Shown in pieces: positions 1 to 64,000 of a DNA stretch of 64,000 nt. The position numbers and the translations under genes are program-made. The notes under the pieces are model-generated. The model saw only the letters and a list, made by a program, of their open reading frames with translations. It made no database searches and was not told where the DNA came from. The DNA is from Deltaproteobacteria bacterium. GTDB lineage: Bacteria > Bdellovibrionota > Bdellovibrionia > Bdellovibrionales > Bdellovibrionaceae. The stretch is from assembly GCA_017302835.1 (NCBI GenBank), contig JAFLCC010000011.1, positions 1 to 64,000 on the forward strand, given 5' to 3'. Numbering within the stretch: position 1 is the stretch's first letter; every line of letters begins with the position of its first letter.

Positions 1-261
1 TTGTTTATACTTTGGAATTAAATTGAAATCTGGACCTGTTAAAACTTAAAGTCTTACTTTAAGTAAAAGTTGAAATTATCTAAACCTAGTTTTCCACATA
101 TTTCCCACTAATTTTAGAAAGTTCCCGAAGATCATCAAGGCTGCCATTTTTTAATGGGTGTCTTATTTAAATTCAATTAAATTGTACAAGGTGCTTTGTA
201 TTCGTTTATATATGGTACGAGAAATGCTGACGTTTTAATGGACCCATTCCATTGAGGTATT

Positions 262-1713
262 ATGACATCTTATCAGCTGCATACCATTTGTATCTCCCTT
301 ATTTTGGGTTTGCAGTTTTCAGCTGTGGCTAACGAATGTGTATCGATCTATGCCGTCAATGAAATTGCCGCGATGATCCTTGCCGAGGCCAATGGATCTA
401 ACGCTGCGGCGACTCGGTTGATTGTGTCTCCTCGTTTTTCTAGGATCATTGCCGAACAAAAACGCCGTGATCCTGATTTCATAAGAAAATTAAAACGCGC
501 TCTAGGCACAAAGCCAGTGATAACCGTAACTGAGTCAAACCCGCCTTCTCAAAGAAAAAATAAACCGACGCCGGTTACACCAATTGTTTCAATTAGCCCA
601 TTGAATCTGGGTGAGTTTGAATACGTATCGATTCCCAAAAGTTCTGGATTGGGAGATTCTCAAATTGAACTACCTAACGGCGAAATCCTAGCTCTCTCGG
701 CTTATCATCGTGGTGGTGGCCCCGAGATCGTAAAATTTAAACCCGTTGTAGGCAGCGATGGAAAAATAACCTACGAAGATACTCGAACTACACACGGCTA
801 CATTGATGCTAGAAATAACGATCCCAAACTTGTATCCTCGGACACAGTGGTCGTTCTGAACTACTATAAAGAATCTAAACATAGAATGACCTTTATTGAT
901 CTTAATAATCTGGATTCAAAAGCATTTCAGCATGTGCCATTAGAAAAATACCGTGGCGGGATTGATTTGCTGCCGTTACCTGATCAGCGCATTTTAATTA
1001 CGCAGAAAGATTTTGGTACGTTTTCTATCCATGACAGATCCAACGGCATCAGCGCTGCTGCATTTAGCGACGTTTATAAATACGCACCTAATAATCCGAA
1101 ACCGAACACATCATTTCCACGCACGTCACAAACTGAATTATTACCTAATGGTGATCTATTAATCGGCTATGAAATAGACCATGATCACACATACAAAGCA
1201 GGATCCCTAAGATCATTTACAATGATCCAACATTGGATCCGCCAATCTGACGGCACATATAAACCTGCGAAAGACTTTGATGTGGCCGAATATCCGGATG
1301 ATACGCAAAATAATTTCCTCCGAGGTGGTCCTAAGGTAAGGCTTGTTGGAATGAAAATTCTTAAAAATGGAATAGTAGTGACAGCAGAAGAGCCCGGTAT
1401 TTTGAAAACATGGAAATGGAACCAAAGCTGGACTGAGTTATCTCTTATGGCGACAGAAAAAATCTTCCCAGAAAATGTGGAAGGTAATATCCAAACGTTA
1501 GAAGTTTTAGCCGACGGACAAGTCCTTGTAAATACAATACACAAAGAAAACCCAAGATTTCCGGTAATAAGAATTGATCAAAATGGACAGATGACAGTAA
1601 CAGCAAATCTTCCTGCACTACCAGATAGAAATCATATTTTACCGCTCAGTCACGGTGGATTCTACACTCGATCAATTATGAACGATGCTTGGCTATGGAC
1701 GCGAAAGCCATAA
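262..1713 (+). CDS. secreted protein of unknown function, propeller-like repeats
   Basis: I do not recognise the family. The 483-residue protein opens with a signal peptide (hydrophobic residues about 7-22, cleavage near AVA-NE). After a Pro/Lys-rich linker at about 90-115 it shows recurring strands of the type LPNGEILAL, LPDQRILIT, LPNGDLLIG, LKNGIVVTA and LADGQVLVN, spaced some 50-90 residues apart. That pattern is typical of a beta-propeller (inference), probably periplasmic or secreted. The ATG is preceded by a GAGG ribosome site at 254-257. The gene stands alone. The reading frame stays open for 35 codons beyond its TAA (see findings), so it could once have been longer. Confidence 0.7.
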   Translation: MTSYQLHTICISLILGLQFSAVANECVSIYAVNEIAAMILAEANGSNAAATRLIVSPRFSRIIAEQKRRDPDFIRKLKRALGTKPVITVTESNPPSQRKNKPTPVTPIVSISPLNLGEFEYVSIPKSSGLGDSQIELPNGEILALSAYHRGGGPEIVKFKPVVGSDGKITYEDTRTTHGYIDARNNDPKLVSSDTVVVLNYYKESKHRMTFIDLNNLDSKAFQHVPLEKYRGGIDLLPLPDQRILITQKDFGTFSIHDRSNGISAAAFSDVYKYAPNNPKPNTSFPRTSQTELLPNGDLLIGYEIDHDHTYKAGSLRSFTMIQHWIRQSDGTYKPAKDFDVAEYPDDTQNNFLRGGPKVRLVGMKILKNGIVVTAEEPGILKTWKWNQSWTELSLMATEKIFPENVEGNIQTLEVLADGQVLVNTIHKENPRFPVIRIDQNGQMTVTANLPALPDRNHILPLSHGGFYTRSIMNDAWLWTRKP

Positions 1714-1854
1714 ATCCTGTCCCAGTCAAAAACGATTGATTTACGAGCCGCTGGGCAGGACGTGGCCGCTTTTATTAAAGACCCTGCAGAGCTTGAAGGT
1801 TGCAATCAAGAAATATAAGATCCTTAGACATAGGGTGAGGTTATAAAAGAAATA

Positions 1855-2361
1855 TTATTTTGTAAGGAAGTTTTTAAGTCGTAGATCTAGAGTTGGACTT
1901 AAGCCTGCACCTTTCCAATGGATTTTATTTTCTTTTGATATAAATAAAATTGTGGGTGTTCCAGATATATTAAACTTACTTGTAAGATCACCTTTTGGGT
2001 CTAAACCAGCAGGGATGATATAATTTCTTTCTGCAATGGTTTTTGTGACTAAATTATCATCTTCCAAGCTAGATATCGCCAAGAAATGTTCTTTCAAGTT
2101 GGGATTAGACTTAATAAAAGAATTAATGCGTGCCAATTCAACTCGACAGGGGCCACACCAAGTAGCCCAGAATATCAAAACTAGAGGTTTATTGTTAGTT
2201 AATTTTTGAGCCTTACCATCAAGGCTCAAAAAGTCTAAGGCAGGAGCTTCTGATCCTTCAATTTTATAATTTTGATAAATATCTGGTACTTTTTTAAGTA
2301 ATAGAAAAAACAGTAGTAAAATGGATAATGTATTTATAAGGTTATTAAAATTAATTTTCAT
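1855..2361 (-). CDS. TlpA/ResA-like membrane-anchored thioredoxin
   Basis: This is a periplasmic thiol-disulfide oxidoreductase of the TlpA/ResA/AhpC-TSA type. An N-terminal membrane anchor (about residues 8-22) precedes a thioredoxin fold with the active site WCGPC (C69, C72). The cis-Pro loop SGTPTILF is also present. At 168 residues the length is normal for the family. Its start overlaps the upstream DUF302 stop by 4 bases (ATGA), so the two are translationally coupled and part of one minus-strand operon trxA-DUF302-tlpA. The context suggests periplasmic thiol reduction linked to cytoplasmic thioredoxin. The substrate is unknown. Confidence 0.85.
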   Translation of the reverse strand: MKINFNNLINTLSILLLFFLLLKKVPDIYQNYKIEGSEAPALDFLSLDGKAQKLTNNKPLVLIFWATWCGPCRVELARINSFIKSNPNLKEHFLAISSLEDDNLVTKTIAERNYIIPAGLDPKGDLTSKFNISGTPTILFISKENKIHWKGAGLSPTLDLRLKNFLTK

Positions 2362-2747
2362 AGTTTTTTTAACATGGCTAATATATCAACTTCTACTTTC
2401 GTAAGAATATCATTTATATTTACATTAGGCAGAAAATTGATCATCTGACTTGGTTTGGTGAACTCAACTATGCATTCATTAGCATTTTTTTGTGTAAAGA
2501 CTATATTACAGGGTATTAAAAGTGCTACGTCGCTATTTTGTTTGTAGGCTTCATAGGCTAGTTCTGGATGGCAAACTCCAAGAATAACTGTTTTATTTAA
2601 ATTTTGGTTCAGTTTTTCTTTGATTTTTTGATCAAAATCAATTCTTGTCAAAATTCCAAAACCAATTTCCTTGAGTAAGCCACTAAGTTTATTAATAGTC
2701 ACTTCGACTTCAGTGGTAACTGTTTTTTTGTAAGCTAATTCATTCAT
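2358..2747 (-). CDS. DUF302 family protein
   Basis: A 129-residue cytoplasmic protein resembling the DUF302 family: a paired beta-alpha fold with a GFGILTRIDF-type start, a central LGVCHPELAYEAY segment and LLIPCNIV. The second ATG (2747) is chosen because AAAGGA sits 6 bases before it; the ATG two codons upstream has no room for a ribosome site. The gene lies between a cytoplasmic thioredoxin and a TlpA-like protein. DUF302 genes are often found with sulfur or thiol metabolism, but no biochemical role is established that I can name. Confidence 0.8.
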   Translation of the reverse strand: MNELAYKKTVTTEVEVTINKLSGLLKEIGFGILTRIDFDQKIKEKLNQNLNKTVILGVCHPELAYEAYKQNSDVALLIPCNIVFTQKNANECIVEFTKPSQMINFLPNVNINDILTKVEVDILAMLKKL

Positions 2748-2780
2748 AGTCATCCTTTTAGGTAAATTTTTTCTGAAAGA

Positions 2781-3134
2781 TTATTTAATTCCAAATAATT
2801 CAAAGATTGCTTTTTGTAGATTTTCTTTTGGCGTGAAGCCGGAGGACATGGCAGGTTCCCCCGTTTTAGGAATAAAAAGTAAGGCAGGAATTCCACGAAC
2901 CCCAAAGAGGGCCGCAAGTTCCGGAGTTTCTTCAGTGTTGACCTTGAAAACATTAACTTTTCCTTTGTAATCCTCAGAAATTTCTTCAAGTACAGGACTG
3001 AGGGCGCGGCAGGGGCCACACCAATCGGCATAAAAATCGACAATGGCAGGAAGTTCCCCAGAATAGTTCCATTCCTTGTGCTTTTCAAAATCGTAAACTT
3101 TAGATTTAAATGTTTCAATGTTTAATACTTCCAT
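2781..3134 (-). CDS. trxA: thioredoxin
   Basis: Cytoplasmic thioredoxin (117 residues) with the classical WCGPC active site (C39, C42), the buried Asp in VDFYADWC and the cis-Pro in GIPALLF. It reduces disulfides using thioredoxin reductase. The ATG follows AGGAAGG at good spacing. It is the first gene of the trxA-DUF302-tlpA operon and is transcribed divergently from an ArsR-type repressor 64 bases away, which probably controls it. Whether this is the housekeeping thioredoxin or a stress-specific copy cannot be told from the window. Confidence 0.9.
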
Positions 3135-3150
3135 ATTGACCTTCCTTTTA

Positions 3151-3178
3151 TATTAATATATTATAATATCGTAATATG
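3151..3178. promoter_or_regulatory. AT-rich palindromic operator candidate between trxA and the ArsR gene
   Basis: The short divergent intergenic region holds a perfect 12-bp palindrome ATATTATAATAT (3158-3169) followed by a further TAATAT half-site (3172-3177). ArsR/BigR-type repressors bind AT-rich inverted repeats in divergent promoters, so this is the natural operator for the neighbouring regulator. That is inference; AT-rich palindromes are common in this genome. Confidence 0.5.
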
Positions 3179-3197
3179 TCAAGAGGGCATTAAATTT

Positions 3198-3533
3198 TTG
3201 GCAAAATTGAGGATCAAATTGAATCAAAAGGTATCTATTGATAAAATTAAGAGCTCTTGTTCAGAGGTTTGCTCAATATTGAAAGTTTTGTCGCACCCTC
3301 AAAGACTTCTTATTTTAGGGCATTTATTAAATGGACCAAAAACGGTAAGTGATCTGATTTTATGCACTGAACTTTCACAATCACAGATGTCCCAATTTTT
3401 AATAAGGATGAAATATGATAGATTGCTTAAATCAGAAAGAAATGGAAAGTTTCAAGTTTACTCCATTGGCGATAAAAGGATAGCCAACTTGATGAAGGCA
3501 ATACAAAACGAGTATGGATCTTCAGGCTGTTAG
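3198..3533 (+). CDS. ArsR-family repressor, YgaV/BigR-like (persulfide sensor candidate)
   Basis: A winged-helix dimeric repressor of 111 residues: SHPQRLLIL helix, LSQSQMSQFL recognition helix, then the RNGKFQVYSI wing. It most resembles the YgaV/BigR/SqrR branch, which senses sulfane sulfur through cysteines. Cysteines are at 21, 25, 56 and at the very C-terminus (111); YgaV likewise ends near a Cys. There is no metal-binding ELCVCD motif of the arsenic/metal type. The start is TTG at 3198, about 10 bases after AAGAGGG. It faces the thioredoxin/DUF302/TlpA operon and very likely represses it and itself. Confidence 0.8.
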   Translation: MAKLRIKLNQKVSIDKIKSSCSEVCSILKVLSHPQRLLILGHLLNGPKTVSDLILCTELSQSQMSQFLIRMKYDRLLKSERNGKFQVYSIGDKRIANLMKAIQNEYGSSGC

Positions 3534-3605
3534 CAATATTAAATAAGTACACATTTTCTCAGATGCATACTAACTGTGCCGGCGCCTTATTTGCGACCAT
3601 TTTTA

Positions 3606-3624
3606 CTTGGCATAATTATCGCAT
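3606..3624 (+). promoter_or_regulatory. possible sigma-54 type promoter
   Basis: Upstream of the repeat-protein gene the sequence TTGGCATAATTATCGCATT has GG and GC exactly 10 bases apart, and TTGGCA matches the -24 element. The -12 side reads TCGCA rather than TTGCA. The predicted start would be near 3634, giving a 30-base leader. One site with an imperfect -12 can arise by chance. Confidence 0.3.
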
Positions 3625-3666
3625 TTTGAGAATCTCTGGTATCAAAATGCATCCAAGGGGGATTTT

Positions 3667-4104
3667 ATGAAGCTTATTTCACTCGTATTTACATTATTAA
3701 CTGTTTCATTTATTGCAAATGCAAGAGCCGGTTACGTTTGTGTTAATGGTTATTTATATAAACCAGACACTAGCAAAGAATATGTCGGAACTTCAGACTG
3801 TAAGCGAGCTACGATCAAGGGAAATTTCGCTTGTGTCAGCGGATATCTTTATATGCCTGATGGTAGTAAATCTTATGTCGGAACTAGTGACTGCGAGTCG
3901 AGCAATTTGGGTGGAGATTATGCCTGTGTCAGTGGTTACCTTCATAAACCAGACGGCAACAAAGATTATGTTGGAAACTCAGACTGTAACAAAGCAAAAT
4001 TAGGCAATGGTTATGCCTGTGTTAGCGGATATCTTTATTTACCCAATAGCAATAAAGATTATGTAGGCACAAGCGAATGCGAAAATGCTAATTTTGGTGT
4101 ATAG
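3667..4104 (+). CDS. small secreted cysteine-containing tandem-repeat protein
   Basis: A 145-residue exported protein: signal peptide residues 1-21 (ends NARA), then four end-to-end repeats of exactly 31 residues filling the rest (22-52, 53-83, 84-114, 115-145). The repeat consensus is ACVSGYLYKPDGSKDYVG then TSDC, so each unit has two cysteines 20 residues apart, likely forming one disulfide per unit. I do not recognise the family. The ATG follows AAGGGGG at 3656-3662. A strong terminator lies downstream, so the gene is monocistronic. An envelope or extracellular role is inferred from the signal peptide only. Confidence 0.8.
   Translation: MKLISLVFTLLTVSFIANARAGYVCVNGYLYKPDTSKEYVGTSDCKRATIKGNFACVSGYLYMPDGSKSYVGTSDCESSNLGGDYACVSGYLHKPDGNKDYVGNSDCNKAKLGNGYACVSGYLYLPNSNKDYVGTSECENANFGV
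3730..4101 (+). repeat. four tandem 93-bp coding repeats
   Basis: Units at 3730-3822, 3823-3915, 3916-4008 and 4009-4101, each encoding 31 residues with the Cys-Val-Ser-Gly-Tyr-Leu core and a Tyr-Val-Gly-x-Ser-x-Cys end. The units have diverged at the DNA level, so this is an old in-frame amplification rather than a recent slippage tract. Confidence 0.9.
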
Positions 4105-4179
4105 AGTAGAGAAGATTTGAACTTCTGGGAATAATGAATCTTATAAAGAGGTTTTCTTGAACCTATGAAAGATAAAAAG

Positions 4180-4213
4180 AAAAAACCTCGTTTGGGGGAA
4201 AACGAGGTTTTTT
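4180..4213. terminator. bidirectional intrinsic terminator
   Basis: A 14-bp perfect stem (4180-4193 with 4200-4213, core ACCTCGTTT/AAACGAGGT) closes a 6-base G-rich loop. The plus strand ends in a T6 run inside the stem; on the minus strand the stem is followed by TCTTTTTATC. It can end transcripts from the repeat-protein gene and from the nrd operon arriving from the other side. Confidence 0.85.
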
Positions 4214-4451
4214 GGGGGTAGATCCTGCCGTCTTGGGGGAAAGACTTATTTGCAGCATCTGCTTTTATAAGAATGCAATGGCGGGGCCAGGTGTTTATAG
4301 ATATATTAGTTTTAAGATCGAGTAGAATTCATCACAGAATTTAAGTTCAAAAAATGGCAAGAGCAAGTGGAAGAATCGACGTTCTATATTGAGATGTTTA
4401 AATTATAAATGCAAATCTGGTGACGTCATCCGTAATTCCTGCGACTTGACA
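4214..4451. other. non-coding stretch with repeated G5 tracts
   Basis: No gene is seen between the terminator and the end of the nrd operon. Three G5 tracts (4194-4198, 4214-4218, 4235-4239) are spaced 20-21 bases apart, each preceded by TT. The rest is unremarkable. Confidence 0.4.
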
Positions 4452-5399
4452 CTAGTTCTTCCAAAGTTTTTCGTTAAAAGACGTGTAACTTGGATTAAAA
4501 TTATTTAAATTAATATTTCTTAAGGACTCTGGTGAGTTAAATATATTAAAGTCAATTCCATTTAGGCTTTTCCATGTAAACCCATAGTTTGGATTGTAGA
4601 AAAGCCTTTTAGCTTTTGGGTCATTTAGTATCATTTGTAAAAACCTAAAAGATAATTCCTTATCTGGCGTATTGTTTGGAATGACAAAAGAATAAACTTT
4701 AAGGGTGCTCCAATCAGGGTCTAGTTGATAGTTTATCTGATTGATTTCAGCTTGTTGCAGGGTCATTTCAGCGAAGTCACTTGAGCTTGTATTTTGGTCA
4801 CTCAATTCTGAAATCTGGCGGAAAATTATTTTAGCTTTTTCATTAAAGTTCCACTTGGGGTGGAACTTTTTTATATTAATCAGTTGAACATCACCAATTA
4901 TTTCGAAGGTCTTTGGTTTGGTATTTTTGGGATTAAGATTTTTAAAGACATTGATAAACCACAAAATAGGAAGAGAATATATTTTTCCGTCAAGGACTTG
5001 TGGCATAAAATCGAAGTGATTTTGTTTTTCAATTTCAGTTTTTAAAAGTTCTAAATTTTTAATTCTATTGTCTTTTTGAAAAGGTTGGACAAAATTTTCA
5101 GGAACTAAAGCAATGGCAATATTTTTGTTTATAATCAATTCCGTTCGATAAAGTTCGTAATTGTTTTTCTGGACAATATTTATTTTCGAGTGGGTTTCCT
5201 TTTCGATATAGTCAATAAACCCCCTAGAAAGAGACTGCGCATCAAAGGTCAAGAGATCTATAGTTTTAACTGGAATGTAATGATAACTAAGTTGAGTTTC
5301 CGGAGAGCTACCATGATAGTAGCCCACAAAAAAGGTAGCTAGAAAAAAAAGACACCAAAGGATGCCTTCTTTGAATTTATTTTGATTAAAAGTGCTCAT
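4452..5399 (-). CDS. membrane-anchored extracellular solute-binding-like protein
   Basis: A 315-residue protein with one N-terminal hydrophobic segment (about 14-30) and a periplasmic domain. The overall layout (IAIALVPENF, GKIYSLPILWFINVF, late SFVIPNNTPDKELSFRFLQMIL) resembles bacterial type-1 extracellular solute-binding proteins of the PotD kind. The start is taken at ATG 5399, overlapping nrdB by 14 bases; the TTG farther upstream would lie deep inside nrdB. No permease or ATPase gene lies nearby, so a transport role is unproven and it may be a lone receptor-like protein. It is co-transcribed with nrdA-nrdB. Confidence 0.6.
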   Translation of the reverse strand: MSTFNQNKFKEGILWCLFFLATFFVGYYHGSSPETQLSYHYIPVKTIDLLTFDAQSLSRGFIDYIEKETHSKINIVQKNNYELYRTELIINKNIAIALVPENFVQPFQKDNRIKNLELLKTEIEKQNHFDFMPQVLDGKIYSLPILWFINVFKNLNPKNTKPKTFEIIGDVQLINIKKFHPKWNFNEKAKIIFRQISELSDQNTSSSDFAEMTLQQAEINQINYQLDPDWSTLKVYSFVIPNNTPDKELSFRFLQMILNDPKAKRLFYNPNYGFTWKSLNGIDFNIFNSPESLRNINLNNFNPSYTSFNEKLWKN

Positions 5400-6384
5400 C
5401 GAAAGCGACTTGACCAGAAACTCCAATTTGGTAAGCAGAAACTCTTCTTTCAAAAAAATTGGCTAGCTCCTGCATGTCTTGCAATTCCATGAAGGGGAAT
5501 GGGTTTTTGGTATGAAATCGCGGTGGGATATGCAAGGCTTCAAGCCTTTGGTCTGCAACAAATTCTAAGTATTGCCTCATGTCCTTTAAAGATAGACCTG
5601 CGATTCCATTCGCTAAGATATCTTCGGCGAAAGTCATTTCGCACTCAATAGCCTCCTCAATCATTTGAATGATCATTTCGTTCATTTGTTCATTGAAAAG
5701 GCTAGGGTCTTCTTTGCGAGCCGTAGCAATAACTTCATTTGCAAATTGGATGTGCATGCTTTCGTCTCTGAAAACCCAGTTAGTTCCAGAAGCAAGTCCT
5801 GCGAGTAGCCCCTTGGATCGTAAGAAATAAACGTAAGCAAAGGCGGCAAAGAAAAATAAACCTTCGATACAAGAAGAAAAACAAGCTAAATTCATAATAA
5901 ATTTACGCCGGTCTTCTTTGGTTTTAATCGTATCTAATTGATTGATGGAATCCATCCATTTAAAACAAAATTGAGCTTTTTTATGAATCGAGGGGATGTT
6001 ATGAACAGCGGCAAAAGCTTTTTCTCTTTCAGCATGGTCGGGGATATAATTATCAAGAAGAGTGAGATAAAACTGCACGTGCAGGGCTTCTTCGTAAAGT
6101 TGTCTTGATAAGTACAGCCTAGCTTCGGGAGAGTTAATGTGCTTGTAAAGATTTAAAACTAAATTATTACCAACAATGGAATCTCCTGTTGCAAAAAAAG
6201 CCACCAATCGATTGATCAAGTGCTTTTCGCTGGGGGTGAGTTTTGAATTTAAATCCACTAGGTCAGTGGAAAAATCAATTTCATCGACGGTCCACGTGTT
6301 CTTGATAGCATTTTTATACATATCATAGAACAAGGGGTATTTCATCGGTCTTAGGGTTAAATCAAATCCAGGATCTAAAATCAT
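5386..6384 (-). CDS. nrdB: class I ribonucleotide reductase, beta (radical) subunit
   Basis: The small subunit of aerobic ribonucleotide reductase (332 residues) supplies the radical used to make deoxyribonucleotides. Metal ligands are visible: D68, E99 and H102 in the EEALHVQFY segment, the Glu in SSCIEGLFF, and Glu/His in DESMHIQF. The radical tyrosine is present (Y106, four after H102), so this is not the tyrosine-less Chlamydia-type class Ic. It lies 64 bases downstream of nrdA in the same operon and is presumably controlled by the NrdR boxes there. Confidence 0.95.
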   Translation of the reverse strand: MILDPGFDLTLRPMKYPLFYDMYKNAIKNTWTVDEIDFSTDLVDLNSKLTPSEKHLINRLVAFFATGDSIVGNNLVLNLYKHINSPEARLYLSRQLYEEALHVQFYLTLLDNYIPDHAEREKAFAAVHNIPSIHKKAQFCFKWMDSINQLDTIKTKEDRRKFIMNLACFSSCIEGLFFFAAFAYVYFLRSKGLLAGLASGTNWVFRDESMHIQFANEVIATARKEDPSLFNEQMNEMIIQMIEEAIECEMTFAEDILANGIAGLSLKDMRQYLEFVADQRLEALHIPPRFHTKNPFPFMELQDMQELANFFERRVSAYQIGVSGQVAFDEHF

Positions 6385-6448
6385 AAATTCTCCTTATTGT
6401 TCTTTTACTGAGAGCGTTTCTGAAAAGTCTTTTTTTCTTAAAAACTTT

Positions 6449-8872
6449 TTACTGACAAGCTTCACAGGATTCAGGGTTATCTAAACTGCAGGCAATGACT
6501 TCACTGTCTGTAGCTGGTGATCGTTCGCGTTCTTCTGTTATCATTGCCGATTTCTTAACTGTGGTTTTTGAAATTGAAGTTGCTGGACGAGATCGTAAAT
6601 AGTAAGTGGTTTTGATTCCCTGTTTCCAAGTGTACATGTACATGCTTGAAAGCTTTCCAATGGTGGGGCTTTCAATGAACAGATTTAAACTCTGACTTTG
6701 ATCAATGTAAGCCCCTCTCGCTGCGGCCATATCAATAAGCGATTTCATCGGCAGTTCCCAAACAGTTCTGTAAATTTGTTTAATGCCGGGAGGGATGGCA
6801 ACAATATCTTGAATAGATCCTTCGGCGAGCTTGATTTCGCTTCTCAAATCTTCATCCCAAAGCCCTAGGTCTTTGAGCTCACTCACAAGGTATTTATTTA
6901 TTTGTAAAAACTCACCACTAAGGGTTTCGCGCTTAAATAAATTAGAAATTTGCGGCTCAATAGCTTCGTAACAGCCTACAATGGAAGCGATTGTCGCGGT
7001 GGGCGCAATGGCAATGACCAAGGAGTTTCTGAGTCCGGTTTTTTTAATTTTTTCCTTTAGCTGATCCCATTTGGTTCCAAGGCTGGGCTTAACTCCCCAA
7101 AGATCAAATTGTAAAACTCCTTGGGCCGCTCGGGTCTCAGAAAAATTTTGGTGAGGTCCAAATTTTTCTGCTAAATCTGAGCTGGTGACAAGGGCGTTGT
7201 AATAGATAACTTCCTGAATCTGGGTAGATAAGTTTTTGGCTTCTTCCGAATCATAAGCAAGTCGTAGTTGGAAGAATACATCTTGCAGACCCATGACTCC
7301 GAGGCCTACAGGTCTCCATTTATGGTTTGAAGCCTCAGCAGAATCAATAGGATAAAAATTAATATCGATGACCCTATCGAGGTACTTAACAGCCGTTCTT
7401 ACGGTGCGTGCTAGTTTTTCGAAGTCAAAAGATCCGTTAACCACATGTCGCCCTAAATTAACGGAACCTAAATTACAAACGGCTGTTTCATTATTTGAAG
7501 TGACTTCTAAAATTTCGGTGCAAAGATTTGATAAATGGATCACGTTTTGTGGAAGCCCCGTTTGATTGGATTTTAAATTACAGGCATCTTTAAAAGTCAT
7601 CCACCCATTGCCAGTTTGCGCGAGGGTTTTCATCATGCGTGAATACAATTCTCTGGCTTTGATTTGCTTTGAAAATAATTTCTTCTCTTCCGCCTCAAGA
7701 TAGATTTTTTCAAAGTCGGCTCCATAAAGATCTACGAGTTGAGGGACCTTGTTGGGATCAAATAAAGACCATAATTGATCAGACTCAACTCGGTTCATAA
7801 AAAGATCTGGAACCCAGTTTGCCAAGTTGATATTATGGGCTCGTTTAGCCTCATCGCCCGTGTTATCTCGTAGTTCAAGGAACTCTTCGATATCCGCATG
7901 CCATGATTCTAAATAAACACAGGCAGCACCTTTTCGTTTACCTCCCTGATTGACGGCCGCCACCGAGCTATCCATGGTTTTAATCCAAGGTATGATTCCA
8001 TTGGAATGACCGTTGGTGCCTTTAATCAAACTTCCACGAGAACGAACGCGGTGATAAGCGACGCCAATACCGCCAGCAAACTTAGAAAGGAGCGCAATAT
8101 CCATATACTTTTGATAGATGGATTTTAAGTCGTCCTCTGGAGAATCTAAAAGGTAACAAGAGCTCATTTGCGGTCTGAGAGTTCCGCTATTAAAAAGGGT
8201 AGGGGTCGATGCCATGTATTCAAGTGAAGAGATAAGACGGTAAAACTCAATGGCCTCCTCTATTCCTTGAGCTAAACCGCAGGCCACTCTCATAAAAAAG
8301 TATTGAGGAGTTTCAAAAACTTGGCGTGTTTGAGGGTTTTTTAATAAGTAACGATCATAAACAGTTCTTAAACCAAAATATTCAAAACGATCCGTTCTAA
8401 ATGGTTCAATAGCTGCGGAAAGGGAGGCTTTGTGTGTATTAACAAATTGATAAAGAGGCTCATTTAAAATCCCATTTTGATACCCAAAGGTAACACAGTC
8501 TGCAAAAGTTTTTATTTTTTGCGAACGGACTTCTTCATCAATGTAAGTCGCTAACAATCGCGAGGCCAGTCGTGAATACTCCGGTTCTTCTCCAATAAGC
8601 AAGGAGGCCGTTGAAATACATAGATTATCTAACTCTTTGGTGCTGGCTCCATCATAAAGACCACTGATAGCCTTGGTGGCAACTCTTAAAGGATCTACAG
8701 AAGCAAGTCCCTGGCACAAACGAGTGACTCGCTCTACGATTTTAGTAACGTCCACGGGCTCCAATGAGCCATCTCTTTTTTTGACTCGCATGACGTGTGG
8801 CTTGAGCGAGTCTTCATTGGTTAAATTAAAACGTAAGCTATCATGACTTAGGTTTTGTTGATTTAGGTTCAT
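6449..8872 (-). CDS. nrdA: class I ribonucleotide reductase, alpha (catalytic) subunit
   Basis: The large subunit (807 residues) reduces ribonucleoside diphosphates. It begins with an ATP-cone allosteric domain (MRVKKRDGSLEPVDVTKIVE, about residues 28-115). Active-site elements are SSCYLL, NLCTEILE and CNLGSVNL, plus PTATIASIVGCYE. The C-terminus ends SCEACQ, the CxxC that exchanges disulfides with thioredoxin or glutaredoxin. The start is ATG 8872 with AAAAGGAA before it; an in-frame TTG five codons upstream merely overlaps that ribosome site. It heads the operon nrdA-nrdB-solute-binding-like gene. Confidence 0.95.
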   Translation of the reverse strand: MNLNQQNLSHDSLRFNLTNEDSLKPHVMRVKKRDGSLEPVDVTKIVERVTRLCQGLASVDPLRVATKAISGLYDGASTKELDNLCISTASLLIGEEPEYSRLASRLLATYIDEEVRSQKIKTFADCVTFGYQNGILNEPLYQFVNTHKASLSAAIEPFRTDRFEYFGLRTVYDRYLLKNPQTRQVFETPQYFFMRVACGLAQGIEEAIEFYRLISSLEYMASTPTLFNSGTLRPQMSSCYLLDSPEDDLKSIYQKYMDIALLSKFAGGIGVAYHRVRSRGSLIKGTNGHSNGIIPWIKTMDSSVAAVNQGGKRKGAACVYLESWHADIEEFLELRDNTGDEAKRAHNINLANWVPDLFMNRVESDQLWSLFDPNKVPQLVDLYGADFEKIYLEAEEKKLFSKQIKARELYSRMMKTLAQTGNGWMTFKDACNLKSNQTGLPQNVIHLSNLCTEILEVTSNNETAVCNLGSVNLGRHVVNGSFDFEKLARTVRTAVKYLDRVIDINFYPIDSAEASNHKWRPVGLGVMGLQDVFFQLRLAYDSEEAKNLSTQIQEVIYYNALVTSSDLAEKFGPHQNFSETRAAQGVLQFDLWGVKPSLGTKWDQLKEKIKKTGLRNSLVIAIAPTATIASIVGCYEAIEPQISNLFKRETLSGEFLQINKYLVSELKDLGLWDEDLRSEIKLAEGSIQDIVAIPPGIKQIYRTVWELPMKSLIDMAAARGAYIDQSQSLNLFIESPTIGKLSSMYMYTWKQGIKTTYYLRSRPATSISKTTVKKSAMITEERERSPATDSEVIACSLDNPESCEACQ

Positions 8873-8939
8873 ATATTTCCTTTTCAATCCTTTTTGGGAA
8901 AGTATTTAAATTTTGAGTTTTTCAGTATGTAACTTTCTT

Positions 8940-8970
8940 ACATCTAAAGTCTAGTTTGGACTTTAGATGT
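8940..8970 (+). terminator. 12-bp perfect hairpin followed by T-rich tract
   Basis: ACATCTAAAGTC (8940-8951) pairs perfectly with GACTTTAGATGT (8959-8970) around a 7-base loop, then TATTTTTTTATTG follows on the plus strand. That is an intrinsic terminator shape for plus-strand RNA, but no plus-strand gene lies upstream. On the minus strand it would sit in the nrdA leader. Its role is uncertain. Confidence 0.5.
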
Positions 8971-9024
8971 TATTTTTTTATTGTTTTTTATTTTAAAAAC
9001 TCTAAAAACGATAAAACATCTACC

Positions 9025-9069
9025 CACTAGATACAGTCTAAAAGTTTAAACCTCGCACTAGATTTACTA
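9025..9069 (-). promoter_or_regulatory. pair of NrdR-like boxes
   Basis: CACTAGATACAGTC (9025-9038) and CACTAGATTTACTA (9056-9069) match the palindromic NrdR consensus CACTATATATAGTG at 11 and 10 of 14 positions. Their start-to-start distance is exactly 31 bp, three helical turns, the spacing known for paired NrdR boxes. They lie about 150-200 bp upstream of nrdA, so NrdR repression is the likely control. Confidence 0.7.
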
Positions 9070-9231
9070 CGCCTAGTGATATGTTTTAATTTTAATGTCT
9101 ACCAGTTGCTTATAAATAAGGGTTGCAAGCTCCCTTCGTAATGTCAAAACTATTTCATTTAATTTTTTATTTTTTTGCTAATGCTGAATATCAATTATGC
9201 AGAAAGATAATTTCTTTTGACAAAGGTCTAG

Positions 9232-10233
9232 CTAAAATACGACGGAAGGGCAGGATTTTTGTTTTAAAATCGCTTGAAGTTTTTTTTCTTCAATATTTTT
9301 AGGTTCATAGTTCTTACTTTGATAATAAGAATTATTTCTTAGAAAATCGATGATAGCTTGATGTGTTCCCATTTTATCAGCGGTCCAAGAAGGCGCGACA
9401 AGCTCCTCCCAGCGAGAGGCAAAAGCGCTGAGGCGATGTAGGGAAATCCCGGGTCGCAGATTTGTTAAAAACCGAGCCACTTTTTCTGAGTAAGCCTCTA
9501 AAGAAATGGGAGAAAACTCACCTAAGTTGTAAATTTTTTCTAAGGTCGTATTTTTTAAAACATGTAAGTGGTGAAGTTTCACATTGCTCACAGGTAGAGA
9601 ATTGACAATCAAAGCTGTTTCGTCGATTTGTTCCAATGTTTCATTCGGATTTCCAAAAATTAAATGGATGCCTAAATCTACAGAGGTATTATCAGAAATT
9701 TTTTTGATGGCCTCTAAAGAGGATTCCGCCGAATGACCCCGTTTCATAAAGAGTAAGTCTTCGTTAAAAAAACTTTGAACTCCCAACTCAACAAAAACAG
9801 AAGAGGATTGATTGTATTTTTCCCAGAGCTTTAATACAGCTGGGGAAATACAATCAGGCCTCGTTCCTATAACAAAGCCAACAACATCTTCCGTCTCAAG
9901 GGCTAGGTTAAAATTTTTTTCAAGATCAGAAATTTTTGCGAAAGTATTGGTGTAGGCTTGAAAGTAGACTAAGAATTTCTTAGCTTTAAATTTTTTTTGG
10001 ATATGAAGTTTATATTTTTCAATCTGAGTTTTTAGACTTAAACTAAAGGCTTCGGACCTTGCGGCAGAACCCCAGACATCACAAAATGCACAAGTTTCCA
10101 TTCCCTTAAGACCCATACGGTTGGGGCAATCATCCACGATCGCTACAGGGATTTTGTAAACTTTAGTATTAAATTTTTCTTGGTAATGTTCGGATATTGA
10201 TTTGTAGGGTAATCCGTTCCAACCTTTTTCCAT
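9232..10233 (-). CDS. yhcC: YhcC-type radical SAM protein
   Basis: A 333-residue radical SAM protein of the YhcC family (TIGR01212-type). The iron-sulfur motif is CPNRMGLKG then CAFC, with the wide first gap typical of this family. Family signatures YFQAYTNTF, GTRPDCI, VELGVQS, KLHHLHVLK and SLHRLSA are all present, and the length matches the E. coli protein (about 310). The reaction is not established to my knowledge. It is divergent from the MnmD-like gene, with 58 bases between the two starts. Confidence 0.9.
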   Translation of the reverse strand: MEKGWNGLPYKSISEHYQEKFNTKVYKIPVAIVDDCPNRMGLKGMETCAFCDVWGSAARSEAFSLSLKTQIEKYKLHIQKKFKAKKFLVYFQAYTNTFAKISDLEKNFNLALETEDVVGFVIGTRPDCISPAVLKLWEKYNQSSSVFVELGVQSFFNEDLLFMKRGHSAESSLEAIKKISDNTSVDLGIHLIFGNPNETLEQIDETALIVNSLPVSNVKLHHLHVLKNTTLEKIYNLGEFSPISLEAYSEKVARFLTNLRPGISLHRLSAFASRWEELVAPSWTADKMGTHQAIIDFLRNNSYYQSKNYEPKNIEEKKLQAILKQKSCPSVVF

Positions 10234-10291
10234 AGAGTCAACTTATGATGGGACTTGCCTTTAGAGTCAACATCAACAAATATATTTTCCG

Positions 10292-11146
10292 ATGGATGTT
10301 GAAAAAATACAAACCTACTTAGAGCTAAATGGTTACACCTTTGAATTGACTGAGGATGGATCTCCCACTTTAAGGCTTGGACAAGGAGAAAGCATGCATC
10401 ACTTTGGCGGAGCCGCCGGAGAATCTCTCTACATCTATCAGACGGCTCTCGATTTTCTATACAGTAACGAAAGGCCCCTTTTTGAAATATCCGAGTTAAA
10501 GAGCCACTCAGAAGATTTTTTGAAGAAAAAAACCCTCATGAATTCAAAAGACCAGATAAATTCAGAAAAACTAAATATCATGTCCCTTGGATTTGGATTA
10601 GGTTACAACGAGCTGTTAGTCGCGCTCTGGGCAATTAAGAACAAGTTTGAAGATCGTCAAACGAGTTTAGTCAGTTTTGAGATAGATTCATTTTTTTATA
10701 ATGAGTTTAATAAATGGCTCACCAGGAGCGAGGAAACCCCTATGACCCCTATTTATGATTTAATTCTAAATAAGATCCTCGAATTAAATCATAAGACATA
10801 CCCCGAAAATGAGAGCGGCCTTTTGGATCAAATTAAATCAAAGTTATTGAATTGGAAACTGCAAGGCATTTGGCGTCAGCAAGGCGAATTGATGAATGTA
10901 AAACAACTTGCTCAAAAATTTAATTTATTTATTTTTGACGCCTTTTCGGTGAAAACAACTCCCCATTTGTGGTCAAATGATTTTCTCGAGCCACTGTTAA
11001 GCAGCCATAGGGGTGCTCCATGTGTTTTTTCAACTTACGCTTGCAGAGGAGAGCTCAAAAGATTTTTGCAAAGGGAAAATTTTATTTTTTTGAAAAGACC
11101 CGGATTTAAAGGGAAAAGAAACTCAACCTTAGCCTTTAGGGAGTGA
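10292..11146 (+). CDS. MnmD/MnmC N-domain-like tRNA wobble-uridine methyltransferase
   Basis: A stand-alone relative of the methyltransferase half of MnmC, which methylates aminomethyl-2-thiouridine at the wobble position of some tRNAs. Visible features are DGSPTLRLG and ESMHHFGGAAGES at the N-terminus, the SAM-binding LGFGLGYNELL, FDAFSVKTTPHLW (the FDAF-K-P-W motif) and the terminal GFKGKRNSTLA. At 284 residues it lacks the FAD-oxidase domain of full MnmC. No ribosome site is obvious before the ATG. The middle of the protein is divergent, so the exact substrate is inference. Confidence 0.8.
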   Translation: MDVEKIQTYLELNGYTFELTEDGSPTLRLGQGESMHHFGGAAGESLYIYQTALDFLYSNERPLFEISELKSHSEDFLKKKTLMNSKDQINSEKLNIMSLGFGLGYNELLVALWAIKNKFEDRQTSLVSFEIDSFFYNEFNKWLTRSEETPMTPIYDLILNKILELNHKTYPENESGLLDQIKSKLLNWKLQGIWRQQGELMNVKQLAQKFNLFIFDAFSVKTTPHLWSNDFLEPLLSSHRGAPCVFSTYACRGELKRFLQRENFIFLKRPGFKGKRNSTLAFRE

Positions 11147-11185
11147 CCAGCGGTTCAGGCCTTGGGGTAACTTCTGGTCAGGAGT

Positions 11186-11872
11186 TTAGGATTCTTTAAA
11201 TTTATTGATATACTCAATAATTTGACTTTTGAATTCAGGTGAAATTGAAGAAAATTTAAGCCCTGTGTATCCATCTGGACCCACATAAACCACATCAGCT
11301 TGGATGTGGATATCTGTTGATAAATTAGGACTTTGTAGAACTCCTTTAAGAGAAACTCCTGGTCTTAAAGAAGAGTCGTCCGCAACACCGCAGCCCCCCT
11401 CGGAAATAGTGACGACTTTAGAATGAACCGGAGAATGGTCGTCAACCCTTTCTCCTATAAGAAAACCGAGGATAGGGACCCGTGGAGTGTTTCTTCTGGT
11501 GACACCTAATGCATCAGCTATCGCAGTGACCGAAAAAACACTTTCCCATTTTGACAGGGATTCATTTTTAACGGCAGCATTTTCAAATGTATCTAAAGCT
11601 TTGAGGGCTTTAATTAACTCATTAAAAGAAAGAGGTTCAGACTCTTTGCCGTCATTTTTGAATTTCCAAACGGGGTCTTTTGGCGCTGTTTCTATTTTGT
11701 TTTTATTCGAAGTCAGGTAATGATTCCATTCCGTTGGACTGAGCCATTCCGTCATCCCTTTCCCCCAAATAAGAAGAGTTTTTTCCAAATTTTTTAAAAG
11801 GTATTGCTCAATTTGAGTTTGATCAAAAGGACCAGAAATTATATTGTCTTTTTGGACAAACCATTTGTTCAT
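11186..11872 (-). CDS. GYF-like plus PilZ domain protein
   Basis: A cytoplasmic 228-residue protein. Residues 1-55 form a GYF_2-type module (WFVQKDNIISGPFDQTQIEQ, then GMTEWLSPTEW). A second, weaker copy may follow at about 67-110. The C-terminal part (about 130-225) is a PilZ domain with RRNTPRVPI and TISEGGCGV in place of the classical RxxxR and D/NxSxxG c-di-GMP-binding motifs. It probably binds c-di-GMP or is a degenerate relative. It lies downstream of two envelope-protein genes on the same strand. Confidence 0.75.
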   Translation of the reverse strand: MNKWFVQKDNIISGPFDQTQIEQYLLKNLEKTLLIWGKGMTEWLSPTEWNHYLTSNKNKIETAPKDPVWKFKNDGKESEPLSFNELIKALKALDTFENAAVKNESLSKWESVFSVTAIADALGVTRRNTPRVPILGFLIGERVDDHSPVHSKVVTISEGGCGVADDSSLRPGVSLKGVLQSPNLSTDIHIQADVVYVGPDGYTGLKFSSISPEFKSQIIEYINKFKES

Positions 11873-11896
11873 GTTATCAAAATCGCTTAAAAATAT

Positions 11897-12586
11897 CTAA
11901 TTGCCTAGTGTTTTTTCCAAATGTTTTTTATCCTGGACCTCTAGAGAGTTTCCTTCATTTTTTAAATAAGCTTTGGCAGTCTTAAGTCGTTCAAGCAAAA
12001 AAATATTATCTGTTTTTTCGAGTATTTTATTTATTAGTTTCTGCGAGGCGATTTTATCTGGTGAATTTTGAATTCCCTCTATGGCCTGGGCTCTAAGAAC
12101 ATTTTCAAAATCGAGGAGTCTTTCTTTTAAAGAGTTAGGAATAGGGGTTAGAAGAACCTGTTCTAACTCTTTAGTTGCAGTTGGCGATTTTGATAATAAG
12201 AAAATGGATTCAAATCTTAAATCTTGAGGGAGGGCCGTATCTAAAGCATTTTCCTTAAGCTTTTTTTTCTCTGATAATTTTAAACCATGTGCTCTTAGGG
12301 AAAGCTTTTCATCTTCTTGATCTGGTTCTGAATTTAGATAAGCTACTGGTTCTTCATTCTTAATTGGATCTGTTTTAGTCATCACTGAGACGGGCGTAGG
12401 AGGAAGGTTGGAAGTCGTCGGGGCGCTAACGTGAGAGGGGCCCCGATTTGAATCACCTGAATCATCAGGGGTCTTTTTATGAGATCCTTTTTTGATTAAG
12501 CCATCTGCCATAAAAATAAGTACAGCCATCAGTGCTAACCAAAAAAATTTACTTTTAAATAAGACAAATCCTTTTTTATAAGTCAT
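11897..12586 (-). CDS. membrane-anchored protein of unknown function
   Basis: Not recognised. The 229-residue protein has a single N-terminal membrane segment (about 13-27), a Ser/Pro/Thr-rich disordered stretch (about 35-95) and a helical C-terminal half (about 100-229) that could form HEAT-like helical pairs. It is likely anchored in the inner membrane with the rest in the periplasm. It lies 14 bases after the metalloprotease-like gene and is probably co-transcribed with it. Confidence 0.6.
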   Translation of the reverse strand: MTYKKGFVLFKSKFFWLALMAVLIFMADGLIKKGSHKKTPDDSGDSNRGPSHVSAPTTSNLPPTPVSVMTKTDPIKNEEPVAYLNSEPDQEDEKLSLRAHGLKLSEKKKLKENALDTALPQDLRFESIFLLSKSPTATKELEQVLLTPIPNSLKERLLDFENVLRAQAIEGIQNSPDKIASQKLINKILEKTDNIFLLERLKTAKAYLKNEGNSLEVQDKKHLEKTLGN

Positions 12587-12600
12587 TCCAAGCGGGCTCT

Positions 12601-14028
12601 TTATTCTTTCACTGCAAAAATATTGTATAAAGGAACAGAAGCTATTTGAACCGCTTTTTGGTTCTGCGGAACTTGAACTTCAGACCAGGTGCTATTTTTT
12701 AAATAAAATAACTTATTTCCCCTAGAAACAGAAAAAACTTGCGAATTTACTTTAACATAATTTAAAGCTTGGGGATCCCATTTGTGATTGCTTAAATTCA
12801 TTTCATCTTTATTTGTATTGTAGGAATAAATATTTCCCTGGTTGTCTACTAAGAAATATCCTGTTTCCCCAGAAGGTAAGGTCGTCGAGGACAGGCTTGG
12901 TTGAAAAGAAAGAGCTTTCGGCGCATTCCATTTTCCTTGGCCAAAATTAAAAGAAGAGGTTTGATTTTGTAAAGAAACTTGAACCAAATGTCTTTTGATT
13001 CCTAAATCAAATTCTTCATAGTCTCTTAAATTAGTTTTCAAATCTAAAAGAATTTTAAAATAAGAATAGGTATCAGTGAGGGCGTTTGAAGGCTCATACC
13101 TTTCGTAAAGATCAATTGCGAAGGCATTTAAACCATTAAATAAAGTGGCGCCAAAAGAAGTTCTCTTTAAAAGGCCAGGTATCGAAGCGTTATCTCGAAA
13201 CAGGTTTCGACCTAGAGCTTGAGGGGTGATGGGTGATCTCAAGATCCATTTGTTCCCATCGAGCAGCCAAAAATTGCCAGCATCTGTTTGAACCAGTAAG
13301 CCTTCTCGTTTTTGTAATGGTGACGAGTTAAAAACAAAGTTACTTCTAGCCATGGCCATGAGTCGAGCCATTGTTCTGTACACAGGGTGAAAATTTTTGC
13401 CATAGATGCTGACCCGAGCATAATATTCCATTTCGACAGCGTGACTTCCTCCATAGCTCAGATCTTTATCGCAACCATCCATTCGGACTCCAGCATAGGG
13501 ACCGTAGGTACATGGCACGTGCCGGTAGCCTTCCGTGTGTCGGGCTTCATGAATAACGGTGCCAACCCTGCCCAAGGTAGAAAGGCGAGTCCAGCCATCT
13601 TGCATGGTAAAATAACCTCCGCGGTTGTAGGCGGTGGCTGTAGGGATATCATTGCCTCGTTCCATTCCCCTGGTTTGAGCCCTCATCCAAAGATAGTATT
13701 TTGATGAATCAACAAATTGGCCAATTAAACCCTGAGAGGGCCCAGGTATAAATTGACCGTATTCAATAATGCCTAAATCATTTGTTAATTTTTTGAAATC
13801 AACTTGGGGATTGCATAGCTCCGGTCCTCCAAAGGTTTTTAAATCAACATTGAAGTCTTGTTTATATTTGTTTGCTTGGTCTTGATTGAGACAAGGAAAC
13901 TGCTTGTCTAAATAAGGGAGAACTTGAGCCTGAGAGGTCGATGATAAAAATAACAAAAACATTATTGATGGTAGACTCGATGATAAAATCCATTTAACAA
14001 AAGCCTGAGAAACTTTCGAAACTTTCAC
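12601..14028 (-). CDS. secreted protein with metzincin-type zinc motif
   Basis: From a GTG start at 14028 (GAAGGG 6 bases upstream) the protein has 475 residues and a normal signal peptide ending SQA-QV. The sequence HEARHTEGYRH (H160, E161, H164, G167, H170) matches HExxHxxGxxH, the metzincin zinc-binding motif. A Met-turn is not clear; SHAVEMEYYARV about 35 residues later holds the only nearby Met. Four cysteines lie in the N-terminal half. The C-terminal half (about 240-475) has repeated strands such as LLVQTDAGNFWLLDGNKW and TGYFLVDNQGNIYSY, reminiscent of a propeller. I do not know the family. The ATG at 14061 is an alternative start. Confidence 0.65.
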   Translation of the reverse strand: MKVSKVSQAFVKWILSSSLPSIMFLLFLSSTSQAQVLPYLDKQFPCLNQDQANKYKQDFNVDLKTFGGPELCNPQVDFKKLTNDLGIIEYGQFIPGPSQGLIGQFVDSSKYYLWMRAQTRGMERGNDIPTATAYNRGGYFTMQDGWTRLSTLGRVGTVIHEARHTEGYRHVPCTYGPYAGVRMDGCDKDLSYGGSHAVEMEYYARVSIYGKNFHPVYRTMARLMAMARSNFVFNSSPLQKREGLLVQTDAGNFWLLDGNKWILRSPITPQALGRNLFRDNASIPGLLKRTSFGATLFNGLNAFAIDLYERYEPSNALTDTYSYFKILLDLKTNLRDYEEFDLGIKRHLVQVSLQNQTSSFNFGQGKWNAPKALSFQPSLSSTTLPSGETGYFLVDNQGNIYSYNTNKDEMNLSNHKWDPQALNYVKVNSQVFSVSRGNKLFYLKNSTWSEVQVPQNQKAVQIASVPLYNIFAVKE

Positions 14029-14157
14029 AGAAATCCCTTCGCCGTCATCCATTGACTGCATTGTAATGACTAAAACGATAGATCAGTTCAGTTTAAAAAT
14101 TCAAGATTAAAATTTGAAAAAAATTTCTTCGCGCGTTAGTTGGGGCCATCGCTTATG

Positions 14158-15288
14158 TTAAGTAGAAAAAAGTTTTATAAGTGAGTCTTTGTTATCAAAG
14201 GCATCTTGAAACCCCAGCTCAATCAATTCGGAACAAAAGGTGGATTCAAACAACAAATAACTGAGTAACTCATTGGCTTCATCCAAACTGCCAAGGCCCT
14301 TAATAAGATAGCGAATAAGTCGTGAAACTTTTTTTGAATGTCTTGAGGCAATAACGCCAATATCTTTAGAAGGAGAAATAAAAACATAATCCATTTTTTT
14401 ATAAGGAATGGGTTTATCAAAACTAACTTGAGATACGATTTGATTCATTCTTTCCATCCTCTCAACATCATGTTCAACGTTGTCTAACAATACGGCATTG
14501 AGTAAGACATTGATCACTCTGGCTACGGAAGGAGGAGTTTTTAAAGAATGCAATTCTTGATTATAGCTGCTATAAGATTTACTCTTAACTCCAATAACGA
14601 CAATTTTTTCAGCTCCTAAATAAATACTTGGACCGCAGGGGTGAGAATTTCTCACGCAGCCATCGCCAAAATAGCGTCGTCCTACGGGTCGTGGAGGAAA
14701 CAGCAAGGGAATTGCGCTCGAACAAAGCACATGGTCATGGGTGATTTCTGCAGATTCAGAAACCCGTCGTTGCTTTTGCCAACTCTTGTAAGGTTTTGAG
14801 GATTGAATAAAAGAAACGGCTGTTGAATCCGAGTAGTCAACAGCCGTAATAATCAATGAAGAAAAAAGGGCTGCATCTAGATTTTTTTTGATGTTCGCAA
14901 CGTTTAATTTTTTATGCAGAAACTCTTTTAAGGGATCTGTGTCGAGCAAGGCCCTTCCTGGAGTGCTGGATCCAGTAAGTCCACCAAAAGAAAGTTCACC
15001 CATCCATTGTAAACCAATTTTTCCTAAAGAAACGGCGCCGGTATTATAAACATCTTCGCTTCTAATTTGCGACCAAAGGTCCACTAGTTTTTTAACAGCA
15101 TTTTCGGGATCTTGCCATTCAGCCGCAAGAAAGCTAGCATTGATGGCTCCGGCGCTGACTCCAGAAAATTGATCGATTTTCATCGGTATTTTCTCTGCCT
15201 TAAGGACCTCATGAATGCCTTGGACGACGCCAGCTTGATAAGATCCCCTGGCTCCGCCTCCGGATAGAATTAGAGCAATTTGACTCAT
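14158..15288 (-). CDS. patatin-like phospholipase
   Basis: A 376-residue serine lipase/acyl hydrolase of the patatin family. The oxyanion motif GGGARGSYQAG (10-20), nucleophile elbow GVSAG (S45) and dyad aspartate in GDG (D209) are in order. There is no signal peptide from ATG 15288, so it is cytoplasmic or an effector of another secretion route. The TTG twelve codons upstream is rejected as start because it would add a Lys/Leu stretch not seen in the family. It is divergent from the dedA-like gene. Confidence 0.9.
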   Translation of the reverse strand: MSQIALILSGGGARGSYQAGVVQGIHEVLKAEKIPMKIDQFSGVSAGAINASFLAAEWQDPENAVKKLVDLWSQIRSEDVYNTGAVSLGKIGLQWMGELSFGGLTGSSTPGRALLDTDPLKEFLHKKLNVANIKKNLDAALFSSLIITAVDYSDSTAVSFIQSSKPYKSWQKQRRVSESAEITHDHVLCSSAIPLLFPPRPVGRRYFGDGCVRNSHPCGPSIYLGAEKIVVIGVKSKSYSSYNQELHSLKTPPSVARVINVLLNAVLLDNVEHDVERMERMNQIVSQVSFDKPIPYKKMDYVFISPSKDIGVIASRHSKKVSRLIRYLIKGLGSLDEANELLSYLLFESTFCSELIELGFQDAFDNKDSLIKLFST

Positions 15289-15405
15289 AGTTAATATTGT
15301 TAAACAGAGTTTTTTTGAAAGCAAATAATTAAATCAATAGTCCTGAAGTCCATCGTCTAAAAAACCTGGTTGCTTCCAGATCAAAATATGTTAGGAGTGT
15401 TTCCC

Positions 15406-16053
15406 ATGGAACAACTTATAGATCTATTTTTACACCTCGATGTTCACTTGGTCACTTTATCTCAGCTTTATGGAGCGTGGATGTATGGAATATTGTTCCT
15501 AATTATTTTTTGTGAAACAGGATTAATTGTCACTCCGTTTTTGCCAGGAGACAGCTTGCTGTTTGCAGCGGGAGCCTTGGCATCGCTCCCTGGATCTGGA
15601 ATCCAAATTTTACCTCTTTGGCTTTTACTGATATCTGCTGCCTTCCTTGGTGATAATGTTAATTATCAAATAGGTAAATGGGTAGGACCCAAAGTTTTTA
15701 ATCAAACAAAATCCTTAATATTTAACCCTCAACATCTTACGAGAACACAAGTTTTTTATCAAATCTACGGAGCGAGAACAGTTGTTTTCGCAAGATTTTT
15801 GCCCATCCTACGAACCTTTGCCCCCTTTGTGGCAGGCATAGCCAAGATGGATTTCAAAAAATATGTTGTGTTGAGTTTTTTAGGTTCTTTTTTATGGATG
15901 TCTCTTTTTTTAGGAGCTGGATTCTATTTTGGAAATATTCCTGCGATTAAATCTAGATTTCATTATGTTATTTTAGCTGTGATTGCCCTATCCTTTTTGC
16001 CAATAATTATCGCGACTCTTAAGGTACGATTCAAATCAAAACAGAAAATTTGA
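15406..16053 (+). CDS. DedA family membrane protein
   Basis: An integral membrane protein (215 residues) of the DedA/SNARE-associated superfamily, which includes undecaprenyl-phosphate and phospholipid flippases. Diagnostic segments are CETGLIVTPFLPGDSLLFAAG, GDNVNYQIGKWVG and ARFLPILRTFAPFVAGI with the conserved Arg and Pro residues. The start at 15406 is preceded by TAGGAG 8 bases upstream; the ATG six codons earlier overlaps that site. An 11-bp hairpin overlaps its stop codon. Confidence 0.9.
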   Translation: MEQLIDLFLHLDVHLVTLSQLYGAWMYGILFLIIFCETGLIVTPFLPGDSLLFAAGALASLPGSGIQILPLWLLLISAAFLGDNVNYQIGKWVGPKVFNQTKSLIFNPQHLTRTQVFYQIYGARTVVFARFLPILRTFAPFVAGIAKMDFKKYVVLSFLGSFLWMSLFLGAGFYFGNIPAIKSRFHYVILAVIALSFLPIIIATLKVRFKSKQKI

Positions 16054-16059
16054 TTTGAA
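16030..16059 (+). terminator. hairpin overlapping the dedA-like stop codon
   Basis: TTCAAATCAAA (16030-16040) pairs perfectly with TTTGATTTGAA (16049-16059) around an 8-base loop. It is followed by A-rich rather than T-rich DNA, so it is a weak terminator on the plus strand and may rather protect the 3' end. Confidence 0.35.
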
Positions 16060-16116
16060 AAAAAGAGCTGGTCTTTATTTTTCTCTTTATCTTTTGTGAA
16101 AGCTCATGGATGATTG

Positions 16117-16150
16117 TCGAGTAAACCAAAAAATCGAGTAAACCAAAAAA
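16117..16150. repeat. 17-bp perfect tandem duplication
   Basis: The unit TCGAGTAAACCAAAAAA occurs twice head to tail (16117-16133, 16134-16150), just upstream of the outer-membrane protein gene. It lies in the probable promoter or leader region. Confidence 0.85.
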
Positions 16151-16186
16151 ATTGGCTATTTGATTAATCAAACACATGGGGGTAAT

Positions 16187-17122
16187 GTGAGTTCTATAAA
16201 TAAAATGAATCTACGGATGGGTCTTTTAATGGTTGCAGCAGCGATGTGCCTGCCGGCGCAAGCGCAAGAATCAACAGCTTCTTCATCTTCGCAAAGCACG
16301 ATAAAATCTAGCGACTTAGGAGTAAAACCTCAAGAAGGAAAGGATATTGATGAAGATATCACCAATGCTAGGCTCCGTGCCTCAACAGGGTCGAAGTCAA
16401 AAATTTCGATTCAAACAGAAATGGCCTATACCGGTGGCTCTTTAAATAAACCTTTTGATAAAGTACGACCAGATTTATCCCCAGGAGCTCTGCCTGATAC
16501 AGTTAAAATTACAGGATCTATTTCTGGAAAATACCGAGTCAACGATTCAGATTCGATAAACATAGGCTCTGGCTTATCCCTTCTGACTCCTGGATATGAA
16601 GGCCAAAGGGGTCAAGTGGATAATCCCTATATTACCTATGGGAAGGCTTTTAGACTAAAAGGTTTGCAAAATGTATCCTCAGTGGGATTTACAAGTTATA
16701 CTTCAGAGTCTTCTAAAAAAGCAGATCGAACTTATAGTCTGAGCGCGGCGCACACCTTGCTGGCCAATCTTTCCGATTCAAAGTGGCAAGCGGGATTAGT
16801 AGCTTCCATTGATTATGAGATTTATTCCACATTTAGTGCCATAAATGAGGACGCCCTGCACACCTATTTAGGGTTCTACCCCTTTGCTGAGTATGCCTTC
16901 AATGATAAATATTCATTTAGAACGGTTTATCGTGGTATCTCATTCTATACGACCAGAGATGCTAATACGACTTATCGATGGGATGAGGCGACTCAATCCA
17001 TGGGCTTGGGTGTCGCCGTAACGAGAGATATTTATTTGTATCCAAATGTTCAGTGGGTTTGGAGAGATATTAAAAGTGATTTAACGAATGTGGCCTTATC
17101 TGCTAATATCAATTTTTTCTAA
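16187..17122 (+). CDS. outer-membrane beta-barrel protein candidate
   Basis: An exported protein of about 311 residues with a signal peptide (MGLLMVAAAMCLPAQAQ), a Ser-rich linker, then alternating strands rich in Tyr/Ser/Gly. It ends in SANINFF, the terminal Phe expected for a Bam-inserted barrel. The family is not recognised; it looks like a conserved 'hypothetical outer membrane protein'. The start is GTG 16187 just after GGGGG; ATG 16205 is also possible. Confidence 0.65.
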   Translation: MSSINKMNLRMGLLMVAAAMCLPAQAQESTASSSSQSTIKSSDLGVKPQEGKDIDEDITNARLRASTGSKSKISIQTEMAYTGGSLNKPFDKVRPDLSPGALPDTVKITGSISGKYRVNDSDSINIGSGLSLLTPGYEGQRGQVDNPYITYGKAFRLKGLQNVSSVGFTSYTSESSKKADRTYSLSAAHTLLANLSDSKWQAGLVASIDYEIYSTFSAINEDALHTYLGFYPFAEYAFNDKYSFRTVYRGISFYTTRDANTTYRWDEATQSMGLGVAVTRDIYLYPNVQWVWRDIKSDLTNVALSANINFF

Positions 17123-17148
17123 TTGTGTTAATGATTTAAAACGATCGT

Positions 17149-17796
17149 TCACTCATTCTTGGCGGAAAGTTGTTCTAAAACCTTTTCGCCATTAGGAAGA
17201 AACAGGAGTGGGTCGTAGGCTTCTTTGTGTTGTCTGATTTCAAAATGCAAATGGACACCTGTAACCCGACCTGTTTTTCCCATGAGACCCAGCAAATCTC
17301 CCTGTCTTAACTTTTGTCCCTCTTTAACTGTGATTTTATCTAAGTGGGCATAGATAGTTGCCCAACCATTCTCACCCTCAAGAAGAACCATTTTCCCATA
17401 ACCTTTAAAGTCTTTTCCTGCATAGACGACATGGCCTTGATGGCTAGAGTATATAGGAGTTCCTTTTTGGGCAGCTAAATCGATTCCCCAGTGGGATCGA
17501 TTCTTTCTTTTCTTTGGGTGGGGGACAGGATCTGAACTGTACCCTCGAGTGAGCCGAGCTTCATCTACTGGCCAGTCAAAATAACGATATTTAACAACGG
17601 ATTGCGGCTCTCTTTTAAGTTCTTGGTTAATGAGAGAAGTTTGGGGGCTTGGAGGACTCGTCTCCGTCGTCACCAGTCCCAGCTCCCTTGAAATCGGAGT
17701 TGGAGCTGTTGAGCACGAAACGACCGTGAGCCATGCAGCACTGCTCAAAAGGGTTCCTAGGCTTAATTTTTTAATAGCATTTAATTTTAAATTCAT
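17149..17796 (-). CDS. M23 (LytM) peptidase lipoprotein
   Basis: A 215-residue lipoprotein (lipobox VVSC, C28) with a C-terminal M23 zinc endopeptidase domain. The ligands are present: H and D in SHWGIDLA, and HLHFE near the end, with GHVVYAG, LDKITVKEGQKLRQGD and TGRVTGVH between. All metal ligands are intact, so it should be an active peptidoglycan endopeptidase, not an EnvC/NlpD-type activator with a dead site (inference). It stands alone between a barrel protein (convergent) and glyA. Confidence 0.9.
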   Translation of the reverse strand: MNLKLNAIKKLSLGTLLSSAAWLTVVSCSTAPTPISRELGLVTTETSPPSPQTSLINQELKREPQSVVKYRYFDWPVDEARLTRGYSSDPVPHPKKRKNRSHWGIDLAAQKGTPIYSSHQGHVVYAGKDFKGYGKMVLLEGENGWATIYAHLDKITVKEGQKLRQGDLLGLMGKTGRVTGVHLHFEIRQHKEAYDPLLFLPNGEKVLEQLSAKNE

Positions 17797-17899
17797 TCTT
17801 AAGTATAATCCTAACTGAATGCTTATCGTGATTAAAATAAAATTCTTTACCCTTCAAGACCATAGGTTAGGAATTTCACAAAAAAAGAAAGATTTTTTG

Positions 17900-19147
17900 T
17901 TAGTAGGGCAAAGGAAATCTGGAACAAAGATTTTTCACTTCGGTTTTGATTTTAAATCGCAGATCTGCATTTTCAATATTGTCTATGATTTCAGCGATCC
18001 AATTCCCTATCTGTTTCATCTCATTGGCGCCCATGCCTCTGGTTGTTAATGCGGGTGTGCCGATGCGAACCCCACTTGTTACAAAAGGGGATCGTTTTTC
18101 ATTCGGGACTGTATTTTTATTCACGGTAATTCCGGCTTCGTCGAGGGCTATTTCAGCCTGTTTGCCAGTGACAGGAGTGCGACTTAAATCCAGAAGTAAC
18201 AAATGGTTATCAGTTCCGCCTGTTACCAACTCCATCTTTCGTTCAATAAGAATATCAGACAGAATTTTAGCATTGGTTATTACATTTTCAATATAATCCT
18301 TAAAATCAGGTTTTAAAACCTCTCCGAAGGAAACGGCTTTGGCGGCGATAACGTGCTCAAGAGGTCCACCTTGGATTCCAGGAAATATTTTTGAATTTAT
18401 TAATTTAGCGGACTCTTCATTGTTTGTAAGGATGAGACCGCCACGGGGACCTCGTAGGGTTTTGTGAGTAGTGGAGGTAACAAAATCAGCATAGGGAAAG
18501 GGGGAAGGATGATGTCCGCTGGCCACGAGACCTGCAAAATGGGCCATGTCTACCAAGAGCTTAGCTCCAACGGCATCAGCAATCTCTTTAAACTTTTTAA
18601 AATCTAAAAATCTTGAGTAAGCGCTATAGCCTGCGATAATAAGTTTAGGTTTGTGTTCAAGGGCCGATTTCATTATCTGTTCATAATTTAGCCGCCCTGT
18701 TTCAGGGTCTAATTTATAAGAAACAGGGTGAAACAAAATCCCAGAAAAATTGACCGGACTTCCATGGGTTAAGTGGCCTCCATGGGATAGATCCATTCCC
18801 ATGATGGTTTCTCCGGCTTTTACAGCGGCTAGATAAACGGCCATATTGGCTTGAGAGCCTGAATGAGGCTGAACATTTGCAAATTGGCAGTTGAAAATTC
18901 TTTTAGCTCTCTCAATGGCGATAGCTTCGATCTCATCAACATTGTGACAGCCTCCATAATATCGTTTATGGGGGTAACCTTCAGCGTACTTGTTAGTTAA
19001 AACTGAGCCCTGGGCCTGCATCACGGCTAAAGAAGTATAATTTTCTGATGCAATCATTTCCAGACCGTTTTGCTGTCTGGACTCTTCGGCCAAAATCCAT
19101 TTACCTATTTCTGGATCCGCCTCATAAAGTAGAGTTTTTTCAATCAT
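17900..19147 (-). CDS. glyA: serine hydroxymethyltransferase
   Basis: A PLP enzyme interconverting serine and glycine and loading tetrahydrofolate with one-carbon units. The 415-residue protein has full family length. Motifs include the N-terminal [25 protein letters not shown], and the PLP lysine in [20 protein letters not shown] precedes the ATG by about 5 bases. It follows rpiB by 81 bases on the same strand, a pairing common in proteobacteria. Confidence 0.97.
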
Positions 19148-19228
19148 TAATACCCCCGTTGAAATAAAAAAGACATCTTGGTCCTAAACTGAAAATGAAT
19201 CAATACATGCTACAGCATTTTAGAAAAA

Positions 19229-19738
19229 CTATAGGTTTATTTTTTTGACTCTTTCAGAGTGTCTTCCCTTGGAAAAGGGGGTGGTCAAAAAATGAATTAA
19301 ACAACTAATGGCTGTTTCAGAAGTCATAAATCTGCCAGGAAGGCACAAAATATTTGCATTATTGTGCTCCCTTGCCAATTTTGAGATTTCCTCATTCCAA
19401 ACCAGGGCGGCTCGAATGTCTTTGTATTTGTTGGCTTTGAGAGCCATCCCTTGTCCCGTGCCACAGATTAGCAAACCTAAACTGTCAAAACTTAAAGCAT
19501 CGTTGACACTTAGGGTCTCTTTCAAAGGTAAATTCCCAGATTTTTCGTAGAGGTTCTTTAGTAAACTCTGGCAAACAAGATCGGCAAATTCAGGATAATT
19601 GACTGACTCTTGGCTATGACATCCAAAATCTTTAATTTGTAGAGTGCCAAACGGCGCTGTTGAGGATGAGTTTAAAAACGACAGAACTGATTGTTTGAGC
19701 TCATAACCACCATGATCGCAGCCAATAAAAAGAGTCAT
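19229..19738 (-). CDS. rpiB: ribose-5-phosphate isomerase B
   Basis: RpiB interconverts ribose-5-phosphate and ribulose-5-phosphate in the pentose phosphate pathway. The sequence shows FIGCDHGGYELK at the N-terminus, the catalytic cysteine loop LLICGTGQGMALKANK and EHNNANILCLPGR. The start is ATG 19738 (169 residues) because GGAGAAGG lies just before it. An insertion around residues 70-95 makes it slightly longer than the usual 145-150. Confidence 0.93.
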   Translation of the reverse strand: MTLFIGCDHGGYELKQSVLSFLNSSSTAPFGTLQIKDFGCHSQESVNYPEFADLVCQSLLKNLYEKSGNLPLKETLSVNDALSFDSLGLLICGTGQGMALKANKYKDIRAALVWNEEISKLAREHNNANILCLPGRFMTSETAISCLIHFLTTPFSKGRHSERVKKINL

Positions 19739-19861
19739 TACCTTCTCCATTTGTCAGGATCCTAAAACTATAAAGTCTTAATCGCAAGTTGAAAAAAATG
19801 GAAAAAAATAAATCTCTGTGATAGGATCTTTCCTCAGGGGAGGGTTTTTAGGAGCTTTAAA

Positions 19862-20314
19862 ATGAAAGTTTCAGTGTTTTCAGTAGTTTTAGCGTTTTCA
19901 GTTTATTTGTTTTGTCAGGTTTCTTTTTCCTCAGTGCCTTCTCATGTTGAAAGAAACCCTCATCGGAAAAGTTATTCCCGTTTGTGGGAGGATATAAAAG
20001 ATGAGCTTATCTTTAATGTCTATACCATCAAAGGGCCTAAAGAGTTTGATTATGTTCATGCCGTTATCTTAAAAAAAATAGAATCAGATACAAAGTACAA
20101 TCTGATGATTATTGGATCTGTCGGACCAAAAAATTATGTTTTATCCACCCATTATGATTTAAATTTAGATATGGAAAGCAAAAACAATAGACCACTTATT
20201 TCAGTTAGCTCCAAAGGAGCATTGCTTATCAAGACAAATCGTTCTTCTATTGAGGGTACGAACAATGAGATCCAGATTCTTAGTTATGTAAACGGTGAAT
20301 TTAAATTTAATTAA
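19862..20314 (+). CDS. small exported protein of unknown function
   Basis: A 150-residue protein with a clear signal peptide (residues 1-24, ends SFSSV). The mature part is a mix of strands with no cysteine and no motif I recognise. Its last 4 bases overlap the end of fabF on the other strand, so transcription is convergent. It is oriented against the surrounding housekeeping cluster and is likely lineage-specific. Confidence 0.65.
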   Translation: MKVSVFSVVLAFSVYLFCQVSFSSVPSHVERNPHRKSYSRLWEDIKDELIFNVYTIKGPKEFDYVHAVILKKIESDTKYNLMIIGSVGPKNYVLSTHYDLNLDMESKNNRPLISVSSKGALLIKTNRSSIEGTNNEIQILSYVNGEFKFN

Positions 20315-21576
20315 AGAGCTGAGAAAATTAAACAACCATTGGTGCCGCCAAAACCAAAACTATTGTTTAAAGTGTGGATGATTTTTCCAGAACGTGCTTC
20401 ATGAGGTATATAGTCCAAGGTACACTCATCACTCGGGTTTTCTAAGTTAATCGTTGGTGGAGCAATTTGATCTCGAATGGCGAGAACACAAAAGGCACTT
20501 TCGAGAGCTCCTGCCGCTCCTAAAAGATGTCCTGTCATTGACTTTGTGCCAGAAACCCAGACTTTTTTAGAATGATCACCGAATAAATTTTTAATGGCTA
20601 AGGTTTCGAGGCCATCACCTACGGGCGTTGAAGTCGCGTGGGCATTAATATATGAAATTTGATCTGGTTTTAATTGAGCATCTAGAAGAGCATTGCCCAT
20701 GGCCCTTCTTCCGCCATCCCCTTCGGGGGCGGGTGTGGTAAAATGACTTGCATCTGAACTAGCTCCATAGCCATTGATTTCGCAAAGAATAGTGGCACCA
20801 CGTTTCTCTGCGCTTTCAAGGCTCTCTAAAACAAACACAGCTCCACCTTCAGCGAGAACAAATCCATCGCGTGCTTTATCAAAGGGTCTTGAAGCTTTTT
20901 CTGGGGTGTCATTTTTGGTTGAAAGAGCTCTCATGGCGCCAAAGCCACCGACAGCAGAGCCACAAACAGTCGCCTCCACGCCACCAGCAAGCATGTAATC
21001 ACATTTACCGTAACGAATATAATTGAAAGCCTCTCCGATGGAGTGAACACCTGTGGCACAAGCACTAGTAATTGAGTAATTCGGTCCCTTGGCTCCAATA
21101 GCAATTGAAACCTGTCCCGATGCTAAGTTAGTAATAACTCCGGGTATAAAAAAGGGCGAAATTCTTCCAGGTCCTCGGGTTCTCAGTTTTTCTAATTGCT
21201 CTTCAATCATAGGCAATCCGCCCATGCCAGAACCAATAAAAACACCGGTTCTCTTTAGTTGATCTTCAGTGAGTTTTAACTGGGACATTTCTAAAGCCAT
21301 TTTCGCACACGCAATAGCATAATGAATAAAGGTGTCCATTTTCTTCTGCTCTTTTTTTTCAATATAAAGATCAGGATTAAACCCTTTTACTTCACCGGCA
21401 ATTTGCGTATCAAAACCCGTCGTATCAAATTTAGTTATTTTACTAATACCACTTTGACCTTTTAAAACATTGGTCCAAGTGTCTTGAGCATTAAGACCTA
21501 CTGGGCTCAATGCTCCTAAGCCAGTAATAACAACTCTTTTGACGGATTGAGATGGCTTTTCGAAACGAGAAGTCAT
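20311..21576 (-). CDS. fabF: beta-ketoacyl-ACP synthase II
   Basis: A condensing enzyme of fatty-acid elongation (421 residues). The Cys-His-His triad is visible: SACATGVHS, NAHATSTPVGD and KSMTGHLLGAAG. The glycine-rich NNSFGFGGTNG is at the C-terminus. It is last in the cluster yceD-rpmF-fabH-fabD-fabG-acpP-fabF, 5 bases after acpP. The AAGG upstream is 16 bases away, so the ribosome site is weak and coupling with acpP is likely. Confidence 0.97.
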   Translation of the reverse strand: MTSRFEKPSQSVKRVVITGLGALSPVGLNAQDTWTNVLKGQSGISKITKFDTTGFDTQIAGEVKGFNPDLYIEKKEQKKMDTFIHYAIACAKMALEMSQLKLTEDQLKRTGVFIGSGMGGLPMIEEQLEKLRTRGPGRISPFFIPGVITNLASGQVSIAIGAKGPNYSITSACATGVHSIGEAFNYIRYGKCDYMLAGGVEATVCGSAVGGFGAMRALSTKNDTPEKASRPFDKARDGFVLAEGGAVFVLESLESAEKRGATILCEINGYGASSDASHFTTPAPEGDGGRRAMGNALLDAQLKPDQISYINAHATSTPVGDGLETLAIKNLFGDHSKKVWVSGTKSMTGHLLGAAGALESAFCVLAIRDQIAPPTINLENPSDECTLDYIPHEARSGKIIHTLNNSFGFGGTNGCLIFSAL

Positions 21577-21581
21577 AGAGA

Positions 21582-21818
21582 TTATAGTTTACCTTTAGTC
21601 TCTAGGTATTTAGTTACATCTTGTACGGTTTTAAGCTTTTCAGCATCTTCATCAGGGATTTCAATATCAAATTCTTCTTCCATAGCCATGACAAGCTCAA
21701 CAATATCTAAGCTATCTGCACCTAAGTCATCGATAAAAGATGCTTCTGGTTTTACTTTTTCTGGATCAACACTTAATTGCTCAACAATAATATCTTTGAT
21801 CTTTGGGGTTAATGACAT
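21582..21818 (-). CDS. acpP: acyl carrier protein
   Basis: A 78-residue acyl carrier protein with the phosphopantetheine serine in GADSLD (S36), acidic helix II and normal length. The start is ATG 21818 behind a near-perfect AAGGAGG site; an in-frame ATG ten codons earlier is therefore rejected. It carries growing acyl chains between the Fab enzymes encoded on either side. Confidence 0.97.
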
Positions 21819-21946
21819 GCTTGCCTCCTTAGTGGTTTCGATTTCCATAATTCTCCTCGTTTTTTGTTAGAATTAATAATTTTTGCATTTATATTTTTAA
21901 AATTTTGAATTATCAATAAAATAAATCAAATAGACCAATAAAACAA

Positions 21947-22687
21947 TTATTCCATGAACATGCCACCATTAATGCTTAAAGTGTGGCCAGTGATGTAAGA
22001 GCTTTCGTCACTTAATAAAAATTTTACAGCATGAGCGATATCTTTGGTGTCACCCATTCTTTGCATTGGAATTTTTTCCATGATCTTACTTTTAACGTCA
22101 TCACTCAGAACATGTGTCATTTCCGTAGCAATAAAACCAGGAGCCACGCAATTAACTCGCACATTTCTAGACGCCAATTCCAGGGCGATGGATTTGCTAA
22201 AACCAATAGTACCTGCTTTGGAGGCAGCATAATTTGATTGTCCCGCATTTCCTGTTTGTCCAATCACGCTAGTGATATTCACAATGGAACCTTTTCTGGC
22301 CTTCATTAAATATTTAGAGATGTGTTTGGTAAGCAAAAAAGTCCCTTTAAGATTCGTTGCAATGACTTGATCAAAATCTTCTGTTCTCATTCTTAAAAGG
22401 AGAGAGTCCTTTGTGATACCCGCATTATTTACCAATCCGTCTATATCAGGCCACTTTTCAAATATAGTTTCAATACCTTTCGTAACGGAAGTTTCATTGG
22501 CGACATCCATTTGTATATAAAAATGTCCTTCACCTTTGAGAGAGGCTAAAACTTTTTGTGCAGATTCTTCCTTGGAGCTATAGGTGAAGACCACCTGAGC
22601 ACCATTTTCTGCTAAAACCTGAACGATGGTGGCCCCAATACCGCGGCTACCACCAGTGACAATAATTCTTTTTCCGCTTAATAACAT
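21947..22687 (-). CDS. fabG: 3-oxoacyl-ACP reductase
   Basis: An NADPH-dependent short-chain dehydrogenase (246 residues) for the first reduction of fatty-acid elongation. Motifs are the cofactor loop GGSRGIG, NNAG, catalytic Ser in NITSV, YAASKAG (YxxxK) and VAPGFIATEM. Position between fabD and acpP confirms the assignment. AAGGA precedes the ATG. Confidence 0.97.
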   Translation of the reverse strand: MLLSGKRIIVTGGSRGIGATIVQVLAENGAQVVFTYSSKEESAQKVLASLKGEGHFYIQMDVANETSVTKGIETIFEKWPDIDGLVNNAGITKDSLLLRMRTEDFDQVIATNLKGTFLLTKHISKYLMKARKGSIVNITSVIGQTGNAGQSNYAASKAGTIGFSKSIALELASRNVRVNCVAPGFIATEMTHVLSDDVKSKIMEKIPMQRMGDTKDIAHAVKFLLSDESSYITGHTLSINGGMFME

Positions 22688-22720
22688 ATTTATCCTTCAT
22701 TTCTTTATAGAGAGAGGGTT

Positions 22721-23680
22721 TTAACTAAGATTGTTTTTTATAAGGTTCAAATCTTCACTGTTTTGTGTTGAATAAATTCTAAATTGCTCAGCATCCATTT
22801 TTTTAAATAGTCCCTTTAATACTTGGCCATGACCACACTCAATCCCCGTAGTAAATCCTTTATTAAGCATCAGTTCCATTGTTTGTGTCCAAAGCACAGG
22901 AGCTGAAACCTGCGAAATCAAGTTACTTTTAAGTTCGATGGGATCATCAACCAATTGAGCCCTGAAATTTTGAATAATCGGAAAAGTTGGGTTTCTAAAT
23001 GGAATTTGATCTAAGACTTGAGCCATTTTTTCTTGGGCTGGTTTCATGAGCTGACAATGAAATGGGGCTGAAACATTCAAGGGAATTAGCTTGGCTCTTT
23101 TGGGTGCTCCTGGAATCAGGTCTGGCTTAAAATTTTCTTTCAGCCATTGCAGGCATTTGCTTGATCCGCTAACAACAATTTGCCCAGGTGAATTAAAATT
23201 GGCAGGAGAAATAGGGGAATAACCTGATTCTTTTTCAGTCCATTGACAAAGCCATTTGATTTGCTCGGAATCCAGGCCAAGTACAGCGATCATGCCGCCT
23301 TCTCCAACAGGAACAGATGATTGCATCGCCTGCCCTCTGGTTCTGACGGCCTTCATAGCTGAGGAAAAAGGCAGGGTACCTGCGGAAACGAGGGCGGCAT
23401 ATTCTCCGATGGAATGTCCTGCTCCCGCCTGAATTGTAAGGTTTGTTTCGTTTTTAAGAACGCGAAAGGTGGCTATAGAAACACATAAAATAGCGGGCTG
23501 GGTATTTTCAGTTAAGGACAATTCAGACTCAGAACCTTCAAAACAAAGTTTGGCTAAATCTAAACCAATCGCCTCACTGGCTTCTGTAAAAGTGTCTTTG
23601 GCAATTTGAAAATTTTGATACAAAAACTCGCCCATTTTCGGGGCCTGGCTTCCTTGTCCTGGAAATAATAAGACGGGCAT
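22721..23680 (-). CDS. fabD: malonyl-CoA:ACP transacylase
   Basis: Transfers malonyl from CoA to ACP. The 319-residue protein shows FPGQGSQ at the N-terminus, the nucleophile GHSIGEY and the catalytic His in SAPFHCQLM. AAGGA lies before the ATG, and fabH ends 13 bases upstream. Standard member of the cluster. Confidence 0.97.
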   Translation of the reverse strand: MPVLLFPGQGSQAPKMGEFLYQNFQIAKDTFTEASEAIGLDLAKLCFEGSESELSLTENTQPAILCVSIATFRVLKNETNLTIQAGAGHSIGEYAALVSAGTLPFSSAMKAVRTRGQAMQSSVPVGEGGMIAVLGLDSEQIKWLCQWTEKESGYSPISPANFNSPGQIVVSGSSKCLQWLKENFKPDLIPGAPKRAKLIPLNVSAPFHCQLMKPAQEKMAQVLDQIPFRNPTFPIIQNFRAQLVDDPIELKSNLISQVSAPVLWTQTMELMLNKGFTTGIECGHGQVLKGLFKKMDAEQFRIYSTQNSEDLNLIKNNLS

Positions 23681-23693
23681 AGAATCCTTTTTT

Positions 23694-24695
23694 TTAAAAT
23701 CGTAATAAAATGCTTCCAGAGGTTAATCCTGCTCCAAATGCGGCTAACAAAATAAGTTGTCCCCTTTTGATCTTTCCTTGTTGGTAAGCTAAATCAAAGG
23801 CTACAGGGATGCTGGCTGCCGAAGTGTTTCCGGTCTCATGAAGACTGACAACGACTTTTTCTTTTGGAAATTTAAAATAATCAGCGACGCTTTCTAAGAT
23901 TCTTAGATTTGCTTGATGAGGAACTAGCCAATCAACCTGGCTCGCGGAAACTTCGTTAGCGTTAAGTGCTTCATGACAACAGTCGGTGAGAGTCCTCACT
24001 GCATTTTTAAAAATTTCTCGACCTTTCATTTTCACGTATTGGGACTCGGCCTTTAAAACAGCTTCCGTAAAAGGAATTTTAGATCCACCTGCGGGTAGCA
24101 CGAATAAATCTCCAAGACTGCCATCAGCATGAAGATGAGAACTGAAAATGATATTTGCATCCTCTTTGTTGGTTCTTGATAGAATCCAGGCTCCGGCTCC
24201 ATCTCCAAACAAAATACAGGTTTCGCGGTCTTTATAGTTTACAAAACGATGCAAAACTTCCCCGCCAACCACAAGAACATTTTTATACATACCCGTTCTG
24301 ATAAACTGATCAGCAACAGACAAGGCATAAACAAATCCTGAACAGGCAGCGGTTAAGTCGAAAGAAAAAATATTTTTACAACCTAACTTATTTTGCAAAA
24401 CACAAGCAGTAGAAGGCATCATTTGATCTGGACTAACGGTGGCCACGATGATCATGTCCAAATCTTTAGCGTCCATATTTGCCATGGCAAGAGCCTTTAT
24501 TGCTGCTTGGTAGGCAAGGTCCGAAGTGGCTTCCGACTCGCTAGCTAGGTGTCTTCTTTCGATGCCCGTTCTCTCAACAATCCATTGATTATTGGTATCT
24601 ACCATTTTTTCTAAATCAAAATTTGTAAGAACTTTTTCTGGTAAATAAGAACCAATCCCTGCTACTTTGGATCTAAACTCTCCAATGGCTGACAT
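23694..24695 (-). CDS. fabH: beta-ketoacyl-ACP synthase III
   Basis: Initiates fatty-acid synthesis by condensing acyl-CoA with malonyl-ACP. The 333-residue sequence has the Cys-His-Asn triad (DLTAACSGFVYAL, PHQANLRI, ETGNTSAASIP) and the terminal FGAGLTSGS. AAAGGA precedes the ATG. It starts only 12 bases after rpmF; plsX, which usually sits between these two, is absent here. Confidence 0.97.
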   Translation of the reverse strand: MSAIGEFRSKVAGIGSYLPEKVLTNFDLEKMVDTNNQWIVERTGIERRHLASESEATSDLAYQAAIKALAMANMDAKDLDMIIVATVSPDQMMPSTACVLQNKLGCKNIFSFDLTAACSGFVYALSVADQFIRTGMYKNVLVVGGEVLHRFVNYKDRETCILFGDGAGAWILSRTNKEDANIIFSSHLHADGSLGDLFVLPAGGSKIPFTEAVLKAESQYVKMKGREIFKNAVRTLTDCCHEALNANEVSASQVDWLVPHQANLRILESVADYFKFPKEKVVVSLHETGNTSAASIPVAFDLAYQQGKIKRGQLILLAAFGAGLTSGSILLRF

Positions 24696-24707
24696 GAAAT
24701 TCCTTTG

Positions 24708-24932
24708 TTATTCGTTAGTAGCAGCTTCTTCTTGAACTTCTTTTTTAACTTTTGGAGGAATGATTTGCTTTCCTTTGTAATAAAAAGCTCCGTCATCAGC
24801 TTTGTAAGCGTGATGGGGTTTATGAAATTCACCCGTTTTTTTATCAAAACCAACAGCTGGTAATTCTAATCCATCATGGGATCTGCGCATATCTCTTTTT
24901 GATCGTGAGGTCTTTTTCTTTGGTGTAGGCAT
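24708..24932 (-). CDS. rpmF: 50S ribosomal protein L32
   Basis: A 74-residue basic protein beginning MPTPKKKTSRSKRDMRRSHD, the L32 signature. It lacks a cysteine zinc-ribbon, as in many L32 variants. The C-terminal Lys/Glu-rich tail (KVKKEVQEEAATNE) is longer than usual. AAGGAG precedes the ATG. It lies between yceD and fabH, the classical arrangement linking ribosome and lipid synthesis. Confidence 0.95.
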   Translation of the reverse strand: MPTPKKKTSRSKRDMRRSHDGLELPAVGFDKKTGEFHKPHHAYKADDGAFYYKGKQIIPPKVKKEVQEEAATNE

Positions 24933-25071
24933 TGTAACTCCTTGAATATTAGCTAAAGGAAGAATTAATGTCTTAATTTCAATAAGAAATCAATATTACT
25001 TACAAATTAATAACGCAAAAGGTAATTTTTTCCATGACTAATCCATGACCATTCTTCTGAAAGAAGTCTAA

Positions 25072-25635
25072 TTATTTTTGAATTTTCAGATCTTTTAAAA
25101 CAGAAAAGGGATTAGCTTCCCCAGGGGTCTCCGTTACAGGAACGGAAAAAAGCTGAAGTAGGTGACTTACATTTTGACCACAATCTGTGCATTCACCTTT
25201 GGAATTTAACTCGGGAGCAGGATTAAAAGGAATGCTCAAAGCTATCGTTTCATGCAAGTACTCACCGATATCAAACTTCATCTGTTCTTGATACTCGACA
25301 CAATCGGGTCCCGTGGTTTCAGTTTCAGTAAAATGATTTGGTTTAGAATATTTTCCATCCCTAGGCATTTCTTGAGGGGGTATTAGAATTTCATGGAATT
25401 TCACGTGGACTGGAAACTGTATCCCCACTCCACAATAGGAACAAATTTCTTTTGACTTGGTTTTTATCCATCCCTTAAGTTCAAAGTCTTTAGAGTTCAA
25501 TGGGCGAATGAAAAAATCAGTTTCATAAACATTATTTCCAATAAGATCAGATAAGGCCTCAGTGACCTCCGCTGTCTCATTCGAATATTTGTAATTTTTA
25601 CCTTCATCTGCTACTTCAAATAAATTTATCTTCAT
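25072..25635 (-). CDS. yceD: YceD/DUF177 family protein
   Basis: A DUF177 (YceD) protein, the usual partner of rpmF and implicated in 23S rRNA accumulation. The 187-residue sequence has a CSYC pair, the central DCVEYQEQMKFDIGEYLHETIALSIPF and CTDCG at the C-terminal side. The two CxxC pairs could bind one zinc (inference). The second of two adjacent ATGs fits the GAGG site better. It is first in the lipid cluster, behind a structured leader. Confidence 0.88.
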   Translation of the reverse strand: MKINLFEVADEGKNYKYSNETAEVTEALSDLIGNNVYETDFFIRPLNSKDFELKGWIKTKSKEICSYCGVGIQFPVHVKFHEILIPPQEMPRDGKYSKPNHFTETETTGPDCVEYQEQMKFDIGEYLHETIALSIPFNPAPELNSKGECTDCGQNVSHLLQLFSVPVTETPGEANPFSVLKDLKIQK

Positions 25636-25657
25636 CATTTCCTCTTTAGCCCTAAGT

Positions 25658-25712
25658 GGAGTCTATAACGGTCTTCAGCTGTTACGCATAAGAGTAACTG
25701 CTGAACGGACTC
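25658..25712 (-). ncRNA. structured mRNA leader upstream of yceD-rpmF
   Basis: A long stem-loop between the probable promoter and yceD: TTCAGC-T-GTTAC (25674-25685) pairs with GTAAC-T-GCTGAA (25694-25705) with one mismatch and an 8-base loop, and GAGTC/GACTC (25659-25663, 25708-25712) close the base. It would form at the very 5' end of the yceD-rpmF-fab mRNA. A leader regulating a ribosomal-protein operon is plausible; it matches no known class that I recognise. Confidence 0.45.
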
Positions 25713-25714
25713 TA

Positions 25715-25743
25715 CAGCTAAAAGAAATCTTCAAAAAAGTCAA
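25715..25743 (-). promoter_or_regulatory. probable promoter of the yceD-rpmF-fab operon
   Basis: On the minus strand TTGACT (25743-25738) is followed, 17 bases later, by TAGCTG (25720-25715). The -35 is near-consensus, the -10 is weak. The start would fall at the foot of the leader hairpin. Confidence 0.45.
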
Positions 25744-25766
25744 AGAGATAGAGGTTTAGGTAAAGA

Positions 25767-26780
25767 TTATAGATTTAAATACTGATCTTCAGCTTTAAGG
25801 TTGCCTTTAATTAAGCTAAGCTCTTTCATTTGTAAAATCAATTTCTTCCATCTGTCTGAGTTCATGGCGCCTAAAGTCCCATCTGAATGTATCAAATTTT
25901 CCTGGGATTTAGCGCTTCTTTCAAAAGTTTCCCTATCCATGGAAGTGTTCAATTCATTCATTTTATTATTTGCAAGAGTAGGATCTTTTAAATAACTTTC
26001 CCAACCTTTACGAACGGACTTAACCATACGTTCGGCAAGGTCTTTATTTTTTAGATAGTAATCTTTTTTTACAGCTAAAACAGTAGTGTAGGGATTAAAT
26101 CCTTCATCTGAAACCAAAAAAGTATTTATTTTTATTCCCATTTTTTCTGCAGCCAAAGGTTCGCTCGTAATAAATCCCTGTTGAGATAAATTCTTATCCT
26201 TCTGAAATTGAGTTAACCCCCCTAAATAAGGAACCATCTTAACTTTGAACTGGGGGTATTTTTTTCTTAAAAACAAAGAATAACTTAAACCTGATTGCCA
26301 GGCAAGGTAACCATCGCTTTGCAGAAGATCAGAAATATTTTTAAAATTTCTTTCTTTGTGTGACATAAGGATTTGCGGATTCACTTGAAACGTTGCAAAT
26401 AAAGCGATGACTTGATTCCTGTGATTTTTATCATTAGACAAAAGGATCTCTTCGGCAGAAACAAGGGCAAAGTCAACAACCCCTTTAGCTAACATTTGTA
26501 TTGTAGGAGTGCCGGATCCGCCTTTCAAAAGCTCCACATTGAGTTTATTTTTCTCGAACTCTCCTGAAACAAGAGCTTGATAAAAGCCACCAAACTGAGG
26601 TTCAGGGAGCCAATTTAATGCTAATTGAATGGATTTTGCCTGTTGGATTGAGGGCTCAGAAAAAGCCTTATTATCAAATGAAGCATAAAAGAAAAAAGGA
26701 ACCAAAGAAAGGAAAGGAAATAGAGGAAATAAAGGAAATCTAAATGTAAACTTGAATTGCGTAAAATATTTATTTTTCAT
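25767..26780 (-). CDS. ABC importer substrate-binding protein, NMT1/THI5 type
   Basis: A periplasmic binding protein (337 residues, long Phe/Pro-rich signal peptide, residues about 10-40). The mature part has the NMT1/THI5-like pattern: LNWLPEPQFGGFYQAL, a LLKGGSGTPTIQMLAKGVVDF segment and YFQVNPQ-like region. Relatives bind thiamine pyrimidine precursors, riboflavin, taurine or sulfonates. The ligand cannot be read here and no thiamine riboswitch is seen upstream. Last gene of the ATPase-permease-binding-protein operon. Confidence 0.82.
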   Translation of the reverse strand: MKNKYFTQFKFTFRFPLFPLFPFLSLVPFFFYASFDNKAFSEPSIQQAKSIQLALNWLPEPQFGGFYQALVSGEFEKNKLNVELLKGGSGTPTIQMLAKGVVDFALVSAEEILLSNDKNHRNQVIALFATFQVNPQILMSHKERNFKNISDLLQSDGYLAWQSGLSYSLFLRKKYPQFKVKMVPYLGGLTQFQKDKNLSQQGFITSEPLAAEKMGIKINTFLVSDEGFNPYTTVLAVKKDYYLKNKDLAERMVKSVRKGWESYLKDPTLANNKMNELNTSMDRETFERSAKSQENLIHSDGTLGAMNSDRWKKLILQMKELSLIKGNLKAEDQYLNL

Positions 26781-26853
26781 AATTAAAAGAGTGCTTCAGA
26801 TTTTTTTAATTTGCAAAGATTCCATTTATAGCCGCGAGTCAAAAGGGAGAGAT

Positions 26854-27612
26854 TCAATCTTTTAAACTTAAATCAAAGGGACGAATTTTCTGGATCAACA
26901 TATTTAAGAATTTAAGCAGTAAAATAAAAAACAATCCGATGAGTGCCAGCAAAAGAAGACAAGTGTAGACAATATCAATTCGTTGCTGGGTTCGAGCTGA
27001 ATCGATAAGACTTCCTAATCCACTTCCGGCAACAAATTCTCCAGCAATCACGCCGATGACAGAGAGCCCTGCTGAAATTTTGATACCCGAATAAATGTAA
27101 GGATAGGCCGCAGGTAGTTTTAAGAAAAATAAAGTTTTTAAGGGAGAAACTTTATAAATTTTAAAAAGATCTAGCCACTCTTGTTTGGTGCTATTTAGGC
27201 CCATAATTGAATTGGCTATAATTGGAAAAATACTTACAAATATGGCTGATGCTAAAATAGTAGGAGTTCCATATCCCAAATAAATAACAAAAAGAGGCGC
27301 TATGGCAATAATGGGAACTGTCTGAAAAAAAATAGCATAGGGAAAAATCATTTCCTTGAGGAATCTAAATGACGAAAACAACAAAGCCATGCTGAGACCA
27401 ATTATAAAACTAAAAGCAAGACTCAAAAAGCTGTGAAAGAAGGTTTCTTTAAAAGCAGAATAAAACTGTGAAAACTCGGCAATGAAGGTTTTGCAAAGAT
27501 GACTTAGGGGGGGGAATAATTGGGCATCTATTATTTCCAAATAAGAAAAGGCTTCAATAAGAGAAAAATAAAAAATAAAAGCTAAAAAAGGGGGAAATAT
27601 TTTTTTACACAT
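26854..27612 (-). CDS. ABC importer permease, NMT1/SsuC type
   Basis: An inner-membrane permease (252 residues, about six hydrophobic segments) of the BPD_transp_1 family. The ATPase-contacting EAA-type loop reads EWLDLFKIYKVSPLKTLFFLKLPAAYPYI in two parts, and GVIAGEFVAGSGLGSLI follows. Its start overlaps the ATPase gene by 8 bases, so the two are coupled. Confidence 0.88.
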   Translation of the reverse strand: MCKKIFPPFLAFIFYFSLIEAFSYLEIIDAQLFPPLSHLCKTFIAEFSQFYSAFKETFFHSFLSLAFSFIIGLSMALLFSSFRFLKEMIFPYAIFFQTVPIIAIAPLFVIYLGYGTPTILASAIFVSIFPIIANSIMGLNSTKQEWLDLFKIYKVSPLKTLFFLKLPAAYPYIYSGIKISAGLSVIGVIAGEFVAGSGLGSLIDSARTQQRIDIVYTCLLLLALIGLFFILLLKFLNMLIQKIRPFDLSLKD

Positions 27613-28315
27613 AACTTCTTAACCTGTTTGAGAACTCAGAAACTTCATTTAAATAATGAGGATTGAGTCTAAAGAAGGGAGTTCTTTGGCTCTGGCATTG
27701 GCTATATTCGATGGTTTGACGGTTAAAAATTAAAAGTTTTTGACTCAAAAAGACAGCCTCACTGATGGAATGAGTAACGAAAAAAATATTAATTTTCTTT
27801 CTATCCCAGTAATCCCATAGGTCGTCCTGCAGTTCATTTCTTACAATTTCATCAAGGGATGAGAAGGGCTCGTCCATCAATAAAAGCTCTGGATCACTAA
27901 CCAAAGCCCTGGCGATAGATACTCTCATTTTCATTCCTCCAGAAAGTTCATGGGGAAAATAAGACTCAAAACCAGAGAGCTTAACCAGGGCTAAAATTTC
28001 TTCTATTTTATTTTTAGATGAAATTTCTAACTGAGGTGAAGCAAAGGGAATTGCTAAATTTATATTTTCTAAAACAGTTAGCCAAGGAATCAGGGCCGCG
28101 TCTTGAAAAACATATGAAATCTTAATATTTTTTGGATAAATAATTTCGCCTTTGGAGGGAGAGTCTAACCCAGCCAAAAGTCTCAACAGACTAGATTTTC
28201 CACACCCTGAAGGGCCAATGATAGAAATAAATTCTCCTTTGTTTACCGATAAGGAGAAGTCTTTAAACAAAGTTTTTCCTTTTATGGTTTTAAAAACATG
28301 ATTAATAGCAATCAA
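27605..28315 (-). CDS. ABC importer ATP-binding protein
   Basis: A 236-residue ABC ATPase of the SsuB/TauB/ThiZ group. Walker A GPSGCGKSSLL, Q-loop FQDAALIPW, signature LSGGMKMRVSIARAL, Walker B LLLMDEPFSSLD and H-loop VTHSISEA are all intact. First gene of the three-gene importer operon. Confidence 0.92.
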   Translation of the reverse strand: MIAINHVFKTIKGKTLFKDFSLSVNKGEFISIIGPSGCGKSSLLRLLAGLDSPSKGEIIYPKNIKISYVFQDAALIPWLTVLENINLAIPFASPQLEISSKNKIEEILALVKLSGFESYFPHELSGGMKMRVSIARALVSDPELLLMDEPFSSLDEIVRNELQDDLWDYWDRKKINIFFVTHSISEAVFLSQKLLIFNRQTIEYSQCQSQRTPFFRLNPHYLNEVSEFSNRLRSYV

Positions 28316-28525
28316 AGGTTATCCCTTTCTATGCGTATAGCCGAGAGCTGATAATGAAAAATACTTAGTCAGATGTCATCATCATATTTTAAAAACAGAG
28401 AAAAATAACTATGAATTAAACTAGGTTAGACTTGAAGCCAGGAAACAATGGAATCTGATTTGCAACCTATTAAATTGTATAGGAATAGAACTATAATATT
28501 AACGAGACGGAGCGAGGGAGATTTT

Positions 28526-28879
28526 ATGAAGTACTTACTGTGTGTCATTTTGATACAAAGTTTAGCATCTGCAAAAGTAACTGATTTTAACTCTATTATT
28601 AATGAAGATCTTAAAGAGCAAAAAGAACTTCACCGGCAATTTAAAAAACAGGTGAATGCAGCAGCCCTGACTGAAAAAGAAAATTTAGTTTCGGCGGAAA
28701 GTCGGCAGGAAATTAAAGCTAAAGAATTAATTGTTGTTGAGAATGCACAGAAAAGTTATGCGGCCCCATCAAATGAAAATTTTTTGAAGTTCAACAAAGA
28801 AATAGGTGAAGCGAAGACGCAAAATCAGCGCAAAAATCAACATCGGGTAGCTAAAGAACTTAAAGAGCTTGAGCAGTAA
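28526..28879 (+). CDS. small exported helical protein
   Basis: Taken from ATG 28526, which follows GAGGGAG; the 117-residue product then begins with a compact signal peptide (MKYLLCVILIQSLASA). The in-frame ATG 26 codons upstream has no signal logic. The mature part is charged, rich in Lys/Glu/Gln and likely all-helical. Not recognised. Its end is 7 bases from the end of the recombinase gene on the other strand. Confidence 0.65.
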   Translation: MKYLLCVILIQSLASAKVTDFNSIINEDLKEQKELHRQFKKQVNAAALTEKENLVSAESRQEIKAKELIVVENAQKSYAAPSNENFLKFNKEIGEAKTQNQRKNQHRVAKELKELEQ

Positions 28880-28885
28880 TAAAAT

Positions 28886-29407
28886 TTAAAGAATTAATTT
28901 TTTTAACTCTTCTTGAGAATAAACATAATCTGCATAAATCATCGTGTTTGTAATATTTCTATGCCCTAGGGCTACCTGTACTAAACGGATATCTTTTGTT
29001 TTTTTATACAATTGAATTGCAAAAGTGTGTCGTAAACAGTGAAATTTCTTTTCTACCGGCCGGTAATGGTTCCAGATCTGATAAAGCCTATCATAAGTGA
29101 TATCAAATAGTTTTTTGTTTTCTAGTTTTTCTATAAAAAGCTTCAATTGAAGGAAAATCAAAGAGGGTAGTGGAATTTCCCTATCGTTACTTCCTTTGAT
29201 GCCTCTAATAAAAACGGTTTCGTCATAAAGGTTCACATCTATTTTTTGAATATTTAATAGCTCCTGGGCGCGGGCCCCCGTTTTTAAACCTAACTGAATC
29301 AGAAGGCAGTTTCTTATATCTTGAGCTTCATAGGTTTGAAGGATTTGATTTAATTTTTCAAGTTCAGGAGCGAGGAGGTATTTATTTTTATTTAGTTGAT
29401 ACTTCAT
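28886..29407 (-). CDS. tyrosine recombinase, catalytic domain only
   Basis: A 173-residue integrase-family recombinase. The catalytic set is complete: Arg in TGARAQEL (R46), Lys in GIKGSNDREIPL (K71), HxxR in HCLRHTF (H123, R126), His in LGHRN (H149) and nucleophile Tyr in MIYADY (Y158). The N-terminal core-binding (SAM-like) domain, normally about 100 residues, is missing, and no upstream remnant is seen in frame. Such short forms occur among inverting recombinases (FimB/FimE-like, about 200 residues) and some integron or phage proteins. A 30-bp palindrome lies about 200 bp upstream. Confidence 0.85.
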   Translation of the reverse strand: MKYQLNKNKYLLAPELEKLNQILQTYEAQDIRNCLLIQLGLKTGARAQELLNIQKIDVNLYDETVFIRGIKGSNDREIPLPSLIFLQLKLFIEKLENKKLFDITYDRLYQIWNHYRPVEKKFHCLRHTFAIQLYKKTKDIRLVQVALGHRNITNTMIYADYVYSQEELKKLIL

Positions 29408-29867
29408 TTTTATTTTTCCAGACTTCAAAGCATAAAACTAGATTTAGAAGCAAGTCTACGACTCTCCGCATATAGAGCGCGAGTGGGAAATTTCATTTTT
29501 TAAACTGTCAATGACATATTGCATTATGTGCGATACAAGCAAAAACGTCTCCTTATTTAAAAACAGACTGTATAAAATATGTAGTAATATCAGATAGTTA
29601 ACACTAAAGCTTATAACTATAAGCTTTAGTGCACATCGAAAAAAGGGATATCAGGGTATGGTTTTAATATTTACCAATGATTTCAAATAGTTAAAATGAA
29701 ACAATAATTTCTAAAATTAAACGATATTGCAAGATGCACCGTAATATATTGTAATATGCAATATAAAAATGTGTTTTACAACATTGACTTGAGGTTTTGA
29801 AGATGGGAGCCTGAATTCGAGGGCATGATTTGTTTGGCTTTAATCACGGCTTATTTGGAGTTAAAAA
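29408..29867. other. 460-bp AT-rich non-coding region with palindromes and repeated motif
   Basis: No gene is seen. It contains a 30-bp palindrome (29602-29631) and three copies of ATATTGCA or its complement (29516-29523, 29724-29731, 29757-29764). Between the last two are two GTAATAT copies exactly 10 bp apart (29741, 29751). This is the upstream region of both the recombinase and the HTH-membrane protein. Confidence 0.7.
29602..29631. repeat. 30-bp palindrome (14-bp arms, 2-bp centre)
   Basis: CACTAAAGCTTATA, then AC, then TATAAGCTTTAGTG: a perfect inverted repeat. It can also be read as 11-bp arms around an 8-bp spacer, the geometry of a tyrosine-recombinase core site. It could instead be a repressor operator or a hairpin; no T-tract follows. 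Confidence 0.8.
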
Positions 29868-30485
29868 ATGACTAATTCTAATGAAATATTACCTATTTTG
29901 AACGAAAAAAACTTCGAAAATGATCCAATCGTTGCTCAACATGTTGATTTTACAGAAAATAAGGCAAAAATTAAATCCAAAGATAGGCTCCATTTTGAAG
30001 CTCAGGTTGAAGTCATTAAAAAACAAATTGGGAATTTAGAGACGGTTAGGAAGAAGCTGAATCTCTCCCAGAGAAAGATGTCTCAGTTGTTACTTGTGGA
30101 CCCATCTGCCTGGTCTCGGTGGGTGGCTGAGGAGCAAGAGTCCGCACCACCTCATATTTATAGAGCTTTGCAGTGGTATATGAGTCTTCAGGAGCAAATT
30201 CCTGGCTTAAATGCAGCTTATTTTTTACAAAAAGATACGGATGTATTGAAGAAGGAATTTAAAAGTCTGGCTCTTGCGCAAACTCAAGACCTTGAAAAAT
30301 CACTATCCTTAAAATTGGAGCAAGAAATTGTTGCCTTAAAGGCACTTGTTAGTGAGACGAAGACGGAACTAGCTCTTTCTCAAAAAAACTATCATCACTT
30401 TAAAAAAACTATTAATTTATTATTGGTTTGTTTTTTATTTTTAGCTCTGATCACTATTTTTGTGGTTTGGTTTAAAACTAAGTAG
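29868..30485 (+). CDS. HTH protein with C-terminal membrane tail
   Basis: A 205-residue protein. Residues about 48-105 form an XRE-like helix-turn-helix (RKKLNLSQRKMSQLLLVD then SAWSRWVAEE). A coiled-coil (about 120-175, Leu/Ala/Glu-rich heptads) follows, and one hydrophobic segment (about 182-200) ends in a short basic tail FKTK. It is thus a tail-anchored, probably DNA-binding inner-membrane protein. Function unknown. GGAG precedes the ATG by 8 bases. The repeated ATATTGCA motif upstream may be its own operator (inference). Confidence 0.72.
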   Translation: MTNSNEILPILNEKNFENDPIVAQHVDFTENKAKIKSKDRLHFEAQVEVIKKQIGNLETVRKKLNLSQRKMSQLLLVDPSAWSRWVAEEQESAPPHIYRALQWYMSLQEQIPGLNAAYFLQKDTDVLKKEFKSLALAQTQDLEKSLSLKLEQEIVALKALVSETKTELALSQKNYHHFKKTINLLLVCFLFLALITIFVVWFKTK

Positions 30486-30594
30486 TCTGTAAAATTCATC
30501 TGAAAAAACTAATCTAGCACAATGCAATAACACTCGTATTTTTGCTCTAGATCCTACATATTTTCACCTCAAGTAAAAACTCTAAGGAGGAAAT

Positions 30595-31713
30595 GTGGGA
30601 ATTTTTCAAGAAATTATCAAATTTGGTAGCCATGAAGAAGTATTGTTCTGTCACGATGCCGAGGTCGGACTAAAGGCCATTATCGCTCTTCATAATACAG
30701 CTCTGGGGCCGGCCCTTGGAGGAACGCGAATGTGGAATTATGCAAGTGAAGAAGAAGCACTCATTGATGTTCTTAGATTGTCAAAGGGAATGACCTACAA
30801 AGCGGCGGCAGCTGGTTTAAATCTGGGCGGCGGCAAAGCGGTGATAATCGGTGATTCAAAAAAAAATAAATCAGAAGGTCTATTTCGAGCTTTCGGTCAC
30901 TTTGTTAATTCTTTAAATGGAAAATACATTACTGCTGAAGATGTGGGAACTTGTGAGCAAGATATGGAATATATTTTTATGGAAACTCCTTGGGTTACAG
31001 GAATTCCTAAAGATTATGGTGGATCAGGAGATCCTTCGCCCTATACCGCTCATGGGGTATTGATGGGGATAAAAGCTTCCGTCAAAGAAAAGTTTAATTT
31101 GGATTCTTTAAAAAGTTTGCGAGTCGCTGTTCAGGGTCTTGGAAATGTGGGATCAAATCTAGTAAAGTACTTAGTAGCTGAGGGGGCTCAGGTTATTATT
31201 GCAGATATAGATCCTGATAAAGTAAAAGCGCTCTTGGCTCAATACCCACAGTTAATTGAGACCAATGTCGATAAAATTCTTTATTCTGATTGTGATGTTT
31301 TAGCTCCTTGTGCTTTAGGGGGAGTGGTTAATGATCAGTCGCTGGGGCTTATTAAGGCTAAAATAATCTGTGGGGGTGCTAACAATCAACTTCTTGAATC
31401 TAAACACGGGAATGCTTTACAAGAATTAGGAATTCTCTATGCCCCTGATTATGTGGTAAATGCAGGAGGATTGATGAATGTCTTTGTTGAACTTGAGGGC
31501 TATTCTCCCGATAGAGCCTTTGAAAAAACAAGAAAAGTTTATGAAAATTTAATGAGGGTGTTTGAAATTTCTAAAAAAGAAAAAATAGGGACTCATCTGG
31601 CGGCAGATCGGCTAGCTGAGGATCGAATTCAAACCATAGGAAAATTAAAGCAAAGACATCCTGGAAAATCGAGTCGCTCCTTTACAACACTCAAAGAAGT
31701 GTATAACAGGTAG
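30595..31713 (+). CDS. leucine/valine/phenylalanine dehydrogenase
   Basis: An NAD-dependent amino-acid dehydrogenase of the Glu/Leu/Phe/Val family, oxidatively deaminating branched-chain amino acids. The 372-residue protein shows PALGGTRMW, the catalytic Lys in NLGGGKAVI, the Rossmann loop VQGLGNVGSNL and NAGGLMNV. Leucine dehydrogenases have this length, shorter than glutamate dehydrogenase. The start is GTG 30595 directly after AAGGAGG. Substrate choice is inferred. Confidence 0.88.
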   Translation: MGIFQEIIKFGSHEEVLFCHDAEVGLKAIIALHNTALGPALGGTRMWNYASEEEALIDVLRLSKGMTYKAAAAGLNLGGGKAVIIGDSKKNKSEGLFRAFGHFVNSLNGKYITAEDVGTCEQDMEYIFMETPWVTGIPKDYGGSGDPSPYTAHGVLMGIKASVKEKFNLDSLKSLRVAVQGLGNVGSNLVKYLVAEGAQVIIADIDPDKVKALLAQYPQLIETNVDKILYSDCDVLAPCALGGVVNDQSLGLIKAKIICGGANNQLLESKHGNALQELGILYAPDYVVNAGGLMNVFVELEGYSPDRAFEKTRKVYENLMRVFEISKKEKIGTHLAADRLAEDRIQTIGKLKQRHPGKSSRSFTTLKEVYNR

Positions 31714-31786
31714 CAAGAAAGAACTTTATTGACTAAAGACGAAGTCCTGAGGATCATCGAATCTTGATCTAAACAGGAGAAAGTCA

Positions 31787-32755
31787 TTGGACAAAGAAAA
31801 TACTAAAAACCAGAAAACTACCCATTCGGAGCCGATCCATGCACCTCATACGACGGAGGCATTTGGCCTCAGTGAGAAGGAATTGAAATCTAAAGATGAA
31901 GTTCAAAGGCAACTGACTCTTTCTTTTGATTGGGTTGTGGCTCACAGGATTTTTGTACTTTTTTTTCTTGGAATTTTGTTTGTTTCAGGGTTGGGTTATG
32001 TCGTTTATAACAAAACTAAAATGGACATGGAGCTCAAAATCCAAGATCAGTATTTTGTAATTGAAAAAAAGTATTTGGATCAAAAAGCTCAGTTTGTTGA
32101 GGCAGAAAAGGAACATAAAGCTGATTTAGAAAAAGCGAAAGCCCCTCAGGAAAAAAATAAAGATAAGGACAAGGATAAAAATAAAGTCCAAGAGGCTAAA
32201 ACACCTAAAGTGTTAGCTTCGGGGGATTTAGAAAAAGACTATGGTGGTGTGGTTAAGGATTTTAATGACTTACTAACCGCCCAACCCAAATCCTTAGCTG
32301 GAAAAATGGCAAGTCTTATGTTGGCGGATATTTATTCTGAGCACAATAAGCTAGCTGAAACTTCAGAGACATTAAATAAATCTTTCGTTAAAAACCCTCA
32401 TGAATTGATCGATTTCTTGATCGCCATAAAAAAAGTTAATGCCCTCTTATCATTAAATGAATTTACTGAGGCTAAAAAGATTTTAATGACTTTGGTGAAT
32501 CAAAAAAAGTACCCTTTCTTAAGCTCCCAATTTAAGCTCCAGTTAGGCTTAGCCTATGCAGGTTCAAAACAATGGGATAAGGCTGAAACGCAATTCCAAG
32601 AAATTGTTGCTAAAGGAGCTGAAGCAGAGACTCTTTCTCCTGAAGAGATGTCAAAGCGAAATAGATTCTCATCTGATGTATCCGCTTTTGAGCAAGCTCA
32701 GAAATACCTTATTTTATTGAGACTTAAAAAAGATTCTGAAAAAGCAGGTTCCTAG
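31787..32755 (+). CDS. YfgM-like membrane-anchored TPR protein
   Basis: A 322-residue protein with a cytoplasmic N-terminus, one membrane segment (about 53-73), a Lys/Asp-rich low-complexity stretch (about 115-135) and TPR-like helical repeats (about 150-300, for example LQLGLAYAGSKQWDKAETQFQEI in two parts). This is the YfgM layout, an ancillary SecYEG/BamB-linked periplasmic chaperone. The TTG start follows AGGAGA. The next gene is a BamB-like lipoprotein with zero spacing, the same order as E. coli yfgM-bamB, which supports the call. Confidence 0.72.
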   Translation: MDKENTKNQKTTHSEPIHAPHTTEAFGLSEKELKSKDEVQRQLTLSFDWVVAHRIFVLFFLGILFVSGLGYVVYNKTKMDMELKIQDQYFVIEKKYLDQKAQFVEAEKEHKADLEKAKAPQEKNKDKDKDKNKVQEAKTPKVLASGDLEKDYGGVVKDFNDLLTAQPKSLAGKMASLMLADIYSEHNKLAETSETLNKSFVKNPHELIDFLIAIKKVNALLSLNEFTEAKKILMTLVNQKKYPFLSSQFKLQLGLAYAGSKQWDKAETQFQEIVAKGAEAETLSPEEMSKRNRFSSDVSAFEQAQKYLILLRLKKDSEKAGS

Positions 32756-33931
32756 ATGATAAGCATAAAGGCCGTTTTTTTACTCATTCTGATTTTTCTA
32801 CAAATTCAAATCATTTCTTGCTCTTCGAGCTCTGTAGGTATTTCAGGAAGTAATTCAGGAAGCAAAGAATTAATTGTCTCTCCTAAGTTTATAAGAGCGG
32901 CCAGTGAACAAAAAATTCAAAAATATAGAAAAATTAATAGAGCCAGGCCCATGGAATATGGAAAACTTTTGATATTGGCAAATGCTCACGACGGACTAAC
33001 CGCATTCGATTTAGAAACAGGTGAGAAGAAATGGCACTTTTTTGTTTTTAATGGTGTAGAAAAAGAACCAGTTTTGTATAAGGATAATCTCTATTTTGGT
33101 GGCAATGATGGAAATTTTTATTCTATAAAAGCTCAAAATGGTGTTGAAAACTGGAAAAGTCAAATTAAGTCAGAAATTGTTGCAAGCCCCTCGTTTGATT
33201 CAGAAGAGGGACGAGTTTACTTTTTAACAACAACAAACTCCTTATTCGCATTAGATGCGGAAAATGGAAAGCAAGTTTGGACATACACCCGGCAAGATCC
33301 CTCAAATTATTCTATTCGAGGAGGAACAACGCCTTTAATCCATCACCAGTTGATTTATGTCGGCTTCTCTGAAGGTTCTTTTGTGGCCTTTAATAAATCA
33401 AATGGAACCATCAATTGGGAAATTCAATTAAATAAAAATAAACGATTCAAAGACATTGATTCAACGGCTGTATTAAGCGAAGGAAAAATATTTGTTTCTG
33501 GTTACGATGATAAGTTGTTTTGCTTGGCCTCGGCCAATGGCGAGATCCTTTGGAGATTTGAGGCCGGTGGGTATTTGCCTGTGACCATTAAACAAGATCT
33601 TCTATATTACCCTTCAACTAATGGAAAAGTATACGCATTAAATAAAAACACAGCAAAGAAAGTTTGGGAAATTGAAGTATTAGATGGCATCCCAAGTGAA
33701 ATCAGCCTGATAGGTCAGATGCTTGTCTTCGGTGAATCCCAAGGAAGTATTGTTTTTTTTAATGCTTCAGATGGAAAGAAAATTAAATCTTTTGAACCTG
33801 GTCGGGGTATTTTAAGCTCGATTCTAGTGAATGAAAAAAAATCAGAGGTTTATTTTATATCCGGAGAGGCAAATCTTTACGCCCTAGAGGTCAAATGGAA
33901 ATACAAGAATTTATTTTCGTTCGTCGATTAA
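32756..33931 (+). CDS. bamB: BamB-like PQQ-repeat lipoprotein
   Basis: An outer-membrane lipoprotein candidate (lipobox IISC, C22) forming a PQQ-type beta-propeller. Repeats such as LTAFDLETGEKKWHF, FYSIKAQNGVENWK, LFALDAENGKQVWTY, FVAFNKSNGTINWEI, LFCLASANGEILWRF and VYALNKNTAKKVWEI carry the family Trp at the end of each blade. BamB assists outer-membrane protein assembly. The ATG directly abuts the stop of the YfgM-like gene. The orthology to BamB is inferred from domain and neighbour. Confidence 0.78.
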   Translation: MISIKAVFLLILIFLQIQIISCSSSSVGISGSNSGSKELIVSPKFIRAASEQKIQKYRKINRARPMEYGKLLILANAHDGLTAFDLETGEKKWHFFVFNGVEKEPVLYKDNLYFGGNDGNFYSIKAQNGVENWKSQIKSEIVASPSFDSEEGRVYFLTTTNSLFALDAENGKQVWTYTRQDPSNYSIRGGTTPLIHHQLIYVGFSEGSFVAFNKSNGTINWEIQLNKNKRFKDIDSTAVLSEGKIFVSGYDDKLFCLASANGEILWRFEAGGYLPVTIKQDLLYYPSTNGKVYALNKNTAKKVWEIEVLDGIPSEISLIGQMLVFGESQGSIVFFNASDGKKIKSFEPGRGILSSILVNEKKSEVYFISGEANLYALEVKWKYKNLFSFVD

Positions 33932-34335
33932 TTTCAGCGAACAAATTGCGGTTTTTAGCGAGTTTTCTTTTATTATTTAATTTTTCTTGTTCTTTAGGAA
34001 ATTGTCGTTCTCATAAAATAGAAAAAGAACAAATAGAAGGTCCTATGCCAGTAAAGGAAAATAAATTAATTCCACCAACGAGCCTTTCAGAGAGAGTCAA
34101 AGTTTTCAAGTTAGATGGAAGCTTGCAGTGCTCCAAGGGAAAGAAAATGGATATTTCGGAAATGCAGAACGAGCTAAAAGATATCAAAGTTTATAGCTCT
34201 TTTTCAGAAAATGATGGAATGATGCGAATTCAAATGTGTGGAGCTCCAACGGGAAATGGAAATGTTTTCGAAATAGATCGAAGTAATTTAAAGAAAGCTC
34301 TCTCTTTAGGTTTTAAAGAATGGTTAAAAAATTAA
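33895..34335 (+). CDS. small exported protein of unknown function
   Basis: A 146-residue protein whose start overlaps the BamB-like gene by 37 bases, so it is translated with it. A hydrophobic segment (about 18-32) ends at a Cys (FNFSC), but the residue at -3 is Asn, a poor lipobox, so lipidation is doubtful. Four further cysteines lie in the chain. Third gene of a YfgM-BamB operon; in E. coli the third gene is der, which this is not. Confidence 0.6.
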   Translation: MEIQEFIFVRRLISANKLRFLASFLLLFNFSCSLGNCRSHKIEKEQIEGPMPVKENKLIPPTSLSERVKVFKLDGSLQCSKGKKMDISEMQNELKDIKVYSSFSENDGMMRIQMCGAPTGNGNVFEIDRSNLKKALSLGFKEWLKN

Positions 34336-34342
34336 TTGCTAA

Positions 34343-35572
34343 TCATTTTTTTAAGTCTTGATAGATTTTCTCAAAATCAAATACCGTTAGAGTCCCATCA
34401 TGATCAGAAGCTCGAAGAGCAATTTCATCTTCAGTTTTGGGCTGTGGCCTGGGTTTACCATTTGGATCTAAATCCCTTAAAATAAAAGCAGATTTAATGT
34501 AATCTTGCCCTTCGTATTTCACCATTATGGAATCCAATTGCTCGTTGGATATTTCTTTCTTAGGTGTAAAAAAATATTGAGTTCCTCTTTGACTTAAAGG
34601 AGGGCTTGATCCGTCTTTTGTTACATTCATTGAATCGGTAAATCCAAAATCTTTAAGGGGGGCAAACTCTGGGCTTGTTCGGATATCATTATTAAAATCA
34701 CCAGAAATGATCATAATGGGAAGTTTCGGGTATTTTTTCTCGTAGGACTTAAGTACCTGGACAGATTTCTTTACTTGCTCGGTTCTTCTTTCTGTAGCCT
34801 TTTCGTCCTTTTTGGGATCAGGGTTCTGGGCCTTAAAATGCGTCGCTGCCAACATCATAAGGGGTGTTGTATTTGGAGAAGAACTTCGTTCGCGAATCAA
34901 CAGTACAGGTAGATCTCTGGAGAAAGCCGGTAACTCAGAAGGTGTAGTTTGGTTGCGATTATCTGATAGTAGGTTTCGATGACTTTGAATTTCAAAATCA
35001 AAAGGAAGATCTTTTTTGACAAAATAGCATACGTCGATTCCTCGTTGATCATTTCCTTCAATTAATATGGGTTGGTATAGCCCATTAAGAAATTTTTCAG
35101 CAAAATCAGTAGCTGTTTGAATGTCTTTTATTTCAACGCCAATAATAATATCAGCTTGTGATTGTGCCGAAAGTATTCTTAAGGCTAAGCTTTTCTTTTC
35201 TTCAAAAGATTTTTCCAAAATTTTTTCATGAGGGCGCCCTTGATGATCCGTAGAGACTTCGACAAATCTTCCCAGATTTTCAAAGTTTTGTTCAACAACA
35301 ACCAAATCTTTAATATCGCTAATAGAACGGGAATTTGAAGAATTCGTAGCTCTTAAATAGGCCCAAGGACCTAGTTTTGAATCACCCTTCATATTTAAAT
35401 AAATATCACCGCATTGAGTCCGAAAATTGGTTCCTAAGGTTATGGGGGCCTCAGAACAAAACTCAGCAACTTGCGTCGTTCGCCAATGAAACTGGCTAAA
35501 ATTAAAGCTGTTGAGGGTGATAATTAATAAGCAGCTAATTGTAAATGCGGTGAGTATTCTTGGATGTTTCAT
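34343..35572 (-). CDS. exported endonuclease/exonuclease/phosphatase-fold protein
   Basis: A 409-residue protein with a signal peptide (about 8-24) and an EEP-fold domain. The hallmark metal and catalytic motifs are present: QSQADIIIGVEI, LAATHFKA, ISGDFNND and the terminal ASDHDG. Such secreted enzymes act as DNases or sphingomyelinase-like phosphodiesterases. The substrate cannot be read; the insert YKIFT-type region (TQYFFTPKKE) is divergent. In a predator a secreted nuclease would make sense (inference). Convergent with the small exported gene, 7 bases apart. Confidence 0.82.
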   Translation of the reverse strand: MKHPRILTAFTISCLLIITLNSFNFSQFHWRTTQVAEFCSEAPITLGTNFRTQCGDIYLNMKGDSKLGPWAYLRATNSSNSRSISDIKDLVVVEQNFENLGRFVEVSTDHQGRPHEKILEKSFEEKKSLALRILSAQSQADIIIGVEIKDIQTATDFAEKFLNGLYQPILIEGNDQRGIDVCYFVKKDLPFDFEIQSHRNLLSDNRNQTTPSELPAFSRDLPVLLIRERSSSPNTTPLMMLAATHFKAQNPDPKKDEKATERRTEQVKKSVQVLKSYEKKYPKLPIMIISGDFNNDIRTSPEFAPLKDFGFTDSMNVTKDGSSPPLSQRGTQYFFTPKKEISNEQLDSIMVKYEGQDYIKSAFILRDLDPNGKPRPQPKTEDEIALRASDHDGTLTVFDFEKIYQDLKK

Positions 35573-35713
35573 CTGTATGACATCGGTAAGTAAATTATTT
35601 TCATTAAGGTAACATAATGTAACTTATCGGAGATAAGTTACCAGTAAGAAAAACTGGACCTCTTGGTTAGAAATTCCTTTAAACTCTACATAGATATCGC
35701 CGATAGGTTCCAT

Positions 35714-36967
35714 ATGAAAAAAATGTGTTCTGATTTCTTGTTAAATTCACCTTTGCTTTCAAAATTGGGAACTGAAACTCCTGATGAAGGGAATTTTAGT
35801 TCTTATTTAGAATCTCTTTTAACGAATCTTAAATTTTGCTATCCTGAGCTTATTTTTCATGTAGAGATTTTTAACCCACGAAAAAAAAATTCAAAGGTGT
35901 ACGCGATTAATGATCAATACCTCGAATTCAAAGTAAAAGACAGTTTAGAGCACTACGACAATGATATTTCGAATTTATTTCCCTATGAAGAAACTCTTTC
36001 TCAAAATAAAAAGGTTTACTACCCCCTTATTAAAGAAAAATCTCATATTGGTTTTTTGGTGTTCACAGGATCAAGTAAATCTAAATCAACACATTTTGAT
36101 ATGATCCTTGCTGCGCAATTTATTGTAAGAGCCATGATTTCTAATGAAAAGAAGTTAGCTATTGATTCTTTAGAAGAGCTAAATCTTCAATTAGAAAAAA
36201 TCGTTGAAGAAAAAACACAATCCTTACTAAGAGAAAAGGAAGTAGTTTTTCAATCCAGTAAAATGGCTACCCTTGGAGAAATCGCGTCAGGAGTCGCCCA
36301 TGAGATCAATAATCCTTTAACAATCATTCAAGCCAAAGCCATTATCATGCAAAAGAAAATGGAAAAAAAACAAATACTAGATACGGATATGGCTGAAGGA
36401 TTTCAAAAAATCATCTCTACCGTCGCAAGAATCACTAAAATTATTAAAGGACTGAGGTTTATTAGTCGTGATGGAAGTTCGGATTCACCCGTTCGAGTGA
36501 TGCTTTCTCAGGTCTTAGAAATGACACTAGACCTTTGTGTTGAAAGATTGAGAAATAATCAGATTAAGTTTGAAGTGGATACTTTTGTAGATGATTTTGA
36601 AATTGAAGTTAAAGAAACTCAGATGGTTCAAGTATTTTTAAATCTTATTAACAACTCCTTTGACGCGATTAAAGAATTAGAAAATAAGTGGGTCAAAATC
36701 AGCATTGAAGGAAACGACAACTTGGTAACTATCAGATTTACCGACTCTGGCTTAGGGATATCAGAATCTATCTTAGAAAAGATAATGAATCCCTTTTTTA
36801 CGACCAAACCCATTGGGCAGGGAACTGGTCTTGGTTTAAGTTCCTCTAAAGGAATTGTCGAAGGTCATTCGGGTAAACTTTATTATAATAAAAAATCACC
36901 AAACACTCAGTTTGTTATTGAGATTCCATATATTCGCAAAGTTCAAATTCAACAAAAAGCGGCTTAA
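35714..36967 (+). CDS. soluble sensor histidine kinase
   Basis: A cytoplasmic kinase of 417 residues from ATG 35714 (AGG 7 bases before); the TTG 17 codons upstream is an alternative. The N-terminal 140 residues look like a divergent GAF-type sensor (ends HIGFLVFTG). A coiled coil (about 150-185), HisKA with H196 in GVAHEINNPLTII, and HATPase with NLINNSFDAIKE, DSGLGI, NPFFTTKP and GTGLGLSSSKGI follow. No membrane segment and no adjacent response regulator: an orphan kinase. Two bases after its stop begins the methyltransferase gene. Confidence 0.85.
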   Translation: MKKMCSDFLLNSPLLSKLGTETPDEGNFSSYLESLLTNLKFCYPELIFHVEIFNPRKKNSKVYAINDQYLEFKVKDSLEHYDNDISNLFPYEETLSQNKKVYYPLIKEKSHIGFLVFTGSSKSKSTHFDMILAAQFIVRAMISNEKKLAIDSLEELNLQLEKIVEEKTQSLLREKEVVFQSSKMATLGEIASGVAHEINNPLTIIQAKAIIMQKKMEKKQILDTDMAEGFQKIISTVARITKIIKGLRFISRDGSSDSPVRVMLSQVLEMTLDLCVERLRNNQIKFEVDTFVDDFEIEVKETQMVQVFLNLINNSFDAIKELENKWVKISIEGNDNLVTIRFTDSGLGISESILEKIMNPFFTTKPIGQGTGLGLSSSKGIVEGHSGKLYYNKKSPNTQFVIEIPYIRKVQIQQKAA

Positions 36968-36969
36968 TC

Positions 36970-38058
36970 ATGGGGTTATCAACCGCATTGAATTTCCATT
37001 GTGCCTATCTATCTAATTGTTCTGGTTGCTCAGAAAAAATGCTCGATTTTGAACAGCAATGTATTTTGAAAACTAGAAAATTTAAATCAACCTTGCTGGA
37101 AAATTTTAATGTAAAAGAAGAACTGTTGTCCTTTCAGTTTCCAACACAGGGGTATCACCGTCATCGGGGTGATTTTATTTGTTTTAATAACCAGATGGGT
37201 CTCAATGATTCGAGTAGAAATTTGATCCCGCTTGAGTCTTGTTCTTTATTAGACCCGCAGCTCAATGAATTTTATCAAGCAATCAAAAAAACTCCTTTTC
37301 AAGTTAAAAAAGGAACGATCAGAATAAGAAAGTCTGTGGATGATCAATTCGGAGTATGGCTCGACTTTTCTAATTTAGATATTAAACGCTTGCTGGAGGA
37401 AGAAAAGACATTGAATTCTTTACTTCAACAAGGAGTCGTTGTGGAAATGGGACAAAAAGGCAAAAGATTAAATACAATTAATGGGAAATTAAAGCTGAGC
37501 GAACCAAAGCCTGAGGTATGGTTTAAAACCTTAATAAACCGGTCACCTACTCCCCTCTTTTCATTGATCTCCTCTTTTACCCAGCCCAGTTTTGAATTAA
37601 ATTTATTAATTCAGATGGAAATTCAAAAATTTTTATCGCAGAAACGTTTTGATTCTATTTTAGAATTTGGCACCGGTATTGGAAATTTTGGTCTTTTTTT
37701 AAGTGCTTATTCTGGAAAGTTGATTTTTTTAGAAACTGATGAGCGCAACTTGATACCTTTAAGAAAAAATATACAGACTTATCTTACTGAAAAAGATCTC
37801 AAAGTATCTTCATCTAAGAATGGCGCCGAGGCTGAACTTATATTTGTAAACCCGCCCAAATCTGGAGTGGGGCCTTTATTCGATAGTCACTTTCCAGATA
37901 TGACAAAAGATATTATTTATGTATCTTGCTATTTAGAATCCATGATTCATGATTTGAAAAAGCTAGCTCACCAGGGATTTCAAATACAAAGGTCCATTTT
38001 ATTTGACCAATTTCCTCAATCCCACCATTTTGAAACAATAACTTATCTGAGTCGTTAG
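36970..38058 (+). CDS. TrmA/RlmD-type RNA m5U methyltransferase
   Basis: A SAM-dependent uridine-C5 methyltransferase (362 residues) without a TRAM domain. The iron-sulfur cysteines are present as CAYLSNCSGC plus ESC. Further signatures: YHRHRGDF, SSFTQPSFELN, LEFGTGIGNFGLFL, NPPKSGVG, nucleophile Cys in YVSC, and terminal QSHHFETI. The middle is shorter than in E. coli RlmD. The target (23S rRNA or tRNA) is not decidable. Its 3' end abuts a truncated mazF-like remnant on the other strand. Confidence 0.87.
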   Translation: MGLSTALNFHCAYLSNCSGCSEKMLDFEQQCILKTRKFKSTLLENFNVKEELLSFQFPTQGYHRHRGDFICFNNQMGLNDSSRNLIPLESCSLLDPQLNEFYQAIKKTPFQVKKGTIRIRKSVDDQFGVWLDFSNLDIKRLLEEEKTLNSLLQQGVVVEMGQKGKRLNTINGKLKLSEPKPEVWFKTLINRSPTPLFSLISSFTQPSFELNLLIQMEIQKFLSQKRFDSILEFGTGIGNFGLFLSAYSGKLIFLETDERNLIPLRKNIQTYLTEKDLKVSSSKNGAEAELIFVNPPKSGVGPLFDSHFPDMTKDIIYVSCYLESMIHDLKKLAHQGFQIQRSILFDQFPQSHHFETITYLSR

Positions 38059-38218
38059 TCACACTTGTAGTAAGGGGAATAATCAAAGATGATCCAAGGC
38101 CGGCAGCGCAAAATTCAGTTGGCTGAATACAAATACAAGGCCTTTGTTTTCCTGGCTTTGTGCCTGCTCTGGGCTCGAGATCAACATTATAAACATTCCA
38201 CTTTTTAGGAAAAATCAT
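38057..38218 (-). pseudogene. truncated MazF/PemK-type toxin gene
   Basis: The first 54 codons of a minus-strand frame read like the N-terminal half of a MazF/PemK endoribonuclease (NVYNVDLEPRAGTKPGKQRP, then SSLIIPLTTSVT). Resemblance stops exactly where the frame runs into the stop codon of the methyltransferase gene; beyond it the frame is antisense of that gene. A complete MazF is about 110 residues and needs the missing half, so this is a remnant. Its ATG overlaps an upstream frame by ATGA. Confidence 0.7.
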
Positions 38219-38298
38219 GGTAAGTTTTTAAACCGCTTTGACTTAGCACCAGTCTTTTCTTTTAGAATTTCAATTCGAGAATCATCTTCTGGATAGTA
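38215..38298 (-). pseudogene. antitoxin remnant upstream of the mazF fragment
   Basis: A 27-codon open stretch with no start codon (an in-frame TGA lies just upstream) ends in TGA overlapping the mazF-like ATG by 4 bases, the usual antitoxin-toxin coupling. It contains DDSRIEILKEKTGAKSK, resembling the helical part of ribbon-helix-helix antitoxins. The N-terminal half is gone. This is short, so the call rests mainly on position. Confidence 0.45.
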
Positions 38299-38352
38299 TC
38301 AATCAAGCGGCAAGAGGCAGGATTAAAATAGGAGTGTAACTATATGTAAAGT

Positions 38353-39498
38353 CTATGGTATTGATTTCTCTTTCGGGTTGTTTAGTTCATCCAAAATATT
38401 GGTTAATATCTTCCATGCATCACAGACTCTAATTCCCTCTGGAGTTGTAAAGTCTTTTTTAGAGTTAAAAGTTAATTGATAAGCCCTTGTATTTGGAAAC
38501 TTTGATTTTACATACTTCAAATGAGGCGAGACCTGAGTATCAGACAATTTACACTCAATAAAAATTGTTGCTTGTTGATCTTCAACGATCACAAAATCGA
38601 CTTCTCTAGACTCTCGATCCTTATAAAAACGAAGCTCTATATCTCTTCCTTGTGTGTCCTCAAGAAATTGAACACGTTTTAAAAGATGATTCCCTATTAG
38701 GTTTTCAAATTTGAGTCCCGGGTTTTTCACCAATGTCCAATCATAGTGGTAATGTTTTTGCTCTTTTTTAATAGCTTTGATTTTAGGTGATCCCATGGCA
38801 GAAATACGATAAAAGGCATAAAACCTTTCTAAAACTTCTAACCATCTTTTTATCGTTTTAAAACTAATTTGCAGATCTTCTGCTAAGGAATTGATAGAAA
38901 GAGGACTTCCGACCAACTCTGGTAATCTGATTAACAAATGCTCAGCGGAGCCCAGGTCTGAAATCCTTTCGATACTTGAAATGTCATCTCGAAGAATACG
39001 TTGTCGGTATTCTCTAGACCATCGCTGAGCTTCTATTTTATTTCCTTTAAAGAAAGGTTCTGGGAAACCACCTAATTGAAAAAGACTTTCAAAATCTGAC
39101 CACTTGGTCGAATTAAGTTCATCAAAAGTAAGAGGATGTAGTCGTAAAAAATGGTACCGACCTTGAAGAGAGTCTCCTCCATATCGATAAAAATCTAACC
39201 GAGCACTCCCTGTAACTAGAATTCTTTTTTCATTTTTGTTTTTATCGTAAAAACCTTTAAGGTAATTTCGCCATTTTTTATATTTATGAATTTCATCAAA
39301 TATCAAAATATTATGAGAAGGCAATTCATTTCGTAAAATAAGCTCTCTGTCTTCAGAGTAGTCCCAATTGAGATAGGCCGCATTGGGAAATAAATTTTTT
39401 GAAAGGGTCGTTTTACCTACTTGGCGAGGCCCTCCTAAAAAAACCATTTTTGACTTCAAATCATTTTTGATTTGAAGAGATAGATATCGATTTTTCAC
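38353..39498 (-). CDS. AAA_14/DUF4143 ATPase
   Basis: A 381-residue ATPase of the widespread AAA_14-DUF4143 type. Walker A GGPRQVGKTT (22-31), Walker B ILIFDEIH, sensor VTGSARLDFY, then a winged-helix-like region and the C-terminal nuclease-like DUF4143 part (EVDFVIVED, IFIECKLSD). The start is GTG 39498 behind AAGGA, giving the family N-terminus MKNRYLSLQI; longer starts run into the promoter. Function of the family is unknown; the C-terminal EVDF..ECK residues resemble a PD-(D/E)XK nuclease core (inference). Horizontally mobile in bacteria, it sits next to a toxin remnant. Confidence 0.85.
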   Translation of the reverse strand: MKNRYLSLQIKNDLKSKMVFLGGPRQVGKTTLSKNLFPNAAYLNWDYSEDRELILRNELPSHNILIFDEIHKYKKWRNYLKGFYDKNKNEKRILVTGSARLDFYRYGGDSLQGRYHFLRLHPLTFDELNSTKWSDFESLFQLGGFPEPFFKGNKIEAQRWSREYRQRILRDDISSIERISDLGSAEHLLIRLPELVGSPLSINSLAEDLQISFKTIKRWLEVLERFYAFYRISAMGSPKIKAIKKEQKHYHYDWTLVKNPGLKFENLIGNHLLKRVQFLEDTQGRDIELRFYKDRESREVDFVIVEDQQATIFIECKLSDTQVSPHLKYVKSKFPNTRAYQLTFNSKKDFTTPEGIRVCDAWKILTNILDELNNPKEKSIP

Positions 39499-39526
39499 AT
39501 TTATTTCCTTGAATCTGATTTTTTTC

Positions 39527-39555
39527 ATGATTCCGCAATTTTGGAGTCTTGTCAA
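39527..39555 (-). promoter_or_regulatory. promoter of the AAA_14/DUF4143 ATPase gene
   Basis: On the minus strand a perfect TTGACA (39555-39550) lies 17 bp from AATCAT (39532-39527). The spacer contains CTCCAAAATTGCGGA, a copy of the motif that also forms the palindrome just upstream, so RNA polymerase and the motif-binding protein should compete. Confidence 0.6.
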
Positions 39556-39557
39556 AT

Positions 39558-39603
39558 ATTTAATCTGCAATTTTGGATCATGATCCAAAATTGCAGATTA
39601 AAT
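39558..39603. repeat. 46-bp perfect palindrome
   Basis: Two 23-base arms meet without spacer at 39580/39581 (centre GGATCATGATCC). Each arm carries the motif TCCAAAATTGCAGA or its complement. It overlaps the stop codon of the RDD gene and lies directly upstream of the ATPase promoter. It could act as operator, as terminator hairpin of the RDD transcript, or as a recombination scar. Confidence 0.9.
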
Positions 39604-40125
39604 TAAAGATATAATCTTTAATCCCGTAATTTTTCCAGAAAGATCTTTTTTTAACAGCCAAGAAAAGAGGGGTAAAATAATAATTCCCGTTAGCAGAATT
39701 AGCAAGGTTCTAAAGATCACTCTTAGGGGGTAGAAAAGTTGTAACCTTTCATGGTATTTTCCTAACCGGATATTAAATGTTTTTTCACCCAATGTGTGAC
39801 CTAAATAGGCTCTCAATAAAACAAGGTAACAAAATTGAAACCAAACAAAAACCAAAATGAAAACGCCAAGAAATTGATTTAAATCACCTTTAAGTTTCAT
39901 GATGAGTATAGAAAAAGAACTCAAAAATAAAGTCATTCCAAGAACAATTAATCCATCAACAATAGCACTCAATACCTGAAACTCTACCAGCTTCCGTCCC
40001 TGACGTTTTCGAGCGCCACCTAAAAAACCCAGCCTCTGAACTGGCCCCAGATCAAAACCATCAAAAGAATCCCGGCTTTGCTCTCTATTTCTTGGCACCC
40101 TCTGAGGCTCTCTAACAATCTCCAT
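39598..40125 (-). CDS. RDD family membrane protein
   Basis: A 175-residue inner-membrane protein of the RDD family. After a basic cytoplasmic head (Arg-rich, 1-50) come hydrophobic segments at about 52-75 and 85-110, the family signature YLGHTLGEKTFNIRL, and a third segment near 145-165. The start at ATG 40125 follows GGGA. RDD proteins are linked to Na+/H+ transport in a few cases; the role here is unknown. It follows the large secreted protein gene closely (22 bases) and is probably co-transcribed. Confidence 0.82.
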   Translation of the reverse strand: MEIVREPQRVPRNREQSRDSFDGFDLGPVQRLGFLGGARKRQGRKLVEFQVLSAIVDGLIVLGMTLFLSSFSILIMKLKGDLNQFLGVFILVFVWFQFCYLVLLRAYLGHTLGEKTFNIRLGKYHERLQLFYPLRVIFRTLLILLTGIIILPLFSWLLKKDLSGKITGLKIISLI

Positions 40126-40147
40126 ACAAAATTCCCACAATCAAAAG

Positions 40148-42229
40148 TTATCTTACGACCGGAGGCACTGAACTTCCATTTCCTTTAGGTACACTAGGAT
40201 CTATTTGTGTTTCGCTAGCAGGAGGTGGTGGATCATTTCTTGGTGGATTGTTCGGCAGTGTCGGCGGCGTAACCACCGTCGGACTTCCGGGATCCACGGG
40301 CGGAACGGGATCCTCATATTTTGGAGCCGGGGTTTGGATCGGTTTTTTCTTATCTTTTTCGCAAATCCATTTTTCTGCCAAACATAATCCGCCAGCACCA
40401 AGAGCAAACAGGCTCAACCAGTTTAATCCACTCATTTCACAACCTTTATTGAATGGATTAAATGGAGAGAATAAAGAAGAACATCCAGCCTCTTCAGCAA
40501 TTGAACCGCCAGCAGTTGCTGTTTCAGATGTTTCTCCAGCCACGGCGGCAGCCGGTCTATCATTCTTTTTGCAGGTATTGAACTTCGATGAATCTTGAAT
40601 AAATCCTTTATTTGGGTCGCATACACATCTGCTTTCTTCCTCAATCCACTTTGCAGAGGTTAAAGGGTTCCAATCTTTACAACTTTTATCAATGAATTCA
40701 CCAGTAACGGCTTGATTCTCGGGGTCTAAGAGATTTTGAATATCAAGTGCTCTTTTTAATAAAGCGTTGCAGGCTTCATTTTGTTTTGCGGGATCATCAT
40801 TATTTGCTGTTGATCTCGTATTGTTTGTCTGTTTTCTTAATTTATGGTTGTACTTATGTTCATCACCAGGTTTTGGATCATCGGTAGTGTAAGGTTTTCC
40901 ATCTGATTTGACACAAACGTTCATTGCTGACTTAATATAATCGGTTAATGGAATTATTAATTCACTACTAACCTGATTCCAAAGAACCATATTTTTGGTG
41001 GTCAATTTTCCACCCTTTTCTTCAATTAAGTTTGGGTCGATATTTGTATTATTCGCTTCATTTATTTTTTTTATCCATCCATTTAAGAAGTTCTTTTTAT
41101 CATCAAGGGTACTTAGGCTACTCCCCTTATCGCAAACTCCACCAGGGTGGGTTGCTGATTGAAGGTCATGGCTCTTAGTATTAATACAAACAGGTGAACC
41201 ATCAGACTTAATATAAGTTGTTGCTTGACAAGCAATCCAGGTTTTATTTTTACCAGTATCATGGTTGCTTCCCTGACACTTCTTAGATTCAGGGGTATTA
41301 AAAACTTCGATATTACTTGAAAATTTGCAACTTTGACCAACCCATTCAGCAGCGTATCCAGCCACAATACAGCTAGGCCCTTTTCTAGTACCTTCGATTT
41401 CATCTTTACCTAAGAATCTCTCCTTTTTTAGGTCCGTGACTGTTTTAATAATTCCTCTTTGATTCTTCTGTTCTTCATCCAATTGAGCACTTGTTCTTGC
41501 TTCAGCTTCCCTTCTTAGACTTGTATCTTTAGCCTCCGCAAAAGCATCGGAGCCGAAAAATAATTGCGAATAAAAATCCTGAGGTTCTTTATTAGGGATG
41601 GAAACCACTTTAAACTCCGGGATACTATAAACTTTATAGGAAGCTTCCAAAAGCTCACGGTATCTTAAAAAGTAGTGGGCTTTCTGAATATTTGTAAGTT
41701 TACTCCATTGTTGTTTCGTAGGCGTAAAACTTTTTGCAAAAATATTTTTCTTAAAGTTGCTGTACCCCTTTTTAATGAAAGAGAAATGTCCGATTTTCTT
41801 GTTTAGACTTTCATTGTTCTGAAAATCATTTGCTCTTAATAGAACTCCGTTGATTTTTAGAAGTTCACCTCCATTTAATAAGTATTCAATAACTACTTGC
41901 TCCCCTTGAATACGAGTTATTAGCTTTAAGGCATTTCTACCTTTGTAATTAAATTCTTGAATTTTCATTTCTGGAAAAGTTTCACTATTAAAGGCAGAAA
42001 AAAGATAACTCAAATCCTTTTTCAACTTCTCCTGGAATCGAGGACTTACATTTTTCCAAACTTCAGTATAAGATTTTGCAGTTTCAATTTTGCTTGATTT
42101 AAAAAAAGTTTTCAGTTGTTCGATCTTGGGGTTTACTTCGGAATTGGATTTGGCAAAGATGGAGGGGGTGAAAATGAGGGTGGAAGTGATAATGCCGGAT
42201 GCTAACGAATTTAGAAAGTTTGTTTTCAT
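40148..42229 (-). CDS. large exported protein of unknown function, Cys- and Pro-rich C-terminus
   Basis: Not recognised. The 693-residue protein has a signal peptide (ends FAKS), a lysine-rich N-terminal half, and a cysteine-rich central-to-C-terminal part with motifs such as PSCIVAGYAAEWVGQSC, CQGSNHDTGKN and CVCDPNKGF. A hydrophobic stretch (about 596-612) follows, then a tail of about 70 residues rich in Pro/Asp/Thr. It is probably periplasmic or surface-anchored by the late hydrophobic segment. GAGG precedes the ATG. Likely lineage-specific. Confidence 0.65.
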   Translation of the reverse strand: MKTNFLNSLASGIITSTLIFTPSIFAKSNSEVNPKIEQLKTFFKSSKIETAKSYTEVWKNVSPRFQEKLKKDLSYLFSAFNSETFPEMKIQEFNYKGRNALKLITRIQGEQVVIEYLLNGGELLKINGVLLRANDFQNNESLNKKIGHFSFIKKGYSNFKKNIFAKSFTPTKQQWSKLTNIQKAHYFLRYRELLEASYKVYSIPEFKVVSIPNKEPQDFYSQLFFGSDAFAEAKDTSLRREAEARTSAQLDEEQKNQRGIIKTVTDLKKERFLGKDEIEGTRKGPSCIVAGYAAEWVGQSCKFSSNIEVFNTPESKKCQGSNHDTGKNKTWIACQATTYIKSDGSPVCINTKSHDLQSATHPGGVCDKGSSLSTLDDKKNFLNGWIKKINEANNTNIDPNLIEEKGGKLTTKNMVLWNQVSSELIIPLTDYIKSAMNVCVKSDGKPYTTDDPKPGDEHKYNHKLRKQTNNTRSTANNDDPAKQNEACNALLKRALDIQNLLDPENQAVTGEFIDKSCKDWNPLTSAKWIEEESRCVCDPNKGFIQDSSKFNTCKKNDRPAAAVAGETSETATAGGSIAEEAGCSSLFSPFNPFNKGCEMSGLNWLSLFALGAGGLCLAEKWICEKDKKKPIQTPAPKYEDPVPPVDPGSPTVVTPPTLPNNPPRNDPPPPASETQIDPSVPKGNGSSVPPVVR

Positions 42230-42316
42230 AATATCCTCTTTGAATAAACTTTATTCATTTTATATCTAAAGGTTCGGAATATAATGATAAAACTTTAAAA
42301 GAATCTTAGAATGAGA

Positions 42317-43384
42317 CTATGGTCCGGCGATGGTTAGGGTATCAAATGAAGAATCCTCTTTTATAATTAAGCTTAAATTTTTAGCCCAATGATCATCGTC
42401 ATTTAAGGAGGAAAGATAGTCCAGTTGGAGTCCCCCATGTTCTAGAAATAATTTTTTATTTTCAATTTTTATTTCTTCAAGAGTTTCCAAGCAGTCCGTT
42501 ACAAAGGCAGGACATAAGACCAAGATTCTTTTTATTTGATGATCTTGGGCGGCTGTCTTAAGAAAAATATCTGTATAGGGCTCAATCCATTTGCTGCGTC
42601 CTAATCTGGATTGAAAACTTGTTTCCATTTTAAGTTTTGGTGGCAACTTACCTGATTTTTTTAGAGAATTCAGAATTAAATTAGTGGTTTGAAAACACTG
42701 GGCCCTGTAACAGTTGTTATCTGCATTGTCTGAATTTAAACAACAACTGGAGTTAAATTGGCAAAAATGATTTTTGGCGAGTTGGGATTCTGGCAAACCA
42801 TGATAGGAAAACAAAAGTAAATCGTATTGAGCCAAATCAATGGACTGAAATTTCTGAGTCCAGGTTTCTATAAAAAGACGATGCTTCCAAAAAGGTTTTA
42901 ATACTTTTATTGTTTTTCCTGTAAGAGAAATTGAGTTTTTCTTTGATTGATCTTTAACTTCAGAAATAAACTTTTGGGTCGAGGAAAGTGTACTTGATTC
43001 CGCATATTGGGGGTAGAGTGGAGCTAGATAGATAGAGTCATATTGCGATAGGTTTGAAATCGATTTTTGTAAGGATGGATTTTGATATCGCATCCCTAAG
43101 GAGATATCAAAATCTTCAAGGTGTTTAAGGAGTTTAGTTTTTAAATCTAAGGTAAGACTTAACAAAGGAGAACCTCGATCGGTCCAAATAGTTTTATATT
43201 TTTCAGCAGACTTAGCAGGTCGAAATAAAGATATAATTCCATAGACCAATAAGAATCGGAATATAAAGGGAATTTGTATAACAAAAGGATCCATCAAAAA
43301 TTCTCTTAAATACCGCCTTACATCCCTTACGGAGGTTGAAGCTGGAGAACCTATATTATTGAGGATGAGAAGTTTTTTTTTCAT
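42317..43384 (-). CDS. hemH: ferrochelatase with internal cysteine cluster
   Basis: Inserts Fe2+ into protoporphyrin (last step of haem synthesis). The 355-residue protein has the catalytic His in FSYHGLP (H195), SRLGRSKWIEPYTD and the glutamate in CLETLEEI (E300). Between them five cysteines cluster within 23 residues (C208, C214, C215, C225, C230). Ferrochelatases with four internal cysteines binding a [2Fe-2S] cluster are known, for example in Myxococcus, and this fits that class. The start overlaps hemY by 29 bases. Last gene of the haem operon. Confidence 0.93.
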   Translation of the reverse strand: MKKKLLILNNIGSPASTSVRDVRRYLREFLMDPFVIQIPFIFRFLLVYGIISLFRPAKSAEKYKTIWTDRGSPLLSLTLDLKTKLLKHLEDFDISLGMRYQNPSLQKSISNLSQYDSIYLAPLYPQYAESSTLSSTQKFISEVKDQSKKNSISLTGKTIKVLKPFWKHRLFIETWTQKFQSIDLAQYDLLLFSYHGLPESQLAKNHFCQFNSSCCLNSDNADNNCYRAQCFQTTNLILNSLKKSGKLPPKLKMETSFQSRLGRSKWIEPYTDIFLKTAAQDHQIKRILVLCPAFVTDCLETLEEIKIENKKLFLEHGGLQLDYLSSLNDDDHWAKNLSLIIKEDSSFDTLTIAGP

Positions 43385-44618
43385 TTTTGAGATAGCCTTT
43401 CACTAACGTATGGTTTCTTTCATGAATTCCAGAAAGACCAATAACTCCAAGATAATTACCTGTTAGATTCTTTAATGACTGAGAATTTACTTCTAATACT
43501 TTGGACAACTCAAGGTCATAGAGTGGTAGGACCTCTTGCCATCGGATAATAACATAATTATCAATTTCAAAATCAGCATTGAGAGGACCAAAAAGCCGTT
43601 TTCGATCTTGAATGATCATATCAAGGATTTGCTGATCAGAAAAGTGAACATAGTCAGGGTGCTCACTGCCGCCTAGAATCCAGCTTTCATTGTATTTTCC
43701 ACGAAAGTTAAAAATTTTGGTATTAGCTAAAACCCCAAGGGAGAAAAAACTTTCATTTTCAGGAAATAAAACACCAAAACCATCGAGTTCTGTGGATTTT
43801 TTAAAGGAGAGAGTGACTCTTAAGAGACTGATTTTTTGAAGTTTTGATTTTGTAGTTAAATTGAAAAAAGAAGAATTTAATGAAGTTGCTAAAAAAGTAT
43901 TATGTTCCAATTTATTTAAAGAAATCTGTTCAGTTGAAAACTGAGGTTTAAATTGAACATTCGCTTTAAGTAAATATTCCTTCAATTTAGTTATTACCTC
44001 TTTCATCCCTCCTTTGGCACTAACAAGACCGCGATAAGTCCCCTTTTCTTTCTTGAAAAAGAGCGAACCTAGAACAAGTCTTGCTGATAATTTAGAAGTG
44101 TTGGCAGCAAAAATTCCGTAGACCATGGGTTGAATGAGGTATTGATTCACTTCAGGAGTGAGGCAACGAAAACACCAATCTCTAAGATTCTCGTTGGGAA
44201 AAGGTTTGAACTGCCAAGTAACTAAAGATTTTAAAGCCTTAAGAAGGGCTTTAACTGTTTCACTTAAGGTTAAGGGCCAAGTCTTTAAACCCTGCCGATA
44301 GATAAATTTCTTTCTAGATTCTTTGTTGGCTAGCAATAACTCGCAGCCAATATCCATAAAAAGAGCTTCAATTTTTTTAGAGCAAAGAAACCCATTTGCT
44401 GCTGTCTCGATAAGCATTTCCTTTGAAAAATAGGAATCAATCACCCCACCCACTTGATTTTCTTTTTCATAAATCACCACGGGGTAGCCTTCTTTAACAA
44501 AAAAATAGGCTAGGGATAATCCAGAAAACCCCGCTCCGATAATCTGAATGGGGTCTTTATTCATTAAATACTTGGTTGAAAGTTCTGAGAACTGATGAGG
44601 TTTTTTTTCTTCTGCCAT
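43356..44618 (-). CDS. hemY: protoporphyrinogen oxidase, HemY type
   Basis: An FAD-dependent oxygen-using protoporphyrinogen oxidase (420 residues). The dinucleotide motif GAGFSGLSLAYFFVKEGYPV and the following VVIYEKENQVGGVI are clear, as is the family Asn-Gly-Phe segment (ETAANGFLC). The C-terminal GVIGLSGIHERN closes the FAD site (usually Gxxxxx..GVGVNDC). Somewhat shorter and more divergent than the 450-470 residue norm. Position between hemN and hemH fixes the role. The true start may be the later ATG at 44564. Confidence 0.88.
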   Translation of the reverse strand: MAEEKKPHQFSELSTKYLMNKDPIQIIGAGFSGLSLAYFFVKEGYPVVIYEKENQVGGVIDSYFSKEMLIETAANGFLCSKKIEALFMDIGCELLLANKESRKKFIYRQGLKTWPLTLSETVKALLKALKSLVTWQFKPFPNENLRDWCFRCLTPEVNQYLIQPMVYGIFAANTSKLSARLVLGSLFFKKEKGTYRGLVSAKGGMKEVITKLKEYLLKANVQFKPQFSTEQISLNKLEHNTFLATSLNSSFFNLTTKSKLQKISLLRVTLSFKKSTELDGFGVLFPENESFFSLGVLANTKIFNFRGKYNESWILGGSEHPDYVHFSDQQILDMIIQDRKRLFGPLNADFEIDNYVIIRWQEVLPLYDLELSKVLEVNSQSLKNLTGNYLGVIGLSGIHERNHTLVKGYLKNEKKTSHPQ

Positions 44619-44623
44619 ATTTA

Positions 44624-45970
44624 TTATATCGATTGTGAAAAAATCCTTGTCTGGGGTTGAGAGCGCATCAGTCTTTTATCAAAAAACAAGGCAGCATTTC
44701 TTAGGAAAGGCTTTCCTGCTTCAAGAACTTTTATTTTACTGTCCTTAATTTCAATCAGTCGATCTTGGATCATTTCCTTGAGAAAAACCTCAGCTTCGAT
44801 AACTTCTTCAGCGGACAAAGGCACCTCAAACTGAGTCATGATTTTTAAGATCTTTTCGCGCTGGAGTGTATCTTCTTCTGTTAGGATATGTCCACGGAGG
44901 GATGGAATTTGATGTTTGTTTACCTTTTGCTCGTAGAGGTTAAGAACCTTTTCATTTTGATGAAATGAAAAGGGCGTTTCGGAAATAGAGCTGACACCTA
45001 GACCTAATAAGAGATCCGTCTTTTGATCCGTGTAACCCATAAAATTGCGATGGAGTTTTTTATTTTGGGCCTGAATAAACAAAGCATCCGTCGCTAAAGC
45101 AAAATGATCCATGCCTATTTCTTTGTAACCATTTGCCAATAAGGTATGCCTGGCAATTTCATATAATTTTCTTTTGTCCTCGCCCTTGGGAAGGTCTTCA
45201 TCTTTGAATAGTTTTTGTTGGGGCTTTATCCAAGGAACGATAGCTAAACTATATAAAGCGATCCGGTCAGGTTTTAAACCCACAGTTAACTCTGCCGACT
45301 TTTGAATACTTTCAGGAGTCTGTTTAGCTAAACCGTATATTAAATCAAAATTTACGGATTCATACCCAAGCTCTCGAGCTGTGTCTGTTACAAACTTGGT
45401 TTTTTCGTAGGGCTGAATGCGATTCACTAATCTTTGCACTTCCGGATCAAAATCTTGAACGCCTAAACTGATCCGGTTAAAACCCAAGCCTCGTAATACT
45501 TCTAACTGATCTCGATGGGTTCGGCGCGGGTCAACTTCTATGGCTCCTTCAAAATCCTCAGGAGCCTTCTTGATTTTATTAAAAATCCCCTCGGCTAATT
45601 GCTTTAAGGAATTGGCACTAAAAAAAGTTGGCGAACCTCCACCCAAATGAATTTGTTTAAGAGGGATTTTTTTTAAATCAGGAGCTTTTTCAAGATAATA
45701 ATCGAATTCTTTAAGCAAGGTCTGGACATAGGGAAACTCCTTCGAATGATCTTTGGTGATGGAGGTATTGCAACCACAAAAAGTACAAAGGGTTTCACAA
45801 AATGGCATATGAATGTACAAAGACCAACTAGCCTTGTTTAAGGCTAAGGTTTTTTGAATATGTTGAATCCATTCCTCCTCTGTGGGCGAGGTGTCCCAGT
45901 ATGGAACCGTGGGGTAGCTGGTATAACGTGGAGCTGGAATATCATATTTTTGAATTAGATTTTGACTCAT
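44624..45970 (-). CDS. hemN: oxygen-independent coproporphyrinogen III oxidase
   Basis: A radical SAM enzyme converting coproporphyrinogen III to protoporphyrinogen IX without oxygen. The 448-residue sequence begins YDIPAPRYTSYPTVPYW, which marks true HemN rather than HemW. The cluster motif CETLCTFCGC and HLGGGSPTFF follow, with the long C-terminal HemN domain. Start overlaps hemE by ATGA. With the oxygen-dependent-looking hemY it gives a mixed pathway. Confidence 0.95.
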   Translation of the reverse strand: MSQNLIQKYDIPAPRYTSYPTVPYWDTSPTEEEWIQHIQKTLALNKASWSLYIHMPFCETLCTFCGCNTSITKDHSKEFPYVQTLLKEFDYYLEKAPDLKKIPLKQIHLGGGSPTFFSANSLKQLAEGIFNKIKKAPEDFEGAIEVDPRRTHRDQLEVLRGLGFNRISLGVQDFDPEVQRLVNRIQPYEKTKFVTDTARELGYESVNFDLIYGLAKQTPESIQKSAELTVGLKPDRIALYSLAIVPWIKPQQKLFKDEDLPKGEDKRKLYEIARHTLLANGYKEIGMDHFALATDALFIQAQNKKLHRNFMGYTDQKTDLLLGLGVSSISETPFSFHQNEKVLNLYEQKVNKHQIPSLRGHILTEEDTLQREKILKIMTQFEVPLSAEEVIEAEVFLKEMIQDRLIEIKDSKIKVLEAGKPFLRNAALFFDKRLMRSQPQTRIFSQSI

Positions 45971-47004
45971 ACAAAAACTTCTTTCCTGACGATCTCGATA
46001 AATTTATGCACATTTTTTTCTGGCGTATGGGGTAAGACTCCATGACCTAGACCACAAACCCAACGAGCTCTGTCTTTTTCGGGTAGATCTTTAAAAGGCT
46101 TTAAGTAGTTTTTTAATGATTTTTCAAATTCGGAGGGCTCTTGATGAAGCAAGGCTTGATCAAAATTTCCTTGCACAAAAAAATGATTTTTGTAAGTCGT
46201 ATTTAAATTTTTAAGCAAGGATGGTAAATTCCATCGATGATCAAAACCCAGTCCAGCCCAGGGGGCATTGAAAAATTCCTTGGTAAAATAACCGCCCATG
46301 GTACCTTTTGAGTAATAACCCAACTTATGAGGAAACAGACCAGCTAAAGTGAGTAACTGGGGCATAATTAATTGTTGATAAAGAATGGGATCAATTTCAC
46401 CAGCAGCCGTATCAAAAACCATCACCACCTCGGCTCCTCCTTCTAGTTGAAGCTCAATATTCTTTTTTAAAAGTGGCATCAGGTGCTCACAAAATTGAGT
46501 GTAAAGTGGCAAATACTTTTTTGATAAGGTTAGGTTTCCTTTGTGTGAACCCTCTACGGCATAAACAAATAAAGTCCATGGACCACCGACAAATCCAATC
46601 AAAGATTTATTTTCAGGAAGTTTTTTTCGAGTTAGCTCCAGGGCTTTCTTTTGAAACATCAGGCTTGGCCAAGCCTCGTTAAAAGGAATTAATTTTTTGA
46701 TCGAATCGGGGGTCAAATGTATTCCCAACTTTGGACCCTCATCAGTGTACTCTAGACCTAAGCCTAAAGACTGAAGTGGAAACAACAAGTCACTAAATAA
46801 GATAGCGACATCAAAATCAAAATCCATGATGGGTCCCATGGCCACTTCTGCTGCTAAATCAGGGAGTTTGCACAAATCCATAAAGGAATTTTTTTTTCTC
46901 AACGCCTGGTAATGGCTATGATACCTGCCTGCTTGCCGCATAAACCATATTGGCGGTGTCGTTTGTGATTGAGCTTTGATCGCATTACTAAATAATGAGT
47001 TCAT
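45967..47004 (-). CDS. hemE: uroporphyrinogen decarboxylase
   Basis: Removes four acetate carboxyls from uroporphyrinogen III. The 345-residue protein has the family signature PIWFMRQAGRYHSHYQ, the catalytic Asp region (FSDLLFP) and GFVGGPWTLF. The start ATG 47004 follows GGGAGG at 5 bases and overlaps the response-regulator stop by ATGA, so translation is coupled to the two-component genes. Confidence 0.96.
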   Translation of the reverse strand: MNSLFSNAIKAQSQTTPPIWFMRQAGRYHSHYQALRKKNSFMDLCKLPDLAAEVAMGPIMDFDFDVAILFSDLLFPLQSLGLGLEYTDEGPKLGIHLTPDSIKKLIPFNEAWPSLMFQKKALELTRKKLPENKSLIGFVGGPWTLFVYAVEGSHKGNLTLSKKYLPLYTQFCEHLMPLLKKNIELQLEGGAEVVMVFDTAAGEIDPILYQQLIMPQLLTLAGLFPHKLGYYSKGTMGGYFTKEFFNAPWAGLGFDHRWNLPSLLKNLNTTYKNHFFVQGNFDQALLHQEPSEFEKSLKNYLKPFKDLPEKDRARWVCGLGHGVLPHTPEKNVHKFIEIVRKEVFV

Positions 47005-47681
47005 AAATCCTCCCTTATCCACTGGTAACCAACACCACGAATATTTCTGATGATGGTTTCATTTTCAAGTCCTAATACTTTTTTGATTCTCACGATAGCA
47101 TTATCTACGGTTCTTAAATTGGGATTTTTGTCTTCACCCCAAACAAAATCCATAATCTCGTCCCTGGAAACTGGCTGAGGAGATCGACTCACGAGTAGTT
47201 CTAACACCTTCATGTCAGAGGCTGCCGGGTATTCCATTTGGCCATTATCTTTTTTGATGAGCAACTGATTAAAATCGATGGTGATATTTTTTATAATTAA
47301 CTGATTTACTTTTGGATGAGAATCCAGCACATGCTTAACTCGGATAAGTAACTCTTTTAAGTGAAAGGGTTTGGGTATATACTCCTCGGCCCCAAGTTCA
47401 TAACCACGTAATCGATTTTGAGCATCACCTTGAGCTGTCAAAAAAATAAAATTTGTCTTTTGATTTAAAAGTTTTTTTTCAGCAATTTGAAAGCCACTCC
47501 CGTCGGGAAGATTCACATCTAAGATAACCAAATCGAAAATTTTCTTATTTAAAAAATCCAGGGCTGTTTTCTCTGTTTTAGCCCAATCCACTAAATATTC
47601 TTTTTCAAGTCTTTCCTTTAGGGTCTCGCCAAGACTGACATCATCCTCAACTAACAGAATTTCTTTTTGATTGGTTTTCAT
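47001..47681 (-). CDS. OmpR-family response regulator embedded in the haem operon
   Basis: A 226-residue regulator: receiver (1-120) with acidic pair EDD (12-14), phospho-acceptor D55 in VILDVNLPDGSG, Thr in FLTAQ and Lys in IPKPF; then an OmpR-type winged helix (about 130-225, VLELLVSRSPQPVSRDEI, RTVDNAIVRIKKVLG). Stop overlaps hemE start. Partner of the kinase 30 bases upstream. By position it probably controls or senses the state of haem synthesis; the signal is not known. Confidence 0.93.
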   Translation of the reverse strand: MKTNQKEILLVEDDVSLGETLKERLEKEYLVDWAKTEKTALDFLNKKIFDLVILDVNLPDGSGFQIAEKKLLNQKTNFIFLTAQGDAQNRLRGYELGAEEYIPKPFHLKELLIRVKHVLDSHPKVNQLIIKNITIDFNQLLIKKDNGQMEYPAASDMKVLELLVSRSPQPVSRDEIMDFVWGEDKNPNLRTVDNAIVRIKKVLGLENETIIRNIRGVGYQWIREDL

Positions 47682-47711
47682 GTGTTCAGTACTTTCATAA
47701 ATTTATCTCTT

Positions 47712-48548
47712 TCATAAACTTAGCTCGATGATAAATTCTATTTGCTTGCCATTAAGGGCAGCGATCAAATCACCTTTGATTTTCTTAAGTATTTGATAGC
47801 TTAAACTTAGGCCTAGGCCCGTCGTTTTTTGGAGATTTAATCTGGAAAAAAAAGATTTCTTAAATTGAGGAAGAACCTCGCAACCTATACCGTTATCTAC
47901 AACTTTAATCCTGATTTTATTCCCTGAGCTTTCTGTTTTTAGGCTAATGGTATCCGCTTGACCGTGAATAATGGCATTTTGTATTAAGTTCCTTAAAATA
48001 CAGACCAAAGATCTTTTATCTGAAAACACCTCGATATCTTTGTTGAGCTCAAAAGAAACATCAGGAAAATCAGCGCGAATTAAAAATAAAATTTCCGAAA
48101 ATAAAAATCTTTCATAGATAAATTTTAAATTATCAATTTGTGCTAACCACAAAGAATTTTCTAACTGAAGGTCTAGTTTGTTGATGTCTTTAACAATTCG
48201 TTGCAGGATTTTGTTTTTGCTAAAACTTTCATCCTCCCTTAAGACATCGGATTGCAGCCTAAGTCTGGCTATGGAAGTTTTAAGATCATGGGAAAAAATA
48301 GAAAAAAAAGATCTGAGGGCTTTGTTTTTTTCATTATCTTGATAAAGGAAATAAATAAGAAAAAATCCACCCAGAATGATAGCACACAAAAAGAAGCTCC
48401 CCTCCCAAAATAACATGCGTCTTCTGGATTCAAGCTCCGAAGGGGAATAGGGTTTGGCTAATTCAGCCATCCCATAAAACCACCACCAGCCCACCATTGA
48501 GGAAGTAAAAATAAGCCAAAGTGAAGAAAGAATCAGTTTGATCTTCAT
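47712..48548 (-). CDS. membrane sensor histidine kinase embedded in the haem operon
   Basis: A compact kinase (278 residues). Two membrane segments (about 5-27 and 47-68) flank a periplasmic loop of only about 18 residues, so sensing is probably in the membrane. There is no HAMP or PAS. HisKA follows directly with H87 in [11 protein letters not shown], then HATPase motifs [16 protein letters not shown] and TGLGLSLSY. The start overlaps hemL by ATGA. Cognate regulator lies just downstream. Confidence 0.9.
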
Positions 48549-49846
48549 AGACCTAAACAGTACTCAATTTTTTGGATGCTTTCATCCAAAATTTCGTCAT
48601 TGTGAGCCATAGATATAAAACCAACTTCATAGGCATTCGGTGCTAAATAAACACCTTCCTGCAGTAAATTTAAAAATAACTTTTTAAAAGAAACTTGTTG
48701 GTTCTTTGGAATTTGGGAAATGCTTCGAATGGGTTCATCACTTTTTTCATGTATCCAAAAGAGAGACCCATACTGAGAGATCTCCAAATGATGAGCAGAA
48801 AGAAGAGGCGTTAGTTTTTTAGAAAAATAATTTCCTTTTTCCTTTAACACATTCCATCCGTTAAGCTTTTTCATTTTTTTAAGAGTCACCAAGCCCGCCC
48901 TCATACCAACAGGGTTTGCCGATAACGTCCCTGCCTGATAAACAGAACCAAGGGGGGCCACAAGGTCCAAAATTTCTTTTCTTCCCCCATAGCAACCAAC
49001 AGGAAATCCTCCACCAATTATCTTTCCATAGCAAACTAAATCGGGTTTTAGATCTAAGACCCCGCACATTCCTTTGAGATCCACACGAAAACCACTAATC
49101 ACTTCATCAGCAATAAAAACACTTTTATTTTTCTTGCAAAGGTCTTGGATTTTTTGCAAGAACTCGTTTCTTTGTACCAATAGGCCGTAATTTGCAGGAA
49201 GAGGTTCTATAATAACCGCGGCTATTTCAGGACCCCATTTTAAAAATAAGTTTTCTAACTCGACCTCGTCGTCAAGTTTGCAAACTAAGGTTTCATGGGC
49301 GACAGCCTCGCTCACTCCTGAAGAAGAAGCTGAAGACTCGCCAGCAAGCCCACTACCCGCCTTGACTAATAAGGAATCCACATGGCCGTGATAACAGCCA
49401 TCAAATTTAATCACCTTGGATCTTCCTGTATAAGCGCGGGCCAAACGAAGAGCTGACATCACGGCTTCGGTACCACTGGAAACAAATCGTAATTTTTCAA
49501 CAAAGGGAATATGGGATGTGATAAACTCAGCCAGCTCCAAGGAGTAAGGTTCACAGGCTCCAAAGCTCCATGCGGTATCAACCATTTTATGAACTTCTTC
49601 TTTAACTTCTGGATCTAAGTGTCCTAAAATAAGAGGTCCAAAGCTTTGACAAAAATCAATATAGTTTTTCCCTTCAACGCTTGTTAAAATAGCCCCATTG
49701 GCCTTCGAAAAAAAAATGGGAGAACGATCTAGACCCTTAAAAGATCTTACTGGAGAGTGAACCCCTCCCGGAGAAACTTTTTTAGCTCGTATAAATAACT
49801 CGTCAGATGAATCACCAAATGATTCGTTAGCGGTAATTTTTTCCAT
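48545..49846 (-). CDS. hemL: glutamate-1-semialdehyde 2,1-aminomutase
   Basis: A PLP enzyme forming 5-aminolevulinate from glutamate-1-semialdehyde in the C5 pathway. The 433-residue protein shows [38 protein letters not shown], the DEVISGFR aspartate and the PLP lysine in [13 protein letters not shown]. The start is ATG 49846, overlapping hemC's TAA (TAATG). Coupled to the kinase gene at its other end. Confidence 0.96.
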
Positions 49847-51462
49847 TACTGATTTTCCTTTTTTGATAGCCAATCTTCATAGTTAAAGCAGGGAATTATA
49901 TGATCCTTAGGAAGAAAGTTCCTCAATGTATCCAAAGTGCTCCCGAGACCACAGGAATGAAATTTGTTCTTAATTTCGGGATACATTTGATAATATTTTT
50001 TAAAAAGCTCTCCATGACTCCAGTAATAAAATTCAACACTTGGGTCATAATGTAAATCCTTATCTTGATAGGAAATAGCATAGGCTGGACATTTTGTGGC
50101 CCAGGAACTTTCTTTTCCCTGGGCGTGAGTTATCTTAATCCATTTTATTTTTTGATCTAAATTTTGATCAAAATATGAAGAACTCAAATAGGAAATTTCT
50201 GGAGGCTGCTCTTCCCCGAGGGAATCAAAAGATCCACAGACCCAGTGTCCAGACTTAGCTAATTTTTTCCAAGTTGAAACACCACTGGTCCATAAAATAT
50301 CAGTGTCCCGCAGCCCCTGAATATTTTCATCTTTAGTGATAAAAATAAAACGGGTCTTATTTTTATCACTAAAGTCTTTATAAAAAGAATCTAAGTCATA
50401 GGAAAGTGGCTGAATTTTTTTTTCACTTTGAGCATGGGGTGCTAAAAATTTGCCATTTAACTTGCCATTGAAGGCACTAGTTAAATTGCCAGATAAACCA
50501 GTTGATTTTTGAGTTAATTTTTCAGAAGGCATCAACGTCGTTTCATTTAAAACATGCCCCGTGTCTGTCAGGCCTTTTAAGAAAAGAACTTGTTCATTTT
50601 GTTTATTAAGGATTGAAATACCTATTTTTTGATGGCAACCACCGCCATATTTTTTTAAGATATTTCTTTCTAAAGAAGTATTATGATACGCTCTTTGGTT
50701 GTTTATTTTTTGTAATAATTCATGAACCTCTGGACGATCCTTCGCAATTTCAATGGCCAGCGCCCCTTGTGCTGCTGCCGTGGGATTTTGACTCAAGGGA
50801 ATCACTTGAAATAGCAATTCAGCCAAACACTGCTTAAGATAATTACGTGTCTCTTGAAATTCCTTTTCCTCTGTCGAAATGAGTCTATCTAGAGCGGCTT
50901 TGGCAACAATAAGGCCATCGATTTCAGGATCTGAGGATTCCATTAATTTTCTAACCCTTGTTTGAACATTACCACGAACTGGTAAAAAATGAAGTGGCTC
51001 AACCTTCCAAGGGAGTGACCATGAAAAAAAACTTTCTAAATTATAAATTCGCCGCGGAGAAGAGGTAAAAATAGTTATTTTTTTTTTACCATGTGATGTT
51101 CTTTTAAAAAGCAAAACATCCCGAGGATCTTCTCGATCAAGGGTTGCCGAAATAAAGGTTTTTTCCTTGTCTTCGATGGGTAGATCCTTCCATGAATGGA
51201 CTACCATATCTACTTTATGAAGAGCTAAATCCTGATAAAAATCTTCGGTAAAGACTCCTTTTTCAGGCATTTTCCAAAGCGGGTCCTTCAAGTTGATATC
51301 CCCTAAAGAATCCCTAAAGTGATACTTGATTTGCAAGGAAGGATAAGCATTCAACAGAGCGGCTCCCACTTTGTAGGCTTGGAGTCTGGCTAAATCACTT
51401 TTTCTAGAGGCTATGGTCAGAGGCTTTAAAAAAGGCAGGTCCTTGTTAGGCACAAATATCAT
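49846..51462 (-). CDS. hemC: porphobilinogen deaminase fused to a HemD-like domain
   Basis: Residues 1 to about 310 are hydroxymethylbilane synthase: [53 protein letters not shown] and the dipyrromethane cysteine in GGGCHQKIG. The remaining 225 or so residues are not HemC. Their length and two segments ([17 protein letters not shown] and a terminal [18 protein letters not shown]) resemble a divergent uroporphyrinogen-III synthase; HemC-HemD fusions are known elsewhere. No separate hemD is in the operon. ATG 51462 overlaps hemA by 17 bases; a longer start exists. Confidence 0.87.
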
Positions 51463-52426
51463 CCCATCCCCAGGGATAAAGTTGAACTTTCTTGCCAAAT
51501 TTTTCAATCATTTTAGAAATTTCAATCTGAACTATCTTGATTTTTTCATTTAGAGTTTCTTCTGATTCAGCAAGGGTATTTTTAATATCACTTAAATGAA
51601 AATAATTTTCTTTTTTAATTTCGCTTTCATCGTTAATAGGCAATTCGACGCCACCACGCCAGTCCACAACTTTATGAATAGCAAGACCTCTATCTTTCAG
51701 ACTTTTCATAAAACTTTCTAGTTCTTTATGAGTCAGAGGTGCGGCAATGACTAAGTTAATCCTACCCGAATAAGAAATGGCACTCATATCATTGATAAGG
51801 ACCTGAGAAAAATCCTGAAACTCTGGATCTATTTTTTTCTGAAGGTCCCTGACAACCAAGTACTTTGAGGGAATTTGAGTGAGCCACGGGGCCATTTCCC
51901 GAGCTAATTGCCCTTTTCCAATCACCAATAAAGGGTTTTGTTTATCTAGTAGTTTTCTGGTTAAAGATCCGTAACTTTGAGATCCCCAGTTTTTAATATG
52001 TTTTTCTCTTAAAAACTTACAGTCTTGAATCAATTGGCTGAAGACTTGGTCTAGAAAACTGGAGGACTCTAAATTTTTTAATTTAAATTGTTCATAAAAT
52101 AATTTAAATTGACCAAAAATTTCCGTTTCTCCCTTGATATTAGACTTGAGACCCGAAATGACTTCTAAAATAAACTGATAGGCTTTCTGGTTTTCAAAGA
52201 TATCAAAATTATCATTTTTATTAGACTGGCTTGCTTGAAGTTCACAAAGCAGATCACCAACCGTGCTGTCAAATCGAGTCGTATCATAAAAATAGATTTT
52301 ACGAAGACAGGTCTCAAAAAGAACAAAGGAGGAACCTAGGGCCGATAACTTATTTAGTTCTAAGTTTCTTAGCTCTAAGCTAATATTTGATGTCTTACAA
52401 TAATGAATAATACCAAATCGTTCCAC
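51446..52426 (-). CDS. hemA: glutamyl-tRNA reductase, short and divergent
   Basis: First enzyme of the C5 haem pathway, reducing Glu-tRNA to glutamate-1-semialdehyde. At 326 residues it is about 90-120 shorter than typical HemA. The catalytic cysteine is kept as ETCLRKIYFY (C40; usually TCNRTEIY), and SGLKSNIKGETEIFGQFK corresponds to the usual SGLDSMVLGEPQI-type motif. The NADPH domain (LLVIGKGQLAREM) is recognisable but the C-terminal dimerisation domain is reduced. GTG start. Operon position before hemC and hemL supports the assignment. Confidence 0.85.
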   Translation of the reverse strand: MERFGIIHYCKTSNISLELRNLELNKLSALGSSFVLFETCLRKIYFYDTTRFDSTVGDLLCELQASQSNKNDNFDIFENQKAYQFILEVISGLKSNIKGETEIFGQFKLFYEQFKLKNLESSSFLDQVFSQLIQDCKFLREKHIKNWGSQSYGSLTRKLLDKQNPLLVIGKGQLAREMAPWLTQIPSKYLVVRDLQKKIDPEFQDFSQVLINDMSAISYSGRINLVIAAPLTHKELESFMKSLKDRGLAIHKVVDWRGGVELPINDESEIKKENYFHLSDIKNTLAESEETLNEKIKIVQIEISKMIEKFGKKVQLYPWGWDDICA

Positions 52427-52552
52427 TCTTTAAAATATAGATGAAAAGACAAATAGAAGTGTCATCGAAATGTCATATGCCACAGTAAGCTAATAGGATT
52501 TCATATCATTTTGAGACAGTTATTCATAAACGTCAGACTGCGAGACCTCTGC

Positions 52553-52990
52553 TTAATTCTTGGACTTCTTAAGATAATCAAAAGCTATCGCGTAATTTAA
52601 TATTTGTTTCAACATAGCGACAAAACCATTTGCCCGCGAAGGAGAGAGATGGTTTTTTAAACCCATCTTATCAAAAAAATGAAGTGGCGTAGTTAAAACT
52701 TCCCCAGGAGCTTCGTCATTAAACAACTCCAAAAGAATGGCCACTAGCCCTTTGACAATAAGGGCATCGCTATCGCCTTGGAGAACCATCTTCCCCGTTT
52801 TTTCATCCAGCTTTGCAGCTAACCAAACTTGGGACTGACAACCTTTGATGATATGATTCTCTGTCTTTAAATCCGTTGGCATTTCAGCCAGCAGCTTCCC
52901 TTTGTTAATGATTCTTTTATATTTTTCTTCCCAATCCAATTCATTCGGAAATTCTAAGAGCAATTTGTTGATTTTATTTGTTAAACTCAT
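52553..52990 (-). CDS. sufE: SufE-family sulfur acceptor
   Basis: Accepts sulfur from a SufS/CsdA cysteine desulfurase for iron-sulfur cluster assembly. The 145-residue protein carries the acceptor cysteine in KGCQSQVWLAA and the downstream GDSDALIVKGLVAILL and PSRANGFVAML segments. It follows the cysteine-rich protein gene by 14 bases at the end of the che transcript, separated from hemA by 126 bases. Confidence 0.92.
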   Translation of the reverse strand: MSLTNKINKLLLEFPNELDWEEKYKRIINKGKLLAEMPTDLKTENHIIKGCQSQVWLAAKLDEKTGKMVLQGDSDALIVKGLVAILLELFNDEAPGEVLTTPLHFFDKMGLKNHLSPSRANGFVAMLKQILNYAIAFDYLKKSKN

Positions 52991-53004
52991 TTTGTTTACT
53001 TTAT

Positions 53005-53811
53005 TTAGTTTTTAATTACTTTATTTAGCTTTACTTTAGTTTTTAGAATTCCTGTTAGTTTTTCTTTGAGATTCAGAGCTAGCGAAATCCCTAACTCGCC
53101 CTTTATATCTGAAATTTGAGTTTTCGGCAAATCTTTAACAAATTTTGCAGAGTTTATATAAAATTCTTCTTCTTTATTAAGGTGATGTTTCCATATTTTT
53201 TCATAGGTGGTAGGGGTTAAAGTTTCTCTATTCCCATCCAAATACTCTAATTGAGAAGAGAGCTCCCTGGGCGAGTAATCACTATAGACCAAGACCTCTT
53301 CCGCTAGGGCCATCTCTAAATAACTGAGGTAATTTTCAAAGGCCTTCCAAAAAAGACTTCCTTTTTTTCCGTAGCTGGACTCACAATAAAAGCTCGCACA
53401 AACACTCCCTCTAAAAATCCATATTCCACAATGGTTTTTGTCTTTTAAATAATAAGGACAAAGAAAGGAATCTGATTGGCCAAAGATCTTGCTCTTATTT
53501 TTTTTAAAATACTTTTGATATTCAGGAGGCGCTACCACCCCTAGTGGCAATACAAAACGATGATTTTGAATGAGGTCCCTTATCACTTTTTGAGCCACTG
53601 CGTATTTTTCTTCCCGACTCAATAACAGGCTTCCAATGATGTAATTAGGGATAAAGGGCCAAAAGGTGCAACATTTTAAATCTGCTTTATACTTACGAGG
53701 AGCCTGAATGCAGGCTTCACAAGTTGCTTTATTTTCATCAAGGCTGAGGTTCCACAGCGACTCATCAAAAAAAGGCTGGTAGACTTCAGGTAGGAGATAT
53801 TTTATCTTCAT
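53005..53811 (-). CDS. cysteine-rich protein coupled to cheB
   Basis: A 268-residue cytoplasmic protein, not recognised. Eight cysteines occur as CEAC (31, 34), CC (47, 48), C118, C128, C138 and C143, with aromatic motifs TFWPFIPNYIIG and WIFRGSVCASFYC between. The pattern suggests a bound metal or iron-sulfur centre, remotely like YkgJ-type cysteine clusters. Its ATG overlaps the cheB stop (TAATG), so it is translated with the chemotaxis genes, and sufE follows. Confidence 0.7.
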   Translation of the reverse strand: MKIKYLLPEVYQPFFDESLWNLSLDENKATCEACIQAPRKYKADLKCCTFWPFIPNYIIGSLLLSREEKYAVAQKVIRDLIQNHRFVLPLGVVAPPEYQKYFKKNKSKIFGQSDSFLCPYYLKDKNHCGIWIFRGSVCASFYCESSYGKKGSLFWKAFENYLSYLEMALAEEVLVYSDYSPRELSSQLEYLDGNRETLTPTTYEKIWKHHLNKEEEFYINSAKFVKDLPKTQISDIKGELGISLALNLKEKLTGILKTKVKLNKVIKN

Positions 53812-55280
53812 TAAGCGGATTTATGCTTTGAACTCGAGACAGATGCAAGCTCCATTATTTTTTCGCCGATAACTTCCAAAGGAAGAACATACTCGGCAGC
53901 GCCTCGTTCAATCGCTTCCCTTGGCATCCCGTAAACAATGCAGCTATCTTTATTCTGCGCAATGGTTCTGGCTCCTGCCTTTCTTAAATTGAGTAATTCC
54001 CTGGCCCCATCAGCACCCATACCCGTAAGGATCACACCAATAACCTTAGGAAATCCTTGCTCGACCACCGATTTAAACAAATAGTCCACACTGGGTTTAT
54101 GGCGATTCATGGGTTCATCATCTTTAATAACCAACTTGCTATATTGCCCGCGTTTCTTCACGGCCATCTGCATTCCACCAGGAGCTATATAAACGCAGTT
54201 TTTTTTGAGATCATCTCCATCTCTGGCTTCAACCACTTCAAAGGGAAATAGCTCATTAAGTCTCTTGGCGAAGGCCGTAGAGAAAACGGGAGGGATATGT
54301 TGGACCACAAGTATAGGTGGAATCTCCTTTGGTAGATGAGCAAAAAGAATTTTCAAAGCTTCCGTTCCTCCCGTGGAAGAACCAATGACCACTAATGATT
54401 GTGGGTCCAACTGTCTGGGAGTGTAACTTGCCATGGGTTTCTTCTTGATCAGATTCGCTCTGAGTTTTTTCTCTACAGAGATATGGGAAGCTGTTTTAAT
54501 TCTCTCGATTATAATGGGTGCCATGACATCAAGTTCTTGCAAGGTTGGTTTTTGAATGTAATCAACAGCCCCATTTTCAAGAGCGTTGAAAACCTGAGGT
54601 CCCTCTTCTTGACTTATAGAGCTAATCATCACTATGGGAACTTTATATAATGGTGCTAGTTTTTTTACCAACTGAATCCCGTCTATGTGGGGCATATTGA
54701 TATCCATAGTGATCACATCAGGTTTATGTTTTTGGTATAATTCCTCTGCATGAAGAGGGTCTTCACAAGTGGCGACGATTTCTAAATTTTTGTCTTTTTT
54801 AAAGATGACCGTTAATAATTGAATGATGGTGGGTGAATCATCCACAATCATCACCTTGATGGGTTTATTTGAAACCAAATCATGCGAAGAATCGACATGA
54901 TTTGCATTCGGCTGTGTGGAGTCTTCTTTTTTCAGAATGATTTTATGATCGTCAACGGTATAATAAACTTCAAAATCATGTTCTCTAATGACTTGCTTTA
55001 GGACTGTCGAATTAAGGGATTGCAAAAAGTGAGCAATCTCATCACTGCATTTTTTGGGCCCAATAATTTTAAAACTTAATTCGGAGTCTGAAGCCTGAAG
55101 TCTGACTTTAATTTCTTTCAGCATTTCTTTAAAAGAGGGCAAATTCATTTCGTGAAGTAAGCACACAAGGCTTTTCTTATTTTGTGTGGCCGCATAGATA
55201 AAAACGCTTTGATTTACCTTTAAAAGCAGAGTCTCTGATGGGTTTCCTGCAAACACTTCAAATTTAAACTTCATATCCAC
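53811..55280 (-). CDS. cheB: CheB methylesterase with N-terminal CheD-like domain
   Basis: Demethylates/deamidates chemoreceptors. Residues 141-262 are the receiver (VDDSP, D193 in TMDINMP, MISS, YIQKP). Residues 294-482 are the methylesterase with the full triad S302 (GSSTGG), H328 (VQHIP) and D424 (TGMGADG). The extra N-terminal 120 residues resemble CheD in outline (EVFAGNPSE, LLHEMNLP with H43, SFKIIGP, then a KIILKK end), but the position of CheD's catalytic cysteine reads Ser-Val (NQSVF). The GTG start follows GAGG. Confidence 0.93.
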   Translation of the reverse strand: MDMKFKFEVFAGNPSETLLLKVNQSVFIYAATQNKKSLVCLLHEMNLPSFKEMLKEIKVRLQASDSELSFKIIGPKKCSDEIAHFLQSLNSTVLKQVIREHDFEVYYTVDDHKIILKKEDSTQPNANHVDSSHDLVSNKPIKVMIVDDSPTIIQLLTVIFKKDKNLEIVATCEDPLHAEELYQKHKPDVITMDINMPHIDGIQLVKKLAPLYKVPIVMISSISQEEGPQVFNALENGAVDYIQKPTLQELDVMAPIIIERIKTASHISVEKKLRANLIKKKPMASYTPRQLDPQSLVVIGSSTGGTEALKILFAHLPKEIPPILVVQHIPPVFSTAFAKRLNELFPFEVVEARDGDDLKKNCVYIAPGGMQMAVKKRGQYSKLVIKDDEPMNRHKPSVDYLFKSVVEQGFPKVIGVILTGMGADGARELLNLRKAGARTIAQNKDSCIVYGMPREAIERGAAEYVLPLEVIGEKIMELASVSSSKHKSA

Positions 55281-55312
55281 AACGACCTCACTCGTTCTTT
55301 TCTTTTTAAGAA

Positions 55313-57232
55313 TTACTTTTTAACATCCTCATTTTTAACAAAAAAATCTTCACTCACTGACAAATAAGAATTTGCTGGCACCAAGGCCTGAGCCACCTCT
55401 TTGAGCTGAGTGTAGTAACTATTATTTACATTTCCAGCCATCTCTTCAAGAGTTAAATGCTTTGGCTGAATTTCTAAAATGTTCTGAAGAACCTTTTTAC
55501 TTGGCATTCCTAATACTAATACAGACACGGTTTTACCCTTAATTGTTTTGGCCCAGCTGTTTAGATTTTTTTCTAAATCTGTAATATAAATTTGTTTGTC
55601 CAACAGACTTACTAATTGGTCAACCTGGTTTGTTTTGATGGCGGTTTTTTGATTGAACTTTAAAACTAATGGGGCCAAGGCCTCATAGACTCCTTCGTAA
55701 ACAAACACTGTTGAGGGGTCGTTGGCGTGAATATTTTTGACCATATCCAAAGCCACCTTTGTATTTGCTGATGACAAACTGGAAAAAACAATCCGAAGTT
55801 TACTTTCCGTGTTTTTAATTTCATATTTCTTTTTAAAGGAGCTATCAATATCTGAAAGTTTTTTATTCTTAAATTTAAAAGCAAAAGCTAATTTCAACTT
55901 CGATCTTATTTCATCTGATCGCTCTTCTAGGTTAGCCATGGTTGGCTTTTCCACATAGTCGCTGGCTCCCAGCTCGATGGATTTCATAGCGGTATCGCTG
56001 TTTTCGCGATTGATACTTGAAATCATAACAACCGGAGGGTGTCGATCATTCATTTGTGATTTTAAATAGTCGATTCCATCCATTTCTGGCATATGGATAT
56101 CTAAAGTTACTAGATCTGGTTTCAGCTCACTGACTTTTTTGATGGCTTCTTTACCGTTTAAGGCCGTTCCAACCACTTCAAAACCAGAATCTTTTCCTAA
56201 AATCTTTTTCAAGAGAGCAAGAATCGTGGGAGAATCATCCACACAAAGAACCTTTAAAGTTGATGGCATCTGAAAAACAGCGGGTGCCACAACTGGAGTC
56301 TTTGGAAGCAAGGATGGTTTTGCCGACTGAGCTAGTTTTGATTTGGGATCCATAACTTTGACCTCTGTCGCTTTTTTCGCATTGGCATAAATGCTAGGCC
56401 CCCGGTAATCGACATTGTCAACGACTCCATTTAAAGACTCTGAGATTCCAATAAAAAACAAACCTTCTGGCTTGAGATAACTCATTAAATTTTTTGAAAT
56501 GGATTTAATTTGAGCCATGTTAAAATAAATAAAAACATTCCGGCAGAAAATAAAATCAAACTTTTTAGAAGGCAATTTGATATCGTTCAAATTGACGATA
56601 TCAAATTGACAATTCTTTTTAAACTCATCTTTAATTTTGGCAAAATGAGAAATATCTCCCGTTCCCCTCGTCCAATTTGTTCCAAGATATTGCATCGGAA
56701 TTTTTTTAACTTCATCCCAGGCATAAACGCCGTTTCTGGCGATATTTACGCTTTCAGAATCTACATCTGTCCCCAGAATTTCATAAGAAATATCTGGAGC
56801 TATCATTTTCAAGTGGGTTTGAAAGAATAAGGCTAAAGAATAGACTTCTTGACCGCGGGAACAAGCGGCAGACCAAATCGAAATTTTTTTATCACCGCTG
56901 GCTCTGGCTTTTAGAACCAGCTCTGGCAAATAAGCTATTAAAAACTCAAAATGATTAAATTCTCGAAAAAAATAAGTGTGATGCGTTGTCATCAAGGAAA
57001 CCAACTTTTCTGTTTCCGCAATTTTATGAGCATTGAAATACGCAAAGTAATCTGTAAATAGAGGAATCCCCAACTTGATCATGTAGGACTTGAGTCTATT
57101 TTTAACCATGGAGAATTGTTTTTCGCCTAACTGAATCCCCGTTGATTGATGAACCACCCTAGAGATTTCGCCAAGAACATGCTTTATTTCTTCTTCTGAT
57201 TCATAAGGACCATCTATCTTATATTCACCCAT
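55313..57232 (-). CDS. cheR: CheR methyltransferase fused to receiver and CheB-like remnant domain
   Basis: Methylates chemoreceptor glutamates. Residues 1-285 form CheR (helical N-domain, TYFFREFNHFE, SAACSRGQEVYSLA for SAM, FIFCRNVFIYFN). After a linker, residues 325-445 form a CheB-type receiver (VDDSP, D378 in TLDIHMPEMDG, MISS, YVEKP). Residues about 478-625 follow the order of a CheB methylesterase (IVFSSLSSANTKVALDMVKN, then VSVLVLGMPSKKVLQNIL) but lack the Ser, His and Asp of the triad. Usual CheR is about 280 residues. Confidence 0.92.
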   Translation of the reverse strand: MGEYKIDGPYESEEEIKHVLGEISRVVHQSTGIQLGEKQFSMVKNRLKSYMIKLGIPLFTDYFAYFNAHKIAETEKLVSLMTTHHTYFFREFNHFEFLIAYLPELVLKARASGDKKISIWSAACSRGQEVYSLALFFQTHLKMIAPDISYEILGTDVDSESVNIARNGVYAWDEVKKIPMQYLGTNWTRGTGDISHFAKIKDEFKKNCQFDIVNLNDIKLPSKKFDFIFCRNVFIYFNMAQIKSISKNLMSYLKPEGLFFIGISESLNGVVDNVDYRGPSIYANAKKATEVKVMDPKSKLAQSAKPSLLPKTPVVAPAVFQMPSTLKVLCVDDSPTILALLKKILGKDSGFEVVGTALNGKEAIKKVSELKPDLVTLDIHMPEMDGIDYLKSQMNDRHPPVVMISSINRENSDTAMKSIELGASDYVEKPTMANLEERSDEIRSKLKLAFAFKFKNKKLSDIDSSFKKKYEIKNTESKLRIVFSSLSSANTKVALDMVKNIHANDPSTVFVYEGVYEALAPLVLKFNQKTAIKTNQVDQLVSLLDKQIYITDLEKNLNSWAKTIKGKTVSVLVLGMPSKKVLQNILEIQPKHLTLEEMAGNVNNSYYTQLKEVAQALVPANSYLSVSEDFFVKNEDVKK

Positions 57233-57234
57233 GA

Positions 57235-59781
57235 TTAAACCTCTTCAAATCTTGGATCATTTGAATTGGGCACACTGTCTCCAGAAACAGCCTTTTGACT
57301 TGGACCCACATTCTCTTTACCCAGAACTTTAAAATTTTCTTTAATGGTAGTTTTCGTATCTACTTTAGGGGCAACCTTAGGGGCTACTTTGGAAGCTATT
57401 TTGATCGGCTCTTTAGCAATGGCTTTAGTGGGAACTCTCACTGTCGTGTTCATAACGGTTTCTTTCTTCTTAAAGGCTAAAACCTTTTCATTTTTTGTCG
57501 GCAAAATCTTGTTCGCTTGAATTTTTTTGGCTTCAAGAGGAACCTTTTCAATCCGCGTCTTGTTATTAAAAATGGAAGCTTTTACTATCAACTCAGGCTT
57601 GAGCGTTGGTTCTTTTGATTTGGTAGCAACAGCCGTGATCTTGGGCGCTCCCGTAGTCGACGCTGTTGTGGCTTTTGGTTCAATTGGCACCGTTGAATTT
57701 TTTGGAACTGATTTTATGGGGTTAGGTTTCATTGAAGTTGATTTGATGGGAACATTTGAATGATTTTCAAGAGGTTCTCTATCATCCTTTTCTCCATAAA
57801 TGACATTCTGTAAAGCCTCTACTTGTTTTTTTAACTCATCCGATTTTTGATTCACTTCAACCGAAGATGACCTTGATTCTTGAGCTATCTTAGCATTTTC
57901 CGAAGTGGTTAAGTCTAATTGCCCCATGGCTTTTGAAATTTCCTTAATTCCATGAGCTTGTTCCTCAGAAGATCTCGAAATCTCAGTCACATAATTATCA
58001 ACTTTTTTCACATTTTTATCAATATCTTCAAGGGCTAAATTACATTCGCTGGCGGTTTGCTTTCCTTGCTCCACTTTTTGTTTGGCTACACGGATAAGCT
58101 CTTCCACTTTTATTTCTGTTTCTTTTACAATCAGTTCGGTTTTTCTCTGACTTTCATCTAGAAGGCTGGCAATTTCCTTAGCTGCACCTCCGCTCATTTG
58201 TGCTAGTTTTCCAACTTCTTCTGCCACCACAGCAAATCCTTTACCATATTCGCCGGCCCTTGCGGCCTCAACCGAGGCATTAAAGCTTAACAACTTCGTT
58301 TGAAAAACAATGTCATTAATCACTTTCGTTTTATTCCCGATATCTGAAATCAATTTTACAATTTCACTTATTTTTCCATTATTTTCCTTCATTTGATCAG
58401 ATATGGAGTCATTCGAACTTGAAATATCCTCGATAGACTTTAGCATGTTCACAATGGTTTTTTTACCCAGATCCGTGGCCAGCAAACTTTCTCCAGAAAC
58501 GGCCTTCGATTGTCTTGAAGCCTCACTATTTTTCTCAACAGTGGCCGCTATCTCATCCACAGCCGCCATGGTTTCTTGAATCGCGCTGGATTGCTCTGTT
58601 GCGGCTTCAGACAGCCGAGTGCTCTGCAAAGTTAAAGAGCCAGAAGTGCTGTTTAAGCCTTCTGCGTTCATGTCAAGAAGACTGGAAATTGAGGACAAAC
58701 TTTTTCCAATTTGATTCCCGAAAAAATAAGTAACTACGAATCCAACCACGATACACAATGAAAAAACAATATAGAATAAATTAAAGACCTGGTTAATAGA
58801 AGCTAGGACTTCTTTTTCATTCCCTCTGACCAGTACACCCCAACCCACAGAATCAATCATCTTAGAGCCTTTGATCATCCTGTATCCTATGATCTGAGGG
58901 AAATTCTTTTCAAGATGAAATCCATCCGTCACACCTTCTTTATCCTTAATTAATTCTTCAGCTGCTTTGAGTTTTTCTGCAACTAAATTTAATTTGAAGG
59001 TTTTCTTTTCTAAATCGAACTTAACCTCATTTTTTCCTCCATTTTCAGAAGGATCATGATCTATCAACACCACACCTTTTTTATCAATGATGGTGATTTC
59101 AGTATGGGCCAAATTGTCTCGCTTTAAATCTTCATAAATTCTCACCAGGGAATCCTCAATCCATTTAGTGGAAGACCTGGTGGTAATCACTCCGACCAAT
59201 TCTCCATTTTTATTTTTGATAACTGACGTAAAGCTGGCCCCAACATAATCGCCTCCTTGTGCTAACTTTCTGACTGGATCTGGGTGCAAATCTTCAAAAT
59301 AAGTTCCCACAAAGCCTTTTATTTTATCTTCAGTAAATTCGCCAGAAACGGCTTTTCTAAACCATCTCTCTTGAGAAAAATTGTATTTTTCCATAGCTTC
59401 TACTTTTATCGGTCTTCCTAAAACATCTTTTGTATTTGAACTGACAAATTGCCCCGTTTTGTCTACAACCAAAATAACCTCATAAAAACCATACAAAGAA
59501 ACATATTCGTTCAATACCTTTGATAAGTTAGCTTTATCCAAATTTTTTATGGACTCATTGACTGCAAAGGCCTGAACATCACTGTAACTTTCAAAAAATT
59601 GATCTTGAATAAAATAGCTCAAATTTGTAGCATGATTAAAGAAATTGTAAGAAATATCTTTAACATATTCTTCTCGGAAGTTTTGAAATAGTCCAAAACT
59701 GATGAGACCGAACATAAACACTATGGAGTTAACAACAATCATGATCTTAATTCTTAAAGACATCCTTTTGAACAATTTCAT
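57235..59781 (-). CDS. methyl-accepting chemotaxis protein with Cache-type sensor
   Basis: A chemoreceptor of 848 residues. It has a first membrane segment (about 12-30), a periplasmic dCache-like sensor (about 35-320, GVGYFED-like [10 protein letters not shown] and [11 protein letters not shown]), a second membrane segment (about 333-355), no clear HAMP, and the signalling hairpin with the conserved tip [19 protein letters not shown]. Methylation helices flank it. The last 180 residues are a disordered Lys/Pro/Thr tail with [10 protein letters not shown] repeats. It ends DPRFEEV, a near miss to the CheR-tethering pentapeptide. Operon order puts it between cheW and cheR. Confidence 0.92.
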
Positions 59782-59795
59782 ACCTACCTCTATTA

Positions 59796-60275
59796 TTATG
59801 CTGCTTTAGTTACGCTCTTTTGCATCGCTGCTTTATCATCATGTGACAAGGCCTTAAAAATATCTAACAGAAGAACTAATTGTTCCGTTTTTCTAAAGAC
59901 ACCCGTAATGTATTCTGTACTTCTGGAACTCTCAATCATCGGTTTTTCTGAAATTTCTGAGTTTTTGATTGCAAGAACAGAGGTCACTGAATCAACAACA
60001 ACACCCAAAAATTCGGTTTTTAAATCTAAAATAATAACTGAATTTTCCTCAGTTTTTTTGGGAGAAATTGAGAACTTCTTCCTAAGGTCAATCACCGAAA
60101 TGACTTGGCCCCGCAAGTTCATAATCCCAAGGAAATGAGCTGGCGTGTGGGGAATCGGTGTGGTTTCTGGAATGGCAATAACTTCCTTCACTGTTAAAAG
60201 GGGAATAGCAAACTCCTCAATACCCAGAGAAAAATTTAAGTACCTATTTACTTCATCTTGGTTTTCATGATTCAT
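59796..60275 (-). CDS. cheW: chemotaxis coupling protein
   Basis: A 159-residue CheW linking receptors to CheA. Typical segments are [22 protein letters not shown], the [28 protein letters not shown] region in two SH3-like halves, and a terminal ILLDIFK-like strand. Start overlaps cheA by ATGA. Normal length. Confidence 0.95.
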
Positions 60276-62185
60276 GATGCCCTCCCAATTTCTTGAGGCT
60301 TAATATTGTTTATTGTTTTTCCTCTTGCTCTAACTAAATCCAAAGGTTCAATAATTAAAGAGGGTCTCCCATCTCCAAGTATGGTGCTTCCGCTAAACCC
60401 TTTTATAGATTGCAATTCAGGACCAAGCTGTTTGATAACCACTTGAAACTGACCTATGATATCATCAACTAAGAGCGCAAAAGGCTCTTTTCCAGTTCTA
60501 ATAACAATGGCAATCATATTTTCTAAATTCGCTGTCACTTTCTTACCTAGTAATAAACACATGCGATACAAGGGTAAATTTTCTCCTCTTAACAAAAGAA
60601 TCTCGCCAATTCCTGTGTTAAATTGAATTTGTTTATCGGTTGGCTTAATGGATTCGTGTACGTGAGAAAGTGGTATTACATATTTCTCTTCACCAATTTG
60701 AACAACCATTCCATCGACAATAGCAAGGGTTAAAGGTAAAATAATTTTAAATGTCGTCCCCTTTAATTTTTCTGAAATGATTTGAATTTCGCCAGAAAGC
60801 TCTTGAATGTTTGTTCTGACAACATCCATTCCTACACCCCGACCAGAAACATCGGTAACTTGTTCCTTCGTTGAAAATCCAGGTGCAAAAATAAGATTCC
60901 AACACTCTGCCTCTGTTAGATTTAAGTTTTCTTTGATAATTCCTTTTTTAACAGCCAGGGCTTTTAATTTTTCAGCATCAAGCCCCCCTCCATCATCTTT
61001 GACTTCGATCACAAGCTTTCCACTTTGATGATAAGCATTTAATTGAACTTCTCCCTGGGGCTTCTTGCCTCTTTTTAAATGGAGGTCGACGGCTTCGATA
61101 CCGTGATCTACAGAGTTTCTAATTAAATGAACTAAGGGATCGTTTATTTTTTCTAATACCGTTTTGTCCAACTCAGTTTCTTCACCTGACACCTTCAACA
61201 TCACATCTTTGCTCAGTGCCTGAGCGGTATCCCTGACAATTCGTTGCATTTTCTGAAAGGTCGGCTTCACCGGCACCATTCTTAAATGCATGGTGATATC
61301 TTGAATTTCTTTAACCACTTTCCCAAGCTGATGAGATGTTTTTTTGATAAACAAAGGGGTGGAATCACTTAATTGCTCTCGCAATACTGATTGCAGGATC
61401 ACCATTTCCCCTACGTAGTTTTGTAATTTTTCAAGTCTCGATAACGAAACCCTGATACTTTCATCAGTTTGTGAACCACTTGCCGTCTTTGGAGAATTCC
61501 CCTCCTTAGATTTATTTTTGTTTTGTGATTCAGGTGAAACTATGGAATCAGGCGTTGTTTTTAAAGGCAAAGGATCGTTGTTTTCTGAAAGTTTTTTAAC
61601 CTCTCCAAGAACACTTTCTAAATCAAGCTGAAAGCCTTTGTCTTCCTTTGCCTTTACTCCTGGAGCCAAGGCCTGCTCATCTGCAGGATTATAGCCAAGG
61701 GTTTGTTTTATAAATTCCAAAGGATCTTCTGTTTTATTTGTAAACTCAGCGGCAGAGGGTGCCGAAGTTTCAACCGTTTCCATTTCAGCAAATTGCCCAT
61801 TTTTTGCATTTTCAATTTCAGCGATGAGCTCTTGAAACTCAAAGCTTGCATCCAGATCTTCTTTTAGCGACTCCACCATGTAACGAATGTAATCATTACA
61901 ACGAAGCATCAGATTTACGGTTTGGGGTAAAACCTGTAATTCATCATTTTTTAATTTGAGCATTAAAGATTCAAACTCGTGAGTAAAGGCACCCATTTGT
62001 TCAAAGCCAACAGCCTTCGAGCTTCCCTTCAAATTATGGGCTAATCGAAAAATTTTATCTAAAACCGTTTTGTCCTGAGGGTTAGCCTCTAGAACGAGAA
62101 AACTTTGCTCAACTTCTTCAATGGCCTGCATCGCTTCATCTAAAAAACCGAGTTTCAATTCCTTTTCAAAATCATCCACATTCAC
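60272..62185 (-). CDS. cheA: chemotaxis histidine kinase
   Basis: Receptor-controlled kinase (637 residues). Hpt domain 1-105 with phosphorylated H50 in RLAHNLKGSSKAVG. A long acidic/Ser-rich linker (about 125-235) follows with no recognisable CheY-binding P2 domain. The dimerisation domain (about 240-300, ESIRVSLSRLEKLQNYVGEM), kinase domain (DPLVHLIRNSVDHGIE, DDGGGLDAEKL, SGRGVGMDVV, GTTFKIILPLTLA) and a C-terminal CheW-like domain (505-635) complete it. GGAG precedes the ATG. First gene of the operon; no cheY is nearby. Confidence 0.96.
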   Translation of the reverse strand: MNVDDFEKELKLGFLDEAMQAIEEVEQSFLVLEANPQDKTVLDKIFRLAHNLKGSSKAVGFEQMGAFTHEFESLMLKLKNDELQVLPQTVNLMLRCNDYIRYMVESLKEDLDASFEFQELIAEIENAKNGQFAEMETVETSAPSAAEFTNKTEDPLEFIKQTLGYNPADEQALAPGVKAKEDKGFQLDLESVLGEVKKLSENNDPLPLKTTPDSIVSPESQNKNKSKEGNSPKTASGSQTDESIRVSLSRLEKLQNYVGEMVILQSVLREQLSDSTPLFIKKTSHQLGKVVKEIQDITMHLRMVPVKPTFQKMQRIVRDTAQALSKDVMLKVSGEETELDKTVLEKINDPLVHLIRNSVDHGIEAVDLHLKRGKKPQGEVQLNAYHQSGKLVIEVKDDGGGLDAEKLKALAVKKGIIKENLNLTEAECWNLIFAPGFSTKEQVTDVSGRGVGMDVVRTNIQELSGEIQIISEKLKGTTFKIILPLTLAIVDGMVVQIGEEKYVIPLSHVHESIKPTDKQIQFNTGIGEILLLRGENLPLYRMCLLLGKKVTANLENMIAIVIRTGKEPFALLVDDIIGQFQVVIKQLGPELQSIKGFSGSTILGDGRPSLIIEPLDLVRARGKTINNIKPQEIGRAS

Positions 62186-62451
62186 TCTCCTGAAAAATTA
62201 CTTACTTATTAACGGCATTTATTTAATTTTATTTAGGAAAAATATTTTATTATTATATCTCGACCTTGGTCTCATTCAGCCAAATGCATTAACTGTCCGA
62301 CAATTTTTGTTTTTATTCTTACCACCCCAATTGAAATTCAAAATCGTCTTTAATTGAGACATCAAAAAGTACTTTCTTTCAACTAGTTAAACCAATGTCT
62401 TAACTTGAAACATGGACAACTGTTTGCATAACCATCTCTTAAGAGGTATTT

Positions 62452-62703
62452 ATGAAAGCGTTCATTTTTTTAAATCTACTACTCATTATTTTTTTAAGTA
62501 ATTCAGCAAATGCTGTTGAAAAGTTTCAATTTAATTATAATTTTCATGGCGACAGTCTATTTTTAACTCAAGAAGCTGAAGATCCTAACCAAGCTCTCAA
62601 GATAGCTGCCAAAATATGTTTTAAGCATTTTAAGGGACAAGGAAAAATCTCAGAAGAAAGAGGTTTAGATATTATTGACATCTGTGCCAACCCAAAGAAC
62701 TAA
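62452..62703 (+). CDS. small exported protein
   Basis: An 83-residue protein with a clean signal peptide (1-21, ends ANA). The mature 62 residues have two cysteines (ICFKHF, DICANP) that may pair. Not recognised. AAGAGG lies 7 bases before the ATG. Monocistronic between the divergent che operon and the next small gene. Confidence 0.65.
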   Translation: MKAFIFLNLLLIIFLSNSANAVEKFQFNYNFHGDSLFLTQEAEDPNQALKIAAKICFKHFKGQGKISEERGLDIIDICANPKN

Positions 62704-62777
62704 TGAATTCACTTTAGCTTTACATTGAAAGCCTGCCATGATAAATTTCCAAGATCTTCTAAATAAAGGATCTAGAG

Positions 62778-62969
62778 ATGAAGCTATTCAAAATTGTTTT
62801 AGATTTTCTTTTCGGAAAAGACCCAGATATTTTCGATAATCAAGGCAATGTAAGCCATAGTCTTCCAAGAAAAAAATGGGAAGAGTGGCACCAAAGAACC
62901 AAAATTGATTCTCACCACAATTGGAGATCTCATACTGGCCGAACTGGCAACTTGAATAGAAAAAAATAA
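62778..62969 (+). CDS. small basic His/Trp-rich protein
   Basis: A 63-residue cytoplasmic protein: a short amphipathic head (MKLFKIVLDFLFGKD) then a basic part with DIFDNQGNVSHSLPRKKWEEW and HHNWRSHTGRTG. No family known to me, but the composition and the good terminator behind it support a real gene. A ribosome site GGATCTAGAG is weak. The antisense frame over the same stretch is rejected. Confidence 0.55.
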   Translation: MKLFKIVLDFLFGKDPDIFDNQGNVSHSLPRKKWEEWHQRTKIDSHHNWRSHTGRTGNLNRKK

Positions 62970-62990
62970 TCCTTTTTGACGGAATCACGC

Positions 62991-63023
62991 CTTGTTCCTG
63001 ACCTTTTGGGAACAGGTTCTTTT
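62991..63023 (+). terminator. intrinsic terminator, convergent with mutS
   Basis: CTTGTTCC (62991-62998) pairs with GGAACAGG (63009-63016, one G-U) around a 10-base loop, then TTCTTTT follows on the plus strand. It ends the 63-residue gene and overlaps the mutS stop codon at 63022. Confidence 0.6.
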
Positions 63024-64000
63024 AAAACTGGCTCTCTAGATTTTCCTTTAACGAGTTAAGATGCACTAGTGCCTGTAGTGGCGTTGTTTTGGCGATATCG
63101 ATTTTACAGATTTTTTTCTTTATTATTTTAAATTTATCCAACTCTCCCAGATCCGTTTCCCCTAACTCTACTTTCCTTGGGGTCAAGGTTTCCTGATCAA
63201 ACAATGACAATTGTTTGTTTGTTTTCTTCTCTGCCTGAGAATCAAGCTTTAAAACTAAATATTTTTTTGCTTTTTCAGTAACTTCCAGGGGCATCCCAGA
63301 TAATTCGGCAACCTGAATCCCATAACTTTTTTCAGCAGGTCCAGGTTTTAGTAGATGTAAAAAATCAATTTTTCCATGATTCTCGGTAATCGCCATGTGG
63401 GCATTTTTAACAAAAGTAAATCGATGTGAAAATTCAGTAAGTTCATGATAATGTGTTGCGAATAAAGTGTAGGCCTTCACCTGATGAATCAGAAATTCTA
63501 CGATAGCTTCAGCTAAACTCAAACCGTCATAGGTTGCCGTTCCGCGACCAATCTCATCAAGCAAAATCAGAGATCTGGACGTGGCTTCTTTCAGCATGTC
63601 AGCCGTTTCCGTCATTTCGACCATAAAAGTAGACAAACCTTCGGAAAGATTATCGCTGGCTCCAATGCGGGTGTGAATCGATTCCAAAATCGGCAACCTG
63701 CAATAAGAAGCAGGAACGAAACTTCCCATTTGTGCTAAAATTTGAATCAAAGCTACCTGGCGCATTAAAGTACTTTTCCCTGCCATATTAGGTCCGGTGA
63801 TTAGCCAACACTCATTTTTTTTAACTTCTATACTATTTGGAACAAACCGAGTGTTCAGAACCTTCTCAATAACAGGGTGTCGTCCTTCCACGATTTTAAT
63901 ATCAGAATCTTTCTCTAAAATGGGCTTCACATAGTTAGACTCTAAAGCGAGCCAAGCTAATGAAGACAGGGCGTCTATCTCTGACACCCTATGGGACAAT
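63022..64000 (-). CDS. mutS: DNA mismatch repair protein MutS, C-terminal part (cut by window edge)
   Basis: The last 325 residues of MutS: the end of the core/lever region, then the ABC-type ATPase. Walker A GPNMAGKSTLMRQVA, the IGASDNLSEGLSTFMVEM signature, Walker B LILLDEIGRGTATYDG and ATHYHEL are intact. A helix-turn-helix dimer part follows to the C-terminus. The frame runs off the right edge, so the apparent first codon is internal. It initiates mismatch repair with MutL. Confidence 0.96.
   Translation of the reverse strand, partial: LSHRVSEIDALSSLAWLALESNYVKPILEKDSDIKIVEGRHPVIEKVLNTRFVPNSIEVKKNECWLITGPNMAGKSTLMRQVALIQILAQMGSFVPASYCRLPILESIHTRIGASDNLSEGLSTFMVEMTETADMLKEATSRSLILLDEIGRGTATYDGLSLAEAIVEFLIHQVKAYTLFATHYHELTEFSHRFTFVKNAHMAITENHGKIDFLHLLKPGPAEKSYGIQVAELSGMPLEVTEKAKKYLVLKLDSQAEKKTNKQLSLFDQETLTPRKVELGETDLGELDKFKIIKKKICKIDIAKTTPLQALVHLNSLKENLESQF

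Follow-up and report, generated by a model that had tools for sequence, protein, structure and literature searches.

A CheR methyltransferase fused to a receiver and a dead CheB-like domain suggests reuse of dead enzyme copies to control sensory adaptation in a relative of predatory Bdellovibrio

Background

The phylum Bdellovibrionota is noted for members that prey on other bacteria. In the textbook scheme of receptor adaptation, the methyltransferase CheR is constitutive and feedback from the kinase reaches the methylesterase CheB only. The division of labor is reflected in domain structure: CheB (PF01339; structures 1a2o, 1chd, 3sft and 6ymz) is a receiver (REC) followed by a methylesterase fold, while stand-alone CheR (PF01739, PF03705) has no receiver. 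C-terminally extended forms of CheR have nonetheless been described: these are the CheR-TPR fusions, among which FrzF is reported to have its methylation limited by the TPR part (PMC3447774).

The operon analyzed here departs from each of these precedents. Its CheR is complete and keeps the conserved SAM-site motifs, like the stand-alone enzyme, but is extended by a receiver and by a domain that is CheB-like in its order of strands and helices, where the CheR-TPR fusions have TPR. That last domain follows its receiver just as the methylesterase follows the receiver in CheB, but lacks the His and Asp of the catalytic triad as well as CheB's PVNRHKPSVD segment, and it is attached behind a CheR. 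The nearest relatives in domain order are the CheR-REC-CheB chains of other Bdellovibrionota (L022, L153, L154, L170), whose CheB triad motifs, unlike those of the present protein, are intact and next to which no separate partner gene is seen. The partner gene of the present operon places a fold like that of CheD (PF03975; 2f9z_C) ahead of REC-CheB, as do the CheD-REC-CheB proteins of L143, L168 and L169, but has lost the LGSC and His motifs of CheD; in L168 and L169 CheD is intact and the dead domain is the CheB. No paper on the CheR-REC-dead CheB or CheD-REC-CheB architecture was found among the open-access papers searched, in keeping with a preliminary description of this DNA, which knew of no described CheR of such an architecture.

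The operon and its genome

The window (the whole stretch of DNA that was analyzed, 64,000 nucleotides) comes from a genome of 3.63 Mb in 35 contigs, 99.98% complete. Five co-directional genes run on its minus strand from 62185 to 53811: CheA (60272..62185; Hpt, H-kinase_dim, HATPase_c and CheW domains), CheW (59796..60275; PF01584, 5.2e-36), a chemoreceptor or MCP (57235..59781; PF00015, 7.2e-36), the 639-residue CheR-REC-pseudoCheB protein, an intact open reading frame at 55313..57232, and its 489-residue partner, pseudoCheD-REC-CheB (53811..55280). The whole genome holds one CheR, one CheB and four receptors, and no match to Pfam's CheD (PF03975) anywhere; with a single CheR match genome-wide, the fusion is the cell's only CheR. 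The possibility that the arrangement is an artefact of assembly can be set aside: the two genes turn up together in dozens of assemblies made independently, among them some of few contigs (G008, G055).

Receptors of enteric bacteria carry a tether pentapeptide, NWETF. The MCP of this operon ends in NDPRFEEV (57238-57261, minus strand), and in relatives the MCPs next to the fusion have the endings DPRFEDV, DPRFKEV, DPRFEDI, DPRFQDV or DHEWEDL; by its resemblance to NWETF the tail DPRFEEV is a possible variant of the CheR/CheB-tethering pentapeptide. MCPs beside the one-chain CheR-REC-REC-CheB proteins described below end in NDPGFGE or DDSGFDEA.

The methyltransferase and its receiver

Pfam divides the 639-residue protein into CheR_N (residues 22-65, 6.5e-8), CheR (85-272, 7.1e-47) and a receiver (328-432, 1e-24). 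Both CheR families score above their cut-offs of 27 bits (PF01739 at 159.8, PF03705 at 32.6), and the CheR positions R90, G127, E129, D156, N232 and Y236 are kept in all 24 aligned proteins. The CheR part (residues 20-284; 56381..57175, minus strand) is thus predicted to be a complete methyltransferase whose putative substrates are receptor glutamates. The receiver (residues 326-440; 55913..56257, minus strand; PF00072) retains its entire phospho-acceptor set, D332, D333, D378, S405 and K429; among the aligned relatives the Asp and Lys are present in 24/24, and Ser or Thr likewise. This receiver and that of the partner CheB share 40% identity, and BLASTP finds significant alignment between the two proteins in the receivers only. 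The preliminary description had read the chain as CheR joined to a CheB-type receiver and a dead CheB-like domain; Pfam, fold and residue counts agree on this.

A CheB fold that has lost its chemistry

Pfam has no match for residues 468-639 (55316..55831, minus strand): PF01339 fails to hit them at E ≤ 1 and, searched against the genome, matches the partner CheB alone. The CheB-like identity of this segment rests instead on three legs: profile-profile comparison, predicted structure, and the existence of homologues with an intact CheB following CheR-REC. Compared as profiles by hhalign, the domain and active CheB match at a probability of 80% (E 1.3e-5; 2.4e-5 with 41 sequences). An AlphaFold model made from an alignment of 20 family members has a pLDDT of 92 and a pTM of 0.89; Foldseek places it with 1chd (E 2.8e-6), and its four best PDB matches are all CheB methylesterases (VIA Z scores of 14.5 for 6ymz, 13.9 for 1chd, 13.6 for 3sft and 13.3 for 1a2o), followed by an unrelated protein at 9.6. 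The CheB order of strands and helices that had been read by eye from the letters, together with the structure prediction and fold search that were proposed for checking it, is borne out. A chance resemblance among Rossmann-like folds is ruled out by the 4-5 Z units that separate CheB from the next fold and by the agreement of the sequence profiles; decayed CheD (hhalign probability 0.6%) and homology to the N-terminal domain of the partner protein (0.2%) are excluded as well.

The catalytic residues tell a different story for each member of the triad (assigned by profile sequence alignment, not by residue-level structural superposition). The His190 column, occupied by E513 in the source protein, is never His in 40 relatives (Glu in 30, otherwise Asp, Gln, Asn or Met), and the variable Asp286 column, occupied by K579, is Asp in none of the 40. 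The nucleophile column, Ser164 in CheB, is S485 here and Ser in 21/40. The claim that all three residues had been replaced therefore holds for His and Asp, not for Ser. With two members of the triad missing, the domain is, as far as its residues can tell, catalytically dead as a CheB. Could the retained Ser be the nucleophile of a different chemistry, its new partners being residues like the Glu that now dominates the His190 column? Its frequency and that of the Glu are the reason for asking; the relatives that have G, P, N, T, Q, D or H in place of Ser, the variability at Asp286 and the loss of CheB's glycine-rich turn make such residual chemistry very improbable.

The profile alignment also opens a gap of ~30 residues at CheB's DDxPVNRHKPSVD, from which the PVNRHKPSVD segment is deleted. 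This bears on an alternative that the preliminary description had offered, that the dead domain competes with real CheB for receptors or CheA; by taking up CheB's site there it would lower demethylation. A domain that keeps its fold and loses its catalysis is what a competitor of this kind might look like, but with several surface segments gone, the deleted one among them, and with conserved residues unlike those of CheB, binding to the same site is not assured, and we consider the proposal improbable. The newly conserved residues (numbered by model columns) are E44-G45, S102, G107, E128-D129 and P148-T150-S151-F152, with S151 present in 40/40. In the comparisons that have not reached saturation at synonymous sites, dN/dS is 0.04-0.09 for the pseudo-CheB domain vs 0.03-0.05 for CheR: the domain is constrained, yet evolves faster than the methyltransferase to which it is attached.

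The partner: a CheB behind a decayed CheD

The neighboring protein mirrors the first. Its receiver (54516..54860, minus strand) and methylesterase domain (53814..54401, minus strand; PF01339, 9.9e-62) are those of an ordinary CheB: the motifs GSSTGG, VQHIP and GMGADG are intact, and among 21 relatives the Ser, His and Asp columns (in GSSTGG, QHIP and TGMGxDG) are kept in every one. As judged from these motifs, it is the genome's only active CheB. Ahead of the receiver lies a domain of ~120 residues (residues 1-117; 54930..55280, minus strand) that has no Pfam match and is not hit by PF03975. Its AF2 model (pLDDT 89) finds CheD (2f9z_C) as top match, with a Foldseek E of 9e-6 and a Z of 10.9; the runners-up, from Z 8.0 downward, share the same broad amidohydrolase-like fold. 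Profile comparison with CheD gives E 3e-4 and a probability of 40%, vs 0.6% for the pseudo-CheB control. The intact CheD found in the same domain order in related genomes, L143 (of the same genus), L168 and L169, supports the assignment. LGSC and a His are invariant in 12/12 CheD sequences; the 21 partner N-terminal domains have no such invariant column, and global alignment places no conserved Cys or His there. The domain is a decayed CheD-like one: a CheD fold lacking the CheD active-site motifs. This feature was absent from the preliminary description, and it turns the operon into a reciprocal pair, [CheR]-REC-[dead CheB] and [dead CheD]-REC-[CheB].

Spread and history in Bdellovibrionota

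Across 192 genomes sampled from the phylum, a profile search (E ≤ 0.001) finds the pseudo-CheB domain in 62, of which 8 are weak hits to CheB or to intact CheR-REC-CheB; setting these aside, an exclusion that was checked in part, leaves ~54/192. The domain is thus conserved in many Bdellovibrionota, the point that the profile search proposed in the preliminary description was to decide. (Weak hits in two apparent Bdellovibrio genomes, G048 and G086, are not CheR fusions; they are CheD-REC-CheB proteins.) Wherever the locus extends far enough, the next gene downstream encodes REC-CheB, which in almost every case carries the CheD-like domain as well.

In a tree of 78 CheR domains all of the dead-CheB proteins fall into one clade (support 100/99): on this tree the group has a single origin. 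The active CheR-REC-CheB chains of L022, L153, L154 and L170 lie outside it, the first three adjoining it with weak support (87/10), and a CheR-REC-CheB with intact CheB is likely the ancestral state. Nested within the dead-CheB clade, in a subclade with the source protein (96/96), are six CheR-REC-REC-CheB and two CheR-REC proteins. The former (L142, L148, L149, L150 and L151, together with L155, which is cut by a contig end; ~800-826 residues) join methyltransferase and active methylesterase in one chain with two receivers and neither dead domain. The joint loss of both dead domains could have come about by one deletion across the gene junction, and is for that reason not independent evidence that the two bind each other. 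The CheR-REC proteins, which lack a pseudo-CheB, come from two genomes of the same genus (L143, L147) and indicate that the dead domain is not indispensable. In L145, L156, L157 and L160 the tails are shrunken or diverged and end in a similar motif; L156 and L160 keep their shrunken pseudo-CheB-like tails though their partner CheB has no dead CheD.

One of the CheR-REC proteins, in L143 (4698-8599), stands alone beside a cluster of a separate CheR and an intact CheD-REC-CheB.

Is the dead domain, then, merely a relic, descended from a CheR-REC-CheB fusion that a second CheB made redundant and now passively decaying? Active chains outside the clade and shrunken versions within it are what such a history would leave behind. 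Retention across a large clade, the low dN/dS of the pairs that can be measured, an invariant S151 and the high confidence of the structural model are not, and passive decay is accordingly about as improbable as competition with CheB. Another reading confines the matter to a single chain: the receiver and dead CheB would form a closed cap that, as in real CheB, opens upon phosphorylation and so gates CheR sterically, with the partner and its dead CheD uninvolved. The order of the two domains, which is CheB's own, and the unbroken conservation of the receiver fit this, as does the behavior of the partner's CheD-like domain, the fastest-evolving of all and, in L156 and L160, absent. CheR-REC and CheR-REC-REC-CheB proteins do without any dead CheB, however, and it would be left unexplained why the partner gene lies so strictly next door; a purely intramolecular switch is rather unlikely.

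What the dead domains may do

The reading that we prefer, tentatively and at a little less than an even chance, is that CheR is here regulated by phosphorylation and that the dead CheB has a docking or regulatory role that involves no catalysis. The arguments for it are that the genome has one CheR, one CheB and no Pfam CheD; that the receiver is intact throughout, the domain widespread, the partner adjacent, dN/dS low and a new set of residues conserved; and that the dead-CheB clade has a single origin, with the one-chain and CheR-REC forms nested inside. Against it count the tails that L156 and L160 keep in the absence of a partner CheD-like domain, and the proteins of L143 and L147 that have no pseudo-CheB.

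The steps would be as follows. With intact receiver residues and a CheA in the operon, phosphorylation of both proteins is likely, and that CheA is presumed to be the kinase. The dead CheB may still pack against its own receiver and retain its placement at the receptor array, there to position or restrain CheR, probably together with the dead CheD-REC-CheB partner. Should receptor methylation turn CheA on, the phosphorylated CheR fusion would, under negative feedback, be expected to methylate less. Placing CheR and CheB on one chain, as in CheR-REC-REC-CheB, would make both dead modules dispensable. With a receiver on the genome's only CheR, the methyl-adding as well as the methyl-removing arm of adaptation could come under feedback from the kinase, which would change the feedback logic of adaptation.

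A more ambitious version of this docking scheme has the two chains forming one phospho-controlled complex for methylation and demethylation alike, of which CheR-REC-REC-CheB would be the covalent form; adaptation would have been rebuilt around paired pseudo-enzymes, a dead CheB governing CheR and a dead CheD accompanying the active CheB (in apparent Bdellovibrio, a dead CheB following an intact CheD). This is possible, if on the whole unlikely.

The proteins of these apparent Bdellovibrio genomes, which belong to the same family as the source genome, are the mirror case: CheD-REC-CheB chains of ~520 residues that, as read in L168 (871-2433) and L169 (922-2481), combine an intact CheD with a CheB whose Ser (GGNAGS) and His (ACST) are lost and whose Asp is kept; these genomes additionally carry an ordinary CheB of ~356 residues. 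The receiver-linked fusion of a dead CheB to another adaptation enzyme therefore occurs in more than one context. A proteome study of Bdellovibrio places a CheD (Bd2829) in a protein cluster that rises late in predation (PMC12546842). Taken together, CheR-REC-dead CheB, dead CheD-REC-CheB and CheD-REC-dead CheB, with one dead enzyme to each fused chain, offer a natural series for the study of non-catalytic roles of adaptation enzymes.

Two minor observations concern the surroundings. Directly after the che genes (53005-53811, minus strand) comes a 268-residue, cysteine-containing protein that has no Pfam match, and L002 has a similar open reading frame (11428-12285) after its own che genes. 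On another contig of the source genome (L167:2012-4380; G000, contig 6) a CheY, a CheX/CheC-like gene and a 494-residue, receiver-looking protein lie together; this cluster probably supplies the output of the chemotaxis system described here.
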